From Parvivirga hydrogeniphila (GTDB lineage Bacteria > Actinomycetota > Coriobacteriia > Anaerosomatales > Anaerosomataceae), in the NCBI RefSeq assembly GCF_023371205.1, contig NZ_JAMCCO010000001.1:802662-866661 (forward strand): a DNA stretch of 64,000 nucleotides, read 5' to 3'. Positions 1 through 64,000 of this stretch are shown piece by piece; the first letter of the stretch is position 1, and each line of letters opens with the position of its first letter. The notes under the pieces are model-generated. The model had not been told where the DNA came from and did not search any database. It saw nothing but the letters and a program-made list of their open reading frames with translations. Both the position numbers and the translations under genes were made by a program.

Positions 1-842
1 CGCTCGAAGGTGTCATCGGCGGCACCGAGGAGACGACGACCGGCGTCATCCGCCTCAAGGCGATGGCAGCCGAAGGCGCGCTCAAGTACCCGATCATCGC
101 GGTGAACGAGGCGAACACCAAGCACCTGTTCGACAACCGCTACGGCACCGGCCAGTCGACGATCGACGGCATCATCCGGGCGACGAACCGGCTTATCGCT
201 GGCCGGACGGTCGTGGTGAGCGGCTACGGCTGGTGCGGCCGCGGCGTGGCGATGCGCGCCGAGGGGCTCGGTGCGAACGTCATCGTGTGCGAGGTCGACC
301 CGCTGCGCGCGCTCGAAGCGGTGATGGACGGCTACCGCGTGATGCCTGCTGCTGAGGCTGCTCGCGAGGCCGATATCTGGGTGACGGTCACAGGCGACAT
401 CAACGTCATCGATTCGTCCGCGTTCGACGCCATGAAAGACGGTGCGATCATCGCGAACTCGGGCCACTTCAATGTCGAGATCAATATCCCGCACCTGCGC
501 GAGCGGGCGGTGGCGGTGCGCGAGGTCAAGCCGCTTGTGGAGGAGTTCGAGCTCGCCGACGGCCGCCGGATCTACCTGCTCGCCGACGGCCGGCTCGTCA
601 ACCTCGCGTGTGCGGAAGGTCACCCCGCCTCCGTGATGGACATGAGCTTCGCCAACCAGGCGCTCAGCGCCGAGCACATGGTCAAGCACGCGGCCGAGCT
701 CGCGCCCGGCGTGTACGACGTGCCGCGCGAGATCGACGAGCGCATCGCTGCGCTCAAGCTGGCCTCGATGGGCGTGCGAATCGACACCCTCACCGAAGAG
801 CAGGAGCGGTACCTGCGCTCCTGGCAAGAGGGGACGGTGTAG
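1..842 (+). CDS. ahcY: S-adenosylhomocysteine hydrolase, 3' part (gene starts before the window)
   Basis: This enzyme hydrolyses S-adenosylhomocysteine to adenosine and homocysteine in the cytoplasmic activated-methyl cycle. The open frame runs through the left edge (first whole codon at 3), so only the C-terminal ~279 residues are present; the ATG at 63 is internal. Visible family motifs are EETTTGV at the left edge, the dinucleotide-fold stretch [12 protein letters not shown], the NAD-region segment [10 protein letters not shown], and [12 protein letters not shown]. The C-terminal half looks like the shorter archaeal/thermophile type without the ~40-residue insert of eukaryotic enzymes. It lies upstream of mtnA, another sulfur-cycle gene, separated by two secreted proteins. 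Identification is secure. Confidence 0.95.
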
Positions 843-948
843 GGGCCGAGAGAGCGGCTCAGCAGCTGAGACGTGGGGGTCGGAGACGACCATGTCACAG
901 TCCCATGACGGCTGTCATACAGTTTGAAGACGCGGCCGCTCTTCCAAC

Positions 949-975
949 TTGACGTCGGCCAGAGGGGGTTACGAT
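949..975 (+). promoter_or_regulatory. Possible promoter of the secreted-protein pair
   Basis: TTGACG (949-954) and TACGAT (970-975) are separated by 15 bases, slightly short. They lie 49 bases before the ATG at 1024 and are the best candidate in the 843-1023 gap, which otherwise shows nothing clear. Confidence 0.35.
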
Positions 976-1023
976 TCCTCTGAGTCCGGGGTTCGCTACG
1001 GTGCCGAAGGGGAGGTGGCAGCC

Positions 1024-2034
1024 ATGCGATCGCGTGCCGGCAGGTCGGTATCCGTCTCGATGGCTCGGTTTCGGTGTGCGATCCGTAAAGCTTGCGCGGT
1101 GGTGTTCGAACACAGAACCAGACCCGTCGCCACGTCTCTCGTTGCAGGTTCGACCGCGCTGGCCATGTTGCTTACGGCGATGCCACTGGCAGCCTTCGCC
1201 GATGACGTGTCGGATCGAAGATACTCGGTGTTGTACGGCGGCAACTTCGACGACGCTGATGCGCATCGCTTCTCGTATCGTCTGTACTACCACGGGTATG
1301 CTGGTTCTTGGCGAGGAAAGACCCAATCCTCGTACTACCGAGACGAGGACGATGTCAATCACTGGGATATCACGAACGGCTATCCGGACAAAGATCCGTG
1401 GCCCGGAGCAAACGCTCGGGATTTGCTGTATCTCTCGACTCACGGACGCTCGAACCTCATGACGTTCTACAGCCCGGTTCGCGTAGGGGATCTTACGCGG
1501 GAGACTGACCAGAACAAAGCGCCGGCGGTTCGCGTTGCGCGCGAGTACGTGTCGCGCGTTGATTCGCTCCCAGCGGATGCCGTGGTGGTATCCGTACGAG
1601 GGTTTGCAGGCGACGGGCTTGATCCTTCTACGGGTGTCGAAAGCGATGCCGGGGTCCTTGCGGCAGTGGTCGAATTCGGACACAGTCTCGATGGAATACC
1701 CATTGCGGGGCACCTGGCGGACAAGATCGTCTGCCGTCTGACAAGCGAAGGCGTGTTCCATTACCGGAAGACCTGGCACTCAGTGGAAGGTATTCGTCGA
1801 GGCTCGCGCAGCGTTCCGATCATCTCGGCAAGTGATGCGCTTGCAGCTGTCGCTCGAGACGGAGAGCGGATCCTCGACGTACCAAGCGTAGCGGATATCG
1901 AAGAAATAGAACTCGTCTACTACGCGCAAAGCAGCATAGCAGGAGCACAGGCACTGCTTCCGGCGTGGCGGATCCGCGTCAGCGGAAATGATGTATACGT
2001 GAACGCGGTGACCGGCCGCATCATGATCGACTGA
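1024..2034 (+). CDS. Secreted protein of unknown function
   Basis: A 336-residue protein I do not recognise. The ATG at 1024 is chosen because GGAGGTGG lies at 1011-1018; upstream in-frame starts lack a ribosome site. Residues ~1-60 hold an arginine-rich stretch and then a hydrophobic segment ending in AAFA before DDV, a plausible type I signal peptide, so export is inferred. The mature part has a stretch ARDLLYLSTHGRSN recalling 'HG' motifs of caspase-fold/DUF6345-like proteins. It ends in AWRIRVSGNDVYVNAVTG, which resembles the end of PepSY/YycI-like domains. Third codon positions look less GC-biased than in the flanking genes. The next gene follows after 22 bases, so the two probably form an operon. 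Confidence 0.7.
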   Translation: MRSRAGRSVSVSMARFRCAIRKACAVVFEHRTRPVATSLVAGSTALAMLLTAMPLAAFADDVSDRRYSVLYGGNFDDADAHRFSYRLYYHGYAGSWRGKTQSSYYRDEDDVNHWDITNGYPDKDPWPGANARDLLYLSTHGRSNLMTFYSPVRVGDLTRETDQNKAPAVRVAREYVSRVDSLPADAVVVSVRGFAGDGLDPSTGVESDAGVLAAVVEFGHSLDGIPIAGHLADKIVCRLTSEGVFHYRKTWHSVEGIRRGSRSVPIISASDALAAVARDGERILDVPSVADIEEIELVYYAQSSIAGAQALLPAWRIRVSGNDVYVNAVTGRIMID

Positions 2035-2056
2035 AATGCGGAATCGGTAGAGGTCG

Positions 2057-3466
2057 ATGCCGTTGAACCGCACGCGCCCTCATGGGATATCAAGCGCATT
2101 CGCTGGAATAGCCGTGGCCGCAGCGGTCGCTGCAGCAGTCCTCGGTCAGGGCTGCTCGACAGGCGGCAGCTTCTCGTCTTCCGACCGCTTACGGCTGCAA
2201 GTGTTGTATGAGAACCCGGACGTGGCGCCTGGCGCTGTCGTCGCGGTGCCTGACTCTCGGCGGCCGGTGGTTGTGGCTGAGAACGCCGTCCTGGAGTTCG
2301 GTCGCAGGTGGAGGGTTGCGAGGCACGTGCTGCTCTCCGAGGAATACAGCACGTACCGGGGCTGGAGCAGTCTTGGGCACCCGTATCATATTCCCCCGTG
2401 CGTGACTGCAGACGGCCGGATCTTGTTGACTCGCCAGAAGCCTGCGCGAAGCCGCGATGATGCTGGCAACATGGTCGTGAAACACGAGGACGAGCTCGTC
2501 CTCATGGACGTGCACGACCCGGCACGGATAGAGACGATCATCTCCGCTCCTGGGGCGATCGATTGGTTCGATGCCCGTCTCAGTGACGGGCGGGGCATGG
2601 TCATCGTTGGGTGGTCAGAGTCTATGACCGGGAGCACCAGAGTCCTTGTTGCCAGGTGCGTCGGCTCCGGTTCCTGGGAGACAGTATGGTCGAGCGATAG
2701 GGACTGGCCCAGATTCGTGGGGCTCTATGGAGTGGTTGACGATTGCAAGGACGGCGGCCTTGCAGCGCTCATCTACGGCCTCAGCGAGTCGCTTCCCAAG
2801 GGCGAGTTCTTGCTGATACAAGTGCCAGAATCAGGCGAGCATGCTGTACGCGAGATCGGGAGGTCTGTGGCATGGACCCCTGAGGAGCGCAAAGGCGTCG
2901 CTCGGAATTTGCACCTCTTCGGTCACATGCGGACAGAGGGGGGTATCCGCCTGGTATTCGAGCATGACGTGCGAGGCGCCTACCCCGAGACGCTGGTTGC
3001 TGATAGTCAAGGGCGCATGCGCAAGCTGGACCTCGGAGCCGATGTGTGCGGCCTTGTGGATGCGAGTGATGGGAGTGACGCGATGATCCTGTTGAGTGAC
3101 CATAGGTCCCACACGTTCTCTATCTACGATGTCGGCAGCGGAAAGCGCGTTGTGCAAATCGACGCAGGCATCACGCACGGGGATGTCGAGTTGGCGATTC
3201 CTTGCGATTTCGACGGCGATGGGAGCCGAGACGTGATCATGTTCGCTCCGACCATGGAGGCCGATGTCACAGGGCTTCCCGGGTGGCAGATGGGGATCGC
3301 CAAAGGACTTGATGGTGGGGGTCTTGGACCAGTGGTCTGGAACAGATTCTCGCTGCAGCCGCTCTCGGTGCAGGTCGTCGACCTGGATGAGAACGGTCGC
3401 GACGAGATAGTGCTCGGGCTCGACGACGGACAGCGTGGGTGCGTGCAGATTCTTGGCGTCCGCTGA
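2057..3466 (+). CDS. Exported repeat protein with FG-GAP/VCBS-like acidic motifs
   Basis: A 469-residue protein of unknown function. The N terminus has basic residues, a long Ala/Val-rich hydrophobic segment and a cysteine (GQGC) at about residue 33. It is therefore probably exported and possibly a lipoprotein, although the lipobox is poor. The C-terminal third contains DFDGDGSRD and DLDENGRDE, calcium-binding-like loops typical of FG-GAP/VCBS beta-propeller blades, and the rest reads as irregular beta-strand repeats. The start has a closely spaced AGAGG at 2049-2053. It is translated 22 bases after the preceding secreted protein and shares its relaxed codon use, suggesting a joint surface role. 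The function cannot be named. Confidence 0.7.
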   Translation: MPLNRTRPHGISSAFAGIAVAAAVAAAVLGQGCSTGGSFSSSDRLRLQVLYENPDVAPGAVVAVPDSRRPVVVAENAVLEFGRRWRVARHVLLSEEYSTYRGWSSLGHPYHIPPCVTADGRILLTRQKPARSRDDAGNMVVKHEDELVLMDVHDPARIETIISAPGAIDWFDARLSDGRGMVIVGWSESMTGSTRVLVARCVGSGSWETVWSSDRDWPRFVGLYGVVDDCKDGGLAALIYGLSESLPKGEFLLIQVPESGEHAVREIGRSVAWTPEERKGVARNLHLFGHMRTEGGIRLVFEHDVRGAYPETLVADSQGRMRKLDLGADVCGLVDASDGSDAMILLSDHRSHTFSIYDVGSGKRVVQIDAGITHGDVELAIPCDFDGDGSRDVIMFAPTMEADVTGLPGWQMGIAKGLDGGGLGPVVWNRFSLQPLSVQVVDLDENGRDEIVLGLDDGQRGCVQILGVR

Positions 3467-3482
3467 GCGTCTCACGCTCGTC

Positions 3483-3488
3483 TATAAT
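3483..3488 (+). promoter_or_regulatory. Candidate -10 element for mtnA
   Basis: A perfect TATAAT lies 46 bases before the mtnA ATG. No -35 hexamer stands at normal spacing; TTGGCG at 3453-3458 is 24 bases away. The assignment is therefore tentative. Confidence 0.4.
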
Positions 3489-3534
3489 CACATCTCGTGT
3501 TGTCTTTCGCTATGACGAGATTGTGGAGCCACCC

Positions 3535-4761
3535 ATGCCTTCGCTCGATGACATCCCTCGTACAATCTGGTGGCAAGACGGGCGCGTGATGCTCGTCGAC
3601 CAGTCGCGGTTGCCGCTCCAGGGCGACCTTCTCGCCTGCAACACCTACGAGGGCGTTTGTCAGGCGATCAAGGGCATGGCGGTCCGGGGCGCTCCCGCGC
3701 TCGGCGTCGCTGCTGCGCTCGGGGTCGCGCTCTGGGCCACGACCGAGGGGGCGGACATCGACGACATCGATGCGTTCCTTGCACGGCTCGACGAGGTGGC
3801 GGGGGAGATCGCGGCAACGCGGCCGACGGCGGTGAATCTCGCGTGGGGCGCAGAGCGCATGCGCCGCTTCGCTCACGACAACGCCGATGCGGGCCTGTCC
3901 GAGCTTCGCGACCTGCTCGTGCAGGAGGCGCTCCGCATCCGCGCCGAGGACGAGGAGCGCAACCGCGCCATCGGCGCTCACGGAGCTGCGCTCATCGAGC
4001 CGGGCAGCCGCATCCTCACGCACTGTAACGCCGGTTCGCTCGCCACCGCGTACTACGGCACAGCGCTCGGCGTCATCTTCACAGCGCACCAGCAGGGCAA
4101 GGTCGAAGGCGTGTGGGTGGACGAGACACGGCCGGTGCTGCAAGGCGCGCGGCTCACCGCCTGGGAGCTCAAGCTGGCGGGCGTCCCCTTCAAGCTCATC
4201 ACAGACAACATGGCCGCAAGCATCATGCGTGCGGGCCTCGTGGATGCGGTGATCGTCGGCGCGGACCGCATCGCCGCGAACGGCGACGTTGCGAACAAGA
4301 TCGGCACCTACGGGCTTGCGGTGCTCGCGAAGGAGCACGGGATCCCCTTCTACGTCGCGGCGCCGACCTCCACGGTCGACCTCACGCTCGAAAGCGGCGA
4401 TGACATCGTCATCGAGGAGCGCGACCCCCGCGAAGTGCTCGGCGTGACGGCCTCGGGCGTCATCGAGCCGGACTCGGCGAGTGCGCAGCGCGCCTTCGAT
4501 GCGCTCACGGAGAACGGCCCGTACACGGTGCCAATCCAGAAGGGCCATCAAATGGTGATCGAGCGCAAAGGCGCGGCGTACCGCTTCGACGGCTGGTTCC
4601 GCGTCGCGCCGCCGAACATCGAGGTGTACAACCCTGCGTTCGACGTCACGCCTGCGGCGTACGTGACCGCGATCGTCACCGAGCGCGGCGTCGTGCGGGC
4701 GCCGTACGAAGAGGCGCTGGCGAGCGCGTGCTGCGGTTCGGGCGCCATCCACGAGCTGTAG
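3535..4761 (+). CDS. mtnA: Methylthioribose-1-phosphate isomerase
   Basis: MtnA converts 5-methylthioribose-1-phosphate to methylthioribulose-1-phosphate in cytoplasmic methionine salvage (eIF2B-alpha-like family). The ATG at 3535 has GGAG at 3525-3528; upstream in-frame codons lack a site. Family motifs are KGMAVRGAPALGVAAALGV, THCNAGSLAT with the catalytic cysteine, and VGADRIAANGDVANKIGTY with the catalytic aspartate. It is 408 residues against the usual ~345-370. The excess is about 50 residues between EERDPREVLG and EVYNPAFDVTPA (bases ~4445-4615), near the C terminus. Its TAG overlaps the ribosome site of the AEC permease, so the two are cotranscribed. With ahcY nearby, SAM recycling appears concentrated here. 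Confidence 0.93.
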   Translation: MPSLDDIPRTIWWQDGRVMLVDQSRLPLQGDLLACNTYEGVCQAIKGMAVRGAPALGVAAALGVALWATTEGADIDDIDAFLARLDEVAGEIAATRPTAVNLAWGAERMRRFAHDNADAGLSELRDLLVQEALRIRAEDEERNRAIGAHGAALIEPGSRILTHCNAGSLATAYYGTALGVIFTAHQQGKVEGVWVDETRPVLQGARLTAWELKLAGVPFKLITDNMAASIMRAGLVDAVIVGADRIAANGDVANKIGTYGLAVLAKEHGIPFYVAAPTSTVDLTLESGDDIVIEERDPREVLGVTASGVIEPDSASAQRAFDALTENGPYTVPIQKGHQMVIERKGAAYRFDGWFRVAPPNIEVYNPAFDVTPAAYVTAIVTERGVVRAPYEEALASACCGSGAIHEL

Positions 4762-4771
4762 GGAGGCGCGC

Positions 4772-5680
4772 GTGCCGCTCGGCGAGCTCTTGGGCGTCAT
4801 CGCCACGATCCTCGGCTATGTTGCCATCGGCGTGGCGCTCAGGGTCACCGGGGTGCTCAAGCCCGAGGACGCCAAGCCGCTCAACGCAGTCCTGCTCAAC
4901 GTCGGGCTGCCTGCGCTCGTGTTCTCGTCCGTGCATGGCGCGAAGATCGAGCGTTCGCTCGCTCTCGTGCCTGCGCTCGCGTGGGTGGTTGCGCTCGTGG
5001 GGCTCGCGGCGGCGCTCCTGCTTGCACGCGTCCTGAAGCTTCCGCCGGCGGCAGCAGGGGCGTTCGTGCTCGCGGCGGTGTTCGGCAACACGGGCTACAT
5101 CGGGTATCCGGTGGCGCACGCGCTTCTCGGCGAGCCGGGGCTCGTGCGGGCGATCTTCTCGGACATATTCGGCAACACGCTTGCGATGATTGCGGTCGGT
5201 GCGCTGGTCGCGGCACGCATCGCGCGGCACGAGGCCGACGTCCGCCCGCTCAAGGAGATAGTGACGTTCCCACCGTTCGTCGCGCTCGCACTGGCGTTGG
5301 CGACGCGCGGCGTCGACGTTCCAATCGCGTTCATGGACTGGTTAGGCGCGCTCGGTAGGATCGTGGTACCGCTGATCATGATCTCGGTGGGCCTGTCGCT
5401 CAGGCCGCGGAAGCTCAAGGACCAGGCGGGGGTGGTTGCCGCTGTTGCTGCCGTGAAACTGGTGGTGCTGCCGCTGGTGGGGCTGCTGGCGGCGCGGCTG
5501 ATCCTGCGCGACGAGGCGTCGGCCCGGGTCGTCGTACTCGAGGCGAGCGTGCCGACGATGATGATGGCGGTGATCATGGGGCATCGGTTCGACCTCGACA
5601 CCGACCTCATCGCTTCGGCTGTGCTGGTGACGACGGTGGTGTCGGTCGTCGCCATTCCAGTGTGGCAGATGCTCGTGTGA
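4772..5680 (+). CDS. AEC-family membrane transporter
   Basis: A 302-residue polytopic membrane protein of the auxin efflux carrier (AEC) family, whose bacterial members move organic acids or other small metabolites; the substrate cannot be told. About ten hydrophobic segments are visible in two halves. Typical features are LNAVLLNVGLPALVFSS near residue 32, FGNTGYIGYPVAHALLGEPG around residue 106, and the C-terminal segment LEASVPTMMMAVIMGHRFD. The GTG start has GGGAGG at 4761-4766. It is translationally linked to mtnA, so it may carry a product of methionine salvage; that is only a guess from position. Confidence 0.85.
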   Translation: MPLGELLGVIATILGYVAIGVALRVTGVLKPEDAKPLNAVLLNVGLPALVFSSVHGAKIERSLALVPALAWVVALVGLAAALLLARVLKLPPAAAGAFVLAAVFGNTGYIGYPVAHALLGEPGLVRAIFSDIFGNTLAMIAVGALVAARIARHEADVRPLKEIVTFPPFVALALALATRGVDVPIAFMDWLGALGRIVVPLIMISVGLSLRPRKLKDQAGVVAAVAAVKLVVLPLVGLLAARLILRDEASARVVVLEASVPTMMMAVIMGHRFDLDTDLIASAVLVTTVVSVVAIPVWQMLV

Positions 5681-5693
5681 GCAGCGTCGGCGG

Positions 5694-6383
5694 ATGCCGG
5701 AACAGGGGGAGGGGATGCTCGACTGCGTGCTGGATCTCATCGCGCCGTTGAAGTGCGCCGGGTGCGACGAGCCGGGTACCGCGCTGTGCGAGGCGTGTTG
5801 GCGGGAGGTCGTCCGCATCGACCCTGCGGGAGCCTGCCCGCGGTGCGGCGAGCCGTGTGCGGCCGGCGGTCGGCATGCGTGCGGGTGCCGGCACGCGGCG
5901 TTCGAGGCCGTGCGGTGCTTCGGTGTGCTGGCGCCGCCGCTCTCGTCGGCGATCGCGCTGCATAAGGATCCTGGCGAACGTCGCTACGGCCCCATGCTGG
6001 GCGCTTTCGCTGCCACGGCGTGCGCCGAGTGGAGCGGGTGGCCGGAGGCGGTCGTGGCGATCCCGCCGACGCGCAGCGCCCGTCTGCGCCGCGGGTACGA
6101 CCACACGCAGCCGCTCGCTCGCGTCGTCGCAGAACGCCTGGGTGCGCCTGTCGAGCGGCTGCTGGCGGCGCGGGAGCGGCCAGACCAGCGGGAGCTCGGA
6201 CGGCAGGCGCGCCGCGAGAACGTGCTCGGGGCGTTCGTTGTGCGACCAGGCGTCCGCGTACCAGCGAGGGTGCTTCTCGTGGACGACGTGATGACCACCG
6301 GCTCAACGCTCGACGCGGCCGCCCGCGTGCTCAGGTCGCACGGAGCAGACGCGGTCCGAGCTGTCGTGGTCGCACGCGCCTGA
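5694..6383 (+). CDS. comF: ComF-family phosphoribosyltransferase-like protein
   Basis: A 229-residue protein of the ComFC family, which has an N-terminal zinc-binding region and a C-terminal phosphoribosyltransferase fold and is linked to DNA uptake in competent bacteria. Cysteine pairs occur in KCAGCDEPG, CEACW, CPRCGEPC and HACGC within the first ~65 residues. The PRPP-binding motif VLLVDDVMTTGSTLDAAARV lies near residue 200. An ATG at 5715 after a G-rich stretch would match shorter family N termini, so the start is uncertain by seven codons. In Gram-positive genomes comF often precedes hpf; here a structured RNA and a transporter lie between them. Confidence 0.85.
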   Translation: MPEQGEGMLDCVLDLIAPLKCAGCDEPGTALCEACWREVVRIDPAGACPRCGEPCAAGGRHACGCRHAAFEAVRCFGVLAPPLSSAIALHKDPGERRYGPMLGAFAATACAEWSGWPEAVVAIPPTRSARLRRGYDHTQPLARVVAERLGAPVERLLAARERPDQRELGRQARRENVLGAFVVRPGVRVPARVLLVDDVMTTGSTLDAAARVLRSHGADAVRAVVVARA

Positions 6384-6410
6384 GGAGGTGCTGCCGGCAG
6401 CGTGCACACC

Positions 6411-6419
6411 TGCTACACT
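6411..6419 (+). promoter_or_regulatory. Extended -10 promoter of the structured RNA
   Basis: TGC followed directly by TACACT (6414-6419) forms an extended -10 element. Transcription would start near 6426, which is exactly the first base of the RNA's closing stem. No good -35 hexamer is visible. Confidence 0.5.
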
Positions 6420-6425
6420 TCATGA

Positions 6426-6658
6426 TGCTTCCATCCGGGTCTGTGGTTGCGGGCGCTTCGGCGCCTTAGTCCAGGGTAGGCGCGGCCGAAAGGACCCACG
6501 TAAGCCGGAGGCCATGCCTCCGTGTGAGCATGGCGCGCCTTAGGGGTAAGTCGCACCGTCCGCTTCGGCGGGCGAGAGGGCCGGTAGTGAGATAGCATCA
6601 AGCGGAAGCCCCAGTGCGCGAGTGTGGGGCCAAAGACCAGGTCAGCCGGATGGAAGCA
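6426..6658 (+). ncRNA. Candidate structured RNA, possibly the raiA-motif RNA
   Basis: The gap between comF and the transporter is filled by a compact 233-nt RNA candidate. Its ends form a perfect 13-bp stem: TGCTTCCATCCGG (6426-6438) with CCGGATGGAAGCA (6646-6658). Inside are further hairpins: GGGCGC-TTCG-GCGCC near 6451-6465, GGAGGCCATGCCTCC near 6509-6523, a CGTCCGC-TTCG-GCGGGCG stem near 6559-6576, and GCCCCA...TGTGGGGC near 6608-6630. Size, the closed outer stem and the position right after comF fit the raiA-motif RNA of Firmicutes and Actinobacteria, usually found near raiA/hpf. I could not compare it with the family consensus, so the identity is an inference. The structure itself is directly visible. 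Confidence 0.55.
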
Positions 6659-6690
6659 CGTACACTTCTCGGTCACCGGAGGTGCCTCGG

Positions 6691-7569
6691 ATGAAGCGAG
6701 ACGGCATGCGCTGGCGAGCATTTGCCGTAGCGGCGGTCGTGGCGCTCGCGCTTGCGGGCGTCGGCTGCCAGAAGAAGGCAGAGGGGCCCGCATTGACGCC
6801 GAAGGTGGCGCCACCAGCCATCAAGCAGGCCGGCGTGCTCACGGCAGCCATCGATCCGACGCAACCGCCGTTCGCCGGTACGGTCGACGGCCAGGTGGAC
6901 GGCCTGGACGTCGACGTAGCTGCTGCGCTCGCCGAGCGTCTCGGACTGAAGCTCAAGATCGTCGAGATGCCGTGGAGCGATGTCCCGGCTGCGGTGGCCA
7001 AGGGTGCGGTTGACGTCGGCTTTGCAGCGATTCCAATCACAGACGCCGTGCTCGCGAATGTATCGGTCGCGGGTTCGTACGCGACCGACGGCATCGGTCT
7101 GTTCGGCGTCGCCACGTCGCAGACAGCAGAGGCGACTGCATCTGTGGCACCGGAGCAGGCGGCCTCTCTCGTCAGTGGAGCGCGCGTTGCATGCCAGTCC
7201 GGGTCTGCTGCGCAGTGGTACCTCGAATCGGAGTACTGGGAAGGGTTCGCCATCACCTACGACACCGTCCGTGAGGCGTTCGACGCGCTTATCGCAGGCG
7301 AGGTCGACTACGTGGCGTGCGACGCGTTCGTCGGCGCGTACCTCTCTCGGGACTACCAGAACGTCCGGTTCGTCGCGCCGCTCGGCGAGGCGACGCCGCT
7401 CGGCGTGCTGGTCGCGAAGGACTCGACCGACCTCGAGAGCGCTGTGCGCGACGTCCTCGACGGCATGGCGGCAGATGGGACGTTGGCGACGATCCGGACG
7501 AAGTGGGTGGGGGACTTGCCCGAACTGCGGGCGCTCGGCTCATCCGAGACGACCGGCTCGACTCAATAG
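6691..7569 (+). CDS. Amino-acid ABC transporter substrate-binding protein (family 3), normal domain order
   Basis: A 292-residue lipoprotein-like binding protein of the polar amino acid (SBP family 3) type. The ATG at 6691 follows GGAGG at 6678-6682. It has a signal peptide with cysteine near residue 23 (ALAGVGC), so it is probably membrane-anchored. Lobe 1 begins AGVLTAAIDPTQPPFAG with GLDVDVAAALAERLG. Lobe 2 follows with GARVACQSGSAAQWY and ends in the usual ATIRTKWVGDLPEL. The family's ligand-gripping Arg and Asp positions are not clear here. It is the first gene after the structured RNA and begins 32 bases beyond its closing stem. It belongs to the transporter unit ending with the ATPase at 10687. 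Confidence 0.85.
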   Translation: MKRDGMRWRAFAVAAVVALALAGVGCQKKAEGPALTPKVAPPAIKQAGVLTAAIDPTQPPFAGTVDGQVDGLDVDVAAALAERLGLKLKIVEMPWSDVPAAVAKGAVDVGFAAIPITDAVLANVSVAGSYATDGIGLFGVATSQTAEATASVAPEQAASLVSGARVACQSGSAAQWYLESEYWEGFAITYDTVREAFDALIAGEVDYVACDAFVGAYLSRDYQNVRFVAPLGEATPLGVLVAKDSTDLESAVRDVLDGMAADGTLATIRTKWVGDLPELRALGSSETTGSTQ

Positions 7570-7640
7570 CGCGACCGCATATAACTCTTTCGAAAATGCA
7601 TATGCAGCCAACCGCTTCCACATAGCGTTCCGATTTGCGC

Positions 7641-7646
7641 TATAGT
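7641..7646 (+). promoter_or_regulatory. Candidate -10 element before the second binding protein
   Basis: TATAGT lies 60 bases before the ATG at 7707 inside an unusually AT-rich stretch (7578-7650). TTCCAC at 7616-7621 is 19 bases upstream. A 6-bp hairpin, CCGGGC (7665-7670) with GCCCGG (7680-7685), follows in the leader. A separate promoter would allow independent expression of this binding protein. Confidence 0.4.
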
Positions 7647-7706
7647 TATGCGCAGCGATTGGGGCCGGGCAGCTCAGGCGCCCGGGGCGGAAGACAGGAG
7701 GAGTCC

Positions 7707-8576
7707 ATGAGCAGGTTCCGCAAGGCGCTCGCACTGGCAGTCGTGTGCGCTCTGGCTCTGAGCGCTCTCGCGCTCGGCGGGTGCGCCAAGAAGGAAGACA
7801 CCGGCACTGGCGGCGAGACCGGTGCGCGGGTCATCAAGAGCGTGGACGATCTGAAGAGCGGCGACAAGGTCGGCGTCCAGTCCGGGACGACGGGCGAGGA
7901 GTGGGCGAAGAAGAACCTCGCGCCCAAGGGCGTCCAGGTCGTGCCGTACGATGACGTCCTCCTCGCGTTCCAGGCGCTGCAGGCGGGCGACGTCGTTGGT
8001 GTCATCAACGACCTGCCGATTTCCCAAGACATCGTGAAGGATGAAACGCGCGGGCTGGAGATCGTCCAGGAGATCAAGACCGACGAGACGTATGGGTTCG
8101 CCTTCAACAAGAACAACCCGACGCTGCGCGACGCGGTGAACTGGGCGCTCGCCGAGGTCATCAAGGACGGGACGTACAACGAGATCTACAAGAAGTGGTT
8201 CGGTTCCGAGCCGATGTCGATGCCTGAGGCGACCAGCGGCGTTAGCGAGAAGCCGGCCGGCGAGATCAAGACGCTCACCCCCGGGAAGATCATCGTCGGG
8301 TCCGACACCGCCTTCCCGCCCTTCGAAAATGTCGAGGGTGGCGAGATTGTGGGGTTCGACGTCGACCTCATGAAGGCGATCGGAGAGAAGCTCGGGATGG
8401 ACGTCGAGTTCAAGAGCTACAAGTTCGACGCGCTCATCACCGGCCTGCAGGCCGGCACCGAGTTCGACATGGTCGCGTCGGCGATGACGATCACCGAGGA
8501 GCGCAAGCAGTCGGTGGACTTCTCGGATCCGTACATCAACTCCAACCAGTCCCTCGCCGTCCGCAAGGCCAAGTAG
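7707..8576 (+). CDS. Amino-acid ABC transporter substrate-binding protein with circularly permuted lobes
   Basis: A 289-residue SBP family 3 protein whose halves are in reversed order. The ATG at 7707 follows AGGAGG (7697-7702); the signal peptide ends in LALGGCAKK, a lipoprotein site. Residues ~38-175 correspond to the normal second part of the family: VDDLKSGDKVGVQSGTTGEE through GTYNEIYKKWFG, which usually ends the protein. After a short linker, residues ~190-289 are the normal beginning: PGKIIVGSDTAFPPFENVEG, GFDVDLMKAIGEKLG, MTITEERKQSVDFSDPY and SNQSLAVRK. All parts needed for a complete two-lobe fold are present, so this looks like a functional permutation and not a fragment. It precedes the permease and ATPase. 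Confidence 0.85.
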   Translation: MSRFRKALALAVVCALALSALALGGCAKKEDTGTGGETGARVIKSVDDLKSGDKVGVQSGTTGEEWAKKNLAPKGVQVVPYDDVLLAFQALQAGDVVGVINDLPISQDIVKDETRGLEIVQEIKTDETYGFAFNKNNPTLRDAVNWALAEVIKDGTYNEIYKKWFGSEPMSMPEATSGVSEKPAGEIKTLTPGKIIVGSDTAFPPFENVEGGEIVGFDVDLMKAIGEKLGMDVEFKSYKFDALITGLQAGTEFDMVASAMTITEERKQSVDFSDPYINSNQSLAVRKAK

Positions 8577-8610
8577 CAGAGCGGGCGTCACGAGGCTCAA
8601 GAGCCGTGAA

Positions 8611-8637
8611 GGGCCGGCGGGCAGGTCTCGCCGGCCC
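8611..8637 (+). terminator. Strong GC hairpin without a T tract, between binding protein and permease
   Basis: GGGCCGGCG (8611-8619) pairs with CGCCGGCCC (8629-8637) around a 9-base loop. No T run follows. It may partly end transcription or protect the upstream message so that the binding protein is made in excess over the permease. Confidence 0.5.
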
Positions 8638-8680
8638 TGCGGTATGATGCGCAAGACGGTTCTGCGCGAGGAGGAAGCGC

Positions 8681-9931
8681 GTGAAGCGGCACGTTCGCAC
8701 TCGCATCGTTCAGGCAGTGTATCTGACGCTGGGGATAGCGCTGCTCGCAGCGCTGCTCACGATGACCGGTCCGGAGCGGTTGACGTACGACCGTCCGGCG
8801 CCGCGGGGTCAGACCGGGATGGTGCGAGACGAGTTCCCGATTCCGCCGACGCTCGACGTCGTCACCATCGCGAGGCAGAACGCGAACGTCGTGCTGCCGC
8901 AGGCGACGCTTGCGCCGGGAAGCGTCGTGACGCTCAAGCGTCAGCCACCGGGTGGCGGCATGGGCTCTTCCACGTGGGTACTGGGGGCGGTCGAGACCTC
9001 CCCGGCGGTCCTGCTCAACGGTGCTCCGGTCGCTGGCGAGACGACGCTTGCTGATGGCGATGTGCTGACCGTGGGCGGCGTGCCGATCACCTTCGAGGCG
9101 GGCCGCCGAGGTGTCCTCGGTGCTCTGGACTGGTGGGAGACAGGCAAGGTCTCGCACCTGTTCGCATCGCCGAAGGTCATCGTGCAGGCCTTTCCCCAGG
9201 TGCTCAAGGCGTTCCCGGTGTCGCTGCTATGCGTCCTCGTGGCGTACCCGCTCGCGATCCCGATCGGTCTTGCGCTCGCCTTCATGAAGATGGCACGCTC
9301 AGGGTGGTTCCGGCTCCCATCGACCGCGTACATCGACTTCATCCGCGGCACGCCGCTGTTCTTGCAGATCCTCATCGTCTTTTTCGGGCTCCCGCTCCTG
9401 CCCCCGTGGCAAGCGCTGCTTGCGGCGTTCCCGGGACTCAATGAGCCAGGGCCGTTCGGGCCGACGTACTCGTTGTACGTCCGCACGTTCGCGGTGCTGT
9501 CGTTCAACTCCGCCGCGTACATGGCCGAGATCTTCCGCGCCGGCATCCAGTCCATCAACAAGGGCCAGATGGAGGCGGCGCGCTCGCTCGGCATGACCAC
9601 TCCGCAGGCGATGGCCTTCGTCATCATCCCGCAGACGGTCAGGCGCATACTCCCGACGATGATGTCCGAGTTCATCTTGCTGTTCAAAGACACCTCGCTG
9701 CTGGCGGCGGTCGGCATGGGCGAGATGGTGATGCGAGCGCGGGAGGCGGCCTCCTCGACCTACAACGTCTCGCCGTACCTGCTCGCAGCGGCGTTCTACC
9801 TCGTGGTGACCATCCCGCTCGGTCGTCTGGTGCACCGGCTGGAGAACCGGCTGGCGCAGTCCGAGGGCGGAGGGATATCCGTGTCGGAGAGCGTGCCGAC
9901 CATCGATTCCGAGCACGCGATAGCGGTGTGA
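8681..9931 (+). CDS. Polar amino-acid ABC transporter permease with extra N-terminal domain
   Basis: The C-terminal ~250 residues are a permease of the His/Glu/Gln/Arg family. The coupling-helix (EAA) motif is seen in EIFRAGIQSINKGQMEAARS, with IRGTPLFLQILIVFFGLP before it and FKDTSLLAAVGMGEM after it. The protein is 416 residues against the usual ~220-250. A first membrane segment (residues ~10-30) is followed by ~130 extra residues ending VLLNGAPVAGETTLADGDVL, which resembles the last strands of an FHA-like beta sandwich and probably faces outward. GAGGAGGA at 8668-8675 precedes the GTG start. It pairs with the two binding proteins upstream and the ATPase downstream. Confidence 0.88.
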   Translation: MKRHVRTRIVQAVYLTLGIALLAALLTMTGPERLTYDRPAPRGQTGMVRDEFPIPPTLDVVTIARQNANVVLPQATLAPGSVVTLKRQPPGGGMGSSTWVLGAVETSPAVLLNGAPVAGETTLADGDVLTVGGVPITFEAGRRGVLGALDWWETGKVSHLFASPKVIVQAFPQVLKAFPVSLLCVLVAYPLAIPIGLALAFMKMARSGWFRLPSTAYIDFIRGTPLFLQILIVFFGLPLLPPWQALLAAFPGLNEPGPFGPTYSLYVRTFAVLSFNSAAYMAEIFRAGIQSINKGQMEAARSLGMTTPQAMAFVIIPQTVRRILPTMMSEFILLFKDTSLLAAVGMGEMVMRAREAASSTYNVSPYLLAAAFYLVVTIPLGRLVHRLENRLAQSEGGGISVSESVPTIDSEHAIAV

Positions 9932-9943
9932 GAAGGGGCGCGA

Positions 9944-10687
9944 ATGGATCCCAGCAGCGAGCCGGTCGTCCGCATCAAGGGGCTCCGCAAGCGTTTCGGA
10001 GACCTCGAGGTCCTGCGCGGCGTCGACATGGACGTGCGCAAGGGCGAGGTCGTCGTCATCCTCGGGCCGTCGGGCTCAGGCAAGTCCACGCTGCTGCGCT
10101 GCGTGAACCGGCTTGAGGAGCCCACGGGCGGCGAGGTGTGGTTCGAGGACATCCTTGTGAACAGCCCCAAGACCGACATCAACCGCGTGCGCGAGAAGAT
10201 CGGGATGGTCTTCCAGAGCTTCAACCTGTTCCCGCACCTCACCGCCAAAGGCAACGTGATGCTCGCACAGCGCAAGGTGCTCAAGCGCTCGAAGGAAGAG
10301 GCCGAGCGCATCGCCGTCGAGCAGCTCACGCGCGTGGGGCTCGCCGACCGCATCGACTACTACCCGGCGCAGCTCTCCGGAGGCCAACAGCAACGCGTCG
10401 CCATCGCCCGGGCGCTCGCGATGGATCCGCACGTCATGCTGTTCGACGAGGTGACCTCCGCGCTCGATCCCGAGCTGGTGCGCGGCGTGCTCGACGTGAT
10501 GAAGCAGCTCGCGCTCGGCGGCATGACGATGCTCGTGGTGACGCACGAGATGGGGTTCGCGCGCGACGTCGCAGACCGCGTCGTGTTCATGGACGGGGGC
10601 GTCATCGTCGAAGAGGGGCTTCCGGACGAGGTGTTCGACAACCCCAAGCACGAGCGCACCAAGGACTTCCTGGGGCACATCAGCTAG
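9944..10687 (+). CDS. Polar amino-acid ABC transporter ATP-binding protein
   Basis: A 247-residue ATPase of the GlnQ/HisP type that energises the transporter encoded just upstream. All motifs are intact: Walker [10 protein letters not shown] (~residue 46), Q-loop in [13 protein letters not shown], signature [15 protein letters not shown], Walker [15 protein letters not shown], and the H-loop in [17 protein letters not shown]. Length and order are typical. It starts 12 bases after the permease stop. Substrate specificity (glutamine, glutamate, arginine, histidine or cystine) cannot be settled from the sequence. Confidence 0.95.
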
Positions 10688-10790
10688 CGTCTGCAGTGGG
10701 TGCTGCCGGGACCAAGGTGCGCCGAGCTCTCGTACCAACTCAGGGCGGTTGGGTATCTTCAAAGTGTCCGACCACGTGAGGAGGTCTGCG

Positions 10791-11327
10791 ATGAACACAG
10801 TCGTGAAGGGTCGCCACATGGATGTCACGCCGGCTCTCCGCGAGTACGCGGAAGAGAAAATCGGCAAGGCCGCCAAGCTTCTGAACGATCACATGGTGAT
10901 GAGCATCGAGATCGAACTGAGCGCTGAGCGCAACCCGGCGATCGAGAAGAAGCACGTGGCGGAGGTCACGCTGTTCACGAAAGGCCACGTCATTCGGGCG
11001 AAGGAGGCCGCCGTCGACATGTACGCGGCCATCGACCTTGTGTCCGAGAAGCTCGAGCGCCAAGTCCAGAAGCTCAAGACGAAGCTGCAGAACCGTCACA
11101 AGGCCGCTGCGCCGGCGATTGCCGAAGCGGCTCCTGTTGAGGAGTCCGAGCCGAGCATCGTCAAGCGGAAGGTCATCGAGGTCAAGCCGATGGCGCCTGA
11201 AGAGGCGGCGCTGCAGATGGAGCTTCTGGGGCACGACTTCTTCGTGTTCGCTTCGGCTGAGACCGAGAGCATCAACGTGCTGTATCGCAGGAGCGACGGC
11301 GACTACGGACTCATCGTCCCACGGTAG
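10791..11327 (+). CDS. hpf: Ribosome hibernation promoting factor, long form
   Basis: A 178-residue long-form HPF (RaiA/YfiA family) that dimerises and inactivates 70S ribosomes as 100S particles in starvation. The ATG at 10791 follows GAGGAGG (10778-10784). The N-terminal S30AE domain covers residues ~1-105 (VKGRHMDVTPALREYAEEK). A lysine-rich linker leads to the C-terminal dimerisation domain (~125-178) with FFVFASAETESINVLYRR and DGDYGLIVP. A weak TATCTT at 10754-10759 may be its -10. An intrinsic terminator follows. In related genomes this gene commonly lies next to comF and secA; here both are several kilobases away. Confidence 0.95.
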   Translation: MNTVVKGRHMDVTPALREYAEEKIGKAAKLLNDHMVMSIEIELSAERNPAIEKKHVAEVTLFTKGHVIRAKEAAVDMYAAIDLVSEKLERQVQKLKTKLQNRHKAAAPAIAEAAPVEESEPSIVKRKVIEVKPMAPEEAALQMELLGHDFFVFASAETESINVLYRRSDGDYGLIVPR

Positions 11328-11348
11328 AGCTGGCTGCGGCGATTGCGA

Positions 11349-11379
11349 GAGGGCGGCGCGAGCCGCCCTCTTATTTGTT
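11349..11379 (+). terminator. Intrinsic terminator after hpf
   Basis: GAGGGCGGC (11349-11357) pairs perfectly with GCCGCCCTC (11362-11370) around a GCGA tetraloop and is followed by TTATTTGTT. This is one of the clearest intrinsic terminators of the window. Confidence 0.9.
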
Positions 11380-11407
11380 ACTGCGAGTTACGATCGTGCT
11401 GTGATTG

Positions 11408-11436
11408 TTGACACAGTCCGGCCGCTGGGATTAGAT
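11408..11436 (+). promoter_or_regulatory. Strong sigma-70-type promoter
   Basis: A consensus TTGACA (11408-11413) and TTAGAT (11431-11436) are separated by exactly 17 bases. Transcription would start near 11443, giving a ~66-base leader for the gene at 11509. It is the most canonical promoter seen in the window. Confidence 0.8.
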
Positions 11437-11508
11437 AGAGCGCAGCGGGCCAAGGCAGACACATTCGCAGACGTGCACGTGCAGCACAGCAGCAGCAGGA
11501 GGTCCGAC

Positions 11509-12168
11509 GTGGAGCGCAGCATCTCTGCAGCCACGATAGCCGAGATCGAAGAGGCGCTGTCGCAGGTCTCCGAAATCAAGGCTGCGCGCGTCGTGGCGTC
11601 TTCCGAGGGATACATCGAAGAGATCCACGTGCTCGCTCTGCCGACCAAGTCGCCGAAGCAGCTCGTGCGCGACATCGAGTCGACGATCATGGCCACCTTC
11701 GGCATCCCGGTCGACCACAAGAAGATCTCGATTGCGCAGCTCGGTCAGGACGCGGTTCCGAAGACCTCACCGTACGACCATCCACGTGCCCTCATCCGCT
11801 CCGTCAGCACCGAGACCGCGGGTCTGGAAGTGAAGGTCTCCGTGGCGCTGGAGATTGGGGGCGAGCTCTTCATCGGCACGGCCACAGGGCCGGCAAGCCA
11901 GACGACGAGGCAACGGCTCGTGGCGCAAGCGGCCTTGAACGCTGTCGAAGAGTACCTGCAGGGATCCATGGCGTTCGCGCTCGAGGACGTCGCGATCGTC
12001 AGGCTCGGTCAGCAGACCGTGGCCGTGGCGTGCATCGCCCTCGTGACATCGCTCGGAGAACAACCGCTCACCGGCGCGGCCCTCGTGCGCCAGAGCGAGA
12101 AGGATTCGATCGTCAAGGCGACGCTGGACGCGCTCAATCGACGCCTCGGGTTTTTGACAACGACATAG
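11509..12168 (+). CDS. Conserved two-part protein of unknown function
   Basis: A 219-residue soluble protein with no signal peptide or membrane segment that I cannot name. The GTG at 11509 is chosen because AGGAGG stands at 11497-11502 and the promoter start site lies at ~11443; a GTG at 11401 precedes that promoter. The N-terminal ~75 residues (SISAATIAEIEEALSQVSEI, EIHVLALPTKSPKQLVRDIE) look like a small alpha/beta domain. The C-terminal part has two similar halves, LEVKVSVALEIGGELFIGTA and ALEDVAIVRLGQQTVAVACI, suggesting a duplicated beta-alpha fold. The strong promoter implies high expression. It stands alone between the hpf terminator and the HD-GYP cluster. Confidence 0.75.
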   Translation: MERSISAATIAEIEEALSQVSEIKAARVVASSEGYIEEIHVLALPTKSPKQLVRDIESTIMATFGIPVDHKKISIAQLGQDAVPKTSPYDHPRALIRSVSTETAGLEVKVSVALEIGGELFIGTATGPASQTTRQRLVAQAALNAVEEYLQGSMAFALEDVAIVRLGQQTVAVACIALVTSLGEQPLTGAALVRQSEKDSIVKATLDALNRRLGFLTTT

Positions 12169-12262
12169 ACAAATTTGGGCCAACGCCGTGCCGTATTGCA
12201 TGAACACTGTCAGCATTCGATCGAGCGGAGCGGACAGGGTTCTTCCATTGCTAGCGGGATGG

Positions 12263-12294
12263 GAGAAGACACCACTGGTAAAGGGGGTCTTCTC
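12263..12294 (+). promoter_or_regulatory. Hairpin burying the ribosome site of a small peptide gene
   Basis: GAGAAGAC (12263-12270) pairs with GTCTTCTC (12287-12294). After an A-G mismatch the stem continues with CC to GG, so the G-rich ribosome site (12282-12287) lies inside it. The ATG at 12297 follows immediately. Initiation could therefore be controlled by opening of the stem. Confidence 0.5.
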
Positions 12295-12296
12295 AA

Positions 12297-12377
12297 ATGA
12301 AGCGGATTGCTTTCCTTCTCGCGTCTCTCGCCGCTCTCGTTCTTGGTGGCGGGGCTCTGAAAATCCCGACCCAATAG
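12297..12377 (+). CDS. Possible 26-residue hydrophobic peptide
   Basis: A very short reading frame with a good ribosome site (AAGGGGGT, 12281-12288). It encodes MKRIAFLLASLAALVLGGG followed by seven residues and TAG. The product resembles a bare signal peptide or single membrane helix. It lies 58 bases before the HD-GYP gene, in the 12169-12435 gap that otherwise holds no gene. It could be a leader peptide, a small membrane partner of the HD-GYP protein, or chance. Confidence 0.4.
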   Translation: MKRIAFLLASLAALVLGGGALKIPTQ

Positions 12378-12435
12378 AGCGTCTTCCAGCAAACGGCGTC
12401 GGCGTTGGCTCATCACTTCCTGGTTGGAGCTACTG

Positions 12436-13734
12436 GTGAGGCTGAACCGAAAAAGGCTACTTGCGATACTCACTGTGATCCTTGCAGTCTTCATTGCTGC
12501 AGGGGTTTGGAGGGTCTATCCGCTGACCCAGTGGCTTCCGCTTGCAGGATTGTCGTTGCTCACATTCATGTTTGCGAATCTCGCTCTGGACCTACGGCCT
12601 GGCCTGGTCAACTCTTTGGACAGTTCCGTTGTGACGGCCGCCTATTTGCTCTATGGGCCGCTGGGGGCTGGTACCGTGGCGTCCTTTGTGCTACCCCTCC
12701 GCGCCTACATCCGGGACCGCACCCCGCTCGTGGTTGTCGTGCGGAACATGGCGGCGGCCTTCTCCGTGGCCGCCGTGGCGGGTTTCGTCGTTTCTCAAGC
12801 CATCAGGCTGCTCTCAGGGCCGAGCTCCATGGGTTGGTCCAGCACGGCGCAGGGATTCTTTGTTGCAGTCCCGTTCGTGGTTCTGATGAACTGGTTCAAT
12901 GATGCAGACGTTGCTCTCTACTACGCTTTAAGCAAAAGGATGAGGTTTGTCGATGCGCTGAAGTCGGTCGACTCACTTGCCGACATGCCAGGCAATCTGG
13001 TTCTCGCAATCCTAGGGTACGCCCTGGCCGTGCTCGTATCTGCGGGGAGCTGGGTCGGCGCGGTTCTTCTTCTAGCTCCGGTCGTGGTGGTGCGTAGAGC
13101 GTTCCGAGTGTACGCAGAATTGGCATCGATGTACGCATCAACCCTCGGGGCGCTGGTGAGCGCTATCGAGGCCAAGGACCCATACACGAAGGGCCACTCT
13201 GAGAGGGTCGCGGGAATCGCTCGAAAGATTGGTGCTGCTCTGAAGCTCGGCAAGAGCGAGATCGTTGCTCTTGAGCGAGCCGCGCTGCTACACGACGTGG
13301 GGAAGATAGCTATTCCAGGCCGGATACTCCAGTATCAGGGAAGACTCAGCGACGAAGACTATGATCTGATCCAGCAGCATCCAGCCATGGCCGTCGAAGT
13401 GCTTGCACACATCGATTACGCGCAAGAGCTGCTTCCCATCATCCGGCACCACCATGAGCGGGTCGGCGGGCTTGGGTATCCGGACGGCCTGAACGGCGAT
13501 GAGGTTCCGCTGCTTTCGAGAATACTGGCTGTTGCAGACGCGTACGATGCCATGACTTCGGACAGGCCATACAGACCCGGCATGTCGCGCGAAGAGGCCG
13601 TGAGAGAGCTGTACCGATGCAGCGGCACGCAGTTCGATCCGCGAGCGGTAGAGGCGCTCGTGCAGGTTCTCCAGGGTGAGCACGGCGATGCGCTCGATGA
13701 TGGGGCACCCCGCACGCCTGCGCCTTCTCAGTGA
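12436..13734 (+). CDS. Membrane-anchored HD-GYP cyclic-di-GMP phosphodiesterase
   Basis: A 432-residue protein with a hydrophobic N-terminal half (about six or seven membrane segments, residues ~10-225) and a C-terminal HD-GYP domain that hydrolyses c-di-GMP in the cytoplasm. The GTG at 12436 follows GGAG (12426-12429); a TTG at 12424 is the alternative. Metal and catalytic motifs are intact: KGHSERVAGIARKIG, LLHDVGKIAIP (~residue 285), and HHHERVGGLGYPDGLNGDEV with the GYP signature (~residue 338). The last codons overlap the start of the next gene (GTGA), so the two are translationally coupled. Codon use is less GC-biased at third positions than in the housekeeping genes. Confidence 0.9.
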   Translation: MRLNRKRLLAILTVILAVFIAAGVWRVYPLTQWLPLAGLSLLTFMFANLALDLRPGLVNSLDSSVVTAAYLLYGPLGAGTVASFVLPLRAYIRDRTPLVVVVRNMAAAFSVAAVAGFVVSQAIRLLSGPSSMGWSSTAQGFFVAVPFVVLMNWFNDADVALYYALSKRMRFVDALKSVDSLADMPGNLVLAILGYALAVLVSAGSWVGAVLLLAPVVVVRRAFRVYAELASMYASTLGALVSAIEAKDPYTKGHSERVAGIARKIGAALKLGKSEIVALERAALLHDVGKIAIPGRILQYQGRLSDEDYDLIQQHPAMAVEVLAHIDYAQELLPIIRHHHERVGGLGYPDGLNGDEVPLLSRILAVADAYDAMTSDRPYRPGMSREEAVRELYRCSGTQFDPRAVEALVQVLQGEHGDALDDGAPRTPAPSQ

Positions 13735-14966
13735 GAGATGGTGAGTCCTTGATCAAAGCGCTGGAGATGTCGGGCATTCTGGTTCTGGCGGGAAGCGCCC
13801 TGAGGTTGCTTCGCGTCAAGCTCCCCAGAGGGGAAATGCGTTCCTTTGACACCGCAGTCGTTGTCCTGGCCCTTTGGCATCTGGGTCTAGTTCCCGGAAT
13901 CGCTATCTCAGTATTGACGGGCGCCGTAGAAGCCCTGCACCGCCGGCTGATTCTGAAAGAGCCGGCCTCTCTGGCGGTCGATGCCGTGGCAGAAATCCTT
14001 CGCCGGCTTCTTGTGCTTTTCGTCGTCGGATCTCTCTTGCTCGTTGTGCCGAACGGTATCGAAGGCGATGGAGTGGTTGCGGCAGTGCTCGTTCTCGGCT
14101 GCGTGCACGCGCTTGTGGACGAAGCGTCCCATCGCGTCTTGGTAGCAGCCATGGCGAGGGACCATAGGCGATTGTTTAGGGCTGGGGCGATGCCTGCCGA
14201 GCCAGTTGCAAGCATCTATGCGCTACACATCCTGCTCTCATCGGTGGCCAGCAGGCTCATCGCTCTCATGGGTGTATGGGGGACGCTCCTGCCTCTAAGC
14301 ATCCTTCTGCTGCTCCAGTACGGGCTCGTCATGTACATGAGGATCCGGCTCGCCTACTCGCAGACCATCGCAGCTCTTTCGCGGGCCATAGAGATGGCGT
14401 TGGGTGACGCCCCGGGTTCGTCAAGCGATCTGGCCGACTTGGCTGTCAGGGTCGGAAAGTGGATCGGCCTGAAGAGCGAGACGTTGGAGAACCTGAACTA
14501 CGCGGCCTTGCTGCGACGCATCGGATGGATCGGGCTTGTGACGGACACCGAGGCCGCAGCAGGTGCAGGCTCTCCACCGACCCATGGCGCAGAGAGAAGC
14601 GCGGGCGTTCTCTCCTCGATCGAGTTCCTCAGGGGGGCCGCCACGATCATCGCGCCGACGGTCGTAGAGAGCGGGTGTGCTGAGGAGTCGGCTGCCGCGG
14701 CGCAAATCCTCGAGGCCTGCGTTCTATACCAGGAAGAGGTTTCGGCATCTGCGCAGCCGGAGCTCGCCCTTCGGTGCATACAGGACCGGTTGCAGACCTG
14801 CGAGCAAGTGATGCGGGCGTTGGAGCACGAAGCGCAGCGGAGCAGGATGATGGAGCTCGATGCACAACCGAGCGCTTCGTCGTGGCGTGCAGAACATGCA
14901 TGGGGCGCAAGGCGGTGTCTTTTCAGGCGGCCGGTCTCGTGGTACAAAACACGACACCCTCGGTGA
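13731..14966 (+). CDS. Membrane protein with degenerate HD domain, partner of the HD-GYP enzyme
   Basis: A 411-residue protein starting with GTG in the GTGA overlap. Its N-terminal ~220 residues form membrane segments like those of the neighbour. The following AIAALSRAIEMALGDAPGSS and ENLNYAALLRRIGWIGLV align by eye with the neighbour's GALVSAIEAKDPYTKGHS and LERAALLHDVGKIAI. The catalytic HD has become RR, the histidine of GHS is absent and there is no GYP motif. It is therefore a paralogue without phosphodiesterase activity, perhaps a c-di-GMP sensor, a structural partner or a regulator. The C-terminal ~100 residues look unstructured and arginine-rich. The next gene begins 22 bases on. Confidence 0.75.
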   Translation: MRDGESLIKALEMSGILVLAGSALRLLRVKLPRGEMRSFDTAVVVLALWHLGLVPGIAISVLTGAVEALHRRLILKEPASLAVDAVAEILRRLLVLFVVGSLLLVVPNGIEGDGVVAAVLVLGCVHALVDEASHRVLVAAMARDHRRLFRAGAMPAEPVASIYALHILLSSVASRLIALMGVWGTLLPLSILLLLQYGLVMYMRIRLAYSQTIAALSRAIEMALGDAPGSSSDLADLAVRVGKWIGLKSETLENLNYAALLRRIGWIGLVTDTEAAAGAGSPPTHGAERSAGVLSSIEFLRGAATIIAPTVVESGCAEESAAAAQILEACVLYQEEVSASAQPELALRCIQDRLQTCEQVMRALEHEAQRSRMMELDAQPSASSWRAEHAWGARRCLFRRPVSWYKTRHPR

Positions 14967-14987
14967 GTCTCCGGATAGGGGGAGGGG

Positions 14988-17900
14988 ATGTCGCTCCGAG
15001 ACACGCGAACGCCCATCTTCTCGTCGGCGACCGATGTTCGCCGCACTGCCGTCCTGCACCTCATCCAGGGGCGCAATGCTCCGCTCGTGGTGCTATCCGC
15101 ACCCGGAGGGTACGGCAAGAGCATTGCCGCAGCACAAATCGCCGCGGAGTTCAAAGAGAGTCTCTGGATCAACGCCGAGGGGCGGGGCCTTTACCTCGAA
15201 GACATCGCTGAGATTATCGCCCATTCTCTCGAGGGGCGGGTCGCTTGCGCTGCGGGTTTTGCACGCGCAGAAGGGCATTCCTCTCGCGACGAGGACCCGT
15301 TTATCGCATTGAAGAAGGAGCTCCAGAGTCAAGACCTTGAAGAGCTCTGCATCGTGCTCGACGGAGCAAGCCAAGAGGCGAGCTTGCAGGACATGGCGAC
15401 CGTCGGACGGCTGCTTCGTGAAACTGTCGGATCGCGCAGCATGCTCGTTGTGACCGCACGCGATATCGCCTCGTGGCAGCCGGCCGCCAGCGCCTACGAG
15501 ATTCTCATGGTAGGCATGGACCTGCTCTCGTTCAGTCGGGAGGAGGCGCGAGCGCTCGCGGAGCGTCTCGCAGCAAGCATGCCAGACGAAGAGACCTTCG
15601 CTGCGTGCTACGAAGCGTCGCAAGGTCAAGCGGCTCTGTTCGACCTGCTCATCAGACATCCGGGCAGCCTTCTGCAAGACGCCCGCACGAGCCGACGGAG
15701 AAGCGTGCCCGCTACCGTGAAGCAGTGCCTGCGAAGCCTTATCACCGCGTTGCTGGAGCCGTGGGAAGCCGAGGTCTTGTGGTGTGCATCGTTGCTGTCC
15801 GAAGGCGATGCAGACAGCCTCGTTCGGTGCATGCCGGAGCTTACAGCCGAGCGCGTAGGGGATGCTCTCGAGGGACTCTCGGCCAAGCTCCCGCTCTTTA
15901 GAGTGTCGGACACGGAGCCGCTGACGTTTCGCGTTCACGACCTGGTATTCGAAGCCTTGGATGCTAGGAACCTGGCGCAGGACGAACATGGAAGAAGCCT
16001 GGTCGATTGCGTTGTCCAGGAGCTGGTCTCCTCGAACCGAAGTGGACGTGCGCTGCGCGTCGCGGACAGCGCTCGCCACGTCTCTGCGCTCGTCGACCTG
16101 CTCGAGCAGTGCAGTCGCAAGTTTCCCGCTGACGTCAGCATGTCGGAAGTCCGTCGATACCTGTCGCGGATTCCTGCACAGATGAAGATCGAGCGGCCCG
16201 CTCTTGTCTGCCTGGAAGGGTATGTCTTGCAGCATGCCGCAGACACCCGCGAGGCGCTCTCGCACTACGAGCTCACGGAGAAGCTCGCATCAAGTGCGCT
16301 CAACACCGAATCTGAGGCGAGCGGTCTCATGAGACAGACGGTGACACTCTGGCACTTGGGGCTGCTGGCCTCGGCTGAAGGATGTGCATCACGGTTGAGG
16401 CCGTTGCTGGATTCCGTCAGGCCCTCGTTCCGCATGTGGGCGAGGGCCTGGGAGCTCATGCTTCTGGCGGAGCGCACGGACCGGTCGTCGCTTCAGAACC
16501 AGTGCGACAGGCTGTATCACCAGATACTGTCGCAGACCCAGCATGAAGAGGAGCACTACCTTGCTTGCTTCGCCCTGACCTGTGTGTATTCAATGCACCT
16601 GGGCGACGTAGGTCACAGCCTCGGTCTGCTGACCCTCCTGCGAAACGCCGAGGCGAGCGGCCGCACTCCCTTTGCAATGGGTGCAGCGAACCTCGGCATG
16701 TTGTTGCTGACAGCCGGACGGCTCCACGCGGCGATGACGGCGATCGACGCAGCCATCGAGGCAAGCCAGCGCCAGGGTGTCTCATCGTGCGAGGAGTCTG
16801 CGCGGCAAACCAAAGGGCTTATCCTGGCCGCTGCGGGTCGGGTCTGCGATGCGATTCCGTACCTGGAAGAATTGTACGCGTCCGCTACTCGAGCGAATCG
16901 GACTTTCGAGGTCCAAACGGCTCTGCTCGACTACAGCATGCTTCTCCGCGCATCTGGAGAACCGGCCCAAGCTCTCGAGAAGGCCGAAAGCGCGTGCGCG
17001 CTGCTCGAGCCGCTCGAGTGGCGCCTGTTCCGCTGGCAAGCTCACACCGAGCGGCTCGCGTCGCGGCTCGCGCTGGGCGACGAGGAGCTCGTGTACCGAG
17101 AGGGCCTCGAACTGCGCAAGGAGTTCGAGGACACCGGCTACTCGTTCTACCTATTGCGTCTAGACATGGTGCTTGCGGAGATCGAGCGGCGCCGCGGCCT
17201 GATCGACCAGGCCGCCTCGCGCATCGCAGAGCACACGGAGCACATCCGCGGCGAGGGCAGCAACTGGCACATGGCCATGTACACCCGGGCGTTCCCCGGC
17301 CTGCTCGGCGTGTTCGCGCGGGCGCTGGGCCCGGACGGGATCCCCGTCCACATGCTGCGGATGCTGCTCGAGCCGTGGGCAAGCAGGTCGCTCGAGATGG
17401 CGCGCCTGGTGCTCGATGACGCCGGCTGGAGGCGCCTGGTGCTCCGCACGCTTGGGAAAGCGTCGGGCGCGGCGTTCCTCGCGGCGCACGAGGGACCGCC
17501 GGTGCTCAAGGTCCGGCTGTTCGGCGGGCTGAGCGTCGAGGGGCCTCACGGGACGGTGAGCGATAAGGCGTGGGGCAAGCGCAAAGCGCGGCTCCTGTTT
17601 GCGATGCTCGCTATGAATCGCGGCAGGGACCTGCCGCGAGACGTCATCTTCGAGCGGCTGTGGCCCGATATGCCAGCAGACAAGGCGCAGAGCAACTTCT
17701 ATGTCACGTGGAGTTACATGAAGAAAGCGCTGTCCCCTGACGGCGGCCCGTGCCCGTACCTGGAGCATCGGGGCGGCGTGTGCAGGGTCGTTCCTGAGGT
17801 CGTGACGACCGACCTCGCGGAGTTCTTCGAGGCGGCCGAGGAGCTGCGTCGCGCTCGCGCACGCGGGGACCAGGACGCGGTCGTCGCGGCAGCGGAGCGA

Positions 17901-18287
17901 ATGGCGGATCTGCACGCAGGCGAGCTGCTTGCCGGCGACCTGTACGAGGACTGGTGCGCGGAGACGCGCGAGCGCGCTCGGCACGAGCTCAGCGACGCGA
18001 TGCTCGCCGGGGCCGAGGCGCTCGCGGCGAGCGGCGCGCCCGATCGCGCGGTGCGGCTCGTGCGCCACGCGCTCGCGTTCGACCCGTGGCGCGAGGATCT
18101 GTACCAGGCCGCGCTCCGCTATCAGATCGTGGCGGGTCAGCGCAGCAGCGCGATCGAGACCTACATGGCGTGCCGGCAGAAGCTCGCCGAGGACCTCGGC
18201 CTCGACCCGTCGCTGGAGACGCAACGGCTCTACGAGCAGGTCCTGGCCATGGAAGACGCGGGCGGGACGGCGGTGCCGCGGTGCTGA
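14988..18287 (+). CDS. Large ATPase-TPR regulator with C-terminal SARP (BTAD) domain
   Basis: A 1,099-residue transcriptional regulator of the MalT/AfsR-like STAND class. The ATG at 14988 follows a G-rich ribosome site. The N terminus has a P-loop ATPase, with Walker A in LSAPGGYGKSIAAA (~residue 40) and a Walker B-like LCIVLDGA (~residue 120). Residues ~350-830 are helical repeats of TPR type. From residue ~840 come a winged-helix DNA-binding region (LKVRLFGGLSVEG, ARLLFAMLAMNRG, FERLWPDMPADKAQSNFYV) and a bacterial transcriptional activator domain ending in EDLGLDPSLETQRLYEQVL. Third positions become much more GC-rich after about base 17000, as if the two ends had different histories. Targets are unknown. 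Confidence 0.88.
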   Translation: MSLRDTRTPIFSSATDVRRTAVLHLIQGRNAPLVVLSAPGGYGKSIAAAQIAAEFKESLWINAEGRGLYLEDIAEIIAHSLEGRVACAAGFARAEGHSSRDEDPFIALKKELQSQDLEELCIVLDGASQEASLQDMATVGRLLRETVGSRSMLVVTARDIASWQPAASAYEILMVGMDLLSFSREEARALAERLAASMPDEETFAACYEASQGQAALFDLLIRHPGSLLQDARTSRRRSVPATVKQCLRSLITALLEPWEAEVLWCASLLSEGDADSLVRCMPELTAERVGDALEGLSAKLPLFRVSDTEPLTFRVHDLVFEALDARNLAQDEHGRSLVDCVVQELVSSNRSGRALRVADSARHVSALVDLLEQCSRKFPADVSMSEVRRYLSRIPAQMKIERPALVCLEGYVLQHAADTREALSHYELTEKLASSALNTESEASGLMRQTVTLWHLGLLASAEGCASRLRPLLDSVRPSFRMWARAWELMLLAERTDRSSLQNQCDRLYHQILSQTQHEEEHYLACFALTCVYSMHLGDVGHSLGLLTLLRNAEASGRTPFAMGAANLGMLLLTAGRLHAAMTAIDAAIEASQRQGVSSCEESARQTKGLILAAAGRVCDAIPYLEELYASATRANRTFEVQTALLDYSMLLRASGEPAQALEKAESACALLEPLEWRLFRWQAHTERLASRLALGDEELVYREGLELRKEFEDTGYSFYLLRLDMVLAEIERRRGLIDQAASRIAEHTEHIRGEGSNWHMAMYTRAFPGLLGVFARALGPDGIPVHMLRMLLEPWASRSLEMARLVLDDAGWRRLVLRTLGKASGAAFLAAHEGPPVLKVRLFGGLSVEGPHGTVSDKAWGKRKARLLFAMLAMNRGRDLPRDVIFERLWPDMPADKAQSNFYVTWSYMKKALSPDGGPCPYLEHRGGVCRVVPEVVTTDLAEFFEAAEELRRARARGDQDAVVAAAERMADLHAGELLAGDLYEDWCAETRERARHELSDAMLAGAEALAASGAPDRAVRLVRHALAFDPWREDLYQAALRYQIVAGQRSSAIETYMACRQKLAEDLGLDPSLETQRLYEQVLAMEDAGGTAVPRC

Positions 18288-18315
18288 GGCGCCGAGCCGG
18301 CCGGGAGGCGCAGCG

Positions 18316-18888
18316 GTGATCCTCTTCCTCGTTGCCGTGATCGTCGGCATCGCCGTGGGGCTGGCTCGCGGAGGCTCTCTTGCGCGCCTCGAGCAGGTGC
18401 GCCTGCGCGGCGAGGCCGGGCTTGTGTTCCTGCTGGTGTTGCAGATGGCATTGCCGGCGGTGACGACCAGGCTTGGGGTGCCCGCGATGCTCGCGCTGGG
18501 CGCGTGGCTGCTCGCGATGGCCGGGCTCGTCGTTCTCGCGCTTGTGAACACGCGCGAGCCCGGCATGGTGCTCGTGGCGCTCGGCGTGGCGTTGAACCTG
18601 ATGGTCATCGGGTTGAACGCTGGGATGCCGGTGTCTGAGCGTGCGCTGAACATCGTTGCAAGAAGCGATACCGTCGAGGTGAGCGACCTTGTTCACCGAA
18701 CGATGGACGACGAGACGCTGCTCCCGTGGCTCACGGACGTCATCCCGGTTCCCGGACCGAGAGGTCTGAGGGGCGTCGTCAGCATCGGGGACCTGCTGCT
18801 AGTCGCCGGGGCGGGCTGGTTCCTTGCTGATGCTGTGCGCCGAGGCGGGGATGAAGTCAAGGCGGCAGGCTCCGGTTCTCATCACTGA
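18316..18888 (+). CDS. DUF5317 family membrane protein
   Basis: A 190-residue protein with about five hydrophobic segments (residues ~2-18, 35-52, 56-75, 80-100 and 150-170). The LNAGMPVSERAL segment and the extracytoplasmic loop with WLTDVIPVPGPRG resemble DUF5317 proteins of actinobacteria and clostridia, whose role is unknown. The GTG at 18316 follows GGGAGG (18303-18308), 28 bases after the SARP gene, so it may be cotranscribed. The C terminus is short and charged and ends in SHH. Confidence 0.7.
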   Translation: MILFLVAVIVGIAVGLARGGSLARLEQVRLRGEAGLVFLLVLQMALPAVTTRLGVPAMLALGAWLLAMAGLVVLALVNTREPGMVLVALGVALNLMVIGLNAGMPVSERALNIVARSDTVEVSDLVHRTMDDETLLPWLTDVIPVPGPRGLRGVVSIGDLLLVAGAGWFLADAVRRGGDEVKAAGSGSHH

Positions 18889-18922
18889 AAGATTGCGTTT
18901 AGTCCGCGCCGCTACAGTGGAG

Positions 18923-19107
18923 CCGTCCCGCGGGGGACGGGCGTCACGGTCGATCAGCTCCCGAACGGACGGGCAGAGCGGGGCGCCGTGCCATGTAGGT
19001 GAGGAGACGGGAGACTCCTGAGGGGCACTGAAGTGGCGCACGGCGGCCGAGCTGATGGGCTGGGACGATTGCGGCGGCTCGTGTCGTGGCATCGAGCGAG
19101 CCGCCGC
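18923..19107 (+). ncRNA. Candidate structured RNA upstream of secA
   Basis: The 375-base gap before secA holds nested complementary segments. CCGTCCC (18923-18929) pairs with GGGACGG (18934-18940). ATCAGCTC (18953-18960) pairs with GAGCTGAT (19049-19056). Inside it, CGCCGTGC (18984-18991) pairs with GCACGGCG (19038-19045), and AGGAG pairs with CTCCT near 19002-19019. GCGGCGGCTCG (19071-19081) pairs with CGAGCCGCCGC (19097-19107). A weak TACAGT at 18913-18918 could start it. The outer 8-bp stem is flanked by CGTC/GACG across a seven-base symmetrical internal loop. I do not recognise the family, and GC-rich DNA gives chance pairing, so confidence is modest. Confidence 0.4.
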
Positions 19108-19182
19108 CACCCCGGGATTCCGGAGCGGCGGGAGGAGGTGCGGCGTGCGGTCTCGACGCCCGACGGGCGATGGCACGCCGTG

Positions 19183-19191
19183 TGCTAGAAT
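19183..19191 (+). promoter_or_regulatory. Extended -10 promoter of secA
   Basis: TGC plus TAGAAT (19186-19191) predicts a start near 19198 and a ~66-base leader for secA. The same TGnTAGAAT form recurs before ftsE and before the Hdr/GltS operon. Confidence 0.6.
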
Positions 19192-19263
19192 CGGCGTGCT
19201 GCGGCAGCGCCACACGACGCCCGTCGCAGGTCGAGACAACTCACTTCACGAGGTCAAATCCGT

Positions 19264-22023
<2,760 letters not shown>

Positions 22024-22068
22024 CGCCCTCCGCGTCCGACCGCTCGCAGGTGAGCGGCAGCCTGCCGG

Positions 22069-22077
22069 TGCTACAAT
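22069..22077 (+). promoter_or_regulatory. Extended -10 promoter of prfB
   Basis: TGC plus TACAAT (22072-22077) lies 61 bases before the chosen prfB start. A small CCGCTC/GAGCGG hairpin (22040-22057) lies between the secA stop and this element. Confidence 0.55.
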
Positions 22078-22137
22078 CCGGCCGTCCCCATCCCCGTTCC
22101 CGACGTGCGCCGATGCGGCGCTGGATCCGAAAAGGCC

Positions 22138-23274
22138 ATGATCATCGAAGACCGTTCCACAGAGATCGCTGAACTGCGAGAGCGCCTTGAGCGCATCGCG
22201 GAGTACCTGCACCTGGACGCGAAGCGCGAGGAGATCGCGCGGCTCGAGGAGAAGGCGGCCGAGCCAGGGTTCTGGGACGACGCGAAAGCGGCGCAAGGCG
22301 TGATGGCGAAAGCCGCGTCCCTGCGTGACGAGGTCGAGGAGCACGCGGAGCTCATGCGCGAGGTCGAGGAGCTCGAAGTCGCCAACGAGCTCGCGGTGAG
22401 CGAGGAAGACGAAGACCTCGCCGTCGAGACCGAGTCGCGGTTGAAGCGGCTCGTCAAGCGCGTGGACGACCTGGAGCTCTCCTCGTGGTTCACCGGCGAG
22501 TTCGACCACGGCGACGCCATCGTGACCATCATCCCGGGCGCCGGCGGCCTGGAGGCGCAAGACTGGGCCGAGATGCTGCTCCGCATGCTCACGAAGTACG
22601 CGCAGTCCCGCAAGTGGAAGGTCGACCTGCACGAAGCGCCCGAAGGCGTGGAGATCGGCATCGACCGCGCGGTGTTCACCGTGCACGGCAAGAACGCGTA
22701 CGGCATGCTCCAGTCCGAAGCGGGCGTGCACCGTCTCGTGCGCATCTCGCCCACGGACGAGAAGAAGCGGCGCCAGACCACCTTCGCGAAGGTGGAGGTG
22801 CTGCCGGTGCTCCCCGACGAGGTCGAAGTCGAGATCAAAGAAGAAGACCTGCGCATCGACGTGTACCGTTCGAGCGGGCCGGGCGGTCAGTCGGTCAACA
22901 CCACCGACTCGGCCGTGCGCATCACGCACCTGCCGACGGGCATCGTCGTGACGTGTCAGAACGAGAAGAGCCAGCTCAAGAACAAAGAGACCGCGATGAC
23001 GATCCTGCGCTCGCGGCTCTACGAGCTCGAGCAGGAGAAGCGCAGGCAGGAGATCGAGGCGCTCAAAGGCGAGAAGAAAGAGATCTCCTTCGGCAGCCAG
23101 ATCCGCAGCTACGTGCTGTATCCGTACCAGCTGGTGAAAGACCTCCGGACCGGCATCGAGACGAGCCAGGTCGACCGCGTGCTCGACGGCGAGATCGACG
23201 ACTTCGTCGTCGGCTACCACCGCTGGAGGGTCGCAGAAGGCGCGCCCGCGTTCGTCGGAGGAGGCGAGGAGTGA
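22138..23274 (+). CDS. prfB: Peptide chain release factor 2, continuous frame, SPT anticodon motif
   Basis: RF2 recognises UGA and UAA stop codons and releases the peptide. The 378-residue form from ATG 22138 matches RF2 length; GTG 22105 is an alternative. The GGQ motif is intact in [20 protein letters not shown] (~residue 248). The stop-recognition tripeptide, SPF in E. coli and most RF2 proteins, reads SPT in [16 protein letters not shown] (bases 22747-22755, residues 204-206); threonine at the third place is the RF1-like residue. There is no in-frame TGA near codon 25, so the programmed +1 frameshift that autoregulates many prfB genes is absent. It overlaps the PHP gene by GTGA. Confidence 0.95.
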
Positions 23275-24026
23275 GGCTGCTCGCCGACCTCCACACGCAC
23301 ACCGTCGCCTCGGGGCACGCGTTCTCGACCGTCGGCGAGATCGCGAGCGCTGCTGCCGCGCGCGGGCTTGAGCTCGTCGCGATCACCGATCACGGCCCGG
23401 CGGTGCCTGGCGGCGCGCACCTGTGGCACTTCTGGAACAGCCGGACGATACCCGCCGAGATCGCAGGCGTCCGCATCTTGAAGGGCTGCGAGGCCAATCC
23501 CGTCCCTGACACCGACAACGGCCTCGACATCCCCGACGAGGTCCTCGCGGCGCTCGACTTCGTCGCGGTGGGGTTGCACCCCGAGTGCGGCTACGACGGC
23601 AAGGACCGCGCCCGCAACACCGACGCGCTCGTGCGTGCAATCGCCAACCCGCTCGTGCACATGATCACCCATCCGGGCAACGACGAGGACTTCCCGGTGG
23701 ACCTCGACGCCGTCGTGTCCGCGTGCGTCGAGCACGACGTGATCATCGAGCTCAACAACTTCTCGTTCGACGCGCGAAGCGGCAGGCACGCCACGCGAGC
23801 GCGGGAGCGCGCGTTCGCCGAGGCGGCGCGCGACGCAGGCGCGTGGATCGCCATCGACTCCGACGCGCACATCCACACGCTCGTGGGCGAGGTCTTTGCG
23901 GCGCTTGCCGTGGCCGAAGAGATCGGCTTCCCGCCGGAGCGCATCGTGAATCGCGACGCGGCACGCGTGCTCGGGTTCTTGAGCGCGCGGCGCTCGCGTG
24001 GTCGGTCGACGACCGAGACGAGGTGA
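23271..24026 (+). CDS. PHP-domain metal-dependent hydrolase (YcdX-like)
   Basis: A 251-residue PHP-superfamily protein resembling YcdX-type phosphatases. Metal-binding motifs are visible in order: LADLHTHTVASGHA, AITDHGPAVPGGAH, KGCEANPV, VGLHPECGY, HMITHPGNDEDF, ELNNFSF and AIDSDAHIHTLVGE. The set matches a trinuclear metal centre. The start is GTG in the GTGA overlap with prfB, so the two are translationally coupled. The substrate is unknown; members include histidinol-phosphate phosphatases and broader phosphoesterases, but no histidine genes lie near. Confidence 0.85.
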   Translation: MRLLADLHTHTVASGHAFSTVGEIASAAAARGLELVAITDHGPAVPGGAHLWHFWNSRTIPAEIAGVRILKGCEANPVPDTDNGLDIPDEVLAALDFVAVGLHPECGYDGKDRARNTDALVRAIANPLVHMITHPGNDEDFPVDLDAVVSACVEHDVIIELNNFSFDARSGRHATRARERAFAEAARDAGAWIAIDSDAHIHTLVGEVFAALAVAEEIGFPPERIVNRDAARVLGFLSARRSRGRSTTETR

Positions 24027-24030
24027 GACG

Positions 24031-24933
24031 ATGGTGAAGCGCGTCCTCAAGAAGATGGCGCCGAGCGAGGTGCTCAAGAGCCGACGCGTCCGCGATTACG
24101 TGCTCATGACCATCGGCATCGTGATCACCGCGTGGGCGCTCGACGCCTTCCTCATCCCGAACAAGCTTGCCGCAGGCGGCGTCTCCGGTCTTGCGACGGT
24201 CTTGTACTACACGCTCAAAGACTACGGGATCGTCGTGCCTGTCGGCGTGCAGATGCTGGCGATGAACGCCGTGCTGCTCGTCATCGCGGTCATGGCCCGC
24301 GGGTGGCGCTACGGGGCCAAGACGATTTACGGCATGGTCGCGCTCTCCGTCGCCGTCGACGCGCTCGCGCCGTTCACGCCGCACTTGGCGGCCGACGACC
24401 GTCTGCTCGCGGTGCTGTACGGCGGCGCGATCACCGGCATCGGCATGGGGCTCGTCTTCAAGGCGCGCGGCAACACCGGCGGCACGGACATCGTGGCGCA
24501 GTTGCTCGCCGACCGCACGAATTTCGGTGTCGGCCAGATGCTGCTGGCCGCCGACGCCGTGGTGACGCTCGCAGCGGCGCTCAAGTTCGGTCCGGACCTC
24601 GCGCTGTACGGCGCGGTCGCCGTGGTGATCGGCGGCCGGGTCATCGACCTGGTGCAGGAGGGCCTGTCGGTCGACAAGGCCGCGTTCATCATCTCGGACA
24701 ACTCGGAGGAGATCGCAGACGCGGTGCTGAACCAGCTCGGGCGCGGCGCGACGGGGCTCAAGGGCCGCGGGCTGTTCTCGGGCGCGGAGCGCGAAGTGGT
24801 CATGACGGTCGTCTCGCGGCGGGAGCTCGACGCGCTCAAGGCGCTCGTGTATGCGGTCGACCCGGACGCGTTCTTGGTGATCGCAGACGTCCACGAGACG
24901 CTCGGTGAAGGATTCAAGGAGATAGGAGCGTGA
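24031..24933 (+). CDS. YitT family membrane protein (DUF161 plus DUF2179)
   Basis: A 300-residue integral membrane protein. Five hydrophobic segments fill residues ~20-210, with the family's LDAFLIPNKLAAGGVSGLAT and FKARGNTGGTDIVAQLLADR. The C-terminal ~80 residues are the soluble DUF2179 domain (KAAFIISDNSEEIADAVLNQ, GRGATGLKGRGLFSG). Family function is not established. The ATG at 24031 is preceded by GAGGTGAG (24020-24027). It follows the PHP gene by four bases and precedes the split transketolase by four, so all sit in one transcription unit. Confidence 0.88.
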   Translation: MVKRVLKKMAPSEVLKSRRVRDYVLMTIGIVITAWALDAFLIPNKLAAGGVSGLATVLYYTLKDYGIVVPVGVQMLAMNAVLLVIAVMARGWRYGAKTIYGMVALSVAVDALAPFTPHLAADDRLLAVLYGGAITGIGMGLVFKARGNTGGTDIVAQLLADRTNFGVGQMLLAADAVVTLAAALKFGPDLALYGAVAVVIGGRVIDLVQEGLSVDKAAFIISDNSEEIADAVLNQLGRGATGLKGRGLFSGAEREVVMTVVSRRELDALKALVYAVDPDAFLVIADVHETLGEGFKEIGA

Positions 24934-24937
24934 GCAG

Positions 24938-25807
24938 GTGACGACAGCGCGGGAGGCGGTCGATGTGCGCGTGCGCGACGTCGCGGAACTGGCGCGGCGG
25001 ATGCGGTGCGACATCATCGAGATGCTCGCTGAGGCAGGCTCAGGGCACCCGGGCGGGTCGCTCTCGGCGGCCGACATCGTGGCGGTGCTGTACGGAGCGG
25101 TCATGCGGCACAGCGCGGAGGACCCGCGCGACCCCGGCCGCGACCGGTTCGTGCTCTCGAAAGGGCACGCGGCTCCGGTGCTGTACGCGGCGCTCGCGCA
25201 GCACGGCTACTTCGGGCGCGACCACCTGAAGACCCTCCGCAAGCTCGGCTCGATGCTGCAGGGCCATCCCGACAGCACCAAGACGCCGGGCGTCGAGATC
25301 TCCACGGGCTCCCTCGGGCAAGGGCTTGCCGTCTCCAACGGGATGGCGCTCGCGCTTCGGCTCGACGGCCGAACGGAGCCGACGGTGTTCTGCCTGCTCG
25401 GCGACGGCGAGCTGCAGGAAGGCGAGGTGTGGGAGGCGGCGATGTTCGCGCCGCACCACGGGCTCACGAACGTCGTCGCGATCGTCGACAACAACGGCCT
25501 GCAGATCGACGGGGCGTGCAGCGAGGTGATGTGCCTCGGCGACATCGCGCGCAAGTTCCAGGCGTTCGGCTGGGAAGCAGTCGAGTGCGACGGGCACGAC
25601 GTGGCCGCGCTGCTCGACGTGCTCGGCTCCGCTCGCGCGCGCGGCGAGGCCGCTGGCCAGCCGGTCGCGGTGGTGTGCCGCACCGTGAAGGGCAAGGGCG
25701 TGTCGTTCATGGAAGGCAACGCCGACTGGCACGGCAAGGCGCCAAGCCGCGAGGAGGCCGACGCGGCCTTGGCAGAGCTCGGGTGCGCGAAGGAGGTGGC
25801 CGGGTGA
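24938..25807 (+). CDS. Transketolase, N-terminal subunit
   Basis: A 289-residue thiamine-diphosphate-binding subunit of a split transketolase, which transfers two-carbon units in the non-oxidative pentose phosphate pathway. Motifs are AGSGHPGGSLSAADIVAVLY, LSKGHAAPVLYAAL, HPDSTKTPGVEISTGSLGQG, and the ThDP motif GDGELQEGEVWEAAMFA ending in DNNGLQIDG. Length is typical for the separate N-terminal chain of anaerobes. It starts with GTG and overlaps the C-terminal subunit by four bases (GTGA), so equal production of both chains is expected. Confidence 0.93.
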   Translation: MTTAREAVDVRVRDVAELARRMRCDIIEMLAEAGSGHPGGSLSAADIVAVLYGAVMRHSAEDPRDPGRDRFVLSKGHAAPVLYAALAQHGYFGRDHLKTLRKLGSMLQGHPDSTKTPGVEISTGSLGQGLAVSNGMALALRLDGRTEPTVFCLLGDGELQEGEVWEAAMFAPHHGLTNVVAIVDNNGLQIDGACSEVMCLGDIARKFQAFGWEAVECDGHDVAALLDVLGSARARGEAAGQPVAVVCRTVKGKGVSFMEGNADWHGKAPSREEADAALAELGCAKEVAG

Positions 25808-26742
25808 GCGAGAAGCGCGCGACGCGCGAAGCGTACGGGCCCACCCTCGTCGAGCTGGCGCGCGAAGGCGTCGACGTGGTGGTGGTCGAGGCGGACCTCT
25901 CGAAGTCGACGACGACGGCGAAGTTCGCGGCCGCCTATCCGCAGCGGTTCTTCAACGCCGGGGTGGCGGAGCAGAACATGATCGGAACGGCCGCCGGCCT
26001 CGCCGCTGCGGGAAAGGTGGCGTTCACGGGCTCGTTCGCCGTGTTCGCGACGGGCCGCGCCTACGACCAGGTCCGCAACACGGTGTGCTACTCGAAACTG
26101 AATGTGAAGCTCGCGCCGACGCACGCGGGCATCACGGTCGGGCCCGACGGCGGAAGCCACCAGATGCTCGAAGACATCGCGCTCATGCGGGTGCTGCCGG
26201 GGATGCGCGTGCTCGTGCCGGCCGACGTGAATGCGGCCGCGGCTGCGATCAGGCTTGCCGCTGCAACGCCGGGGCCGTTCTACGTGCGTCTCGGCCGAGC
26301 GGCGGTGCCGGTGCTGTACCCCGAAGCCGTCGAGGTCGGCGTCGGGAAGGCGACCGTGCTGCGCGAAGGCACGGACGTGACGATCGCCGCGTGCGGCGTG
26401 ATGGTGGCCGAAGCGCTCGCTGCGGCAGAGGCGCTGGCGGCCGACGGCATCAGCGCGGAAGTCGTCGACGTCTTCTCCGTCAAGCCGCTCGACGAGGTCA
26501 CGCTCGTCGCCTCAGCGCGCAAGACGGGCGCGGTCGTGACCGCCGAGGAGCACTCCGTGATCGGCGGGCTTGGCTCGGCCGTCGCCGAGCTTCTCGCCGA
26601 GCGCGAGCCGGTGCCCGTCGTGCGCGTCGGCGTGCGCGACTCGTTCGGCACCTCGGGCGAACCGGCGGAGCTGATGTCGCACTACGGGCTCACCGCGACA
26701 GACGTGGCCGAGGCGGCCCGCTCGGTCGTGCGCCGCGTGTGA
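25804..26742 (+). CDS. Transketolase, C-terminal subunit
   Basis: A 312-residue subunit completing the split transketolase. It carries the pyrimidine-binding domain (RFFNAGVAEQNMIGTAAGLA, FAVFATGRAYDQVRN, KLAPTHAGITVGPDGGSHQM) and the C-terminal transketolase domain (GKATVLREGTDVTIAACGVM, VVDVFSVKPLDEVTL, TAEEHSVIGGLGSAVAELLA). The catalytic glutamate is in GVAEQNM. The start is GTG within the stop of the N-terminal subunit. A new promoter follows for ftsE. Confidence 0.93.
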   Translation: MSEKRATREAYGPTLVELAREGVDVVVVEADLSKSTTTAKFAAAYPQRFFNAGVAEQNMIGTAAGLAAAGKVAFTGSFAVFATGRAYDQVRNTVCYSKLNVKLAPTHAGITVGPDGGSHQMLEDIALMRVLPGMRVLVPADVNAAAAAIRLAAATPGPFYVRLGRAAVPVLYPEAVEVGVGKATVLREGTDVTIAACGVMVAEALAAAEALAADGISAEVVDVFSVKPLDEVTLVASARKTGAVVTAEEHSVIGGLGSAVAELLAEREPVPVVRVGVRDSFGTSGEPAELMSHYGLTATDVAEAARSVVRRV

Positions 26743-26798
26743 GAAGGCCGTTGCGTGCCGGTAACGGATGCCGCCGCGCGCGGAGTTGGCAAGGCGTC

Positions 26799-26807
26799 TG
26801 CTAGAAT
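26799..26807 (+). promoter_or_regulatory. Extended -10 promoter of ftsE
   Basis: TGC plus TAGAAT (26802-26807) lies 36 bases before the ftsE ATG. TTGGCA at 26786-26791 is too close (10 bases) to be its -35. Confidence 0.6.
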
Positions 26808-26843
26808 ATCGCGGGAATCGTTGCCGAAAGATGGAGCACCCAC

Positions 26844-27530
26844 ATGATATCGATGCGGAACGTCAGCAAGACGTACGTCGCTGACAAGCCCGCGCTGTCC
26901 GATGTGAACGTCGAGATCGGCCAGGGAGAGTTCGTCTTCCTGGTCGGGCACTCGGGATCCGGGAAGTCCACCTTCATCAAGCTGCTGTTGCGCGAGATCC
27001 TGCCGACCACCGGCCAGATCATCGTGGCCGGTCAGGACCTCGTGCGGATGAAGAGCTGGAAGGTCCCGTACCTGCGGCGCAACATCGGCTGCGTCTTCCA
27101 GGACTTCAAACTGCTGCCGAACAAGACGGCGTACGAGAACGTCGCGTTCGCGCTCGAGGTCATCGGGCGCAGCAAGCACGTCATCCGAACGCAGGTGCCC
27201 GAGGTGCTTCGCCTCGTCGGCCTCGAGGACAAGATGCACTCATATCCCGATGAGCTCTCCGGCGGCGAGCAGCAGCGCGTGTCGATCGCGCGCGCGTTCG
27301 TGAACCGCCCGCCGCTTCTGCTCGCCGACGAGCCGACCGGCAACCTGGATCCGGCGACCTCGCTCGGCATCATGAGCCTGCTCTCGCGCATCAACAAGAC
27401 GGGCACGACGGTGCTCGTGGCCACGCACGACCGGGAGATGGTTGACTCGCTGCGCCGGCGCGTCATCGCGCTCGAGAACGGCCGCATCATCCGCGACCAG
27501 GACCGGGGGGTGTTCGGCGATGGCGATTAA
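26844..27530 (+). CDS. ftsE: Cell division ATP-binding protein FtsE
   Basis: A 228-residue ABC ATPase that works with FtsX at the division site, coupling the divisome to peptidoglycan hydrolases. Motifs: [13 protein letters not shown] (Walker A, ~residue 36), [52 protein letters not shown] and [13 protein letters not shown]. The opening ([20 protein letters not shown]) is typical of FtsE. Its last 11 bases overlap ftsX. Confidence 0.95.
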
Positions 27531-28434
27531 CGTCGGCTACTTCGTCAAAGAGTCCGTCACGAGCTTCCGCCGCAACTGGGTGATGAGCCTGGGCGCCGTC
27601 ATCACGATCTACCTCTCGCTCTTGCTCGTCGGGGTCTCTGTGGGCGGCTCGATGATCGCCGGGCAGATCGTGAAAAGCGTCGAGCAGAAGGTGTCGATCC
27701 GCATCTTCCTCAAAGACGGCGCGGCACCTGAAGACGTGAGCAAGCTCCAGGCGGACCTGCAGGCGGATCCGCGCGTCAAGACCGTCAAGTACACGAGCAA
27801 GGAAGAGGCGTTCGAGGAGTTCAAGAAGTCGTACTCCTCGAGCCCCGAGATGGTCGACCAGCTGAGCGTGAACCCGTTCCCGGCCTCGCTGGACGTCGAG
27901 ACGCACAAACCGCAAGATGTGCCTGCACTTGCTGAGAGCATCAAGGGGAACCAGACGTTCCTGAAGGTCTGCGACCGCCCGGACGACCCGGAGCGCTCCA
28001 TCCGCTACGGCAAGGAGTGGGTGAACCGGCTGTTCTCGTTCACGCGCATCTTGAGGCTCGTGGGTGTGCTGTTCATCATCATGCTCGCCGTCATCAGCCT
28101 GATCTTCATCAACAACACCATCCGTCTGGCGATCTACGCGCGGCGCAAGGAGATCGGCATCATGCGGCTGGTGGGAGCGTCGAACTGGTTCATCCGCATG
28201 CCGTTCCTCTTCGAGGGGCTGCTGCAGAGCTTGGTCGGTGCGCTGCTCGCGCTCGGTTCGCTCGCGGCGTTCCAGCTCTTCGCGATGCCGCGCATCCAAG
28301 AGGCGGTGCCGTTCCTGCCGTTGTCGCTGCCCGCTGGGGCGGCCGCCCAGATCGCGGCGGTGCTGATCATCGGCGGCAGCATCATCGGTCTGGCGGGCTC
28401 GGCGTTCGCGCTTCGCAGATACCTGAAGGTGTAG
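27520..28434 (+). CDS. ftsX: Cell division protein FtsX
   Basis: A 304-residue permease-like partner of FtsE with four membrane helices: one at residues ~20-50 ([18 protein letters not shown]) and three in the last 125 residues. The large extracytoplasmic loop between the first and second helices ([20 protein letters not shown], ending near RLFSFTRIL) is the part that contacts hydrolases. The family stretch [20 protein letters not shown] is present. The ATG at 27520, preceded by GGGGGG, starts inside ftsE. A CtpA-type protease follows, as in several actinobacteria and firmicutes. Confidence 0.95.
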
Positions 28435-28443
28435 GCGTTCACC

Positions 28444-29631
28444 ATGAACAAGATCCTGAGCCGGGCGACGGTCGTCGTCCTCGCTGTGTCCGGCATCCTG
28501 CTTGCCTTCGCTGGCGGCATGTACGTCGGTAGGCACGCGCCTGCCGTGGACGTGCCCGTGGTGGGCGAGGCGCAGCCGACGCCGGTTTCGGCGGCGCGCG
28601 AGGTGCGCAACATCATCATGCGGGAGGCGCTGAAGCCGTCGAGCGACGAGTCGCTCGCGGCCGGCGTCGCGAAGGGCATGGTCGAGTCGCTCGGCGACCC
28701 GTACGCGATGTACTTCGACAAGCAGCACTACAAGTACTTCCAGGAGCAGACCGACGGCGCGTTTTACGGCATCGGCATCACGATCTCCGATCGCGACGGT
28801 CAGCCGTACGTCGTGTCGGTGCTGCCTGGCACGCCGGCGGAGAAGGCGGGTCTCAAGGCCGACGATGAGATCGTCTCGATCGATGGTGTCAAGCGCGACA
28901 AGTGGGACCTCGACGAAGTCGTGCGCCGCATCCGCGGCGAGGAAGGGACCCAAGTCACCATCGAGATCCGCCGCAAGGGCGCGAAGTCTCTGTTGAAGTT
29001 CACGATCACGCGCGCACGCATCGAGGTGCCGAACACAGAGACGGAGCTCGTCGATGGCGCCGTAGGCTACGTGCGGCTCTACACCTTCAACGAGCGCGCC
29101 GCTGAGGATGTCGCATCGGCCATCGAGGATCTCGCCGCGAAGGGCGCCAAGGGCTTCATCATCGACTTGCGGGACAACCCGGGCGGGCTTCTGTCCGAGT
29201 CCGTGGAGGTTCTATCGCTGTTCGTGAAAGACGGCGTCGCCGTGACCGTCGATGCGCGGAATCCGCGGGACGACGAGGTCTTCCGCGTGAGCGGCCGGAC
29301 CGTCACGGACGCGCCGATCGTGCTGCTCGTCAACGAGAACTCGGCGTCTGCGAGCGAGATCGTGGCCGGGGCGCTCCAGGACTACAAGCGGGCGACGCTC
29401 GTCGGCGTCAAGACGTTCGGGAAAGGCAGCGTTCAGCAGATCGAGCCGCTCAGCTTCGGCGGAGCGATCAAACTCACGATCGCGCACTACCTCACGCCGA
29501 AGGGCCGTCTGATCGACAAGGTCGGCGTGACGCCAGACGTCGTCGTGAAGATGGATCCCGAAGACCAGGCTGACAAGGCGACCGACGTCCAGCTCAAACG
29601 CGCCATCGAGGAGCTCAAGAAGCGGCTGTAG
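28444..29631 (+). CDS. Carboxy-terminal processing protease (S41, CtpA-like)
   Basis: A 395-residue exported serine protease. A signal anchor covers residues ~7-30, followed by the N-terminal helical region, a PDZ domain (~residues 100-185, ISDRDGQPYVVSVLPGTPAE) and the S41 catalytic domain. The nucleophile serine lies in NENSASASEIVAGAL and the general-base lysine in VGVKTFGKGSVQQIEPL. The end, ATDVQLKRAIEELKKRL, matches the family. It starts nine bases after ftsX, so it likely serves envelope or cell-division protein turnover with FtsEX. Confidence 0.93.
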   Translation: MNKILSRATVVVLAVSGILLAFAGGMYVGRHAPAVDVPVVGEAQPTPVSAAREVRNIIMREALKPSSDESLAAGVAKGMVESLGDPYAMYFDKQHYKYFQEQTDGAFYGIGITISDRDGQPYVVSVLPGTPAEKAGLKADDEIVSIDGVKRDKWDLDEVVRRIRGEEGTQVTIEIRRKGAKSLLKFTITRARIEVPNTETELVDGAVGYVRLYTFNERAAEDVASAIEDLAAKGAKGFIIDLRDNPGGLLSESVEVLSLFVKDGVAVTVDARNPRDDEVFRVSGRTVTDAPIVLLVNENSASASEIVAGALQDYKRATLVGVKTFGKGSVQQIEPLSFGGAIKLTIAHYLTPKGRLIDKVGVTPDVVVKMDPEDQADKATDVQLKRAIEELKKRL

Positions 29632-29712
29632 GCGGCGCACCTCACCCCGAGAAGCGTATAGCGGGCGCCAGGGAGCGTTCGCAAGGAGCGCTGCACGAGT
29701 GGGTAGGGCGCC

Positions 29713-30959
29713 ATGAGAATGTCGGGTTCGGTCCGTATCGCCACGGTCGCAGTCGCGCTCGCAGCGCTCCTGTGCGCTGCCTCGCCGACGCAGGCAGTGG
29801 TGCCTCCGGTGTCGCTCACCTGGGAGCGGCAGTGGGGAAGCAATGGGCTTTTGGACGGGCAGTTCCACTACCCGCCCGATGTGGCGACTGACACGTGGGG
29901 CAACGTTTACGTCGCTGGCGGCGAGAGCGGCGACAACCGCATCCAGATGTTCACCGCCGACGGCACCTTCATCAAGTCCGTTGGCACGACAGACTCGCCG
30001 AACACGGGAATCGTCAACCATGCGCGAAGCATCGCCACGGACCGCTGGTGCATGATCTACGTCGCTGAGAAGGACCCGGGTCTCGTGCAGGTGTTCAACC
30101 CACGGCTGTACAGCCTGAGCGGGACGTTCCAGGAGAGTCCGATCCACGAGATATGGGCCCCGAACGGCATCGCCGTGGGTCTCGATGGCACAGCGTATCT
30201 CACGGACAATGGCACGAGCGTGCAGCGCTGGCGCAACCGGAGTTACGTCGGCGAGTGGGCGCCTGCCGGCATCGGTGCGATCGGCGTGGGCGTCTCGCAC
30301 GACCGCGACGTCTACGCGACGACGGACATCACCTCCGGGACCACGAACTCGGTCATCAAGTACACGTCCACGGGCGACTACGTGACCAGTTGGGGCGGTT
30401 CTGGCACCGGGTCGGGTCAGTTCGCGCGCCCGTACGACGTCGCGACCGATCCGTTGGGAAACGTCTACGTCATCGAATCAGAAGGTCCTCGCTCCGAGCG
30501 CGGCCTGACGGCACGTATCTCACGACCTTCGGCTCGGTCGGATCCGGGAACGGACAGTTCGCGGCTCCCTATGGCCTCGCAGTCGGTCTCGATCGGACGG
30601 TCTACGTGGCCGACCCGGACCTTCACCGCATCTCGAAGTGGAACGTGAGCATCGCAACCGAGTCGACGCAGGTGGCTGGCGATACCCGCTACGCCACGGC
30701 CATCGAAGCGTCGAAGCGCGCATATCCTGACGGAGCGAGGGTCGTGGTCATCGCGACCGGCGAGAACTTCCCGGACGCGCGTGGGACGAGGACGGGAGCC
30801 TCGGATCGGCCAGTCGCAGTCCGAGGCTTTGCGCCGGCCGCGCTTGGACGCACGGCGTGCGTCTGGCGGACCGAACGTCACAGAGTGCAAGCGGGACGCC
30901 GATGCTTTTCGAGAGGTGCTTCTACGCAGAGGACCCCCGCGCCCGGGACACAGGTCTAG
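29713..30959 (+). pseudogene. Broken gene for a secreted NHL-repeat protein with cell-wall-binding repeat 2
   Basis: The first frame (29713 to ~30490) encodes a signal peptide ending in PTQA and beta-propeller NHL repeats such as GQFHYPPDVATDTWGNVYVA and GQFARPYDVATDPLGNVYVI. Homology then continues in another frame: RPDGTYLTTFGSVGSGNGQF, YGLAVGLDRTVYVADPD, then the cell-wall-binding repeat 2 start QVAGDTRYATAIEASKRAYP with VVVIATGENFPDA. After FPDA the expected repeat does not continue in any frame. At least two frameshifts or deletions are therefore present. The intact form would be a wall-bound surface protein. Sequencing error could explain the first shift but not the missing remainder. 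Confidence 0.75.
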
Positions 30960-31273
30960 ATTGTCTACCGCACCGCCGCTGGGAACGGCAAAGACTCCAG
31001 CCCTTACGGTTCGCTCAACCTCAGGCTTGTCGCTGATCCCACCGGGGCGGGAGCGTCGCGTTCCGAATCCGGGTCCGCGGAGCGTAATCAGAAGGTGAAG
31101 CGCCGCCGAGCGGGAGACGACGCCATGGCGTGGTTCATGTGTCGTGTGTCGGATTCACTGCGGTCGAATGAGCCGTTGAGAGCAGGCGGTTCATCCGGTA
31201 GTCTCCGGCTCAAAGTGCCGGGGGAATGATCGCTGCGGTGAGGCTTGGACATGAGTCGAGGGAGGCGGAGGAC
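30960..31273 (+). other. Decayed coding remnant, no intact gene
   Basis: A stretch starting near 30959 reads in one frame as IVYRTAAGNGKDSSPYGSLN and RLVADPTGAG, which looks like coding sequence without start, stop context or match to its neighbours. The rest up to 31273 shows no gene-like frame and no clear RNA structure. It is probably debris of the broken surface-protein gene or of a second lost gene. Confidence 0.45.
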
Positions 31274-31711
31274 ATGTCGGAACGGTACTACTTCGCGTAC
31301 GGTTCGAACATGAACGAGTCGCAGATGGCCAGGCGGTGTTGCAGCGCCCAAAAGGTCTCCTCAGCCACGATCAGAGGCTGGAAGTTCCACATCAACAGCC
31401 GCGGGGTCGCCACCGTGATTCCGGAAGAAGAAGGCATTGTCTACGGCATCCTATGGGTTCTCGCAGAAGAGGACGAGCAGGCCCTCGACACATGTGAAGG
31501 CGTGCAATCCGGCTTCTACTACAAGAAGGAGTTCGAAGTCCAGACGGACGACGGGCGCTCTTGCGCAGCGCTCGTGTACGTCGCGAGCGATTCACAGCGC
31601 GGGGTTCCGAGAGACGGGTACATGGCCGGCATCGTTGAGGCTGCCATGGAGAACGGTTTTCCGTCGTGGTACGTGGAGGAGCTTCAGGAATGGTGCGCGC
31701 CCAACGCGTGA
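31274..31711 (+). CDS. Gamma-glutamylcyclotransferase-fold protein
   Basis: A 145-residue protein with the GGCT/AIG2 fold. The ATG at 31274 has two GGAGG sites (31261-31265 and 31267-31271). The substrate-binding motif YYFAYGSNMNESQMARR is at residues 4-20, the usual position, and the catalytic glutamate is probably in VIPEEEGIVYGILWVL. The family contains gamma-glutamylcyclotransferases and gamma-glutamylamine cyclotransferases; the substrate cannot be assigned. It stands alone with lower codon bias, between a broken gene and a convergent channel gene. Confidence 0.8.
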   Translation: MSERYYFAYGSNMNESQMARRCCSAQKVSSATIRGWKFHINSRGVATVIPEEEGIVYGILWVLAEEDEQALDTCEGVQSGFYYKKEFEVQTDDGRSCAALVYVASDSQRGVPRDGYMAGIVEAAMENGFPSWYVEELQEWCAPNA

Positions 31712-31770
31712 CCGTCCCGTGATCCCGAGCGGAGCGCGCGACGCGGGCGCTCTCGTCTACTCTTGAGCCC

Positions 31771-31791
31771 CCCAAGCCCAAGCCCAAGCCC
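31771..31791. repeat. Short CCCAAG tandem repeat
   Basis: Three exact copies of CCCAAG (31771-31788) plus CCC lie between the two convergent genes. This is a slippage-type microsatellite, possibly forming part of a transcript end; no hairpin terminator is seen. Confidence 0.7.
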
Positions 31792-31802
31792 GGGCGCTGG
31801 CC

Positions 31803-32720
31803 TCACGGCCCCTTACTGTGCTCGCTGGCTGCGGGCTCGTGGGAGTCATCGCGCCGCGCGGAGTCGAGCTCGTCCACACGCACGATACGCCACGGACGGC
31901 CCGGCTCGGTCGTGAGGTGCACCGGGGTGGGCGTCGTCCATCCGCGCTTGACCGCGAGCACGCGGATCGTGAGCGTCGTCGCGGCGGCAACGACGAGCGC
32001 CACGGGCTTCACGATGTTGAGGTATGTCACCAGGAAGACGTAGAGCGACGAGCCCAGCACCGCCGCCGTCGCAGAGAGCGTTCCGGGTCGCATGATCTGC
32101 GGCGTTTCCCCGCACAGCACGTCGCGGATCATGCCGCCGCCGACGCTCGTGATGACGCCCAGCAGCACCGCCGGGATGACGTTCAGCCCCGCGCTCAGCG
32201 CCTTGTCGGCGCCGACGACGGCGAACAGCCCGAGCGACAGCGCGTCGAGGTACAGGAACGGCCCGCGCAGTTTGCGGTGCAGCGGCGAGAAGAAGAACCC
32301 GAACAGGGCTGCGAGCAGCGCCGCGGCGAGCAGCCACCAGTGCTGGAAGGCCGCGATGCCGTACTTCTGCAGCAAGACGTCGCGTACGATACCGCCGCCA
32401 AGCGCGTTGGCGATCGCCAGCGTCACGATGCCAGAGATGTCCATGCGCCGCTCGTCGGCGTGGACCGCGCCGGACAGCCCACCGATGAACGCGGCGGTGA
32501 CCTCGTAGAACAGCGGGACGTGCACCACCATCTCCGAGACCGGCGCGGTCGTCGTGAGCTCAGAGGGGAGCGCGCTTGCGACCAGGCTCGGCACGACGGT
32601 GGTGACGATGGCGGCGAGGCCGGTCGGCTCGGCGGACGCGGTCACGCCGGCAGCGCTGGTGGCCGCCGCTGTCGCCGTTGCGGCGGCGCCGGTCACGGTC
32701 GTGGCGAGCGATGCAAACAC
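31803..32720 (-). CDS. TRIC family cation channel protein (UPF0126)
   Basis: A 305-residue membrane protein built from two UPF0126 repeats. Each has three helices and a glycine-rich kink: GGGIVRDVLLQKYGIAAF and GGGMIRDVLCGETPQIM. Bacterial TRIC proteins are trimeric cation channels. The N terminus carries an unusual ~65-residue Ala/Thr/Val-rich extension before the first repeat, and the C terminus a ~50-residue polar tail. The GTG start at 32720 has GAGGAG eight bases upstream on this strand. It converges with the GGCT gene. Confidence 0.88.
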   Translation of the reverse strand: MFASLATTVTGAAATATAAATSAAGVTASAEPTGLAAIVTTVVPSLVASALPSELTTTAPVSEMVVHVPLFYEVTAAFIGGLSGAVHADERRMDISGIVTLAIANALGGGIVRDVLLQKYGIAAFQHWWLLAAALLAALFGFFFSPLHRKLRGPFLYLDALSLGLFAVVGADKALSAGLNVIPAVLLGVITSVGGGMIRDVLCGETPQIMRPGTLSATAAVLGSSLYVFLVTYLNIVKPVALVVAAATTLTIRVLAVKRGWTTPTPVHLTTEPGRPWRIVRVDELDSARRDDSHEPAASEHSKGP

Positions 32721-32915
32721 TCCGGGAACTCCTCGTCAGACGAGCACGGTCTCGCGCATCAGTATGCACGCCGATGCTGAGAGTATGCGTCTTTCGTGAC
32801 CTGACCGTTGAGAATCCAGCAGGAGGCCGGGAAGCCCGCGACCGCGGTCGCTGCGTGCGAGCCAATCTGCTCGCGAGAGACCCGAGGCGCCGGGCACCCG
32901 CGCGGCGCGTCAGCG

Positions 32916-33344
32916 CTAGAACGGCTGCTCGTCGTCCTCGTCGTCGTCGAACCGCGCGCGAAGCGCGATGTCGAACGACTCTTCCATGATGCGCGACACG
33001 GCCCGCTGCTCGCGCTGCTGGGGCTCCTCGGTGACGCGCATCTCGAGCTGGACGCCGTCGCCGACCAGCGTGAAGACGGTCTCGTCCGCGCTGATCTCCT
33101 CGAAGGTGAGGTAGCGGAAGCTCGCCACGTTCAAGAAGAGGCAGCCGTTCACGAGCATGGTGGACGACTCGGGGTCGGCCATGAGCTTCACGAGCGTGGC
33201 GCGGCCGGTGTTCATGGGCTGGCCGTCGACGACATACGCGTACTCGAACGTCTCGACGGTCTCAAGCGCGCGGATCATGTCACGGAGTTCGGTGACGGTG
33301 CCGGTGCCGATGAGGCAGGGAGCGAGCTCCCGTTGCTGTCGCAT
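32916..33344 (-). CDS. Small protein of unknown function
   Basis: A 142-residue acidic soluble protein that I do not recognise. It opens with MRQQRELAPCLIGTGTVTEL, has mixed alpha/beta character (ATLVKLMADPESSTMLVNGC) and ends in an acidic tail FDDDEDDEQPF. No signal or membrane segment is seen. The ATG at 33344 has GGAGAG upstream on the minus strand and its own promoter. It is divergent from RNase R with an 87-base gap that carries the promoter. Confidence 0.65.
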   Translation of the reverse strand: MRQQRELAPCLIGTGTVTELRDMIRALETVETFEYAYVVDGQPMNTGRATLVKLMADPESSTMLVNGCLFLNVASFRYLTFEEISADETVFTLVGDGVQLEMRVTEEPQQREQRAVSRIMEESFDIALRARFDDDEDDEQPF

Positions 33345-33386
33345 GTGCTCTCCAAAGTTCTGAGGTGTAGAGTTGCACCTGCGTGG

Positions 33387-33395
33387 ATTCTACCA
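33387..33395 (-). promoter_or_regulatory. Extended -10 promoter on the minus strand
   Basis: Read on the minus strand, TGG is followed by TAGAAT (33392 down to 33387), the form used elsewhere in the window. It serves the small gene at 32916-33344 and lies only 37 bases from the rnr start on the other strand. Confidence 0.55.
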
Positions 33396-33431
33396 CGCGG
33401 GGTCTGACATCGAACAGTCGAAGGGGGACGC

Positions 33432-35519
33432 GTGAGGCCGGAAAAAGCGGTCTTGAAGGCGCTGCGGGACGCGCGGACGGCGTGCACGGGCGATGAGGTC
33501 GTCGAGGCGGTCAGGCGTCACGGCATCGATGCGGAGCGCGTGAGGCGCGTGCTGCGCTCGCTTGTCGTGTCCGGTGCAGTCGCGCTCTTGCCCGACGGGC
33601 GGTACCTCGCGCTTAAAGAGCGCAACCTGCTCGTGGGGCGGCTGTCGATGCACCGCCGCGGCTTCGCGTTCGTCTCCACGCCGCTCGGCGAGGTGTACGT
33701 GGCGCGGCGCGACACCGGCGGCGCGCTGCACGGCGACACGGTGGCCGTGCGGCTGCATACCCAGCGCACGCGCGAGCGGCGGTCGGGCGAGGTCGTGCAG
33801 GTGCTCGAGCGCGGCGTCACGCACGTCGTCGGACGGCTGGAGCGGCACGGCGCGCTCGGCATCGTCGTGCCCACCGACCCGCGCATCCGCCACGAGGTGT
33901 TCGTCGACATGGCGCAGAGCGCGCTCGAGGCCCGCGACAACGACATCGTGGTGGTGCGCGTGACGCGGTATCCGACGAGGCGCGACGCGATGCAAGGCGT
34001 CATCGAGGAGGTCCTCGGGCCGGCCGACGCGCCCGGCGTGGACATCGAGATCGTCATCCGCGAGCACGGGCTTCGCACCGCGTTTTCTCCCGAAGCGATC
34101 GCCGCAGCCGAGGCGCTCGCAATGGGCGTGGACGCGGAGCTCGCGGCCGGCCGTCCGGACCTGCGGGACCTGTTCACGGTCACCATCGACCCGGTGGACG
34201 CGAAGGACTTCGACGACGCCATCTCGATCGAGCGGCTCGATGTCGGCGGCTTTAGGCTGTGGGTGCACATCGCCGACGTCAGCCACTATGTGCGCTGGGA
34301 CGACCCGATCGACGAAGAGGCGCGCGTCCGCGCGACGTCGGTGTACCTCGCCGACCGCGTGCTGCCGATGCTGCCAGAGCGCATCTCGAACGACCTGTGC
34401 TCGCTCAGGCCGAACGAGGACCGGCTCGCGTTCACCGTCGAGTTCGAGTGCGACGCGCGCGGAAGCGTCGGGGCGTACCGGCTGTACCCGTCGGTGATCC
34501 GAAGCGACCGGCGGCTCGACTACGACAGCGTGGACGGGTGGCTCGAGCGCGGCGGCTTCCCAGACGCCGAGACCGAGCGGCTGCTGCTCGCGCTGCGCGA
34601 CCTCGCGGCTCAGCTGCACGCGCGGCGCATCGAGCGGGGCGGGCTCGACTTCGAGACGGTCGAGGCGCGCGTCACGCTCGACGAGGACGGCCGCCCGACC
34701 GGCGTGACGCTCAGGCGCCGGACGGTCGCTACCAACATGATCGAGGAGGCGATGATCGCCGCCAACGAGGTCGTCGCGCGGCACATGCGGGACGCGGGCG
34801 CGCCCATGATGTACCGCATCCACGAAGATCCCGAGCCCGAAGCGCTCGACGAGCTCGCGGTGGTGCTCAAGGAGTTCGACTACCCGATCAAAGACGTGCA
34901 CGGCGCGAGCCCGCAGACCTTCCAGCGCATCGTCGCCTTCGCGCACGGGCGGCCAGAAGAGCTGCTCATCAACTCGCTGCTCATCCGCGCGCTCGAGCGT
35001 GCGCGCTACTCCGCGCTCCTCGAGTCGCACTTCGGGCTCGCGAGCGAGGCGTACTGCCACTTCACCAGCCCCATCCGCCGCTACCCCGACCTCACCGTCC
35101 ACCGGCTCCTCAAGGCGCAGCTCGCCAAGGCGCTCGACAAAGAGCCGGCCGCGAGCATCGCACCTGAGCTCGACTGGCTCGCCGAGCACTGTTCGGTGAT
35201 GGAGCGCGAGGCGGAGTCGGCAGAAGACGACTCCCAGCGCGTGAAGCTCGTCGAGCTCATGGCGGACCGCATCGGCGAGGTGTTCGACGCGCTCATCACG
35301 GGCGTGATGTCGTTCGGGATGTTCGTGCAGCTCGAGAACACCGCCGAGGGGCTGGTGCACGTGAAAGCGATGGCCGACGACTACTACACGCTCGACGCAG
35401 AGCGGTTCATGCTCATCGGCGAGCGGAACCGCGCGGTGTACCGCCTCGGGCAGCGGGTGCGCGTGCGGCTGATCGACGCGAATGTGGCCGAGAAGCGGCT
35501 CGACTTCGAGCTGGCGTAG
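33432..35519 (+). CDS. rnr: Ribonuclease R
   Basis: A 695-residue processive 3'-5' exoribonuclease of the RNase II/R family, able to degrade structured RNA. The order is: N-terminal winged-helix region (~1-70), cold-shock domains (~75-215), the RNB catalytic domain with TIDPVDAKDFDDAISIE (~residue 255, metal-binding aspartates) and ADVSHYVRWDDPIDEEA, SPIRRYPDLTVHRLLKAQL, and a C-terminal S1 domain (GVMSFGMFVQLENTAEGLVH). The GTG at 33432 follows AAGGGGG (33421-33427). No C-terminal lysine-rich tail is present, so it is shorter than E. coli RNase R. Confidence 0.95.
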   Translation: MRPEKAVLKALRDARTACTGDEVVEAVRRHGIDAERVRRVLRSLVVSGAVALLPDGRYLALKERNLLVGRLSMHRRGFAFVSTPLGEVYVARRDTGGALHGDTVAVRLHTQRTRERRSGEVVQVLERGVTHVVGRLERHGALGIVVPTDPRIRHEVFVDMAQSALEARDNDIVVVRVTRYPTRRDAMQGVIEEVLGPADAPGVDIEIVIREHGLRTAFSPEAIAAAEALAMGVDAELAAGRPDLRDLFTVTIDPVDAKDFDDAISIERLDVGGFRLWVHIADVSHYVRWDDPIDEEARVRATSVYLADRVLPMLPERISNDLCSLRPNEDRLAFTVEFECDARGSVGAYRLYPSVIRSDRRLDYDSVDGWLERGGFPDAETERLLLALRDLAAQLHARRIERGGLDFETVEARVTLDEDGRPTGVTLRRRTVATNMIEEAMIAANEVVARHMRDAGAPMMYRIHEDPEPEALDELAVVLKEFDYPIKDVHGASPQTFQRIVAFAHGRPEELLINSLLIRALERARYSALLESHFGLASEAYCHFTSPIRRYPDLTVHRLLKAQLAKALDKEPAASIAPELDWLAEHCSVMEREAESAEDDSQRVKLVELMADRIGEVFDALITGVMSFGMFVQLENTAEGLVHVKAMADDYYTLDAERFMLIGERNRAVYRLGQRVRVRLIDANVAEKRLDFELA

Positions 35520-35528
35520 GACCGGCGG

Positions 35529-35557
35529 TTGCACGCTCGCACCGACCCTGCTACAGT
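35529..35557 (+). promoter_or_regulatory. Promoter of the trp operon
   Basis: TTGCAC (35529-35534) and TACAGT (35552-35557) are spaced by 17 bases, and TGC precedes the -10. Transcription would begin near 35564, just ahead of the T-box stem I. Confidence 0.8.
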
Positions 35558-35563
35558 ACACCG

Positions 35564-35855
35564 CAATCACATACGCGCCTGTGACGGGGAAGAGTACCCC
35601 GGGAGCGAAGCACAGAGAGTCGGGGACGGTGGAAACCCGATCTGAGCGACCGGAGGGAATGGGCCCCTGAGGCTCCGAGGCAACGGCGGATGCGCCTACT
35701 AGTCTCGGCGGAAGCCCACCGATACAAGGGACCGGGTATGGACGGCCGACAGGCCGGAGTACTGCAGGACGAGTGGCCGGCGGATACGCCGGCAACGAGG
35801 GTGGCACCGCGGGAGCTTGGCTCTCGTCCCTTACGGGACGGGAGCTTTTTGTTTT
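35564..35855 (+). promoter_or_regulatory. T-box riboswitch for tryptophan with intrinsic terminator
   Basis: The ~290-base leader of trpE is a T-box: uncharged tRNA-Trp binding switches a terminator to an antiterminator. Stem I features include GGGAAGAGTACC (35590-35601) and AGAGAGTCGGGGACGG. The specifier lies in GGGAATGGGCC, where TGG (35660-35662) is the tryptophan codon. The conserved T-box AGGGTGGCACCGCGG is at 35798-35812. The terminator is an 11-bp stem (35820-35830 with 35835-35845) followed by TTTTTGTTTT. Class and specificity are consistent with the operon it controls. Confidence 0.95.
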
Positions 35856-35880
35856 GCGGTGCTTACAGGAGGTGGCACGG

Positions 35881-37371
35881 GTGATCATCCCGAGCAGAGA
35901 CGAGTTCGTGCGGCTGGCAGCCGAGCACGACGTCGTGCCGGTGGCTCGCGAGGTCTACGCGGACCTCGCCACGCCGATCTCGGCGTTCATGGCGCTCGCG
36001 CACGGCGCCCAGAACGCCTTCCTGCTGGAAAGCGTCGAGGGCGGCGAGCGGCTGGGCCGCTACTCGTTCCTCGGCGTCGGCGACCGCGGCGTCGTCACGG
36101 CGCGCGGACACGAGGTCGTCGTCGAAGAGGGCGGCGTCACCGGCATGCGTGCGGACGACCCGTTGCGCGTCGTGGAAAAGCGCGTCGGAGCAGGCAGCGT
36201 CGCTCGCGTGCCGGGGCTGCCGCTGTTCGTGGGCGGCGCGGTCGGCTACGTCGGGTACGAGGCGGCGACCTGCTTCGAGAAGGTCCCGCGGCACAGCAAC
36301 GACGAGCTCCATCTGCCCGACCTCGCGTTCATGAACGCGGACATCGTGGTGGCCTTCGACCACGCCAGGCGGGTGATGCAGGTGATCGCGGCCGTCAGGC
36401 CAGGCGGCGCTCCGGAGCGCGCGTACGACGCGGCCATCGCGCGCATCGACTCCACGCTCGCACGCATCGATCGCGGGCCGGTCGGCGCCGAGCTCGGCTC
36501 GGTGGGCGACGCAGCGCCCGTGCCGCTTGTGGCGCACACGTCGCGCGAGGACTTCCTCGCTGCGGTCCGGACCGCGAAAGAGCACATCGCTGCTGGCGAC
36601 ATCTTCCAAGTCGTGCTCTCGCAGCGATTCTCGGCGCCGTACGAAGGCGACGGGCTCGACCTCTATCGCGTGCTGCGTGCGGTCAACCCGAGCCCGTACA
36701 TGTTCTACCTGAGGACGCGCGAGGCGACGCTCGTGGGGTCGAGCCCCGAGCCGCTCGTGCGCGTCGAAGGCGATCGCGTGATGACGCGCCCGCTCGCGGG
36801 GACTCGGCCGCGGGGCGCGGACGCCGCCGCTGACAGCCGCTTGCGCGCGGAGCTGCTCTCCGACGAGAAGGAGCGGGCCGAGCACGTCATGCTCGTGGAC
36901 CTCGGCCGGAACGACCTCGGCAGGGTGTGCGTGCCTGGCAGCGTGCAGGTCGAGCAGCTCATGGAGGTCGAGCGCTACAGCCACGTCATGCACATCGTGA
37001 GCACCGTGTCAGGAACGCTCAGGCCCGACGCGACAGCGATCGACGCGCTGGAGGCGACGTTCCCGGCAGGGACGGTCTCGGGGGCGCCCAAGGTGCGCGC
37101 GATGGAAATCATCGCCGAGCTGGAGCCGGCGGCGCGCGGGCCGTACGCGGGCGTCGTCGGTTACCTCGGGGCGGACGGCGCGATGGACATGTGCATCGCC
37201 ATCCGCACCTTCGTGATCGCCGGCGGGCGCGCGTACATCCAAAGCGGCGCCGGCATCGTGGCGGACAGCGACCCCGAGCGCGAGCACGAGGAGTGCCTGC
37301 ACAAGGCGCGCGCGCTGCACCGGGCGCTCGAGCTCGCAGCGGGCATGCACGCGACGGCGGAGGTGGCGTGA
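35881..37371 (+). CDS. trpE: Anthranilate synthase component I
   Basis: A 496-residue chorismate-utilising enzyme that forms anthranilate with ammonia or glutamine delivered by TrpG. The GTG at 35881 is chosen for AGGAGGT at 35867-35873; earlier in-frame starts lie inside the T-box terminator. Features: the N-terminal inhibitor-binding region (LLESVEGGERLGRYSFLG, feedback-site like), FQVVLSQRFSAPYEGDGLDL, NPSPYMFYLRTREATLVGSS, RPLAGTRPRGADA, ELLSDEKERAEHVMLVDLGR, and PAGTVSGAPKVRAMEIIAEL. Its TGA overlaps the trpGD ATG by one base, so the complex is made by coupled translation. Confidence 0.97.
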   Translation: MIIPSRDEFVRLAAEHDVVPVAREVYADLATPISAFMALAHGAQNAFLLESVEGGERLGRYSFLGVGDRGVVTARGHEVVVEEGGVTGMRADDPLRVVEKRVGAGSVARVPGLPLFVGGAVGYVGYEAATCFEKVPRHSNDELHLPDLAFMNADIVVAFDHARRVMQVIAAVRPGGAPERAYDAAIARIDSTLARIDRGPVGAELGSVGDAAPVPLVAHTSREDFLAAVRTAKEHIAAGDIFQVVLSQRFSAPYEGDGLDLYRVLRAVNPSPYMFYLRTREATLVGSSPEPLVRVEGDRVMTRPLAGTRPRGADAAADSRLRAELLSDEKERAEHVMLVDLGRNDLGRVCVPGSVQVEQLMEVERYSHVMHIVSTVSGTLRPDATAIDALEATFPAGTVSGAPKVRAMEIIAELEPAARGPYAGVVGYLGADGAMDMCIAIRTFVIAGGRAYIQSGAGIVADSDPEREHEECLHKARALHRALELAAGMHATAEVA

Positions 37372-39074
37372 TGATCCTCGTCATCGACAACTACGACTCG
37401 TTCACCTACAACATCGTGCAGCTCCTCGCTGCGCTCGGCGCCGAGGTAGAAGTGCGGCGAAACGATGAGGTCACGGCCACAGACGCGCTCGCCATGCGTC
37501 CGGCCGGCATCGTCATCTCGCCCGGTCCGGGCACGCCAAAAGACGCGGGCGTCTCAGGCGAGGTCGTGCGCGCTGCCGAGGAGGCGGGCGTCCCGGTGCT
37601 CGGCATCTGCCTCGGCCACCAGGTGATCGCCGCGCTGCATGGCGCGTCGGTGGTGCGAGCGCTCAGGCCGGTGCACGGCAAGACGGACGAGATCCACCAC
37701 GACGGACGCGGCGTGTTCGCCGGCGTGCCGAGCCCGATGACGGCGACGCGCTACCACTCGCTCGTGGTGGACGCCGCGACCGTGACAGGCGAGCTCACGG
37801 TGACGGCGCGCACGGCCGACGGCATGGTGATGGGGATCGAGGTCGTCGGCAAGCCGGTGTTCGGCGTGCAGTTCCACCCGGAAAGCGTGCTCACCCCGGA
37901 AGGCGCGGGCATCATCGCGAACTTCCTGAAGGTCTGCGGGGAGATCCCGGGCGAGGCGCCGGGCTCTGCTGCGCCGCAGGCGGTCTCGGCGGCGGGCGGC
38001 GCCGTGCGCTCTGCCGAGCAGGCGGCCGCGGTTACGAGCGTGCCCGGCGCGATCGCGCGCGTGAGCACGGGCGGGTCGCTCGCCGAAGAGGAGGCCCGTG
38101 CGGTGATGGGCGCCATCATGGACGGCGAGGCGACGCCCGCGCAGATCGCCGCTCTCGTGGTGGGGATGCGGATGAAAGGCGAGACGGTCGACGAGATCGT
38201 CGGGTTCGCGCAGGCGATGCGCGAGCGTGCGACGCCGGTGCGGCCCGCGATCCCTGGCGTGCTCGACACCTGCGGGACGGGCGGCGACGGGCTGCACACC
38301 TTCAACATCTCGACGGCGACGGCGTTCGTAGTGGCGGGCGCAGGCGTCCCGGTCGCCAAGCACGGCAACCGCGCGGTGTCGTCCTCGGCCGGCAGCGCGG
38401 ACGTGCTCGAGGCGCTCGGCGTGAACCTCGGCCTCGACTCGAGGTCGATGGCGCGGTGCATCGAGGAGTGCGGCGTGGGGTTCCTCTTCGCTCCGACGCT
38501 GCACGCGAGCATGCGGCATGCTGCGGGGCCTCGGCGGGAGATCGGCATCCGCACCGTGTTCAACATCTTGGGTCCGCTCACGAACCCCGCGGGCGCGGCG
38601 CGTCAGCTGCTCGGCGTGTACGACCCGCGGCTGGCGCCGGTGCTCGCGGAGGTCGCCGGACGGCTCGGGGCCGAGCGCGTGCTCGTGGTGCACGGGCACC
38701 CGGGCATGGATGAAGTCTCTGCGAGCGGCCCCACGCTCGTGGCGGAGTTCGATGCGAGCTCAGGCGGCGTGCGCACCTACGAGATCGAGCCGGAGCAGGT
38801 CGGCATCGCGCGCTCGACGCTCGCAGACGTCGTCGGCGGCGACGCGCAGGAGAACGCGGCGATGCTCAGGCGGGTGCTCGAAGGCGAGCACGGACCGCGG
38901 CGCGACATCGTGCTCCTGAACGCAGCGGCCGCGCTGCTCGCGGCCGGAGCGGGGACCGACCTCGCCGACGGGGTCGAGCGGGCGCGTGCCTCGATCGACT
39001 CGGGGCGGGCGGCCGAAGCGCTCGAGCGGCTCATCGCGGTGAGCAACCGGCTCGCCGAGGAGGCGATCGCGTGA
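37371..39074 (+). CDS. trpGD: Fused anthranilate synthase component II and anthranilate phosphoribosyltransferase
   Basis: A 567-residue bifunctional protein. Residues ~1-190 are a class I glutamine amidotransferase: LVIDNYDSFTYNIVQLL, the catalytic cysteine in LGICLGHQVIAALHG, and histidine and glutamate in FGVQFHPESVLTPEG. After an Ala-rich linker (~195-230), residues ~232-567 are TrpD, which transfers phosphoribose to anthranilate: DTCGTGGDGLHTFNISTATA, AKHGNRAVSSSAGSADVLEA, and FNILGPLTNPAGA. The fusion links steps one and two of the pathway. The ATG overlaps the trpE stop, and the GTG of trpC overlaps its own stop. Confidence 0.96.
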   Translation: MILVIDNYDSFTYNIVQLLAALGAEVEVRRNDEVTATDALAMRPAGIVISPGPGTPKDAGVSGEVVRAAEEAGVPVLGICLGHQVIAALHGASVVRALRPVHGKTDEIHHDGRGVFAGVPSPMTATRYHSLVVDAATVTGELTVTARTADGMVMGIEVVGKPVFGVQFHPESVLTPEGAGIIANFLKVCGEIPGEAPGSAAPQAVSAAGGAVRSAEQAAAVTSVPGAIARVSTGGSLAEEEARAVMGAIMDGEATPAQIAALVVGMRMKGETVDEIVGFAQAMRERATPVRPAIPGVLDTCGTGGDGLHTFNISTATAFVVAGAGVPVAKHGNRAVSSSAGSADVLEALGVNLGLDSRSMARCIEECGVGFLFAPTLHASMRHAAGPRREIGIRTVFNILGPLTNPAGAARQLLGVYDPRLAPVLAEVAGRLGAERVLVVHGHPGMDEVSASGPTLVAEFDASSGGVRTYEIEPEQVGIARSTLADVVGGDAQENAAMLRRVLEGEHGPRRDIVLLNAAAALLAAGAGTDLADGVERARASIDSGRAAEALERLIAVSNRLAEEAIA

Positions 39075-39871
39075 GCGTGCTGGCGAAGATCGTGGCGTCG
39101 CGCAAGGCGCGGGTCGCGCGGGAGTTCACCGACGCCGTGCGCGCCGATCTTGTAGAGCGGGCGGCGCACGCGCGCCCCGCGCGACCGTTCTCAGCAGCCC
39201 TTACGGCGCCGCAGGCCGTGGCGGTGATCGCGGAGGTGAAGCGCAGCTCGCCGAGCGCTGGCGGCATCGCGCTCGGGTGCGATGCACGCGCGCAAGCGCA
39301 GGCGTACGAGCGCGGGCACGCGGCGGCCATCTCGGTGCTCACGGAGCCCGAGCGGTTCGGCGGCAGCTTCGAAGACCTCGCTTCGGTGTCGGCCGCGGTG
39401 CGCGTGCCGGTGCTCTGCAAGGACTTCGTGGTGGACCCGGCGCAGGTCGCAGCGGCGCGCGCGGCAGGCGCGGACGCAGTGCTGCTCATGGCAAGCGTGC
39501 TCGGACAGGACCTGCCGCGCTACCTCGACCTCACGTCGAGGTTCGGGCTCGAGGCGTTGGTGGAGGTGCACGACGAGGCCGAACTGGCGCTCGCTGTGCG
39601 CTCGGGCGCGCGCGTGGTGGGCGTGAACGCGCGGGACCTGCGCACGCTCGCCATCGACCTCGAGCGTGCGCACGCGCTCGTGAGGCGTGCGCGGGAGGTG
39701 GCCGACGTGGTCGTCGCAGAAAGCGGGATCCGCTCCCGCCGAGACGTCGAGGCGGCGGCTCGGGCCGGCGCAGATGCGGTGTTGGTGGGGACGGCGCTCA
39801 TGGGTGCGCCGTCTCCTGAAGATGCGGTACGGGAGTTGACGGGCGTGGGAAAGGAGAACGGTCATGCCTGA
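39071..39871 (+). CDS. trpC: Indole-3-glycerol phosphate synthase
   Basis: A 266-residue TIM-barrel enzyme closing the indole ring. Motifs are VIAEVKRSSPSAGGIALG, AISVLTEPERFGGSFEDL, PVLCKDFVVDPAQVAAARAA, AVLLMASVLG, LVEVHDEAELALAVR, VVGVNARDLRTLAIDL and VVAESGIRSRRDVEAAARAG. The catalytic lysines in EVKRSSPS and CKDFVVD are present. The frame is not fused to TrpF, which is encoded two genes later. Start is GTG in a GTGA overlap; the end overlaps trpB2 by eight bases. Confidence 0.96.
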   Translation: MSVLAKIVASRKARVAREFTDAVRADLVERAAHARPARPFSAALTAPQAVAVIAEVKRSSPSAGGIALGCDARAQAQAYERGHAAAISVLTEPERFGGSFEDLASVSAAVRVPVLCKDFVVDPAQVAAARAAGADAVLLMASVLGQDLPRYLDLTSRFGLEALVEVHDEAELALAVRSGARVVGVNARDLRTLAIDLERAHALVRRAREVADVVVAESGIRSRRDVEAAARAGADAVLVGTALMGAPSPEDAVRELTGVGKENGHA

Positions 39872-41204
39872 CAGGACGAGGTTCATGCTGGACGAACGGG
39901 ACATGCCGACCGCCTGGTACAACGTCCAGGCCGACCTGGCGGAGCAGATCCCGCCGCCGCTGGATGCGGAGGGCAACCCGATGGGCCCCGAGCAGCTCGC
40001 GGTGCTCTTCCCGATGGAATGCATCAAGCAGGAGGTCTCGCAGGAGCGCTACATCGACGTCCCTGGCGCGGTCATCGACGTGTACAAGACCTACCGGCCG
40101 TCGCCGCTCATCCGCGCGAAGGCGCTGGAGCGCGTGCTCGGCCTGCCCGAAGGCGTGAAGATCTTCTACAAGTACGAAGGCGTCTCGCCGGCCGGTTCGC
40201 ACAAGCCGAACACCGCGATCCCGCAGGCGTACTACAACAAGCTCGAGGGCGTGAAGAAGATCTCCACGGAGACCGGCGCCGGGCAGTGGGGCAGCGCGCT
40301 TTCGATCGCCGGAGCGCTGTTCGGCATCGAGGTCGAGGTCTTCATGGTGAAGGTCTCCTACGAGCAGAAGCCGTACCGGCGCATCCTGATGGAGACCTAC
40401 GGCGCGACGGTGCACGCCTCGCCGTCGAACCTCACGGAGGCCGGCCGCCATGTGCTCGCGATGGATCCGGACTCCACCGGCTCGCTCGGCATCGCGATCT
40501 CCGAAGCGGTCGAAGTGGCCGTCAAGGACCCGGACACGCACTATTCGCTCGGAAGCGTGCTCAACCACGTGTGCCTGCACCAGACGGTGATCGGCCTTGA
40601 GGCCATCCAGCAGATGGAGATGGCCGAAGCCGAGCCCGACGTCGTCATCGGGTGCGTGGGCGGCGGCTCGAACTTCGCGGGCATCGCGTTCCCGTACTAC
40701 AAGCGTCGGCTCGACGGAAAGTCCAAGGCGCGGCTCGTCGCGGTGGAGCCGAAGGCGTGCCCGACGCTCACGGCAGGCGAGTACCGCTACGACTTCGGCG
40801 ACGAGGCGAAGATGACGCCGCAGATGATGATGTACACGCTCGGCCACGACTTCGTGCCTGCCGGCATCCACGCGGGCGGACTGAGGTACCACGGCGATTC
40901 GCCGCTCGTCTCCGCGCTCGTGAAGTCCGGAGACATCGAGGCCGTCGCCGTGCACCAGACCGCGTGCTTCGAGGCTGCGGTGACCTTCGCGCGCGCGGAG
41001 GGCATCCTGCCGGCGCCCGAGTCGAGCCACGCCATCCGCGTCGCGATCGACGAGGCGCTCGCCGCCAAGGAGGCGGGCGAGGACAAGACCGTGCTGTTCA
41101 ACCTCTCCGGGCACGGCCACTTCGACCTCTCGGCGTACGAGGCGTACCTCGCAGGCCGCCTCAAGGACTACGACTTCGCAGCAGGCACGGTCCTGCATGA
41201 CTAG
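39864..41204 (+). CDS. trpB2: Tryptophan synthase beta chain, TrpB2 type
   Basis: A 446-residue PLP enzyme of the TrpB2 branch, typical of archaea and some bacteria, which condenses indole with serine. The branch is recognised by the long N terminus (MLDERDMPTAWYNVQADLAE) and the insert before YRPSPLIRAKALERVLG. The PLP lysine is in YEGVSPAGSHKPNTAIPQAY and the phosphate-binding loop in CVGGGSNFAGIAFPYY. TrpB2 usually acts alone or without tight TrpA contact. A second, ordinary trpB follows in the same operon, so two isozymes are cotranscribed; TrpB2 may salvage free indole. Confidence 0.93.
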   Translation: MPDRTRFMLDERDMPTAWYNVQADLAEQIPPPLDAEGNPMGPEQLAVLFPMECIKQEVSQERYIDVPGAVIDVYKTYRPSPLIRAKALERVLGLPEGVKIFYKYEGVSPAGSHKPNTAIPQAYYNKLEGVKKISTETGAGQWGSALSIAGALFGIEVEVFMVKVSYEQKPYRRILMETYGATVHASPSNLTEAGRHVLAMDPDSTGSLGIAISEAVEVAVKDPDTHYSLGSVLNHVCLHQTVIGLEAIQQMEMAEAEPDVVIGCVGGGSNFAGIAFPYYKRRLDGKSKARLVAVEPKACPTLTAGEYRYDFGDEAKMTPQMMMYTLGHDFVPAGIHAGGLRYHGDSPLVSALVKSGDIEAVAVHQTACFEAAVTFARAEGILPAPESSHAIRVAIDEALAAKEAGEDKTVLFNLSGHGHFDLSAYEAYLAGRLKDYDFAAGTVLHD

Positions 41205-41212
41205 GAGCGGGG

Positions 41213-41845
41213 ATGCGCACACGGGTGAAGATCTGCGGCATCACGAACGAGGCGGACGCGGCGCTCGCCGTTGCGGCGGGCGCCGATGCCGTCGGCGTGG
41301 TGCTCGCCGAAAGCCCGCGGCGCGTGACGCTTCCGCAGGCCGAACGGGCGCTCGCGGCGGTTCCGCCCCTGGTGGCCCGCGTGGGGGTGTTCGTCGACGC
41401 CGAGCCGGCGTTCGTGGCCGAAGCCGTGCGCGCTCTGCGGCTCACGGCGGTCCAGCTGCACGGCGACGAGACGCCGGAGGCGTGCGCGAGCGCACCGGTG
41501 CCGGTGATCAAGGCGTTCCGCGTCGCCGGGCCGCAGGACCTCACGGGCGTGGAGGCGTATCGTGGCAGCATCAGCGCAGCGCTGCTCGACGCACGCGTGC
41601 CGCAGGCGCGTGGCGGCACCGGCGTGGCGTTCGACTGGGACGCCGTGCGAGACGCGCTGCCCTCGTGGATCCCGGTGGTTGTCGCAGGCGGCCTGCGCGC
41701 AGACAATGTCGGGACGGCCGTCCGCACGCTGCGCCCGTTCGCGGTGGACGTCTCGTCCGGCGTCGAGGCGGCGCCCGGCGTGAAAGACGCGCGGAAGGTC
41801 GAACAGTTCATGGCCGCGGTGCGCGCGGCAGACGAGGAAGGGTGA
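41213..41845 (+). CDS. trpF: Phosphoribosylanthranilate isomerase
   Basis: A 210-residue TIM-barrel enzyme of pathway step three. The catalytic cysteine is in TRVKICGITNEADAALAVAA (residue 9 region). Also visible are ADAVGVVLAESPRRVTLPQA, LTAVQLHGDETPEAC, LLDARVPQARGGTGVAFDWD, VVVAGGLRADNVGTAVR and AVDVSSGVEAAPGVKD, with the catalytic aspartate in LLDA. It starts eight bases after trpB2 and ends three bases before the ATG of trpB. Confidence 0.95.
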   Translation: MRTRVKICGITNEADAALAVAAGADAVGVVLAESPRRVTLPQAERALAAVPPLVARVGVFVDAEPAFVAEAVRALRLTAVQLHGDETPEACASAPVPVIKAFRVAGPQDLTGVEAYRGSISAALLDARVPQARGGTGVAFDWDAVRDALPSWIPVVVAGGLRADNVGTAVRTLRPFAVDVSSGVEAAPGVKDARKVEQFMAAVRAADEEG

Positions 41846-41848
41846 GAG

Positions 41849-43084
41849 ATGAGCGGATCGCTGCTGCCGTCGGCAGAAGAGGCGTACGCGAGCCCGGACG
41901 CGCAGGGGTTCTTCGGACCGTACGGAGGCACGTTCGTCCCCGAGACGGTCGTGCCTGCGCTAGAAGAGCTCGCCCACGCGTTCGACGAGGCCCTGGGCGA
42001 CCCCGCGTTCGACGCCGAGCTCGGCGCGCTGCTTGCAGACTACGTGGGCCGGCCGTCGCCGCTGTACCGGGCCGACCGGCTCGCTGAGGCGGTTGGGCTC
42101 GGCACGGTGTGGCTGAAGCGAGAAGACCTCAACCACACCGGCGCCCACAAGATCAACAACACGCTCGGCCAGTGCCTCCTCGCCAAGCGCATGGGCAAGC
42201 GGCGCGTGATCGCCGAGACCGGCGCAGGCCAGCACGGCGTGGCGACGGCCACGACGGCGGCGCTCATGGGCCTGGAGTGCGCGATCTTCATGGGCACCGA
42301 GGACATCCGGCGGCAGGCGCTCAACGTCTACAAGATGCGGCTCCTCGGCGCCGAGGTGGTGCCCGTGGCCGACGGCACCGGCACGCTCGCCGATGCGGTC
42401 ACTGCGGCGCTGCGGCACTGGGTCGAGCGGGTGGAGGACACGTTCTACGTGCTCGGCTCCGCAGTCGGCCCGCACCCGTACCCGACTATCGTGCGGCACT
42501 TCCAGAAGGTCATCGGCGAGGAGGCGCTCTCGCAGCTCCGCGAGAAGGGGGCGCGCATGCCGGACGCCGTCGTGGCGTGCGTCGGCGGCGGCTCGAACGC
42601 GATCGGCATCTTCTATCCGTTCCTGCGCGACGTGCCTGCCGACGAGCGGCCCTTGCTCATCGGGGCGGAGGCGGCCGGGCTCGGGCTGGAGACCGACAAG
42701 CACGGCGCGGCGCTCACGAAGGGGCGTCCAGGCGTGCTCCACGGCTTCTACAGCTACCTCCTCCAAGACGAGGCAGGCAACCCCAAGGAGGCGTACTCGA
42801 TCTCGGCGGGGCTCGACTACCCCGGCGTGGGGCCCGAGCACAGCTACCTGAAGGACGCAGGGCTCGTGCGCTACGAAGCAGTCACCGACCGCGAAGCGCT
42901 CGACGCGTTCGCTCTTCTCGCGCGTACGGAAGGCATCATCCCGGCGATCGAGTCTGCGCACGCGCTCGCGATGCTGCCGCGTCTGGCGGCGGAGCTCGGA
43001 CCGGACGCGAGCGTGCTCGTGAACGTGAGCGGGCGCGGCGACAAGGACATGGACATCGTCCGGGAGGCCGGGCTCGGCGCGTGA
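41849..43084 (+). CDS. trpB: Tryptophan synthase beta chain, classical TrpB1 type
   Basis: A 411-residue beta subunit that pairs with TrpA. Motifs are [40 protein letters not shown] with the PLP lysine, [38 protein letters not shown] and [20 protein letters not shown]. The residues for the TrpA interface look normal. It sits between trpF and trpA. Having both TrpB1 and TrpB2 in one operon is uncommon but known from some archaea and bacteria. Confidence 0.96.
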
Positions 43085-43128
43085 GCGAGCGCGCGGGGCT
43101 CGGCACGCGAGACGACGGGAGGTCGGCA

Positions 43129-43941
43129 GTGGCTGGCGAGCGAACGGCGTCCCGGCTCGAGGCGGCGTTCCGCCGCGGACGGCCGGCGCTCGTCGCGTAC
43201 CTGATGGCGGGTTATCCCGACCGGACGACCTCGCTGCGCGCGCTCGCTCGTGCGGCCGACGCGGGCGCGGACGTGATCGAGCTCGGGGTGCCGTACGGGG
43301 ACCCGCTCGCCGACGGCCCCGTCATCGCCGACGCAGCGCAGGTGGCGCGCCGCGCTCCCGGCGGGTTCGGGCTTGCCGAGACGATCGACCTCGCGCGGGA
43401 GTTCATCAGCGGGCGTGGCGATGACTGCCCGCCGCTCGTGCTCATGACGTACCTGAACCCGCTGATGAGCATGGGGCTTCCGCGTGCGGCCGACCTCATG
43501 CGGGAAGCGGGCGTCGCCGGCGTCATCGTGCCCGACATGCCGCCTGAGGCGGCTCGCCCGTGGCGTGCCGTCGCGGGCGGGCTCGACACCGTCTTCCTTC
43601 TGGCGCCGACCTCCACCGACGAGCGCGTCCGCGTGGTGGCCGACGCTTCCGCAGGGTTCGTGTACTGCGTCAGCACCACCGGCGTGACCGGCGAGCGCGA
43701 GACGCTCGCCGATGCCGGCCGCCGTCTGGTCGAGCGCGTGCGCGCGGCGACGACGCTTCCAGTCGCCATCGGCTTCGGGATCGGCACTCCCGAGCAGGCC
43801 GCGGAAGCCGCGCGCATCGCCGACGGCGTGATCGTCGGCAGCGCGATCGTCCGGCGACAGCACGACCCGAGCGTCGTTGGCGACTTCGTGCGGTCGCTCG
43901 CGCGCGCAGTGCACGAGAGCGGGCGGGGCTCAGCGGGCTGA
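43129..43941 (+). CDS. trpA: Tryptophan synthase alpha chain
   Basis: A 270-residue TIM-barrel subunit that cleaves indole-glycerol phosphate and channels indole to TrpB. GTG 43129 follows GGGAGG (43117-43122) and gives the normal family N terminus; GTG 43081 in the trpB overlap would add 16 residues. Motifs are PALVAYLMAGYPDRTTSLRA, ADVIELGVPYGDPLADGPVI (catalytic glutamate), VLMTYLNPLMSMG, GVIVPDMPPEAARPW (catalytic aspartate), VYCVSTTGVTGERE and IGFGIGTPEQAAEAARIADG. It is the last trp gene; its 3' end overlaps a convergent small gene by 12 bases. Confidence 0.94.
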   Translation: MAGERTASRLEAAFRRGRPALVAYLMAGYPDRTTSLRALARAADAGADVIELGVPYGDPLADGPVIADAAQVARRAPGGFGLAETIDLAREFISGRGDDCPPLVLMTYLNPLMSMGLPRAADLMREAGVAGVIVPDMPPEAARPWRAVAGGLDTVFLLAPTSTDERVRVVADASAGFVYCVSTTGVTGERETLADAGRRLVERVRAATTLPVAIGFGIGTPEQAAEAARIADGVIVGSAIVRRQHDPSVVGDFVRSLARAVHESGRGSAG

Positions 43942-44133
43942 GAGCGCCTTGAGCGCGAGCGCCGTGTCGTGCAGGTCGCCGAGGATCTCCAGCCCGAGCT
44001 CCGCGAGCGCTTCGCCCCGCGCCGTCCGCTTCCTACGCTCCGGGGCGAGGAGGTCCTGCCTGACCGCCTCGGTCACCACGGCGGCGCGCCAGCCGTCGAT
44101 ACCGAGCTGGTACTCGGCGCGGTCCGAGCGCAT
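43930..44133 (-). CDS. Possible small protein of unknown function
   Basis: A 67-residue reading frame (MRSDRAEYQLGIDGWRAAVV to DTALALKALSAR), charged and helical, with no recognised family. The ATG at 44133 has only a weak ribosome site. It ends 12 bases inside the convergent trpA. It follows the broken gene at 44156 by 22 bases and may have been cotranscribed with it and the DUF2207 gene. Coding is likely but not certain. Confidence 0.45.
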   Translation of the reverse strand: MRSDRAEYQLGIDGWRAAVVTEAVRQDLLAPERRKRTARGEALAELGLEILGDLHDTALALKALSAR

Positions 44134-44155
44134 GGCTGTCTTCAGGTTCGCTTGC

Positions 44156-44388
44156 TCAGAAGATCTCGAACCGGAACAGCGCGTCGTCGTCTTCCTCGGT
44201 GTGCTGCCGCTGCGCCACGGCGAACATGACGTTGCGCTCGATGATGCCCCAATCGGGCCGCGCGTGGGTCCGCATCCACGAGTCGGACACCTCCGGATAG
44301 AAGGCGTCGTGCAGGTAGGCGAACCGTTCCGCAGGACCTTCGCTCCGATGGAGAACTCCACGCCGTTGGGTGTCTGGATGTCGCCCAT
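44156..44388 (-). pseudogene. Small gene split by a frameshift
   Basis: Read on the minus strand, the ATG at 44388, after a GAAAGAGG site, begins MGDIQTPNGVEFSIGAKVL. The convincing continuation is in another frame: PAERFAYLHDAFYPEVSDSW through QRQHTEEDDDALFRFEIF and a stop at 44156. The switch lies near 44325-44340. The joined product would be ~77 residues of unknown function. It is either a recent frameshift mutation or a sequence error. Its start lies 12 bases after the end of the DUF2207 gene. Confidence 0.5.
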
Positions 44389-44400
44389 CACGCCTCTTTC

Positions 44401-46245
44401 CTACCCGGCGCCTCCGCCGCCACCACCACCGCCACCGCCACCGCCGCCGGAGAAGCCGCCTCCGCCGCCGGTTCTGCTCGACATCTGGCTGGAGGCGATC
44501 TGCGAGGCCGAAGCGAACCCGCTCGTCATCGCGTGCGCCGGTGATGCGAAGCCCTGCTGCGGCGTGGTCCACCAGACGGCGTGCGCGAGCGCCGGGTCCT
44601 CCAAGACCTGCGGGGCTTTCACGCGCAGCGCTTCGATGACCCGCTCAGCGATGCCGAACACGACCGCGAGCACCAAGAAGTGCTCCCACAGCACGACGTG
44701 CGTCGGCGGCGCTTCGTCGAGGCGGCTGAAGTCCTCGAGGTACTGCTTGAGCGCCCGGTACTTGGCGTGAAGCTCGGCGGCCTCCGCCGTCCGGCGCGGC
44801 ATGAAGAACGCGATCGCCCCGACGCCGAGCGAGCAGGGGACGCCCACGAGCGCGACCAGGCCGCTTCCCGACGTCATCGCCGCGCCGATGGACATGACGA
44901 GCAGGATCATCGCCCACGCGATGAACCCGACCACGAACCCGGTGCCGCTCTTCTCGAAAAAGCCGTGCGCGTCCGCCTCCGAACTCACCGCCTTTTTCCA
45001 CTCGCCGATGGCCGCGGTGTAGCGCTCCGGGTGCTTCTTCGCCTCGCGCTGGATCGCTTCGATGGTGGTCGTTGCGCCGGGCCGCGCGTCGCCGAAGACC
45101 GCCTTCAGGAGCGCGCGTTCGAACGGGCGGAGGGCCGAGAGGTCGGCGGTCTCAATCGAGAGCCGCCAGACCGTATTTGACTTCGGACCGAGCAGGCCTG
45201 CCGTGGTCTCCTGCACGGGCTCGACCCGCACGATGCCGCGGTTCGACAGGTCCATGAGCGTCGCCGTGAGCTCTTTCTCGCCGACGGATCCCCACCGCAT
45301 GAGCGCGCCGACGACCGCTGGCGGCAGATCGGCCGGCAGCTCGCGGAAGTACCGGCCCTCGAAAGACGGGCGCCGCTCCTTGCCGTAGCGCCGCCAGAGC
45401 CACAGTGCGAGCACGAGCGACGCGAGGGGCACGACAGCGCCGAGGACGGCCGCCGCCGCCACCGTGGCTCGCGCGCGCCGCCGGGCCGCGTTCGCCTCGC
45501 TTGCCCAGCGCGCCTCCTCGGCGAGCACCTGCTGCTCGCGTGCACCCGGGGTGGCCGGCGCCTCGCTCAGCGCGTCTCGCGGGAAGAGCGCTCGCGCCTC
45601 CACGAAGGTGTTGGGCGGCAGGTCGTCCACCGCGAGCGTCATGACGCCGCCTGTCTTCGAGACGGTGCCGGTGAGCGGTCCGTGCGCCCACACTCGCAGA
45701 TCGTCCTCGCTCACGCCCGGCGGGAATCGGACCTGGATCGACACCGAGCCGACGCCGACGTCCCAGCGGTCGCCGACGAACTTCCAGTACAGCTCGGCGG
45801 TGTCGTCCCACCGCTTCGCGGCGTCGTGCACGATGTATCGGAGCGTGAAGGTCGCGCGCGCGTCGGTCGTCGCATGGTACGCCTCGATGCGCACGGTCGG
45901 GCCGAGGTCCTGCACCACGTAGGTGCCCGGCAGGCCCGTCGACGCCTCGCCGCGCTCGAACTCGCCGCCAGGACCGGCCACGCCGAGCACCTCGATCTGC
46001 CCGAAGGCATACGCGGCGTCGGACGGCTGCTTGTCGAGCTCCCAGTACACGTACGAGAACGAGCCCGAGAAGTCGAAGGTGCGCTCCTCGGTGACGAAGA
46101 GGACTCCGCTCGGCGTGACCTCGGCCTCGATCCGCACAGAGGGCATGGTGTAGGACTTCGCAGCGGCCGTCGTCGGCGAGGCCGCAAGCGACCCTGCGAG
46201 CGCGACGCAGAGAAGGGCGAGGACTGCACGCGGGCGTGCTCGCAT
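44401..46245 (-). CDS. DUF2207 membrane protein with glycine-rich tail
   Basis: A 614-residue exported membrane protein. A signal peptide (residues ~1-30, ending TTAAA) is followed by the extracellular DUF2207 region (IEAEVTPSGVLFVTEERTFD, SYVYWELDKQPSDAAYAF). A membrane helix lies near residue 280 (VAAAAVLGAVVPLASLVLAL), and a cytoplasmic part is followed by two more helices (IAWAMILLVMSIGAAMTSGS, LVALVGVPCSLGVGAIAFF). The C terminus ends in GGGFSGGG plus a run of glycines, characteristic of the family. ATG 46245 is preferred over TTG 46257 for its G-rich ribosome site. Family function is unknown. A minus-strand extended -10 lies upstream. Confidence 0.85.
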   Translation of the reverse strand: MRARPRAVLALLCVALAGSLAASPTTAAAKSYTMPSVRIEAEVTPSGVLFVTEERTFDFSGSFSYVYWELDKQPSDAAYAFGQIEVLGVAGPGGEFERGEASTGLPGTYVVQDLGPTVRIEAYHATTDARATFTLRYIVHDAAKRWDDTAELYWKFVGDRWDVGVGSVSIQVRFPPGVSEDDLRVWAHGPLTGTVSKTGGVMTLAVDDLPPNTFVEARALFPRDALSEAPATPGAREQQVLAEEARWASEANAARRRARATVAAAAVLGAVVPLASLVLALWLWRRYGKERRPSFEGRYFRELPADLPPAVVGALMRWGSVGEKELTATLMDLSNRGIVRVEPVQETTAGLLGPKSNTVWRLSIETADLSALRPFERALLKAVFGDARPGATTTIEAIQREAKKHPERYTAAIGEWKKAVSSEADAHGFFEKSGTGFVVGFIAWAMILLVMSIGAAMTSGSGLVALVGVPCSLGVGAIAFFMPRRTAEAAELHAKYRALKQYLEDFSRLDEAPPTHVVLWEHFLVLAVVFGIAERVIEALRVKAPQVLEDPALAHAVWWTTPQQGFASPAHAMTSGFASASQIASSQMSSRTGGGGGFSGGGGGGGGGGGGGAG

Positions 46246-46277
46246 AGAACCCCCCAAGTCCGTTGCCGTCGCGCTTC

Positions 46278-46286
46278 ATCGTAGCA
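46278..46286 (-). promoter_or_regulatory. Extended -10 promoter of the DUF2207 gene
   Basis: On the minus strand TGC precedes TACGAT (46283 down to 46278), 33 bases before the ATG at 46245. Confidence 0.5.
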
Positions 46287-46326
46287 CGCGCAGGCGGGGC
46301 GCACCCACGATGTCGGCCGTTTGCGC

Positions 46327-46332
46327 TACAGT
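46327..46332 (+). promoter_or_regulatory. Candidate -10 element of nadE
   Basis: TACAGT lies 40 bases before the nadE ATG and 44 bases from the divergent minus-strand element. It lacks the TGn extension and a clear -35. Confidence 0.35.
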
Positions 46333-46371
46333 GTGACGAGGACGAAGAAGCGCTCTGCGAAGGGAAGCGGC

Positions 46372-47967
46372 ATGCGGTTCGCGCTTGCGCAGGTGAACCC
46401 TACTGTCGGCGACATCGACGGCAACCTCGTGCTCGCGCTGGAGGCTGCTCGCGAGGCCGCCGAGGCGGGCGCCGAACTGGTGGTCCTGCCCGAGCTCGTC
46501 ATCACGGGCTATCCGCCCGAAGACCTCCTCGCCAAGCCGCACTTCGTCGAGCGGGCGATGGCGGCGGTCGAGACCTTCGCCGCCGAGGCTGCGTGCTCGG
46601 CGCTGATCGGTACGCCGTGGCAGGAGGGCGGGGCGCTGTACAACGCCGCTGTGCACACCGCTTCGGGCGCGATCCGCGACGTCTACCGGAAGCGCCTGCT
46701 GCCGAACTACGGCGTCTTCGACGAGAAGCGCTACTTCACGCCCGGCAACGCCAATGTGCTGCTGGCGCTCGACGGCACAGGCGTCGGCGTCACGATCTGC
46801 GAGGACGCGTGGCAGCCCGAGCCGATCGCGCGGCTAGCGAGCATCGGCGCGAAAGCGGTGGTGAACCTCTCTGCGTCGCCGTTTTACGCGGGCAAAGGCG
46901 TCTCGCGCGAGCGGATGCTCGTCAGGCGGGCGCTCGAGTTCGGCGTCTGGGTGGTGTACTGCAACTTGGTCGGCGGTCAGGACGAGCTCGTCTTCGACGG
47001 CCGCTCGGTGGTGATCGCGCCGGACGGCACGGTGGTCGGCAGGGCGCGCTCGTTCGACGAGGACCTGCTCGTTGTCGACGTCGACGACAAGCAGCCCCGG
47101 CCTCAGCGGGTCGAGCCGCGCATCGAGCACGAGGCCGAGATGTACGCCGCGCTCACGCTCGGCCTGCGGGACTACATCCACAAGAACGGCTTCACCGATG
47201 TCGTGCTGGGGCTTTCCGGCGGCATCGACTCGGCGCTCGTCGCGACGCTTGCAGCAGACGCGCTCGGTCCCGAGCGCGTGCACGGCGTGATGATGCCGTC
47301 GCGCTACTCGTCGGAAAGCAGCCTCGCGGACGCGCGGGCGCTTGCAGATGCGCTCGGCATCGATGTGCTGGAACTCGGCATCGAGCCTACGTTCACGGCC
47401 GCCCTCGATACGCTTGCGCCCGTGTTTGCAGGTGCGGCGCCGGACGTGACTGAGGAGAACCTGCAGGCGCGCGTGCGCGGGATGCTCCTGATGGCGCTGT
47501 CGAACAAGTTCGGGTGGCTCGTGCTCGCCACCGGCAACAAGAGCGAGCTTTCGGTGGGATACAGCACGCTCTATGGCGACATGGTGGGGGGTTTCGCGCC
47601 GATCAAAGACGTCTTCAAGACGCGCGTCTACGAGCTGGCCAGGTGGCGGAACACGCGTTCGCCGGCGATTCCGGACTCGACGCTCACGAAGCCGCCGAGC
47701 GCCGAGCTGCGCCCGGGACAGACCGACCAAGACACGCTCCCGCCGTATGAGGTGCTCGACGCCATCCTCGTGGAGTACGTCGAACTCGACCGCTCCGTGG
47801 ACGAGATCGTCGCGATGGGCCACGACCGCGAGACAGTGGAGCGCGTGGCGGCGATGGTCGATGGCGCGGAGTACAAGCGCAGACAGGGCCCGGTCGGCAT
47901 CAAGGTCACACCGAAGGCGTTCGGCAAGGACCGCCGGATGCCTATCACGAACCGGTTCCGGGGGTAG
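46372..47967 (+). CDS. nadE: Glutamine-dependent NAD+ synthetase
   Basis: A 531-residue two-domain enzyme making NAD from deamido-NAD. The N-terminal nitrilase-type glutaminase covers residues ~1-250, with the catalytic triad in VVLPELVITGYPPEDLL (Glu), YRKRLLPNYGVFDEKRYF (Lys) and VGVTICEDAW (Cys). The C-terminal synthetase starts near residue 265, with the P-loop LGLSGGIDSALVATLAADAL, LATGNKSELSVGYSTLYGDM, and an end of KVTPKAFGKDRRMPITNRF. ATG 46372 follows AAGGGA (46360-46365). An acetyltransferase gene overlaps closely downstream. Confidence 0.96.
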   Translation: MRFALAQVNPTVGDIDGNLVLALEAAREAAEAGAELVVLPELVITGYPPEDLLAKPHFVERAMAAVETFAAEAACSALIGTPWQEGGALYNAAVHTASGAIRDVYRKRLLPNYGVFDEKRYFTPGNANVLLALDGTGVGVTICEDAWQPEPIARLASIGAKAVVNLSASPFYAGKGVSRERMLVRRALEFGVWVVYCNLVGGQDELVFDGRSVVIAPDGTVVGRARSFDEDLLVVDVDDKQPRPQRVEPRIEHEAEMYAALTLGLRDYIHKNGFTDVVLGLSGGIDSALVATLAADALGPERVHGVMMPSRYSSESSLADARALADALGIDVLELGIEPTFTAALDTLAPVFAGAAPDVTEENLQARVRGMLLMALSNKFGWLVLATGNKSELSVGYSTLYGDMVGGFAPIKDVFKTRVYELARWRNTRSPAIPDSTLTKPPSAELRPGQTDQDTLPPYEVLDAILVEYVELDRSVDEIVAMGHDRETVERVAAMVDGAEYKRRQGPVGIKVTPKAFGKDRRMPITNRFRG

Positions 47968-47968
47968 C

Positions 47969-48409
47969 GTGCTGCGTCTCGAGTGGGTCGCATCGGACGA
48001 CGCCCGCGTCCGAGCGGCGCGCGCCTTGCGCTACGAGGTGCTGATGGCACCGTTCGGCGTCCCGCCTTTCCACGACTGGGGCGACGACGACCCGGCCGCC
48101 TTCCACCTGGTCGCGCTCGACGGCGAGCGCGTGGTCGGCTACACGCGGCTCATGCATCGAGGCGAGGAGGCGCAGCTCCGCCACGTCGCGGTCGCCTTCG
48201 ACGCGCAGCGCACCGGCGTCGGCACCGCGCTCATGGCTGAGGCGTGCGCGAAGGCCACCGAGATGGGCGCGCGGCTGGTGTGGCTGAACGCGCGGCTGCC
48301 AGCGGTCGCGTTCTACGAGCGGCTCGGGTTCGTCGTGACGAGCGCAGAGCCGTTCGCATCAGGGCGCACCGGACAGCTGCACGTGAGGATGGAGCGCCGG
48401 ATCGGCTGA
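47969..48409 (+). CDS. GNAT family N-acetyltransferase
   Basis: A 146-residue acetyltransferase. The acetyl-CoA-binding motif A is LRHVAVAFDAQRTGVGTALM (Q/R-x-x-G-x-G/A-like), followed by LVWLNARLPAVAFYERLGF, the usual final strand and helix. The N-terminal part, ARALRYEVLMAPFGVPPFHD, resembles ElaA/YjcF-like members that act on small amines. The substrate is unknown. The GTG at 47969 begins one base after the nadE stop, so the gene depends on nadE transcription. Confidence 0.85.
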   Translation: MLRLEWVASDDARVRAARALRYEVLMAPFGVPPFHDWGDDDPAAFHLVALDGERVVGYTRLMHRGEEAQLRHVAVAFDAQRTGVGTALMAEACAKATEMGARLVWLNARLPAVAFYERLGFVVTSAEPFASGRTGQLHVRMERRIG

Positions 48410-48516
48410 CGGCCCGCGCATCGGCCGCGCGTTCGGGTATAAGGTGTGGCGTCGCTGCGCGCGTTCGCCTAACCTATGCAGTGGCAATCGACCGTCCATC
48501 TATCGAGGAGGGAACC

Positions 48517-49476
48517 ATGCCGACACTGACGCGCGACCAGGTCCGCGTGCCAGCAGATGTGCCCGCTGCAGCGCGCGAGACCTACATCGACAGCTACCTC
48601 AAGGCCACACGGGGCACCGGTCGCCTCATGCTGTTCGCATGCGACCAGAAGATCGAGCACCTCAACGACGACTTCTTCGGCGAGGGCATCGCGCCGGAAG
48701 ACGCCGATCCGGAGCACCTGTTCCGCATCGGCTCGCAGGGCGTGGTGGGCGTGCTCGCAGGGCAGCGCGGCCTCATCGCCCACTACGCGGCGGACTACCC
48801 GGACATCAACTACCTCGTCAAGATGAACTCGAAGACGCACCTGGTGAAGTCTTCGGCGAAGGACCCGGCGAAGCACCAGGACGACCCGTACTCGCCGCAG
48901 CTGTATGACCTGCAGACGGTGCTCGACATGCGCGACAACGGCGTGAACGTGGTGGGCGTGGGCTACACCATCTACCTCGGCAGCGAGTACGAGTCCCAGA
49001 TGATGATGGAGGCCGGCCAGCTCATCGCCGATGCGCATTCGACGGGACTGATCGTCGTGCTGTGGATCTACCCGCGCGGCAGGGCGGTGCCGGACGAGAA
49101 GGACGCGCACCTCATCGCCGGCGCGGCCGGTGTGGCGGTGTGCTTGGGCGCGGACTTCGTGAAAGTCAACCCGCCGAAGGGCGACGAGCACAAGTCGTCC
49201 GCGGAGAAGCTCGTCGAGGCCTCGAAGGCGTGCGGGCGCACCGGGCTCGTGTGCGCGGGCGGTTCGACTGTCGCGGCCGACGTGTTCTTGCGTCAGCTCT
49301 GGGAGCAGATCCACGTCGGCGGCGCGCGCGGCAACGCCACCGGGCGCAACATCCACCAGCGGCCGCTCGACGAGGCCGTCCGCCTCACGAAGGCGATCAG
49401 CGCGATCACGCTCGGCGACTGGAGCGTCGAAGACGCGCTGGCCGTTTTCAACGGCGAGAAGGATTTCTCCATCTAG
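48517..49476 (+). CDS. Class I aldolase of the DhnA/FbaB (archaeal) type
   Basis: A 319-residue TIM-barrel aldolase of the DeoC/LacD-DhnA superfamily, most likely a Schiff-base fructose-1,6-bisphosphate aldolase. Features are LMLFACDQKIEHLNDDFFG near the N terminus, YLVKMNSKTHL, GLIVVLWIYPRGRAVPDE, the Schiff-base lysine in ADFVKVNPPKG, and GLVCAGGSTVAADVFL plus GGARGNATGRNIHQR for phosphate binding. The start has GAGGAGGGA (48505-48513). A TATAAG at 48438-48443 could be part of its promoter. Together with the PPi-PFK at 51501 it forms an anaerobe-style glycolytic pair. Confidence 0.88.
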   Translation: MPTLTRDQVRVPADVPAAARETYIDSYLKATRGTGRLMLFACDQKIEHLNDDFFGEGIAPEDADPEHLFRIGSQGVVGVLAGQRGLIAHYAADYPDINYLVKMNSKTHLVKSSAKDPAKHQDDPYSPQLYDLQTVLDMRDNGVNVVGVGYTIYLGSEYESQMMMEAGQLIADAHSTGLIVVLWIYPRGRAVPDEKDAHLIAGAAGVAVCLGADFVKVNPPKGDEHKSSAEKLVEASKACGRTGLVCAGGSTVAADVFLRQLWEQIHVGGARGNATGRNIHQRPLDEAVRLTKAISAITLGDWSVEDALAVFNGEKDFSI

Positions 49477-49567
49477 CAGCGCGTGAGCGCGGATGCGAGC
49501 GCGGCGTCGCACATCGGGCGGCGCCGCGCTATCCTTAAGTACCCGGACCCGAGACACCTGGAAGCCG

Positions 49568-50485
49568 ATGCCCGTTTCTGACTGGTTCAAGGCCCGCGAG
49601 CAGCGGAAGTACACGGTCGTCACGCCCGGCGCGGCCGCCGAGCTGCCCGAGGGCGTCTGGCTGAAGTGCGCAGGATGCAAGCGCACGGTCTACCGCGGTG
49701 ACTTCGAGAAGAACCTGAACGTCTGCCCGCACTGCGGCCACCACGCCGAGATGCCCGCGCCCGACAGAGTCCGCTCGCTTGCGGACGAGGGCACGTTCGA
49801 GGAGACCGATGCGACGCTCGCCTCGACGGACCCGCTTCGCTTCACTGCGGCGAAGCCCTACGCGACCGCGCTGGAGGTGGCGCGCGAGACCACGGGGCTC
49901 GCCGAGGCCGTCGTGACCGGCCGCGCGCTCGTGGAGGGTCACCCCGTGGTGCTCGGAGCGATGGACTTCCGGTTCATCGGCGCTTCGATGGGAACGGCCG
50001 TCGGGGAGAAGGTCGCTCGGGCGTTCGACCGCGCGCGCGAGGAGCAGCGCGCCGTGGTGTTCGTGACGGCTTCGGGTGGCGCGCGCATGCAAGAAGGCAT
50101 GCTCTCGCTGATGCAGATGGCGAAGACCGCCGCCGCCGTTCGCCGGTTCTCGGACGCGGGGCTGCCGTACGTCGCGGTCCTCGCGAATCCCACCTACGGC
50201 GGCGTGACGGCGAGCTTCCCGGTGCTCGCGGACGTCATCTTCGCGGAGCCCGGAGCCATGGTCGGCTTTGCCGGCCCCAAGCTCGTCCAGGAGACGACGC
50301 GGCAGAGCCTCCCCAAGGGCTTCCAGACGGCGGAGTCCCTGGTGAGGCATGGCTTCATCGACGCTGTTGTGCCCCGGACGGAGCTCAAGGCGACCGTCGG
50401 GCTGGTGCTCGATTACCTCTGCGGGCCAGACATCCATCCAGCAGCGGAAGGCGCGGCCTGCCCGGTGGCCGAGGAGGGGTCGTGA
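49568..50485 (+). CDS. accD: Acetyl-CoA carboxylase carboxyltransferase beta subunit
   Basis: A 305-residue subunit of the carboxyltransferase that makes malonyl-CoA for fatty acids. The N-terminal zinc ribbon is LKCAGCKRTVYRGDFEKNLN followed by CPHCGHH (residues ~33-62). The crotonase-like core includes AVVTGRALVEGHPVVLGAMD, FVTASGGARMQEGMLSLMQM, YVAVLANPTYGGVTASF and AEPGAMVGFAGPKLVQETTR. ATG 49568 follows GGAAG. TATCCT at 49530-49535 is a possible -10. accA begins two bases after the stop. Confidence 0.95.
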   Translation: MPVSDWFKAREQRKYTVVTPGAAAELPEGVWLKCAGCKRTVYRGDFEKNLNVCPHCGHHAEMPAPDRVRSLADEGTFEETDATLASTDPLRFTAAKPYATALEVARETTGLAEAVVTGRALVEGHPVVLGAMDFRFIGASMGTAVGEKVARAFDRAREEQRAVVFVTASGGARMQEGMLSLMQMAKTAAAVRRFSDAGLPYVAVLANPTYGGVTASFPVLADVIFAEPGAMVGFAGPKLVQETTRQSLPKGFQTAESLVRHGFIDAVVPRTELKATVGLVLDYLCGPDIHPAAEGAACPVAEEGS

Positions 50486-50486
50486 C

Positions 50487-51455
50487 GTGGCCGCCATCAG
50501 GTACGTGATGGAGTTCGAGCGGCCGATCGTCGAGCTCGAGCAGCAGCTGGAGGACCTCAAGCGCCTGGACGTGAGCGGTCAGCCGGGGCTCGCGGACGAG
50601 ATCGCGCAGCTCGAGTCCGAGATCCAGATGCTCAAGGAGGCGCTGTACTCGGCGCTCACGCCGTGGGAGCGTGTCCAGATCGCCCGTCATCCAGAGCGTC
50701 CGAAGACGCAGGACTACGTCGAGATGCTGTTCTCGGACGTCGTCGAGCTCCGTGGAGACCGCGCGTACGGGGACGACGAGGCGATGTTCGCGGGCCTCGC
50801 GACGATCGACGGCGTCCGCTGCGTGGTGCTCGGCCACCGTAAAGGCAAGACGACCAACGAGAACATCCGACGCAACTTCGGAAGCCCGCATCCCGAGGGA
50901 TTCCGCAAGGCCAAGCGAGCGATGCTTCTCGCCGAGAAGTTCCACCTGCCCGTCGTGAGCTTCCTCGACACCGCGGGGGCGTATCCGGGGATCGAGGCCG
51001 AGGAGCGCGGGCAGGCGTGGGCGATCGCCGAGTGCCTGGAGACGCTCGCTGGGCTTGCGACGCCGGTGGTGGTCGTCGGCATCGGCGAGGGCGGCAGCGG
51101 CGGCGCGCTCGCCATCGGATTCGGCGACCGCATGATCATGCTCGAGAACGCGTACTACTCGGTCATCTCGCCGGAGATGTGCTCGCTCATCCTGTTCAAG
51201 GACCCGCAGCACGCGGCCGAGACGGCATCGGCGCTTCGGCTCACGGCGGCCGACCTGGTCGAGCTCGGCATCGCGGACGAGATCGTCGAAGAGCCGCTCG
51301 GCGGCGCACACCGCGATCCGGCACTGGTGTTCGCGCGAGTCGAAGACGCGATCGTCCGGTCGTTGCGGGACCTGGCGAGCGTCCCCGTGCCTGAGCTCGT
51401 GACGCGCCGGCAGGAGCGTCTCGCAGCGATCGGCCGGGCAGCCGTCCGGGAATGA
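50487..51455 (+). CDS. accA: Acetyl-CoA carboxylase carboxyltransferase alpha subunit
   Basis: A 322-residue partner of AccD. The GTG at 50487 is chosen because GAGGAGGGG (50471-50479) precedes it; the ATG at 50508 is a shorter alternative. Motifs are MEFERPIVELEQQLEDLKRL (coiled N terminus), RHPERPKTQDYVEMLFSDVV, ELRGDRAYGDDEAMFAGLA, LGHRKGKTTNENIRRNFG, PVVSFLDTAGAYPGIEAEER and IGEGGSGGALAIGFGDRMIM. The biotin carboxylase and carrier genes are not in the window. Confidence 0.95.
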   Translation: MAAIRYVMEFERPIVELEQQLEDLKRLDVSGQPGLADEIAQLESEIQMLKEALYSALTPWERVQIARHPERPKTQDYVEMLFSDVVELRGDRAYGDDEAMFAGLATIDGVRCVVLGHRKGKTTNENIRRNFGSPHPEGFRKAKRAMLLAEKFHLPVVSFLDTAGAYPGIEAEERGQAWAIAECLETLAGLATPVVVVGIGEGGSGGALAIGFGDRMIMLENAYYSVISPEMCSLILFKDPQHAAETASALRLTAADLVELGIADEIVEEPLGGAHRDPALVFARVEDAIVRSLRDLASVPVPELVTRRQERLAAIGRAAVRE

Positions 51456-51500
51456 TGGGAACGACAGGCGCGAAACGCAGTCGGCCGAGGAGGGAGCACC

Positions 51501-52733
51501 ATGGCTCAGCAGACGTCCATCAAGCGTGTCGGCATGCTCTTCAGCGGGGGCCCGGCACCGGCGGCGAACGCCGTGATCTGTGCGGCCGCGCTCTCGTTCA
51601 TCAACAGCGGCATCGAGGTGGTCGGCTTTCTCGATGGCTATGAGCGGCTCGAAGACTTCTCCGAGGGCGCTCCGCTCCGCGAAGGGGTCGACTACCTCAC
51701 GCTGACCCGCGACGACGTGTCGGGCATCCGCAACCGCAAGGACATCATCCTCAGGACTTCGCGCGCGAACCCGGGCAAGGCCATCACGGCGCTATCAGAC
51801 CTCGCCGATCCGCAGAAGAACGCACGGCTGCTTGCGGTGTACCGTGCGCTCGATTCGCTCGCCATCGACGCGCTCGTGTCGATCGGCGGCGATGATACGC
51901 TCAAGACGGCCAACTACCTCTACCGCATGCAGGAGCTGATGCCGGACCTGCGGCGGCTCAAGATCGTGCACCTCCCGAAGACCATCGACAACGACTACTA
52001 CGGCATCGACTGGACGTTCGGTTTCTACTCCGCCGCGCACTTCGCCGCGTCGGAGATACGCAATCTGGTGGCTGACGCGAAGTCGACGCAGACCTGGTAC
52101 GTGCTCGAGATCATGGGCAGGAAAGCAGGCTGGCTCACCTACGCGTCCGGCATCGCTGGCGAGGCCACCCGCATGCTGTCGGTGGAGGACTTCGACGGCG
52201 AGTTCGACGCTCACGCCGTGGGCCGCGAGCTGGCAGACCTCATGCTGGCGCGCGAGCACGACGGCCGCAGGTACGGCATCGTGTGCATCGCTGAGGGCCT
52301 CGCTGACAAGCTCCCGGAGGACCAGAAGCCGCAGGCCACCGACGAGCACGGCAACGTGCGGCTCGGCGAAGCGCAGGTCGGGCGCGTGTTGGCCGACGCG
52401 ATGGAGCGGGCGTACCAGGAGCGCACCGGCGTGAAGGTGAAGGTGCGCTCGAAGCAGATCGGCTACGAGACGCGCTGTTCCGAGCCGAGCGCGTTCGACG
52501 TGCTGCTTGGCACGCAGCTCGGCGTGGGGGCGTTCCGGGCGCTCGTCGAAGAAGGGCTGACGGGGGTGATGGTGAGCGTGCGCGACCAGCTCTCGCTGAC
52601 GTACGTGCCGTTCTCGGAGCTCATCGACGAGAGCACGCTCAAGACGCGCGTTCGCTTCATCGACCGCGACAGCGACTTCTACCGGCTCGCCCGTGCGCTC
52701 GAGTACCAGGGCATGCTGTCGAGGCAGGACTGA
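51501..52733 (+). CDS. pfp: Pyrophosphate-dependent 6-phosphofructokinase
   Basis: A 410-residue phosphofructokinase. The donor site reads SIGGDDTLKTANYL and HLPKTIDNDYYG. GGDD with a lysine in PKTIDND is the known signature of PPi-dependent enzymes, while ATP enzymes have GGDG and PGTIDND. Substrate motifs are EIMGRKAGWLTYASGIAG and CIAEGLADKLPEDQK, and VRSKQIGYETRCSEPSAFD fits the long PPi-PFK clade. GAGGAGGGA precedes the ATG. The enzyme is reversible and saves ATP, which fits an anaerobic lifestyle. Confidence 0.9.
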   Translation: MAQQTSIKRVGMLFSGGPAPAANAVICAAALSFINSGIEVVGFLDGYERLEDFSEGAPLREGVDYLTLTRDDVSGIRNRKDIILRTSRANPGKAITALSDLADPQKNARLLAVYRALDSLAIDALVSIGGDDTLKTANYLYRMQELMPDLRRLKIVHLPKTIDNDYYGIDWTFGFYSAAHFAASEIRNLVADAKSTQTWYVLEIMGRKAGWLTYASGIAGEATRMLSVEDFDGEFDAHAVGRELADLMLAREHDGRRYGIVCIAEGLADKLPEDQKPQATDEHGNVRLGEAQVGRVLADAMERAYQERTGVKVKVRSKQIGYETRCSEPSAFDVLLGTQLGVGAFRALVEEGLTGVMVSVRDQLSLTYVPFSELIDESTLKTRVRFIDRDSDFYRLARALEYQGMLSRQD

Positions 52734-52738
52734 GCGGC

Positions 52739-53293
52739 GTGGTCGACGAGGCGCTCATCCGCTCGTTCCTCGAGACGGGCCGCGACATCTTCCTTGCGGG
52801 CCTCATCTCCAGCCACGGCGGGAACCTGTCGGTCAGGCTCGGCGACCGCATCCTCATCACCCGCCGCGGGTCGATGCTCGGGCGGCTGAGCGCAGACGAG
52901 CTCGTCGAGACCGACATCGAGCCGGGGCCTAAGGACGAGCGCTGCAGCCGGGAGCTCGTCGTGCACCGCGAGGTGTACCGCCGCACCGAAGCGCGTGCCG
53001 TCGCGCACGCGCATCCCGTGCACGCCATCGCACGCTCGTTCGGCGCCGATGCGATCGTGCCCGAGGACTCCGAGGGGCGGTACGTCCTCGGGGAGGTGCC
53101 GGTCGTGACCTCTGCCGAGACGATCGGCTCTCCGGAGGCGGCCCGGCTCGTCGCAGACGCGCTTGCGAAGCATCCGGTCGTCGTGCTGCGCACCCACGGG
53201 GCCTTCGCGCGCGGCGAGACGCTGGAAGAGGCGTTCTACCACCTGAGCGTGCTCGAGGCGAGCGCGCGGATCCTCGACCTGCTCGGCCGCTGA
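52739..53293 (+). CDS. Class II (zinc) aldolase/adducin family protein
   Basis: A 184-residue protein of the fuculose-phosphate aldolase type. Zinc ligands are visible in VAHAHPVHAIA (two histidines near residue 95) and VLRTHGAFARG (third, near residue 155), with the family's SSHGGNLSVRLGDRILITRR near residue 22. The exact substrate (fuculose-1-P, ribulose-5-P, methylthioribulose-1-P dehydratase or others) is not decidable. A role as MtnB in the methionine salvage begun by MtnA is possible but not shown. The GTG start is eight bases after the phosphofructokinase stop. Confidence 0.82.
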   Translation: MVDEALIRSFLETGRDIFLAGLISSHGGNLSVRLGDRILITRRGSMLGRLSADELVETDIEPGPKDERCSRELVVHREVYRRTEARAVAHAHPVHAIARSFGADAIVPEDSEGRYVLGEVPVVTSAETIGSPEAARLVADALAKHPVVVLRTHGAFARGETLEEAFYHLSVLEASARILDLLGR

Positions 53294-53300
53294 GGCGCTG

Positions 53301-55367
53301 TCACGACCAGAGGCGCGCCATCTGCTCGCGCACGCACGCCGTCGAGCCGACGGTCTCGACCGGCACGGCGTCGCTGTCGGCGTCCCCGAGACCCGGCGAG
53401 ATGCAGTCGAACAGCGGAAGCGCGTCGCGGTCGATGAAGCGGGTGCGCTGAGAGTACCCGTAGGCGTCGGACGCGCCGCGACCGGCTGCGTAGTATCGAA
53501 GCGGCCAGCAGACGTACAGGTGGTCGCGGGCGCGCGTGCACGCGACGTAGAACAGCCGCCGCTCCTCGTCGAGCTCATCGGGCGATCCGGTGGCCATGTC
53601 AGACGGGATGTTCCCGTCCGCGGCGTGGATCACGAACACGACGTCGAACTCGAGCCCCTTGGCCGAGTGCATCGTCGAGAGCACGAGCCAGTCGTCGTCG
53701 AGAAGCGGCGGACCGGCGAGGTCCTCGGTCCACCGCGGGGGGTCGAGCGCCATCTCTGCGATGAAGCGCGAACGGCTCTCGAAACGGGCGGCGAGCGCTT
53801 CGAGCTGCTCCAAGTCCGCCAGGCGAGGCCCCGGGGCGTCGTACGTGCGCTCGACGAGGGGCGCGAGCACGGCGCGGGCCGCGTGCACCTGCGCGCTCAC
53901 GTCGAGCGAGCCGTCGCTGCTGATCCGCTCGAGGGCATCGACCACGCGCCCGAGGATCTCGGCGCCCTGCGCCGGGACGCGCGCTTCGCGCCACGCGCTG
54001 AAGTCGCCGCCGGAGGCCGCCACGGCCTCGACCAGCCGCTTGGCCGTGGCCGGCCCGATACCGGGGACGAGGCCGAGCACGCGCACGGCGGCCGTCGCGT
54101 CCAGCGGATTCTCCGCCAGGCGGAGGAGGGCGACCAGGTCCTTGACGTGCGCCATCTCGAGGAACCTGAGCCCGCCGTACTTCACGAACGGCACGTTGCG
54201 CCGCTTGAGCTCGAGCTCCAGGTCGGCGGAGTGGTGCGCCGCGCGGAAGAGCACGGCCTGCTTGCGGAGCGGAACGCCGGCCTCGCGGTGCTCGAGGACA
54301 CGGTCGACGACGAACGCCGACTGCTCGCGCTCGTCCGAGCAGCACACGAGACGGGGCCGCTCCCCTGGGCCCCGGTGGCTCACGAGGCCCTTGCGGTGCC
54401 CGCGCGACGCGCCCGCGATGATGGCGTTGGCGGCATCCAGGACGGGTTGGGTGGACCGGTAGTTGCGGGTGAGCACGACCGTCTCGGCGGCATCGAAGCG
54501 CTCGCAGAAGCGCACGATGTTCTCGACGGTAGCGGCGCGGAAGCCGTAGATCGCCTGGGCGTCGTCGCCCACGACCGTCACGCCGCGACCATCGGGACGC
54601 ACGAGCGCCACGATCTCCGCTTGGATGGCGTTCGTGTCCTGGTACTCGTCGACGAGCACCGCATCGAAGCGGCCGCGCACGGCGCTCGCCACCGGCTCGG
54701 TCGAAAGGAGCGCGTGCCAGAACCACAGCAGGTCGTCGTAGTCGAGCACGTGCTGCCGCTCCTTGCGCTCCGTGTAGGCGTCGAACAGGCGCGCGAGGCC
54801 CTCCTCGGCATCGAGGCACCACGGGAATGCGGTCTTGAGGACCTGCGCGAGCGGTTCGCGTGCATTCACGCACCGGGAGTAGATGTCGAGGCAGGTCGAT
54901 GGCTGCGGGAACCTGCGCTTCGCGCTCCCGAGGTCGAGATCCGAACGCACGAGCCGCATGAGGTCCTCGGCGTCCGAGCGGTCGAGCACGGTGAACGTGG
55001 GCGGAAGCCCGATCGCCTGCCCGTAGACGCGGAGCAGGCGCGCAGCCACTGCGTGGAAGGTGCCGCCCCAGACGCGCGACGCGCCGCTCGCGACGTGCGC
55101 GTCGCCCGAACGCGCGAGCAGCGTCTCGACGCGCCGCAGCATCTCGGCAGCGGCCCTGCGGGTGAACGTCAGAAGCAGGATGCGCCCAGGCTCGACGCCG
55201 CGCGCGATGAGCGCTGCGACGCGAGCGGCAAGCACGGTCGTCTTTCCGGTGCCGGCGCCCGCCACGACGAGCAGCGGGGAGTCCCCGTACGTGACCGCGG
55301 CACGCTGCTCGGCGTTCAGGTGAGCGACGAGCCGGCCTTCGGCATCTGCGCTGGCGGATCGGTCCAT
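53301..55367 (-). CDS. UvrD/PcrA-type DNA helicase under LexA control
   Basis: A 688-residue superfamily 1A 3'-5' helicase. Motifs in order are LLVVAGAGTGKTTVLAARVA (Walker A, ~residue 36), ILLLTFTRRAAAEMLRRVE, VLVDEYQDTNAIQAEIVAL (Walker B), VVGDDAQAIYGFRAATVENI, TRNYRSTQPVLDAANAIIAG, STMHSAKGLEFDVVFVIHAA and RRLFYVACTRARDHLYV. It is somewhat shorter than classical UvrD (~720) and lacks the extended C terminus, so it may be a UvrD-like paralogue and not UvrD itself. GGAGG precedes the ATG at 55367. Two perfect LexA boxes in its promoter show SOS regulation. Confidence 0.9.
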   Translation of the reverse strand: MDRSASADAEGRLVAHLNAEQRAAVTYGDSPLLVVAGAGTGKTTVLAARVAALIARGVEPGRILLLTFTRRAAAEMLRRVETLLARSGDAHVASGASRVWGGTFHAVAARLLRVYGQAIGLPPTFTVLDRSDAEDLMRLVRSDLDLGSAKRRFPQPSTCLDIYSRCVNAREPLAQVLKTAFPWCLDAEEGLARLFDAYTERKERQHVLDYDDLLWFWHALLSTEPVASAVRGRFDAVLVDEYQDTNAIQAEIVALVRPDGRGVTVVGDDAQAIYGFRAATVENIVRFCERFDAAETVVLTRNYRSTQPVLDAANAIIAGASRGHRKGLVSHRGPGERPRLVCCSDEREQSAFVVDRVLEHREAGVPLRKQAVLFRAAHHSADLELELKRRNVPFVKYGGLRFLEMAHVKDLVALLRLAENPLDATAAVRVLGLVPGIGPATAKRLVEAVAASGGDFSAWREARVPAQGAEILGRVVDALERISSDGSLDVSAQVHAARAVLAPLVERTYDAPGPRLADLEQLEALAARFESRSRFIAEMALDPPRWTEDLAGPPLLDDDWLVLSTMHSAKGLEFDVVFVIHAADGNIPSDMATGSPDELDEERRLFYVACTRARDHLYVCWPLRYYAAGRGASDAYGYSQRTRFIDRDALPLFDCISPGLGDADSDAVPVETVGSTACVREQMARLWS

Positions 55368-55379
55368 GGCGCCTCCATA

Positions 55380-55393
55380 CGAACACGCGTTCG
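55380..55393 (-). promoter_or_regulatory. LexA box 1
   Basis: CGAACACGCGTTCG is a perfect Gram-positive/actinobacterial SOS operator (CGAAC-N4-GTTCG). It covers the predicted transcription start of the helicase gene, 13 bases before its ATG. Confidence 0.9.
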
Positions 55394-55398
55394 CATGG

Positions 55399-55404
55399 AG
55401 TGTA
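55399..55404 (-). promoter_or_regulatory. Candidate -10 element of the helicase gene
   Basis: On the minus strand TACACT (55404 down to 55399) lies between the two LexA boxes and places the start near 55392. This geometry would let LexA bound at either box block RNA polymerase. Confidence 0.55.
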
Positions 55405-55424
55405 CACGATACCGGTGCGCGCGT

Positions 55425-55438
55425 CGAACAGGCGTTCG
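55425..55438 (-). promoter_or_regulatory. LexA box 2
   Basis: CGAACAGGCGTTCG is a second perfect SOS operator, 45 bases from the first (start to start) and at about the -35 region. It ends one base from the stop codon of the adenine deaminase gene. Confidence 0.88.
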
Positions 55439-56461
55439 TCAGGGCAGTGCGGCCGCGGCTCGCACCGCTTCGACGTGCGCGGCCTTCGCGCTCTCATCGA
55501 GGAACGATGCTACGAACGAGTTTTCCGCGAGCGTGACGATTTCGTCGCGCGACAGGTCGAGCGCGAGCGCGGCCACGACGTAGTTCTCGACGAGGTAGCC
55601 CCCGAAGTACGCCGGGTCGTCCGAGTTCACGGTGACGAGCAGGCCCGCATCCAGCATGCGCTTCAACGGGTGCTGCTCGAGCGACGGCACGACCCTGAGC
55701 TTCACGTTCGAGAGCGGGCACACCGTGAGCGGCACGCGCTCGCGGGCGAGGCGCTCGACGAGCGCGGGGTCTTCGAGGCTGCGCACGCCGTGGTCGATCC
55801 GCTCGGCGCCCAAGAGGTCGAGCGCTGCGGCGACGTATTCCGGCGGCCCCTCTTCGCCCGCGTGCGCGACGCGGTGCATGCCGTACGCGGCCGCCTCCGC
55901 GAAGACGTCGCGGAAGAGCTCGGGCGGGTAGCCGGCTTCCGCTGAATCGAGGCCGACGCCTGCGATGCGGTGCCGGTACAGGTGCGCTGTCGCGAGCGTC
56001 TTTCGTGCGTCCTCGACGGAGTGGTCTCGCAAGAAGCACATGATCAGCCGCGAGGTGATGCCGAGCTGCGCCTCGGCGTCTTCGAGCGCGAGCAGGATGC
56101 CGGCGATGAAGATGCCGAAGGGCACGCCGCGCGCCAGGTGCGCCTGCGGGTCGAAGAACGGCTCGACGTGCCGCACGTTCTGCTCTGCCGCACGCGTGAG
56201 GTACGCCCACGCGAGGTCGTAGAAGTCCTGCTCGGTGCGCAGCACGGCGGTCGTCGCGTAGTACACGTCGAGGAATGACTGCAGGTTCTCGAACCGGTAC
56301 GCCGCTTTGGCTGCTTCGATGCTGGGGAAGGGCGGCGAGATGCCGTTGCGTTCGGCGATGGTAAGCGCGAGCTCCGGCTCGAGCGTGCCCTCCAGGTGCA
56401 CGTGCAGTTCGGCCTTCGGCAGCCGCCTGACGAAGGACTCGAGCGCCTCTCGGTCCCGCAT
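55439..56461 (-). CDS. Adenine deaminase, Ade/Aah1 type
   Basis: A 340-residue metal-dependent amidohydrolase of the adenosine deaminase superfamily. Motifs KAELHVHLEGTLEPELALTI, FENLQSFLDVYYATTAVL, FFDPQAHLARGVPFGIFIAG, GVGLDSAEAGYPPELFRDVF, HRVAHAGEEGPPEYVAAALD and NSDDPAYFGGYLVENYVVAA match the adenine-deaminase branch (HLEGTLEPEL, PAYFGGY), so the likely reaction is adenine to hypoxanthine plus ammonia. The zinc ligands (HVH, HAGEE, SDDP) are intact. ATG 56461 follows a G-rich site. It sits upstream of the SOS-controlled helicase on the same strand. Confidence 0.85.
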   Translation of the reverse strand: MRDREALESFVRRLPKAELHVHLEGTLEPELALTIAERNGISPPFPSIEAAKAAYRFENLQSFLDVYYATTAVLRTEQDFYDLAWAYLTRAAEQNVRHVEPFFDPQAHLARGVPFGIFIAGILLALEDAEAQLGITSRLIMCFLRDHSVEDARKTLATAHLYRHRIAGVGLDSAEAGYPPELFRDVFAEAAAYGMHRVAHAGEEGPPEYVAAALDLLGAERIDHGVRSLEDPALVERLARERVPLTVCPLSNVKLRVVPSLEQHPLKRMLDAGLLVTVNSDDPAYFGGYLVENYVVAALALDLSRDEIVTLAENSFVASFLDESAKAAHVEAVRAAAALP

Positions 56462-56508
56462 CGATCCCCCAAACCTCGTGGCTGCGCCGTTCGCGCGTCG
56501 CACGGCGG

Positions 56509-56595
56509 TGGTGCCCGGGGCGGGAATCGAACCCGCACGACCTTTCGGCCATCGGTTTTTGAGACCGACGCGTCTGCCAGTTCCGCCACCCGGGC
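56509..56595 (-). tRNA. tRNA-Leu (anticodon CAA)
   Basis: On the minus strand a complete cloverleaf starts at 56595 with GCCCGGG and ends with the pairing CCCGGGC, discriminator A and an encoded CCA (56511 down to 56509). The anticodon loop is CTCAAAA, so the anticodon is CAA, reading UUG. A long variable arm (GATGGCCGAAAGGTCGT) marks a class II tRNA such as Leu. The T arm GCGGGTTCGATTCCCGC is perfect. It has its own TATAAT promoter. Confidence 0.97.
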
Positions 56596-56617
56596 ACGGC
56601 GTGCCGCACGGCGAAGG

Positions 56618-56626
56618 ATTATAGCA
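56618..56626 (-). promoter_or_regulatory. Promoter of tRNA-Leu
   Basis: On the minus strand TGC is followed by a perfect TATAAT (56623 down to 56618), predicting a start ~16 bases before the mature tRNA. Confidence 0.8.
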
Positions 56627-56673
56627 GGACGGATGCGCGCACACGCACATGCGCTCGGAGGAAGCCGCCGCTC

Positions 56674-57234
56674 TTACAGCAGGAAATCGGTCTTGAGAAG
56701 CGTGCTCAGGTCTGCGATCACGGAGACCAGGTTGACTGCCACGAAGACGCCGACGAGCAGGACGACGACGGCGCTCGCGCCCAGGCGCGTGCTCACGCGC
56801 TGCAGGTCTTGGGCGGCTCGGTCGCCGGGAGTGCACGCGACGTCGGCGTCGGCGATGCCCGCGAGCTCGCGTGTTCCCAGCACGGCGAGCACGACCGCGG
56901 CGCCTGCGGCCGCTGCGTTGAGGACGATCCACACGAGGTTCACCACCGAAGCGGGCTGCCCTTTCAAGATGAGCGAGCCGAGACCCGCCGAGACCACGAC
57001 GTACGCGATCGCGAGCAGAGCGGAGCCCTGGACCCAATCGAGCAGCCGGAACGCGCGGGGGATCACCCGCTCAGGCGGGACAGACGTCTCGCTCGCCGCC
57101 GGTTCTTGCGTGCAGCGCGCAAGCCTCGTGCTCGCCCGGAACCCCGCGATGGCCAAGGCCGCGGCGGATGCCAGGTAGACGACCGCGAAGGCGATGTACG
57201 CGTAGATGTACGTCGCAGTTGTCGTCGGTCCCAT
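56674..57234 (-). CDS. Four-helix membrane protein of unknown function
   Basis: A 186-residue protein with four hydrophobic segments: residues ~8-30 (YAYIAFAVVYLASAAALA), ~68-90, ~98-120 and ~150-175. A loop between the first two carries the charged stretch TQEPAASETSVPPERVIPR. I recognise no family. The ATG at 57234 follows a run of Gs. A minus-strand TATCAT (57275 down to 57270) could be its -10. It faces away from the PdtaS gene and shares the intergenic region with it. Confidence 0.65.
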   Translation of the reverse strand: MGPTTTATYIYAYIAFAVVYLASAAALAIAGFRASTRLARCTQEPAASETSVPPERVIPRAFRLLDWVQGSALLAIAYVVVSAGLGSLILKGQPASVVNLVWIVLNAAAAGAAVVLAVLGTRELAGIADADVACTPGDRAAQDLQRVSTRLGASAVVVLLVGVFVAVNLVSVIADLSTLLKTDFLL

Positions 57235-57322
57235 CGAACCCCCTCAGTGCAGCCGTGCGTCCTGAGGAGATGATACTCCACGATCCCGCGCGGTGCACGA
57301 GGGGCTTGGGCGCCGCCCGCTC

Positions 57323-57328
57323 TATACT
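57323..57328 (+). promoter_or_regulatory. -10 element placing the transcript start at the pdtaS ATG
   Basis: TATACT lies six bases before the ATG at 57335. The predicted transcription start coincides with the start codon, so the mRNA may be leaderless. No ribosome site is present before the ATG. Confidence 0.5.
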
Positions 57329-57334
57329 GTGCGC

Positions 57335-58750
57335 ATGGCCAGAACCATCGACAGCGTTCCCGCCGCCCGGTTCCCGCTCAGCGGACACGTGCAAAACGTC
57401 GCGGACAACCTGCAGCTGGTCGCCGACCTCGGCTACGGGGACGTGGCGCTGGCCGTCCCCGAGGGCCGGACATTGCGCGTGGTCGCCGACGCCCGACCGG
57501 TGACCGCGGTGTCCGCGATCGGTACGAGCAGGGTGGGGCGGGTGCTGGACGAGTCGGCGGAACGCGAAGCGTACGAAGCGCTTCGCACCGGGGCGCCTTC
57601 GTGCGGAACGCGCCGTCGCACGGCCCGCGGCATCGCCTACGCGACTGCGGCGTACCCCATCCGCTCGGACGGCGCGCTTGTCGGTGTGCTCGTGCGCAAC
57701 CTGGCCGAGCAGGTCACAGAAAGCCCGGGGGCGATGGAAGTCGCGTTCATGGGGCTCGCCGAGCGGGTGATCCGCCTGCTGAGCGAGGGACCGATCCTGG
57801 ACGTCGACACCGGCGCGCCGTTCGCGACGGTTCGGCGCGCTGGCGACGGCATCATGGAGATCGACGGGAGCGGCGTCGTCGCCTACGCGAGCCCGAACGC
57901 GGTGAACATCATGCGCCTCGCTGGTTCGGACAGCGCCGTCACAGGACGTGCGGCCACGGAGCTTCCTGGCGGTGCGACGGCGATCGCGCCTGTCGTGCAC
58001 TCCCGCGGCGGCCGCGCCGTCGTCATCGAAGTGGCGGGGCGCGTCTTGAACTACCGCGCCATCGGGTTCGACCCCGGTGCGCTCGTGCTCGTGGAGGACA
58101 TCACGGACGTGCGGCGCCGGGAGCAGGAGATCCGGGTCAAGGAAGCGACCATCCGCGAGGTCCATCACCGCGTGAAGAACAACCTGCAGACGGTCGCGTC
58201 GCTGCTTCGCATCCAGGCCCGGCGCGCGTCGAGCGGGGAGGCGAAGCGAGCGCTGACCGAGGCGGTCGACCGCGTGGCTTCGATGGCGGTCGTGCACGAG
58301 ATGCTGGCTGCCGCCACGGAAGAGGCGGTCGACTTCACGGCCGTCGCGCGCACCGTCGTCGACATGGTGGTGCGTGGCATGGCCGCGGAGGCCACGGCGC
58401 GCGCTCGGGTGGAAGGCGAGACCGGCCTCGTGCCAGCAGCGACGGCGACGTCGCTCGCGCTCGTCCTGGCCGAGCTCGTCCACAACGCGATCGAGCACGG
58501 CCTTCGTGCGGAGGCAGGCGAGGTGACTGTCACGCTCAGCAGGACTGCAGACACCTTGGTGCTGAGCGTGCGCGACACGGGCCCCGGGCTGCCTGAAGGG
58601 TTCGACCCAGGCGCCTCCGGCAATCTCGGGCTTGCTATCGTCCGCACCGTCGTGGAGGAGGACCTTCGCGGATCGCTGGGCTTCTCGGGCACGCGTGGCA
58701 CGACCGTGACGGTGCGGGTGCCGATGACGGCGGAAGGCGGGAGGCGCTGA
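57335..58750 (+). CDS. PdtaS-type sensor histidine kinase (HisKA_2)
   Basis: A 471-residue soluble sensor kinase. Residues ~1-150 are a GAF-like N-terminal domain (DNLQLVADLGYGDVALAVPE, IAYATAAYPIRSDGALVGVL) and ~165-265 a PAS-like domain (GDGIMEIDGSGVVAYASPNA). The HisKA_2 motif is TIREVHHRVKNNLQTVASLL with the phospho-histidine near residue 277. The ATPase has ELVHNAIEHGL, VRDTGPGLPEGFDP and GNLGLAIVRTVVEEDL. No membrane helix is seen, so it senses an internal signal. Its partner PdtaR follows two bases after the stop. ATG 57335 is preferred to GTG 57293, which lies upstream of the promoter. Confidence 0.88.
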   Translation: MARTIDSVPAARFPLSGHVQNVADNLQLVADLGYGDVALAVPEGRTLRVVADARPVTAVSAIGTSRVGRVLDESAEREAYEALRTGAPSCGTRRRTARGIAYATAAYPIRSDGALVGVLVRNLAEQVTESPGAMEVAFMGLAERVIRLLSEGPILDVDTGAPFATVRRAGDGIMEIDGSGVVAYASPNAVNIMRLAGSDSAVTGRAATELPGGATAIAPVVHSRGGRAVVIEVAGRVLNYRAIGFDPGALVLVEDITDVRRREQEIRVKEATIREVHHRVKNNLQTVASLLRIQARRASSGEAKRALTEAVDRVASMAVVHEMLAAATEEAVDFTAVARTVVDMVVRGMAAEATARARVEGETGLVPAATATSLALVLAELVHNAIEHGLRAEAGEVTVTLSRTADTLVLSVRDTGPGLPEGFDPGASGNLGLAIVRTVVEEDLRGSLGFSGTRGTTVTVRVPMTAEGGRR

Positions 58751-58751
58751 G

Positions 58752-59330
58752 GTGCGCGTGCTCATCGCAGAAGACGAGGCCATCATCCGCATGGACCTGC
58801 GCGAGATGCTGGAAGAAGAGGGGCACGAGGTCGTGGGCGAAGCGCGCGACGGCGAGGAAGCCGTCCGTCTTGCCCGGGCGCTCGCGCCCGACGTCGTCTT
58901 CATGGACATCAAGATGCCCGGAATGGACGGGATCGAGGCGGCACGCGTGCTGTCGGACGAGCGGATCGCGCCCGTCGTGATGGTGACGGCGTTCTCACAA
59001 TCCTCCTACGTCGAGGAGGCGTGTCGGGTAGGCGCGATGGCCTACCTCGTCAAGCCGTTCTCGAAGAAGGACGTCCTGCCCGCGATGCAGGTGGCGATCG
59101 CCCGGTTCGCAGAGGCCCGCGCGCTGGAGCAGGAAGCCGCCGACCTCTCGGAGCGGCTTGAGACGCGCAAGCTGCTCGATCGGGCCAAAGGCGTGCTCAT
59201 GGCTCACGGTCTGAGCGAGCCGGAAGCGTTCCGTCGGCTGCAGAAGCTCGCCATGGACCGCCGCATTTCGCTCAAAGAGGTCGCTCGCGCGATCGTGCTC
59301 GCCGAGGAGGCGAAGGGGCACGAGGGCTGA
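58752..59330 (+). CDS. ANTAR-domain response regulator (PdtaR type)
   Basis: A 192-residue two-domain regulator. The receiver domain (~1-120) has the acidic pocket in VLIAEDEAIIRMDLREMLEE, the phospho-aspartate in VVFMDIKMPGMDGIEAARVL, and the lysine in YLVKPFSKKDVLPAMQ. The C-terminal ANTAR domain (LETRKLLDRAKGVLMAHGLS, EAFRRLQKLAMDRRISLKEV) binds tandem RNA hairpins and prevents transcription termination in known cases. With the PdtaS kinase it forms a signal-to-RNA system. Its RNA targets are not evident in this window. GTG start. Confidence 0.93.
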   Translation: MRVLIAEDEAIIRMDLREMLEEEGHEVVGEARDGEEAVRLARALAPDVVFMDIKMPGMDGIEAARVLSDERIAPVVMVTAFSQSSYVEEACRVGAMAYLVKPFSKKDVLPAMQVAIARFAEARALEQEAADLSERLETRKLLDRAKGVLMAHGLSEPEAFRRLQKLAMDRRISLKEVARAIVLAEEAKGHEG

Positions 59331-59461
59331 GGGGCGTTTGAGCGGGGGTCGCCCAGGCTTCGGGGAGTGATGCATTCTGTCGAATGCCGTCGCCGGAGTC
59401 AGGCAGCCGCGCCGTGGGCAACCAGCGAGCGCAATGTGCGAAGACGGGGAGGTGGAGGCCG

Positions 59462-60670
59462 ATGAAGCGAGGAATGGCACTGCTCAGCCTGGCAGTAGCA
59501 GCATCTCTTCTGGCGGCCGGGTGCTCTTCTGGAACGAAGACCGGCGGCGGCACCGGAGGCAAGGCGTCGGACGACACGATCATCATCGGGTCCGCGCTGT
59601 GCCAGACCGGCATCCAGGCGCCCATCGACGAGCCTGCGCTCAGGGGAGCGCAGCTCGCGGTGGACGAACTCAACGCCAAGGGCGGCATCCTCGGCAAGAA
59701 GGTCCAGCTCATCGCCATGGACGGCAAGAGCGACACTGTGACGGCCGGCAACGTGGCCAGACAGCTCATCGAGCAGGGAGCCGACGCTATCATCGCGCCG
59801 GGCGACTTCGACTTCGGCGGCCCGGCATCTCGCGAGGCGCAGATGGCGGGCATCGTGGGCATATCGCCGTGCGCTTCGTCGCCGCGGTACGGGTCCGCAG
59901 CGCTTGGCGACAAGCAGTTCACGCTTTCCATGTGGAACACCACCATGGGTGCGGCGACTGCCGAGTACGCCTACAACGTCAAGGGATGGCGCTCGGTGTA
60001 CGTCATCACCGATGACTTCATCGACTACACGAAGAGCCTCTCGCGGTACTTCATCGTCCGCTTCAAGGAGCTGGGCGGGAAGGTCATCTTCGAGGACACC
60101 TACACGCAGGGCCAGGCCGACGCGTCGGCGCAGCTCGCGCGAATCAAGGCCCTCAAGGAGAAGCCGGACTTCATCTACATCTCGTCGTACCAGCCCGATC
60201 TTGCGCTCATCATCCGAACGCTCCGCGAAAGCGGCGTGACGCAGCCTGTGGTGGGCGGCGACTCCTATGACGACCCGTCGCTGTTCGAGGCTCTCGGGAC
60301 GAAGTACGGCAACGAGGTCTACTACGATACGCACGGCTTCCTGTCGGACGAGGCGAACCCGAAGTACTCCGAGTTCGCTGCCGCATACAAGAAGAAGTTC
60401 GGTTCTGATCCGGACGCGGTGTGGATCATGCCCGGCTACGACGTCGTCATGGTGCTTGCCCAGGCGATGGAGAAGGCCGGGACCACCGACGGCGCGGCAG
60501 TGGCGAAGGCGATGGAAGACATGACCTTCGACTGCCTGACGGGCAAGCTCGACTGGGCTCCTGCAGACAAGGGCCATGAGCCGAACAAGGCCGCTGCCCT
60601 GGTGCAACTGGTTGACGGCAAGCCGAAGTTCCTCGGCTGGGTCATCCCAGAGAAGATCCCGGCCCCATAG
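59462..60670 (+). CDS. Branched-chain-amino-acid-type ABC binding lipoprotein, orphan
   Basis: A 402-residue Peripla_BP_6 binding protein. The signal peptide ends in the lipobox LLAAGCSSG (cysteine near residue 21). Typical segments are ALRGAQLAVDELNAKGGILG, QLIEQGADAIIAPGDFDFGG, YAYNVKGWRSVYVITDDFID, and KALKEKPDFIYISSYQPDLA. Such proteins bind leucine-type amino acids, amides or urea; the ligand is unknown. No permease or ATPase follows, so it must use a distant transporter or act as a sensor. The ATG has GGGGAGGTGGAGG upstream. A GCATTC-TGTC-GAATGC hairpin lies in its leader at 59372-59387. Confidence 0.88.
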   Translation: MKRGMALLSLAVAASLLAAGCSSGTKTGGGTGGKASDDTIIIGSALCQTGIQAPIDEPALRGAQLAVDELNAKGGILGKKVQLIAMDGKSDTVTAGNVARQLIEQGADAIIAPGDFDFGGPASREAQMAGIVGISPCASSPRYGSAALGDKQFTLSMWNTTMGAATAEYAYNVKGWRSVYVITDDFIDYTKSLSRYFIVRFKELGGKVIFEDTYTQGQADASAQLARIKALKEKPDFIYISSYQPDLALIIRTLRESGVTQPVVGGDSYDDPSLFEALGTKYGNEVYYDTHGFLSDEANPKYSEFAAAYKKKFGSDPDAVWIMPGYDVVMVLAQAMEKAGTTDGAAVAKAMEDMTFDCLTGKLDWAPADKGHEPNKAAALVQLVDGKPKFLGWVIPEKIPAP

Positions 60671-60708
60671 GGCACTGGCCGGGCATGCGGCGTCCGCTCA
60701 TCACCGTT

Positions 60709-60744
60709 CGTTTCGAGTTCCCGAAACGCGTACTGGCGGCGTAC
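60709..60744 (+). other. Two small hairpins after the binding-protein gene
   Basis: CGTTTCG (60709-60715) pairs with CGAAACG (60722-60728) around the hexaloop AGTTCC. A CGTAC/GTACG stem with a seven-base loop follows immediately (to ~60744). No T tract follows either, so they may mark an RNA 3' end or be chance. Confidence 0.3.
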
Positions 60745-60814
60745 GGGTTCTCGCTGCCTGAGTAGCGACGCGCTCGGAGGCGGGTCGTACCCGCTTTCCG
60801 GCAGGTTTCGAGTG

Positions 60815-60823
60815 TGTTAGAAT
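60815..60823 (+). promoter_or_regulatory. Extended -10 promoter of the Hdr/GltS operon leader
   Basis: TGT plus TAGAAT (60818-60823) predicts a start near 60830, at the foot of a CGGCAC (60831-60836)/GTGCCG (60843-60848) hairpin. Confidence 0.6.
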
Positions 60824-60861
60824 CCGCGTACGGCACAACGGCGTGCCGAATCTGACGTGAC

Positions 60862-60915
60862 GCGAGCAAAGGCGCTCGCCCCGGCCTCAGGCCGGCGGCG
60901 GGCGCCTTGTGTTTT
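60862..60915 (+). terminator. Leader terminator with competing hairpin (attenuator-like)
   Basis: AAGGCGCTCGCC (60869-60880) pairs with GGCGGGCGCCTT (60897-60908). The stem is extended by CCGGCC (60881-60886)/GGCCGG (60890-60895) around a TCA loop, and GTGTTTT follows. A second stem, GCGAGC (60862-60867)/GCTCGC (60874-60879), uses part of the terminator's 5' arm, so the two exclude each other. This is the layout of a transcription attenuator ahead of the gene at 60940. Alternatively the ~85-base terminated product is itself a small RNA. Confidence 0.65.
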
Positions 60916-60939
60916 CCGACCAAGGAGCGGTGAGGCAGC

Positions 60940-62274
60940 GTGAAGGAGTTCGCGGTCTTCTGGGGGTGCACGATCCCTGCGCGGTTCCCGTTCATCGAGA
61001 AGGCGACGCGCCTGGTGTTCGACGACCTCGGTGCGACGGTGCACGAGCTCGAGGGACACACCTGCTGCCCCGAAGGCGTGCTCGTCAAGTCGAACGACGA
61101 AGACGCCTTCTACCTCGTCGCGGCGCGCAACCTCGCGATCGTCGAGCGGGCCGGCCTGGATGTCGTGACGCCGTGCAGCGGCTGCTACTCGACCTTCAAG
61201 GAGGCCGAAAGCCACCTGGCGGCCGACTGGCGTGCGCGCGAGGCGGTCAATGCGCGCCTGGAGCCGGAGGGGCTTCGCTTCGACGGTGAGCTGCGCGTCG
61301 TCCACTTGGCAGAATGGCTCGCCGATGTGCTCGGTCCGGGTCCTGTCGCCGCGAAGGTCGTCAAGCCGCTGTGGGGGCTGCGGATCGCCGTCCACTACGG
61401 CTGCCACCTCCTGCGGCCGAGCCCGGCAGTGCGGTGGGACGACCCGCTCAGCCCGACCAAGGTCGAGGGGCTCGTCGCAGCGCTCGGCGCCACTGTGGTC
61501 GACTATCCGACGAAGATGCAGTGCTGCGGCGGCGCGCTCGATCGCGTGGGAGAGCGGGACGCGTCGCTCGCGTTCGCACGCCGGAAGCTGCTCGACCTGC
61601 AGGCGCACGGCGTGGACGCACTTGTCGTGGTGTGTCCGAGCTGCTTCCAGCAGTTCGACCTCAACCAGGCGGCGCTCCAGCGCGCGAAAGAAGACGTGAA
61701 CGTGCCGGTGCTGTACCTGTCCGAGCTCGTTGCCCTCGCGTACGGGCACTCGCCGGAAGAGATCGGGCTCGAGATGCACCGCGTCGGCGTGGAGCCGTTC
61801 CTGGAGCGGTGGGAGGCCCGCCAGGCCGACAAGGCGCGGCTCGCTGCGCTGTTCGACGTGTCGCTGCTCGCCAAGTGCGTGAACTGCCAGGCGTGCAAGG
61901 ACGACTGCCCGGTGTGCAAGATCGACCCCTCGTTCCAGCCCACCGAGATCATGGCGCGGCTGCTCGCTGGCGAGCTCGACGAGGTGCTCGCCGAACGCCA
62001 GCTATGGAAGTGCCTCGAGTGCTACACGTGCCAGGAGCTCTGCCACAGCCGCATCGGGATGGCCGACACCTTCCGTCGGCTGAAAGAGATCGCGATCGAG
62101 GCCGGGCTCGGGCCGGACCAGGTCGTGGCGGCCTACGAGACCTTCGTGAAGACCGGCCTGCTCGGCTCTGCACGAGAGTCTGCTCGCAAGAAGCTGGGTC
62201 TCGAGCCGCTCCCGGCCCGCGGCGGCGACCTGTCGGGCCTGCTTGGATCGGACGATGGAGAGGAGTCGCGATGA
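60940..62274 (+). CDS. HdrB-HdrC fusion-like iron-sulfur protein
   Basis: A 444-residue protein. Residues ~1-285 resemble heterodisulfide reductase subunit B with two CCG domains: the first has FAVFWGCTIPARFPF, HTCCPEG and PCSGC; the second has VHYGCHLLRPS, QCCGGALDR and CPSCFQQF. These cysteines build non-cubane clusters in HdrB. Residues ~305-375 are HdrC-like with two cubane-type 4Fe-4S motifs (KCVNCQACKDDCPVCK and KCLECYTCQELCHSRI). The order B-C in one chain is notable. The GTG start follows GGAG at 60923-60926 or GAGG at 60932-60935. Its TGA overlaps the ATG of the glutamine amidotransferase subunit, suggesting that it feeds electrons to glutamate synthase. Confidence 0.85.
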   Translation: MKEFAVFWGCTIPARFPFIEKATRLVFDDLGATVHELEGHTCCPEGVLVKSNDEDAFYLVAARNLAIVERAGLDVVTPCSGCYSTFKEAESHLAADWRAREAVNARLEPEGLRFDGELRVVHLAEWLADVLGPGPVAAKVVKPLWGLRIAVHYGCHLLRPSPAVRWDDPLSPTKVEGLVAALGATVVDYPTKMQCCGGALDRVGERDASLAFARRKLLDLQAHGVDALVVVCPSCFQQFDLNQAALQRAKEDVNVPVLYLSELVALAYGHSPEEIGLEMHRVGVEPFLERWEARQADKARLAALFDVSLLAKCVNCQACKDDCPVCKIDPSFQPTEIMARLLAGELDEVLAERQLWKCLECYTCQELCHSRIGMADTFRRLKEIAIEAGLGPDQVVAAYETFVKTGLLGSARESARKKLGLEPLPARGGDLSGLLGSDDGEESR

Positions 62275-63479
62275 GCACCACGCGTCCCCGGTACGCTGAA
62301 GAGGCGCCGTTCAAGATCCACGGCGGGTGCGGGCTCGCCGGCATCTGTGACGAGAGCGGCGCTGCGATGAGCGGCGAGCGGATCATCCTCGCGATGGCCG
62401 TGCAGCGCGATCGCGGCAACGGCTTAGGAGGCGGCTTTGCCGGCTACGGCATCTATCCGGAGTTCCCGGACCACTTCGCCTTTCATCTGATGTACCACGA
62501 CGAGCAGGCACGCGAGGAGGCCGAGGCGCTTCTGAACGAGCACTGCGTGGTCGACCTTGCCGAGCCGATGCCGACCCGTCCGGTGAAAGGCATCGCCGAT
62601 GCGCCGCTGCTGTGGCGCTACTTCCTCAAGCCGCTGCCGGGCGAGCTCGAGCGTCTGGAGCTCTCGGAAGAAGACCTCGTCGTGCGGCTCGTGATGACCA
62701 TCAACGCCACGGTGGACGGTGCGTTCGTGGCTTCCTCTGGCAAGAACATGGGCGTCTTCAAAGGCGTCGGGTTCCCTGAGGAGATCGGTCACTTCTACCG
62801 TCTCGAGGAGTACGAGGGCCACACCTGGACGGGGCACAACCGCTTCCCGACGAACACGCCTGGCTGGTGGGGCGGCGCGCACCCGTTCGCGCTGCTCGAC
62901 TGGACGATCGTGCACAACGGCGAGATCTCGTCGTACGGCATCAACTCGCGCTACCTGGAGCAGTTCGGCTACCGCTGCACGCTCGGCACCGACACCGAGG
63001 TGGCGGCCTACCTGTTCGACCTCATGCTCAGGCGGCACGGGCTGCCGCTCGAGCTGGCGTGCAAAGCGCTCGCCGCGCCGCTGTGGTCGGAGATCGACCG
63101 GATGCCGGAGGCCGAGCGCGAGCTGATGCGCTCGCTGCGCGCGGTGTACGGGCCTGCGATGCTCAACGGCCCCTTCGCGATCATCCTCGGCTTCAACGGC
63201 GGGATGGTCGCGCTCAACGACCGCATCAAGCTGCGCCCGCTCGTCGCGGCGAGGTCGGGGAGCGTCGTGGTGGTCGCGTCCGAAGAAGCGGCCATCCGCG
63301 CGGTCGTGCCTGAGCCCGACGCCGTGTGGATGCCCAAAGCGGGCGAGCCGACGGTCGCGCGGATCGAAGGGATGCCGTGGCCGATCCACGGCGATTTGCA
63401 CCTCTCGCCGTCGGAGGTCTCGTGTGCGGTGCTCGGTACCGAAGACGTGTGCGACGAAGCGGTGGAGGTGACCGCGTAA
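62271..63479 (+). CDS. Glutamate synthase amidotransferase subunit (class II GATase)
   Basis: A 402-residue Ntn-type glutaminase subunit of archaeal-type glutamate synthase. The predicted nucleophile is Cys20 in IHGGCGLAGICDESG, so a ~19-residue propeptide would have to be removed. Other family segments are AVQRDRGNGLGGGFAGYGIY, TGHNRFPTNTPGWWGGAHPF (Arg, Asn and Phe of the glutamine pocket), DWTIVHNGEISSYGINSRYL and LGTDTEVAAYLFDLML. It provides ammonia from glutamine to the FMN subunit encoded next. The ATG overlaps the hdrBC stop, and the next ATG is one base after its TAA. Confidence 0.9.
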   Translation: MSTTRPRYAEEAPFKIHGGCGLAGICDESGAAMSGERIILAMAVQRDRGNGLGGGFAGYGIYPEFPDHFAFHLMYHDEQAREEAEALLNEHCVVDLAEPMPTRPVKGIADAPLLWRYFLKPLPGELERLELSEEDLVVRLVMTINATVDGAFVASSGKNMGVFKGVGFPEEIGHFYRLEEYEGHTWTGHNRFPTNTPGWWGGAHPFALLDWTIVHNGEISSYGINSRYLEQFGYRCTLGTDTEVAAYLFDLMLRRHGLPLELACKALAAPLWSEIDRMPEAERELMRSLRAVYGPAMLNGPFAIILGFNGGMVALNDRIKLRPLVAARSGSVVVVASEEAAIRAVVPEPDAVWMPKAGEPTVARIEGMPWPIHGDLHLSPSEVSCAVLGTEDVCDEAVEVTA

Positions 63480-63480
63480 G

Positions 63481-64000
63481 ATGCCTGCGACATTCATCCA
63501 GCCCGAGTTCCGGGTCAAGATCGACTACGACAAGTGCCACAAGTGCGGGCGCTGCGTGCAGCAGTGCGGCTGGGGCGTGTACGACTTCAACGAGCGGCCC
63601 GTCCCGCACGACGAGAAGTGCCGCGCGTGCCACCGCTGCGTGACGTTCTGCCCTGCGCACTGCATCACGATCGAGCGCAACCCGCTCGCATACCGCGAGA
63701 ACGACAACTGGTCTGCGCCGCTTCGCAAGGCGGTGTGGAAGCAAGCGGAGACCGGCGGCGTGCTGCTCACCTCGATGGGCAACCCGCAGCCGTACCCGCG
63801 CATCTTCGATCACCTGCTGCTCGACGCGTGCCAGGTCACGAACCCGTCCATCGACCCGCTGCGCGAGCCCATGGAGCTCCGCACCTACCTCGGCCGCAAG
63901 CCTGACGCGGTGCAGGTGGAGCCCGACGGTGCGGGCGGCTACCGGCTTGCCGAAGACGGCGGCATGAGCCGCAACATCGAGCTCGCCACGCCGATCGTCT
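63481..64000 (+). CDS. Glutamate synthase FMN/Fe-S subunit, 5' part
   Basis: The first ~173 codons of a gene that continues past the right edge. The N terminus is a two-cluster ferredoxin domain with CHKCGRCVQQCGWGVYDF and CRACHRCVTFCPAHCITIE (residues ~19-66). It is followed by the start of the glutamate synthase domain: YRENDNWSAPLRKAVWKQAE, GNPQPYPRIFDHLLLDACQV and DGGMSRNIELATPIV. This matches the central subunit of archaeal-type GltS, which makes glutamate from 2-oxoglutarate. The ferredoxin domain is the likely entry point for electrons from the HdrBC-like protein. Confidence 0.88.
   Translation, partial: MPATFIQPEFRVKIDYDKCHKCGRCVQQCGWGVYDFNERPVPHDEKCRACHRCVTFCPAHCITIERNPLAYRENDNWSAPLRKAVWKQAETGGVLLTSMGNPQPYPRIFDHLLLDACQVTNPSIDPLREPMELRTYLGRKPDAVQVEPDGAGGYRLAEDGGMSRNIELATPIV

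Follow-up and report, generated by a model that had tools for sequence, protein, structure and literature searches.

A naturally circularly permuted family 3 substrate-binding lipoprotein in an amino-acid ABC importer locus, and evidence that its family was permuted repeatedly

Introduction

Can a family 3 substrate-binding protein (SBP) whose two parts stand in swapped order along the chain be a complete and working receptor, and if so, how did it come about and how often has this happened? The question is raised by one gene in a 64,000-nucleotide stretch of the Parvivirga hydrogeniphila genome (the whole of this stretch is called the window below). An earlier note, made from the letters alone, had read the product of this gene as a circularly permuted SBP with a complete two-lobe fold. 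It derived the gene from a tandem duplication followed by loss of the outer halves, and it named the adjacent upstream gene as a plausible partner in that event.

Results

Both parts of the protein are complete and stand in swapped order

The reading frame is uninterrupted (ATG at 7707, stop codon at 8574-8576, 289 codons), and a ribosome-binding site, AGGAGG, lies just upstream of the ATG. Its product, here called SBPB-perm (Table 1), belongs to the family by profile, with matches to SBP_bac_3 (PF00497) in two stretches that reach 143 bits against a gathering cut-off of 26.4 bits. When the protein is compared with the PDB by phmmer, residues 193-288 align to 10-105 of AncQR, a chain of normal order (4zv1; E 2e-50), and residues 41-166 align to 107-232 of the same chain.

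On a profile of 251 positions built from normal-order relatives, SBPB-perm covers positions 125-250 and then 7-122, with none lost. Because 125-250 precedes 7-122 on this profile without loss, the swapped order is confirmed, and SBPB-perm is a true circular permutation in which both parts are complete, as the earlier note had claimed. In canonical members lobe 2 stands between the start and the end of lobe 1. This chain departs from that order, with its cut directly behind the strand of the first inter-lobe crossover, and given its segment order we class it as a permuted variant and not as a canonical member. The same note had divided the protein near residue 180. The division itself holds, but there is no single point of division, and a linker at about residues 167-192 takes its place.

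Table 1. Features of the permuted gene and of its operon (window positions; aa, residues of the precursor)
Feature	Position	Strand	Length or basis
raiA RNA (RF03072, 163.6 bits), operon head, between comF and SBPA; no part in the permutation	6430..6654	+	
SBPA, normal-order family 3 SBP, distant paralogue (~29% identical to SBPB-perm)	6691..7569	+	
SBPB-perm, circularly permuted family 3 substrate-binding lipoprotein	7707..8576	+	289 aa
Lipoprotein signal peptide of SBPB-perm, lipobox LGGC at its end (Cys26)	7707..7784	+	sequence
Low-complexity spacer, aa 27-42, from the lipidated Cys to the permuted domain	7785..7832	+	
Normal second part, aa 43-166: lobe 2, second crossover, C-terminal helices (..YKKWFG)	7833..8204	+	
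Linker, aa 167-192: old C-tail (SEPMSMP) plus old N-spacer (..GEIKTLTP)	8205..8282	+	versus six sister normal-order proteins
Normal first part, aa 193-289: lobe 1 up to and including the first hinge strand (SLAVRK)	8283..8573	+	
ABC amino-acid permease (PAAT type) with an extracytoplasmic insertion at its N-terminus; segregates together with SBPB	8681..9931	+	
ABC ATPase, GlnQ-like	9944..10687	+	

The permuted chain is predicted to form the usual two lobes

An AlphaFold2 model, computed from an alignment of 18 permuted orthologues, predicts a two-lobe flytrap fold (pLDDT 89.1, pTM 0.83), with pLDDT below 50 only in mature residues 1-14. The complete fold that had been expected from the sequence is thus borne out by a prediction, and its confidence is close to that of the model of a normal-order orthologue, L136 (pLDDT 90.6), which lies near open GlnBP (1ggg, TM 0.91 on target). 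A sequential structure search is blind to a permuted full-length match (TMq 0.31-0.43), and the segments were instead aligned individually with VIA-align. Residues 15-149 of the model match LAO 99-238 (6mln, Z 12.1), and residues 161-257 match both domain 1 of TmArgBP (residues 2-98; 6gpc, Z 10.5, rmsd 1.8) and domain A of LAO (6xks, rmsd 1.0). Superposition of the two parts on LAO and TmArgBP gives an rmsd of 1.0-3.3 overall and of 1.0-2.0 for the domain 1 part.

The last strand of the permuted model (256-261, NQSLAV) is the strand that precedes the first crossover in the L136 model (116-121). That the permuted chain stops at this strand suggests a cut in the first inter-lobe crossover, which would leave only the second (YGFAFN) covalent.

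The ligand motifs are kept, with TxxxxR in lobe 1 and SGTTG and ND in lobe 2. In mature numbering, T236 and R241 (lobe 1) and S34, T36 and D77 (lobe 2) are invariant in 18 permuted sequences, so that SBPB-perm has the conserved contacts to an α-amino acid, Thr/Arg from lobe 1 and Ser/Thr plus Asp from lobe 2. The roles of these five residues in ligand binding are assumed here from what is known of GlnBP and LAO.

The linker preserves the ends of the ancestral chain

Six sister normal-order proteins (L136-L141) end in WFGA(E/D/P)P(L/T)SIP, and their domain starts with (F/L)xT(L/I)(T/V)(E/P)G(K/R)IIVGSD. In most permuted proteins the linker has the form WFGxxPMS(M/I/Y)P...TL(T)xGKIIVGSD, with divergence at (K)TLT in a few; the SIP tail is absent from other normal-order groups. 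The linker therefore joins the old C-tail (..WFGAEPLSIP) of the sister proteins to their old N-spacer (..TLTPGKIIVGSD). Because it is made of an old C-terminus followed by an old mature N-terminus, it supports tandem duplication, fusion and loss of the outer halves, the origin that the earlier note had proposed.

On this model, tandem duplication of a normal-order SBPB gene would have been followed by a fusion that joined the first copy, at its C-terminus, to the second copy, at its mature N-terminus, and by deletions, inferred from the footprint in the linker, that removed both outer halves. After this loss the signal peptide would lead directly into lobe 2, and the chain would end in lobe 1, after its first hinge strand. 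Tandem normal-order SBPBs are found at three other loci in the class (L177, L178, L181), so the duplication needed as an intermediate does occur, although no surviving sig-H1-H2-H1-H2 intermediate in the form of one free SBP was seen at this locus. To judge by these comparisons, the source of the permuted gene is a copy of SBPB itself. SBPA, the upstream neighbour put forward in the earlier note, was rejected as donor: its identity to SBPB-perm is too low (Table 1), and it neighbours SBPB of both lobe orders.

The permuted gene is conserved at one chromosomal slot

A junction-spanning query matches 62 of the 69 genomes of the order, in 23 of them contiguously (permuted) and in 39 partially (normal-order). 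The permuted orthologues in the 23 genomes share 66-95% identity, and one of them is contiguous in a single-contig assembly of 1.84 Mb. Values of dN/dS between permuted pairs (0.05-0.14) indicate that the permuted form is under purifying selection. With their halves re-ordered, 22 permuted proteins form one clade (support 96/89), whose nearest relatives are the six normal-order proteins L136-L141; both halves of SBPB-perm are closest to these same proteins, at 75-81% and 65-72% identity.

Permuted and normal-order SBPB share the slot AEC-comF-SBPA-SBPB-permease-ATPase-HPF in almost every locus with sufficiently long flanks, and normal-order orthologues occupy the SBPB position in most non-permuted genomes of the order. 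SBPB-perm is a real and conserved circular permutant of an amino-acid SBP, and probably a functional one.

Several features of the surroundings are recorded here in their own right. The raiA RNA lies ahead of the ABC operon and an HPF/raiA gene (10749-11327) behind it, and the two thus enclose the entire importer. The insertion in the permease is about 140 aa long and FHA-like by eye; a link between this insertion and the permutation was rejected, since SBPB of either lobe order is accompanied by long permeases (416-449 aa) in some loci and by short ones (~285 aa) in others. At L171:2811-2921 (+), 59% of the SBPB signal peptide (residues 3-39) recurs in a further lipoprotein gene of the same genome. 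At L183:1666-3444 (+), a predicted Ser/Thr protein kinase is fused to a normal-order family 3 SBP domain, which is close kin of SBPB in that genome.

The flanking genes and the SBPB-permease pair have different histories

In trees of SBPA, HPF, comF and AEC, family f1 stays together (1-2 changes) and lobe order has to change 9-11 times, compared with 2 times in the permease tree, 5 in the ATPase tree and 1 in the SBPB tree. The flanking genes thus track taxonomy, whereas SBPB and the permease track lobe order. Signal-peptide identity is 0.67 within a genus across different lobe orders versus 0.54 between different f1 genera of the same lobe order; it is thus the genus and not the lobe order that the signal peptide follows. 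The simplest reading of this conflict between trees is that mature SBPB and the permease have been exchanged repeatedly between species while the locus stayed fixed. The resident signal peptide would have been kept or re-acquired during such exchanges.

Similar permutations occur in other lineages

At least five further permuted family 3 proteins are present in Actinomycetota, three from the class-wide search (L173, L174, L175) and two from the phylum-wide search (L185, L186). L174 and L175 stand at the same slot as the window gene, and L173 stands beside the same permease and ATPase. The cut lies inside lobe 2 in L173 and L174 (profile position ~150) and at the crossover in L175, L185 and L186. 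L173 nests among normal-order proteins of family f20, L174 and L175 among those of f25, and L185 groups beside its normal-order syntenic relatives L187 and L188.

A tree of 99 proteins has six changes of order, at least four of which are forced by well supported branches. A single clade of all 28 actinobacterial permuted proteins is rejected (p-AU 7e-34), as is a single clade of the 25 crossover-cut proteins when L186 is left out (p-AU 7e-8). Joining L174 and L175 in one clade is not rejected (p-AU 0.26), and five origins are therefore as plausible as six.

In Bacillota, at least 12 of 299 genomes have a single permuted SBP directly before a permease, and an ATPase is also present at 11 of these 12 loci. 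The cuts fall at four break sites, near profile positions 120, 132, 150 and 184-193. At L219:2938-3795 (-) the cut is near the second crossover (184-193), so nearly all of lobe 2 remains behind lobe 1. A Bacillota permease at L222:2029-4293 (+) carries two tandem permuted family 3 domains (H2-H1-H2-H1-BPD_transp_1).

No single permuted SBP was identified among the matches listed from 299 Pseudomonadota genomes; the full-span matches there lie in long frames (four of them above 2000 aa) and were left out of the permuted count. One candidate, L081 (26% match), was rejected as permuted, being by eye a tandem normal-order SBD protein. The junction profile, A3, detects only permutations that keep positions ~205-250 next to 7-80 and is blind to cuts within lobe 1, and all recurrence counts are for this reason lower bounds. 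The phylogenetic tests indicate that family 3 has been permuted independently several times in evolution.

Discussion

Considered together, the findings make it very probable that SBPB-perm is a working receptor of a PAAT importer that was circularly permuted by tandem duplication of SBPB, and that permutation of the same type is recurrent in family 3. The chain is predicted to fold as the usual flytrap, with a lipid tether that would enter at lobe 2 and with one of the two inter-lobe crossovers covalent. It would bind an amino acid and pass it to the adjacent permease and ATPase, and a role as amino-acid receptor for this ABC importer is its most likely function. The presence of SBPA beside SBPB-perm in nearly all loci could instead mean that SBPA is the transport receptor and that SBPB-perm has become a sensor or scavenger with no part in transport. 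We consider this improbable: the permease co-segregates with SBPB and not with SBPA, the ligand motifs are invariant, and the permuted SBPs of Bacillota stand directly before their own permease, nearly always with an ATPase. A benefit of the permutation itself is a tentative proposal, in which it recurs because the tether moves from lobe 1 to lobe 2 and a crossover is freed, and in which receptor and permease spread from species to species as one exchangeable module. If it is useful, the tether shift and the freed crossover would alter docking or opening and closing.

Other histories of the gene have to be weighed against duplication of SBPB. Lobe 2 and lobe 1 could have come from different paralogues through a fusion of unrelated half-genes, as was proposed for TpMglB-2 (PMC4990184), but both halves of SBPB-perm point to the same normal-order group, L136-L141, whose C-tail and N-spacer the linker also holds, and such a fusion is very unlikely. 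An assembly or binning artefact, in which a collapsed tandem repeat lends a normal gene a permuted look, has in its favour that the five actinobacterial singletons (L173-L175, L185, L186) each come from one draft genome. The window gene, however, occurs in 23 species with the same breakpoints, clean frames and low dN/dS, once in a single contig, and a collapse would not yield a gene in which the signal peptide leads straight into lobe 2 and lobe 1 is followed by the stop codon. For the window clade the artefact is refuted by the recurrence of the permutation in independent assemblies, and overall we give it hardly any credence. Within the window clade, finally, the permutation could be ancestral and the six normal-order sisters reversions. 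The permease tree nests these sisters inside the permuted clade (SH-aLRT 95-96), a placement that an AU test on the SBPB data fails to reject (p 0.28), so that either reversion or recombination between SBPB and permease may have occurred. The SBPB tree nevertheless unites the permuted proteins in one clade and the outgroups are of normal order, which leaves reversion unlikely, if less so than the other two histories.

As a rule, circular permutation in nature is inferred from comparisons of distantly related proteins. Beyond what the earlier note had claimed, family 3 is repeatedly permuted, and closely related orthologues of either order occupy one locus. These close orthologues share one chromosomal slot, the footprint of duplication is still legible in the linker, and there are several independent repeats in other lineages; the effects of the covalent crossover and of the tether position are therefore directly testable. 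The case is also a warning that annotation by collinear profiles overlooks lobe order, and natural permutants offer ready-made material for biosensor design.

Comparison with known systems

SBPB-perm is homologous over its full length to canonical type II/cluster F SBPs (GlnBP, LAO, ArtJ, AncQR) and has the same ligand motifs, the same predicted two-lobe fold and the same type of operon (PAAT importer). It differs from canonical family 3 SBPs in its swapped parts, in a tether that would be at lobe 2 and in having one covalent crossover where they have two. The tandem SBD1-SBD2 of GlnPQ (6h30) contains, within its H1-H2-H1-H2 chain, an H2-H1 stretch collinear with SBPB-perm. However, GlnPQ has two complete normal domains in one chain, whereas SBPB-perm is one permuted domain; with 289 aa and each half present once, it is not a tandem SBD fusion.

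We found no report of a natural permuted family 3 (type II) SBP in the open-access literature, and a sequence search found no solved structure of one. Another natural, lipid-anchored, circularly permuted ABC substrate-binding protein is TpMglB-2 (Tp0684) of Treponema pallidum, a type I glucose-binding SBP for which 'Type Ic / cluster Bc' was defined (PMC4990184). SBPB-perm falls outside that definition by its family 3 (type II) homology and its cut at the first crossover, whereas TpMglB-2 has a type I sugar-binding fold in which only the first N-lobe strands have moved and a fourth crossover has been added. The permuted segment of TpMglB-2 is only 13% identical to its counterpart and is suspected to come from another gene, and anchoring may, in the view of the authors who described the protein, favour the permuted topology (PMC4990184). 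All permuted cases that we inspected look like lipoproteins, which fits this idea but does not prove it.

Family 3 SBPs have also been permuted by design, as in FLIP-cpArgT194, FLIP-cpHisJ194 and cpFLIPR (PMC7503967). Like SBPB-perm, the engineered permutants have one inter-lobe linker cut and the old ends joined, and they retain ligand binding and closure (PMC5087393, PMC7503967). They are man-made, with a (GGS)4 linker in cpLAO-BP, whereas SBPB-perm is natural, conserved and recurrent and has a linker of native tails. Measured within a sensor in which it is fused to two fluorescent proteins, cpLAO-BP binds lysine with a Kd of 107 uM; for the native protein alone, a Kd of 3 uM is reported (PMC5087393). 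By analogy, this retained binding makes it plausible that the natural permutant functions as well.
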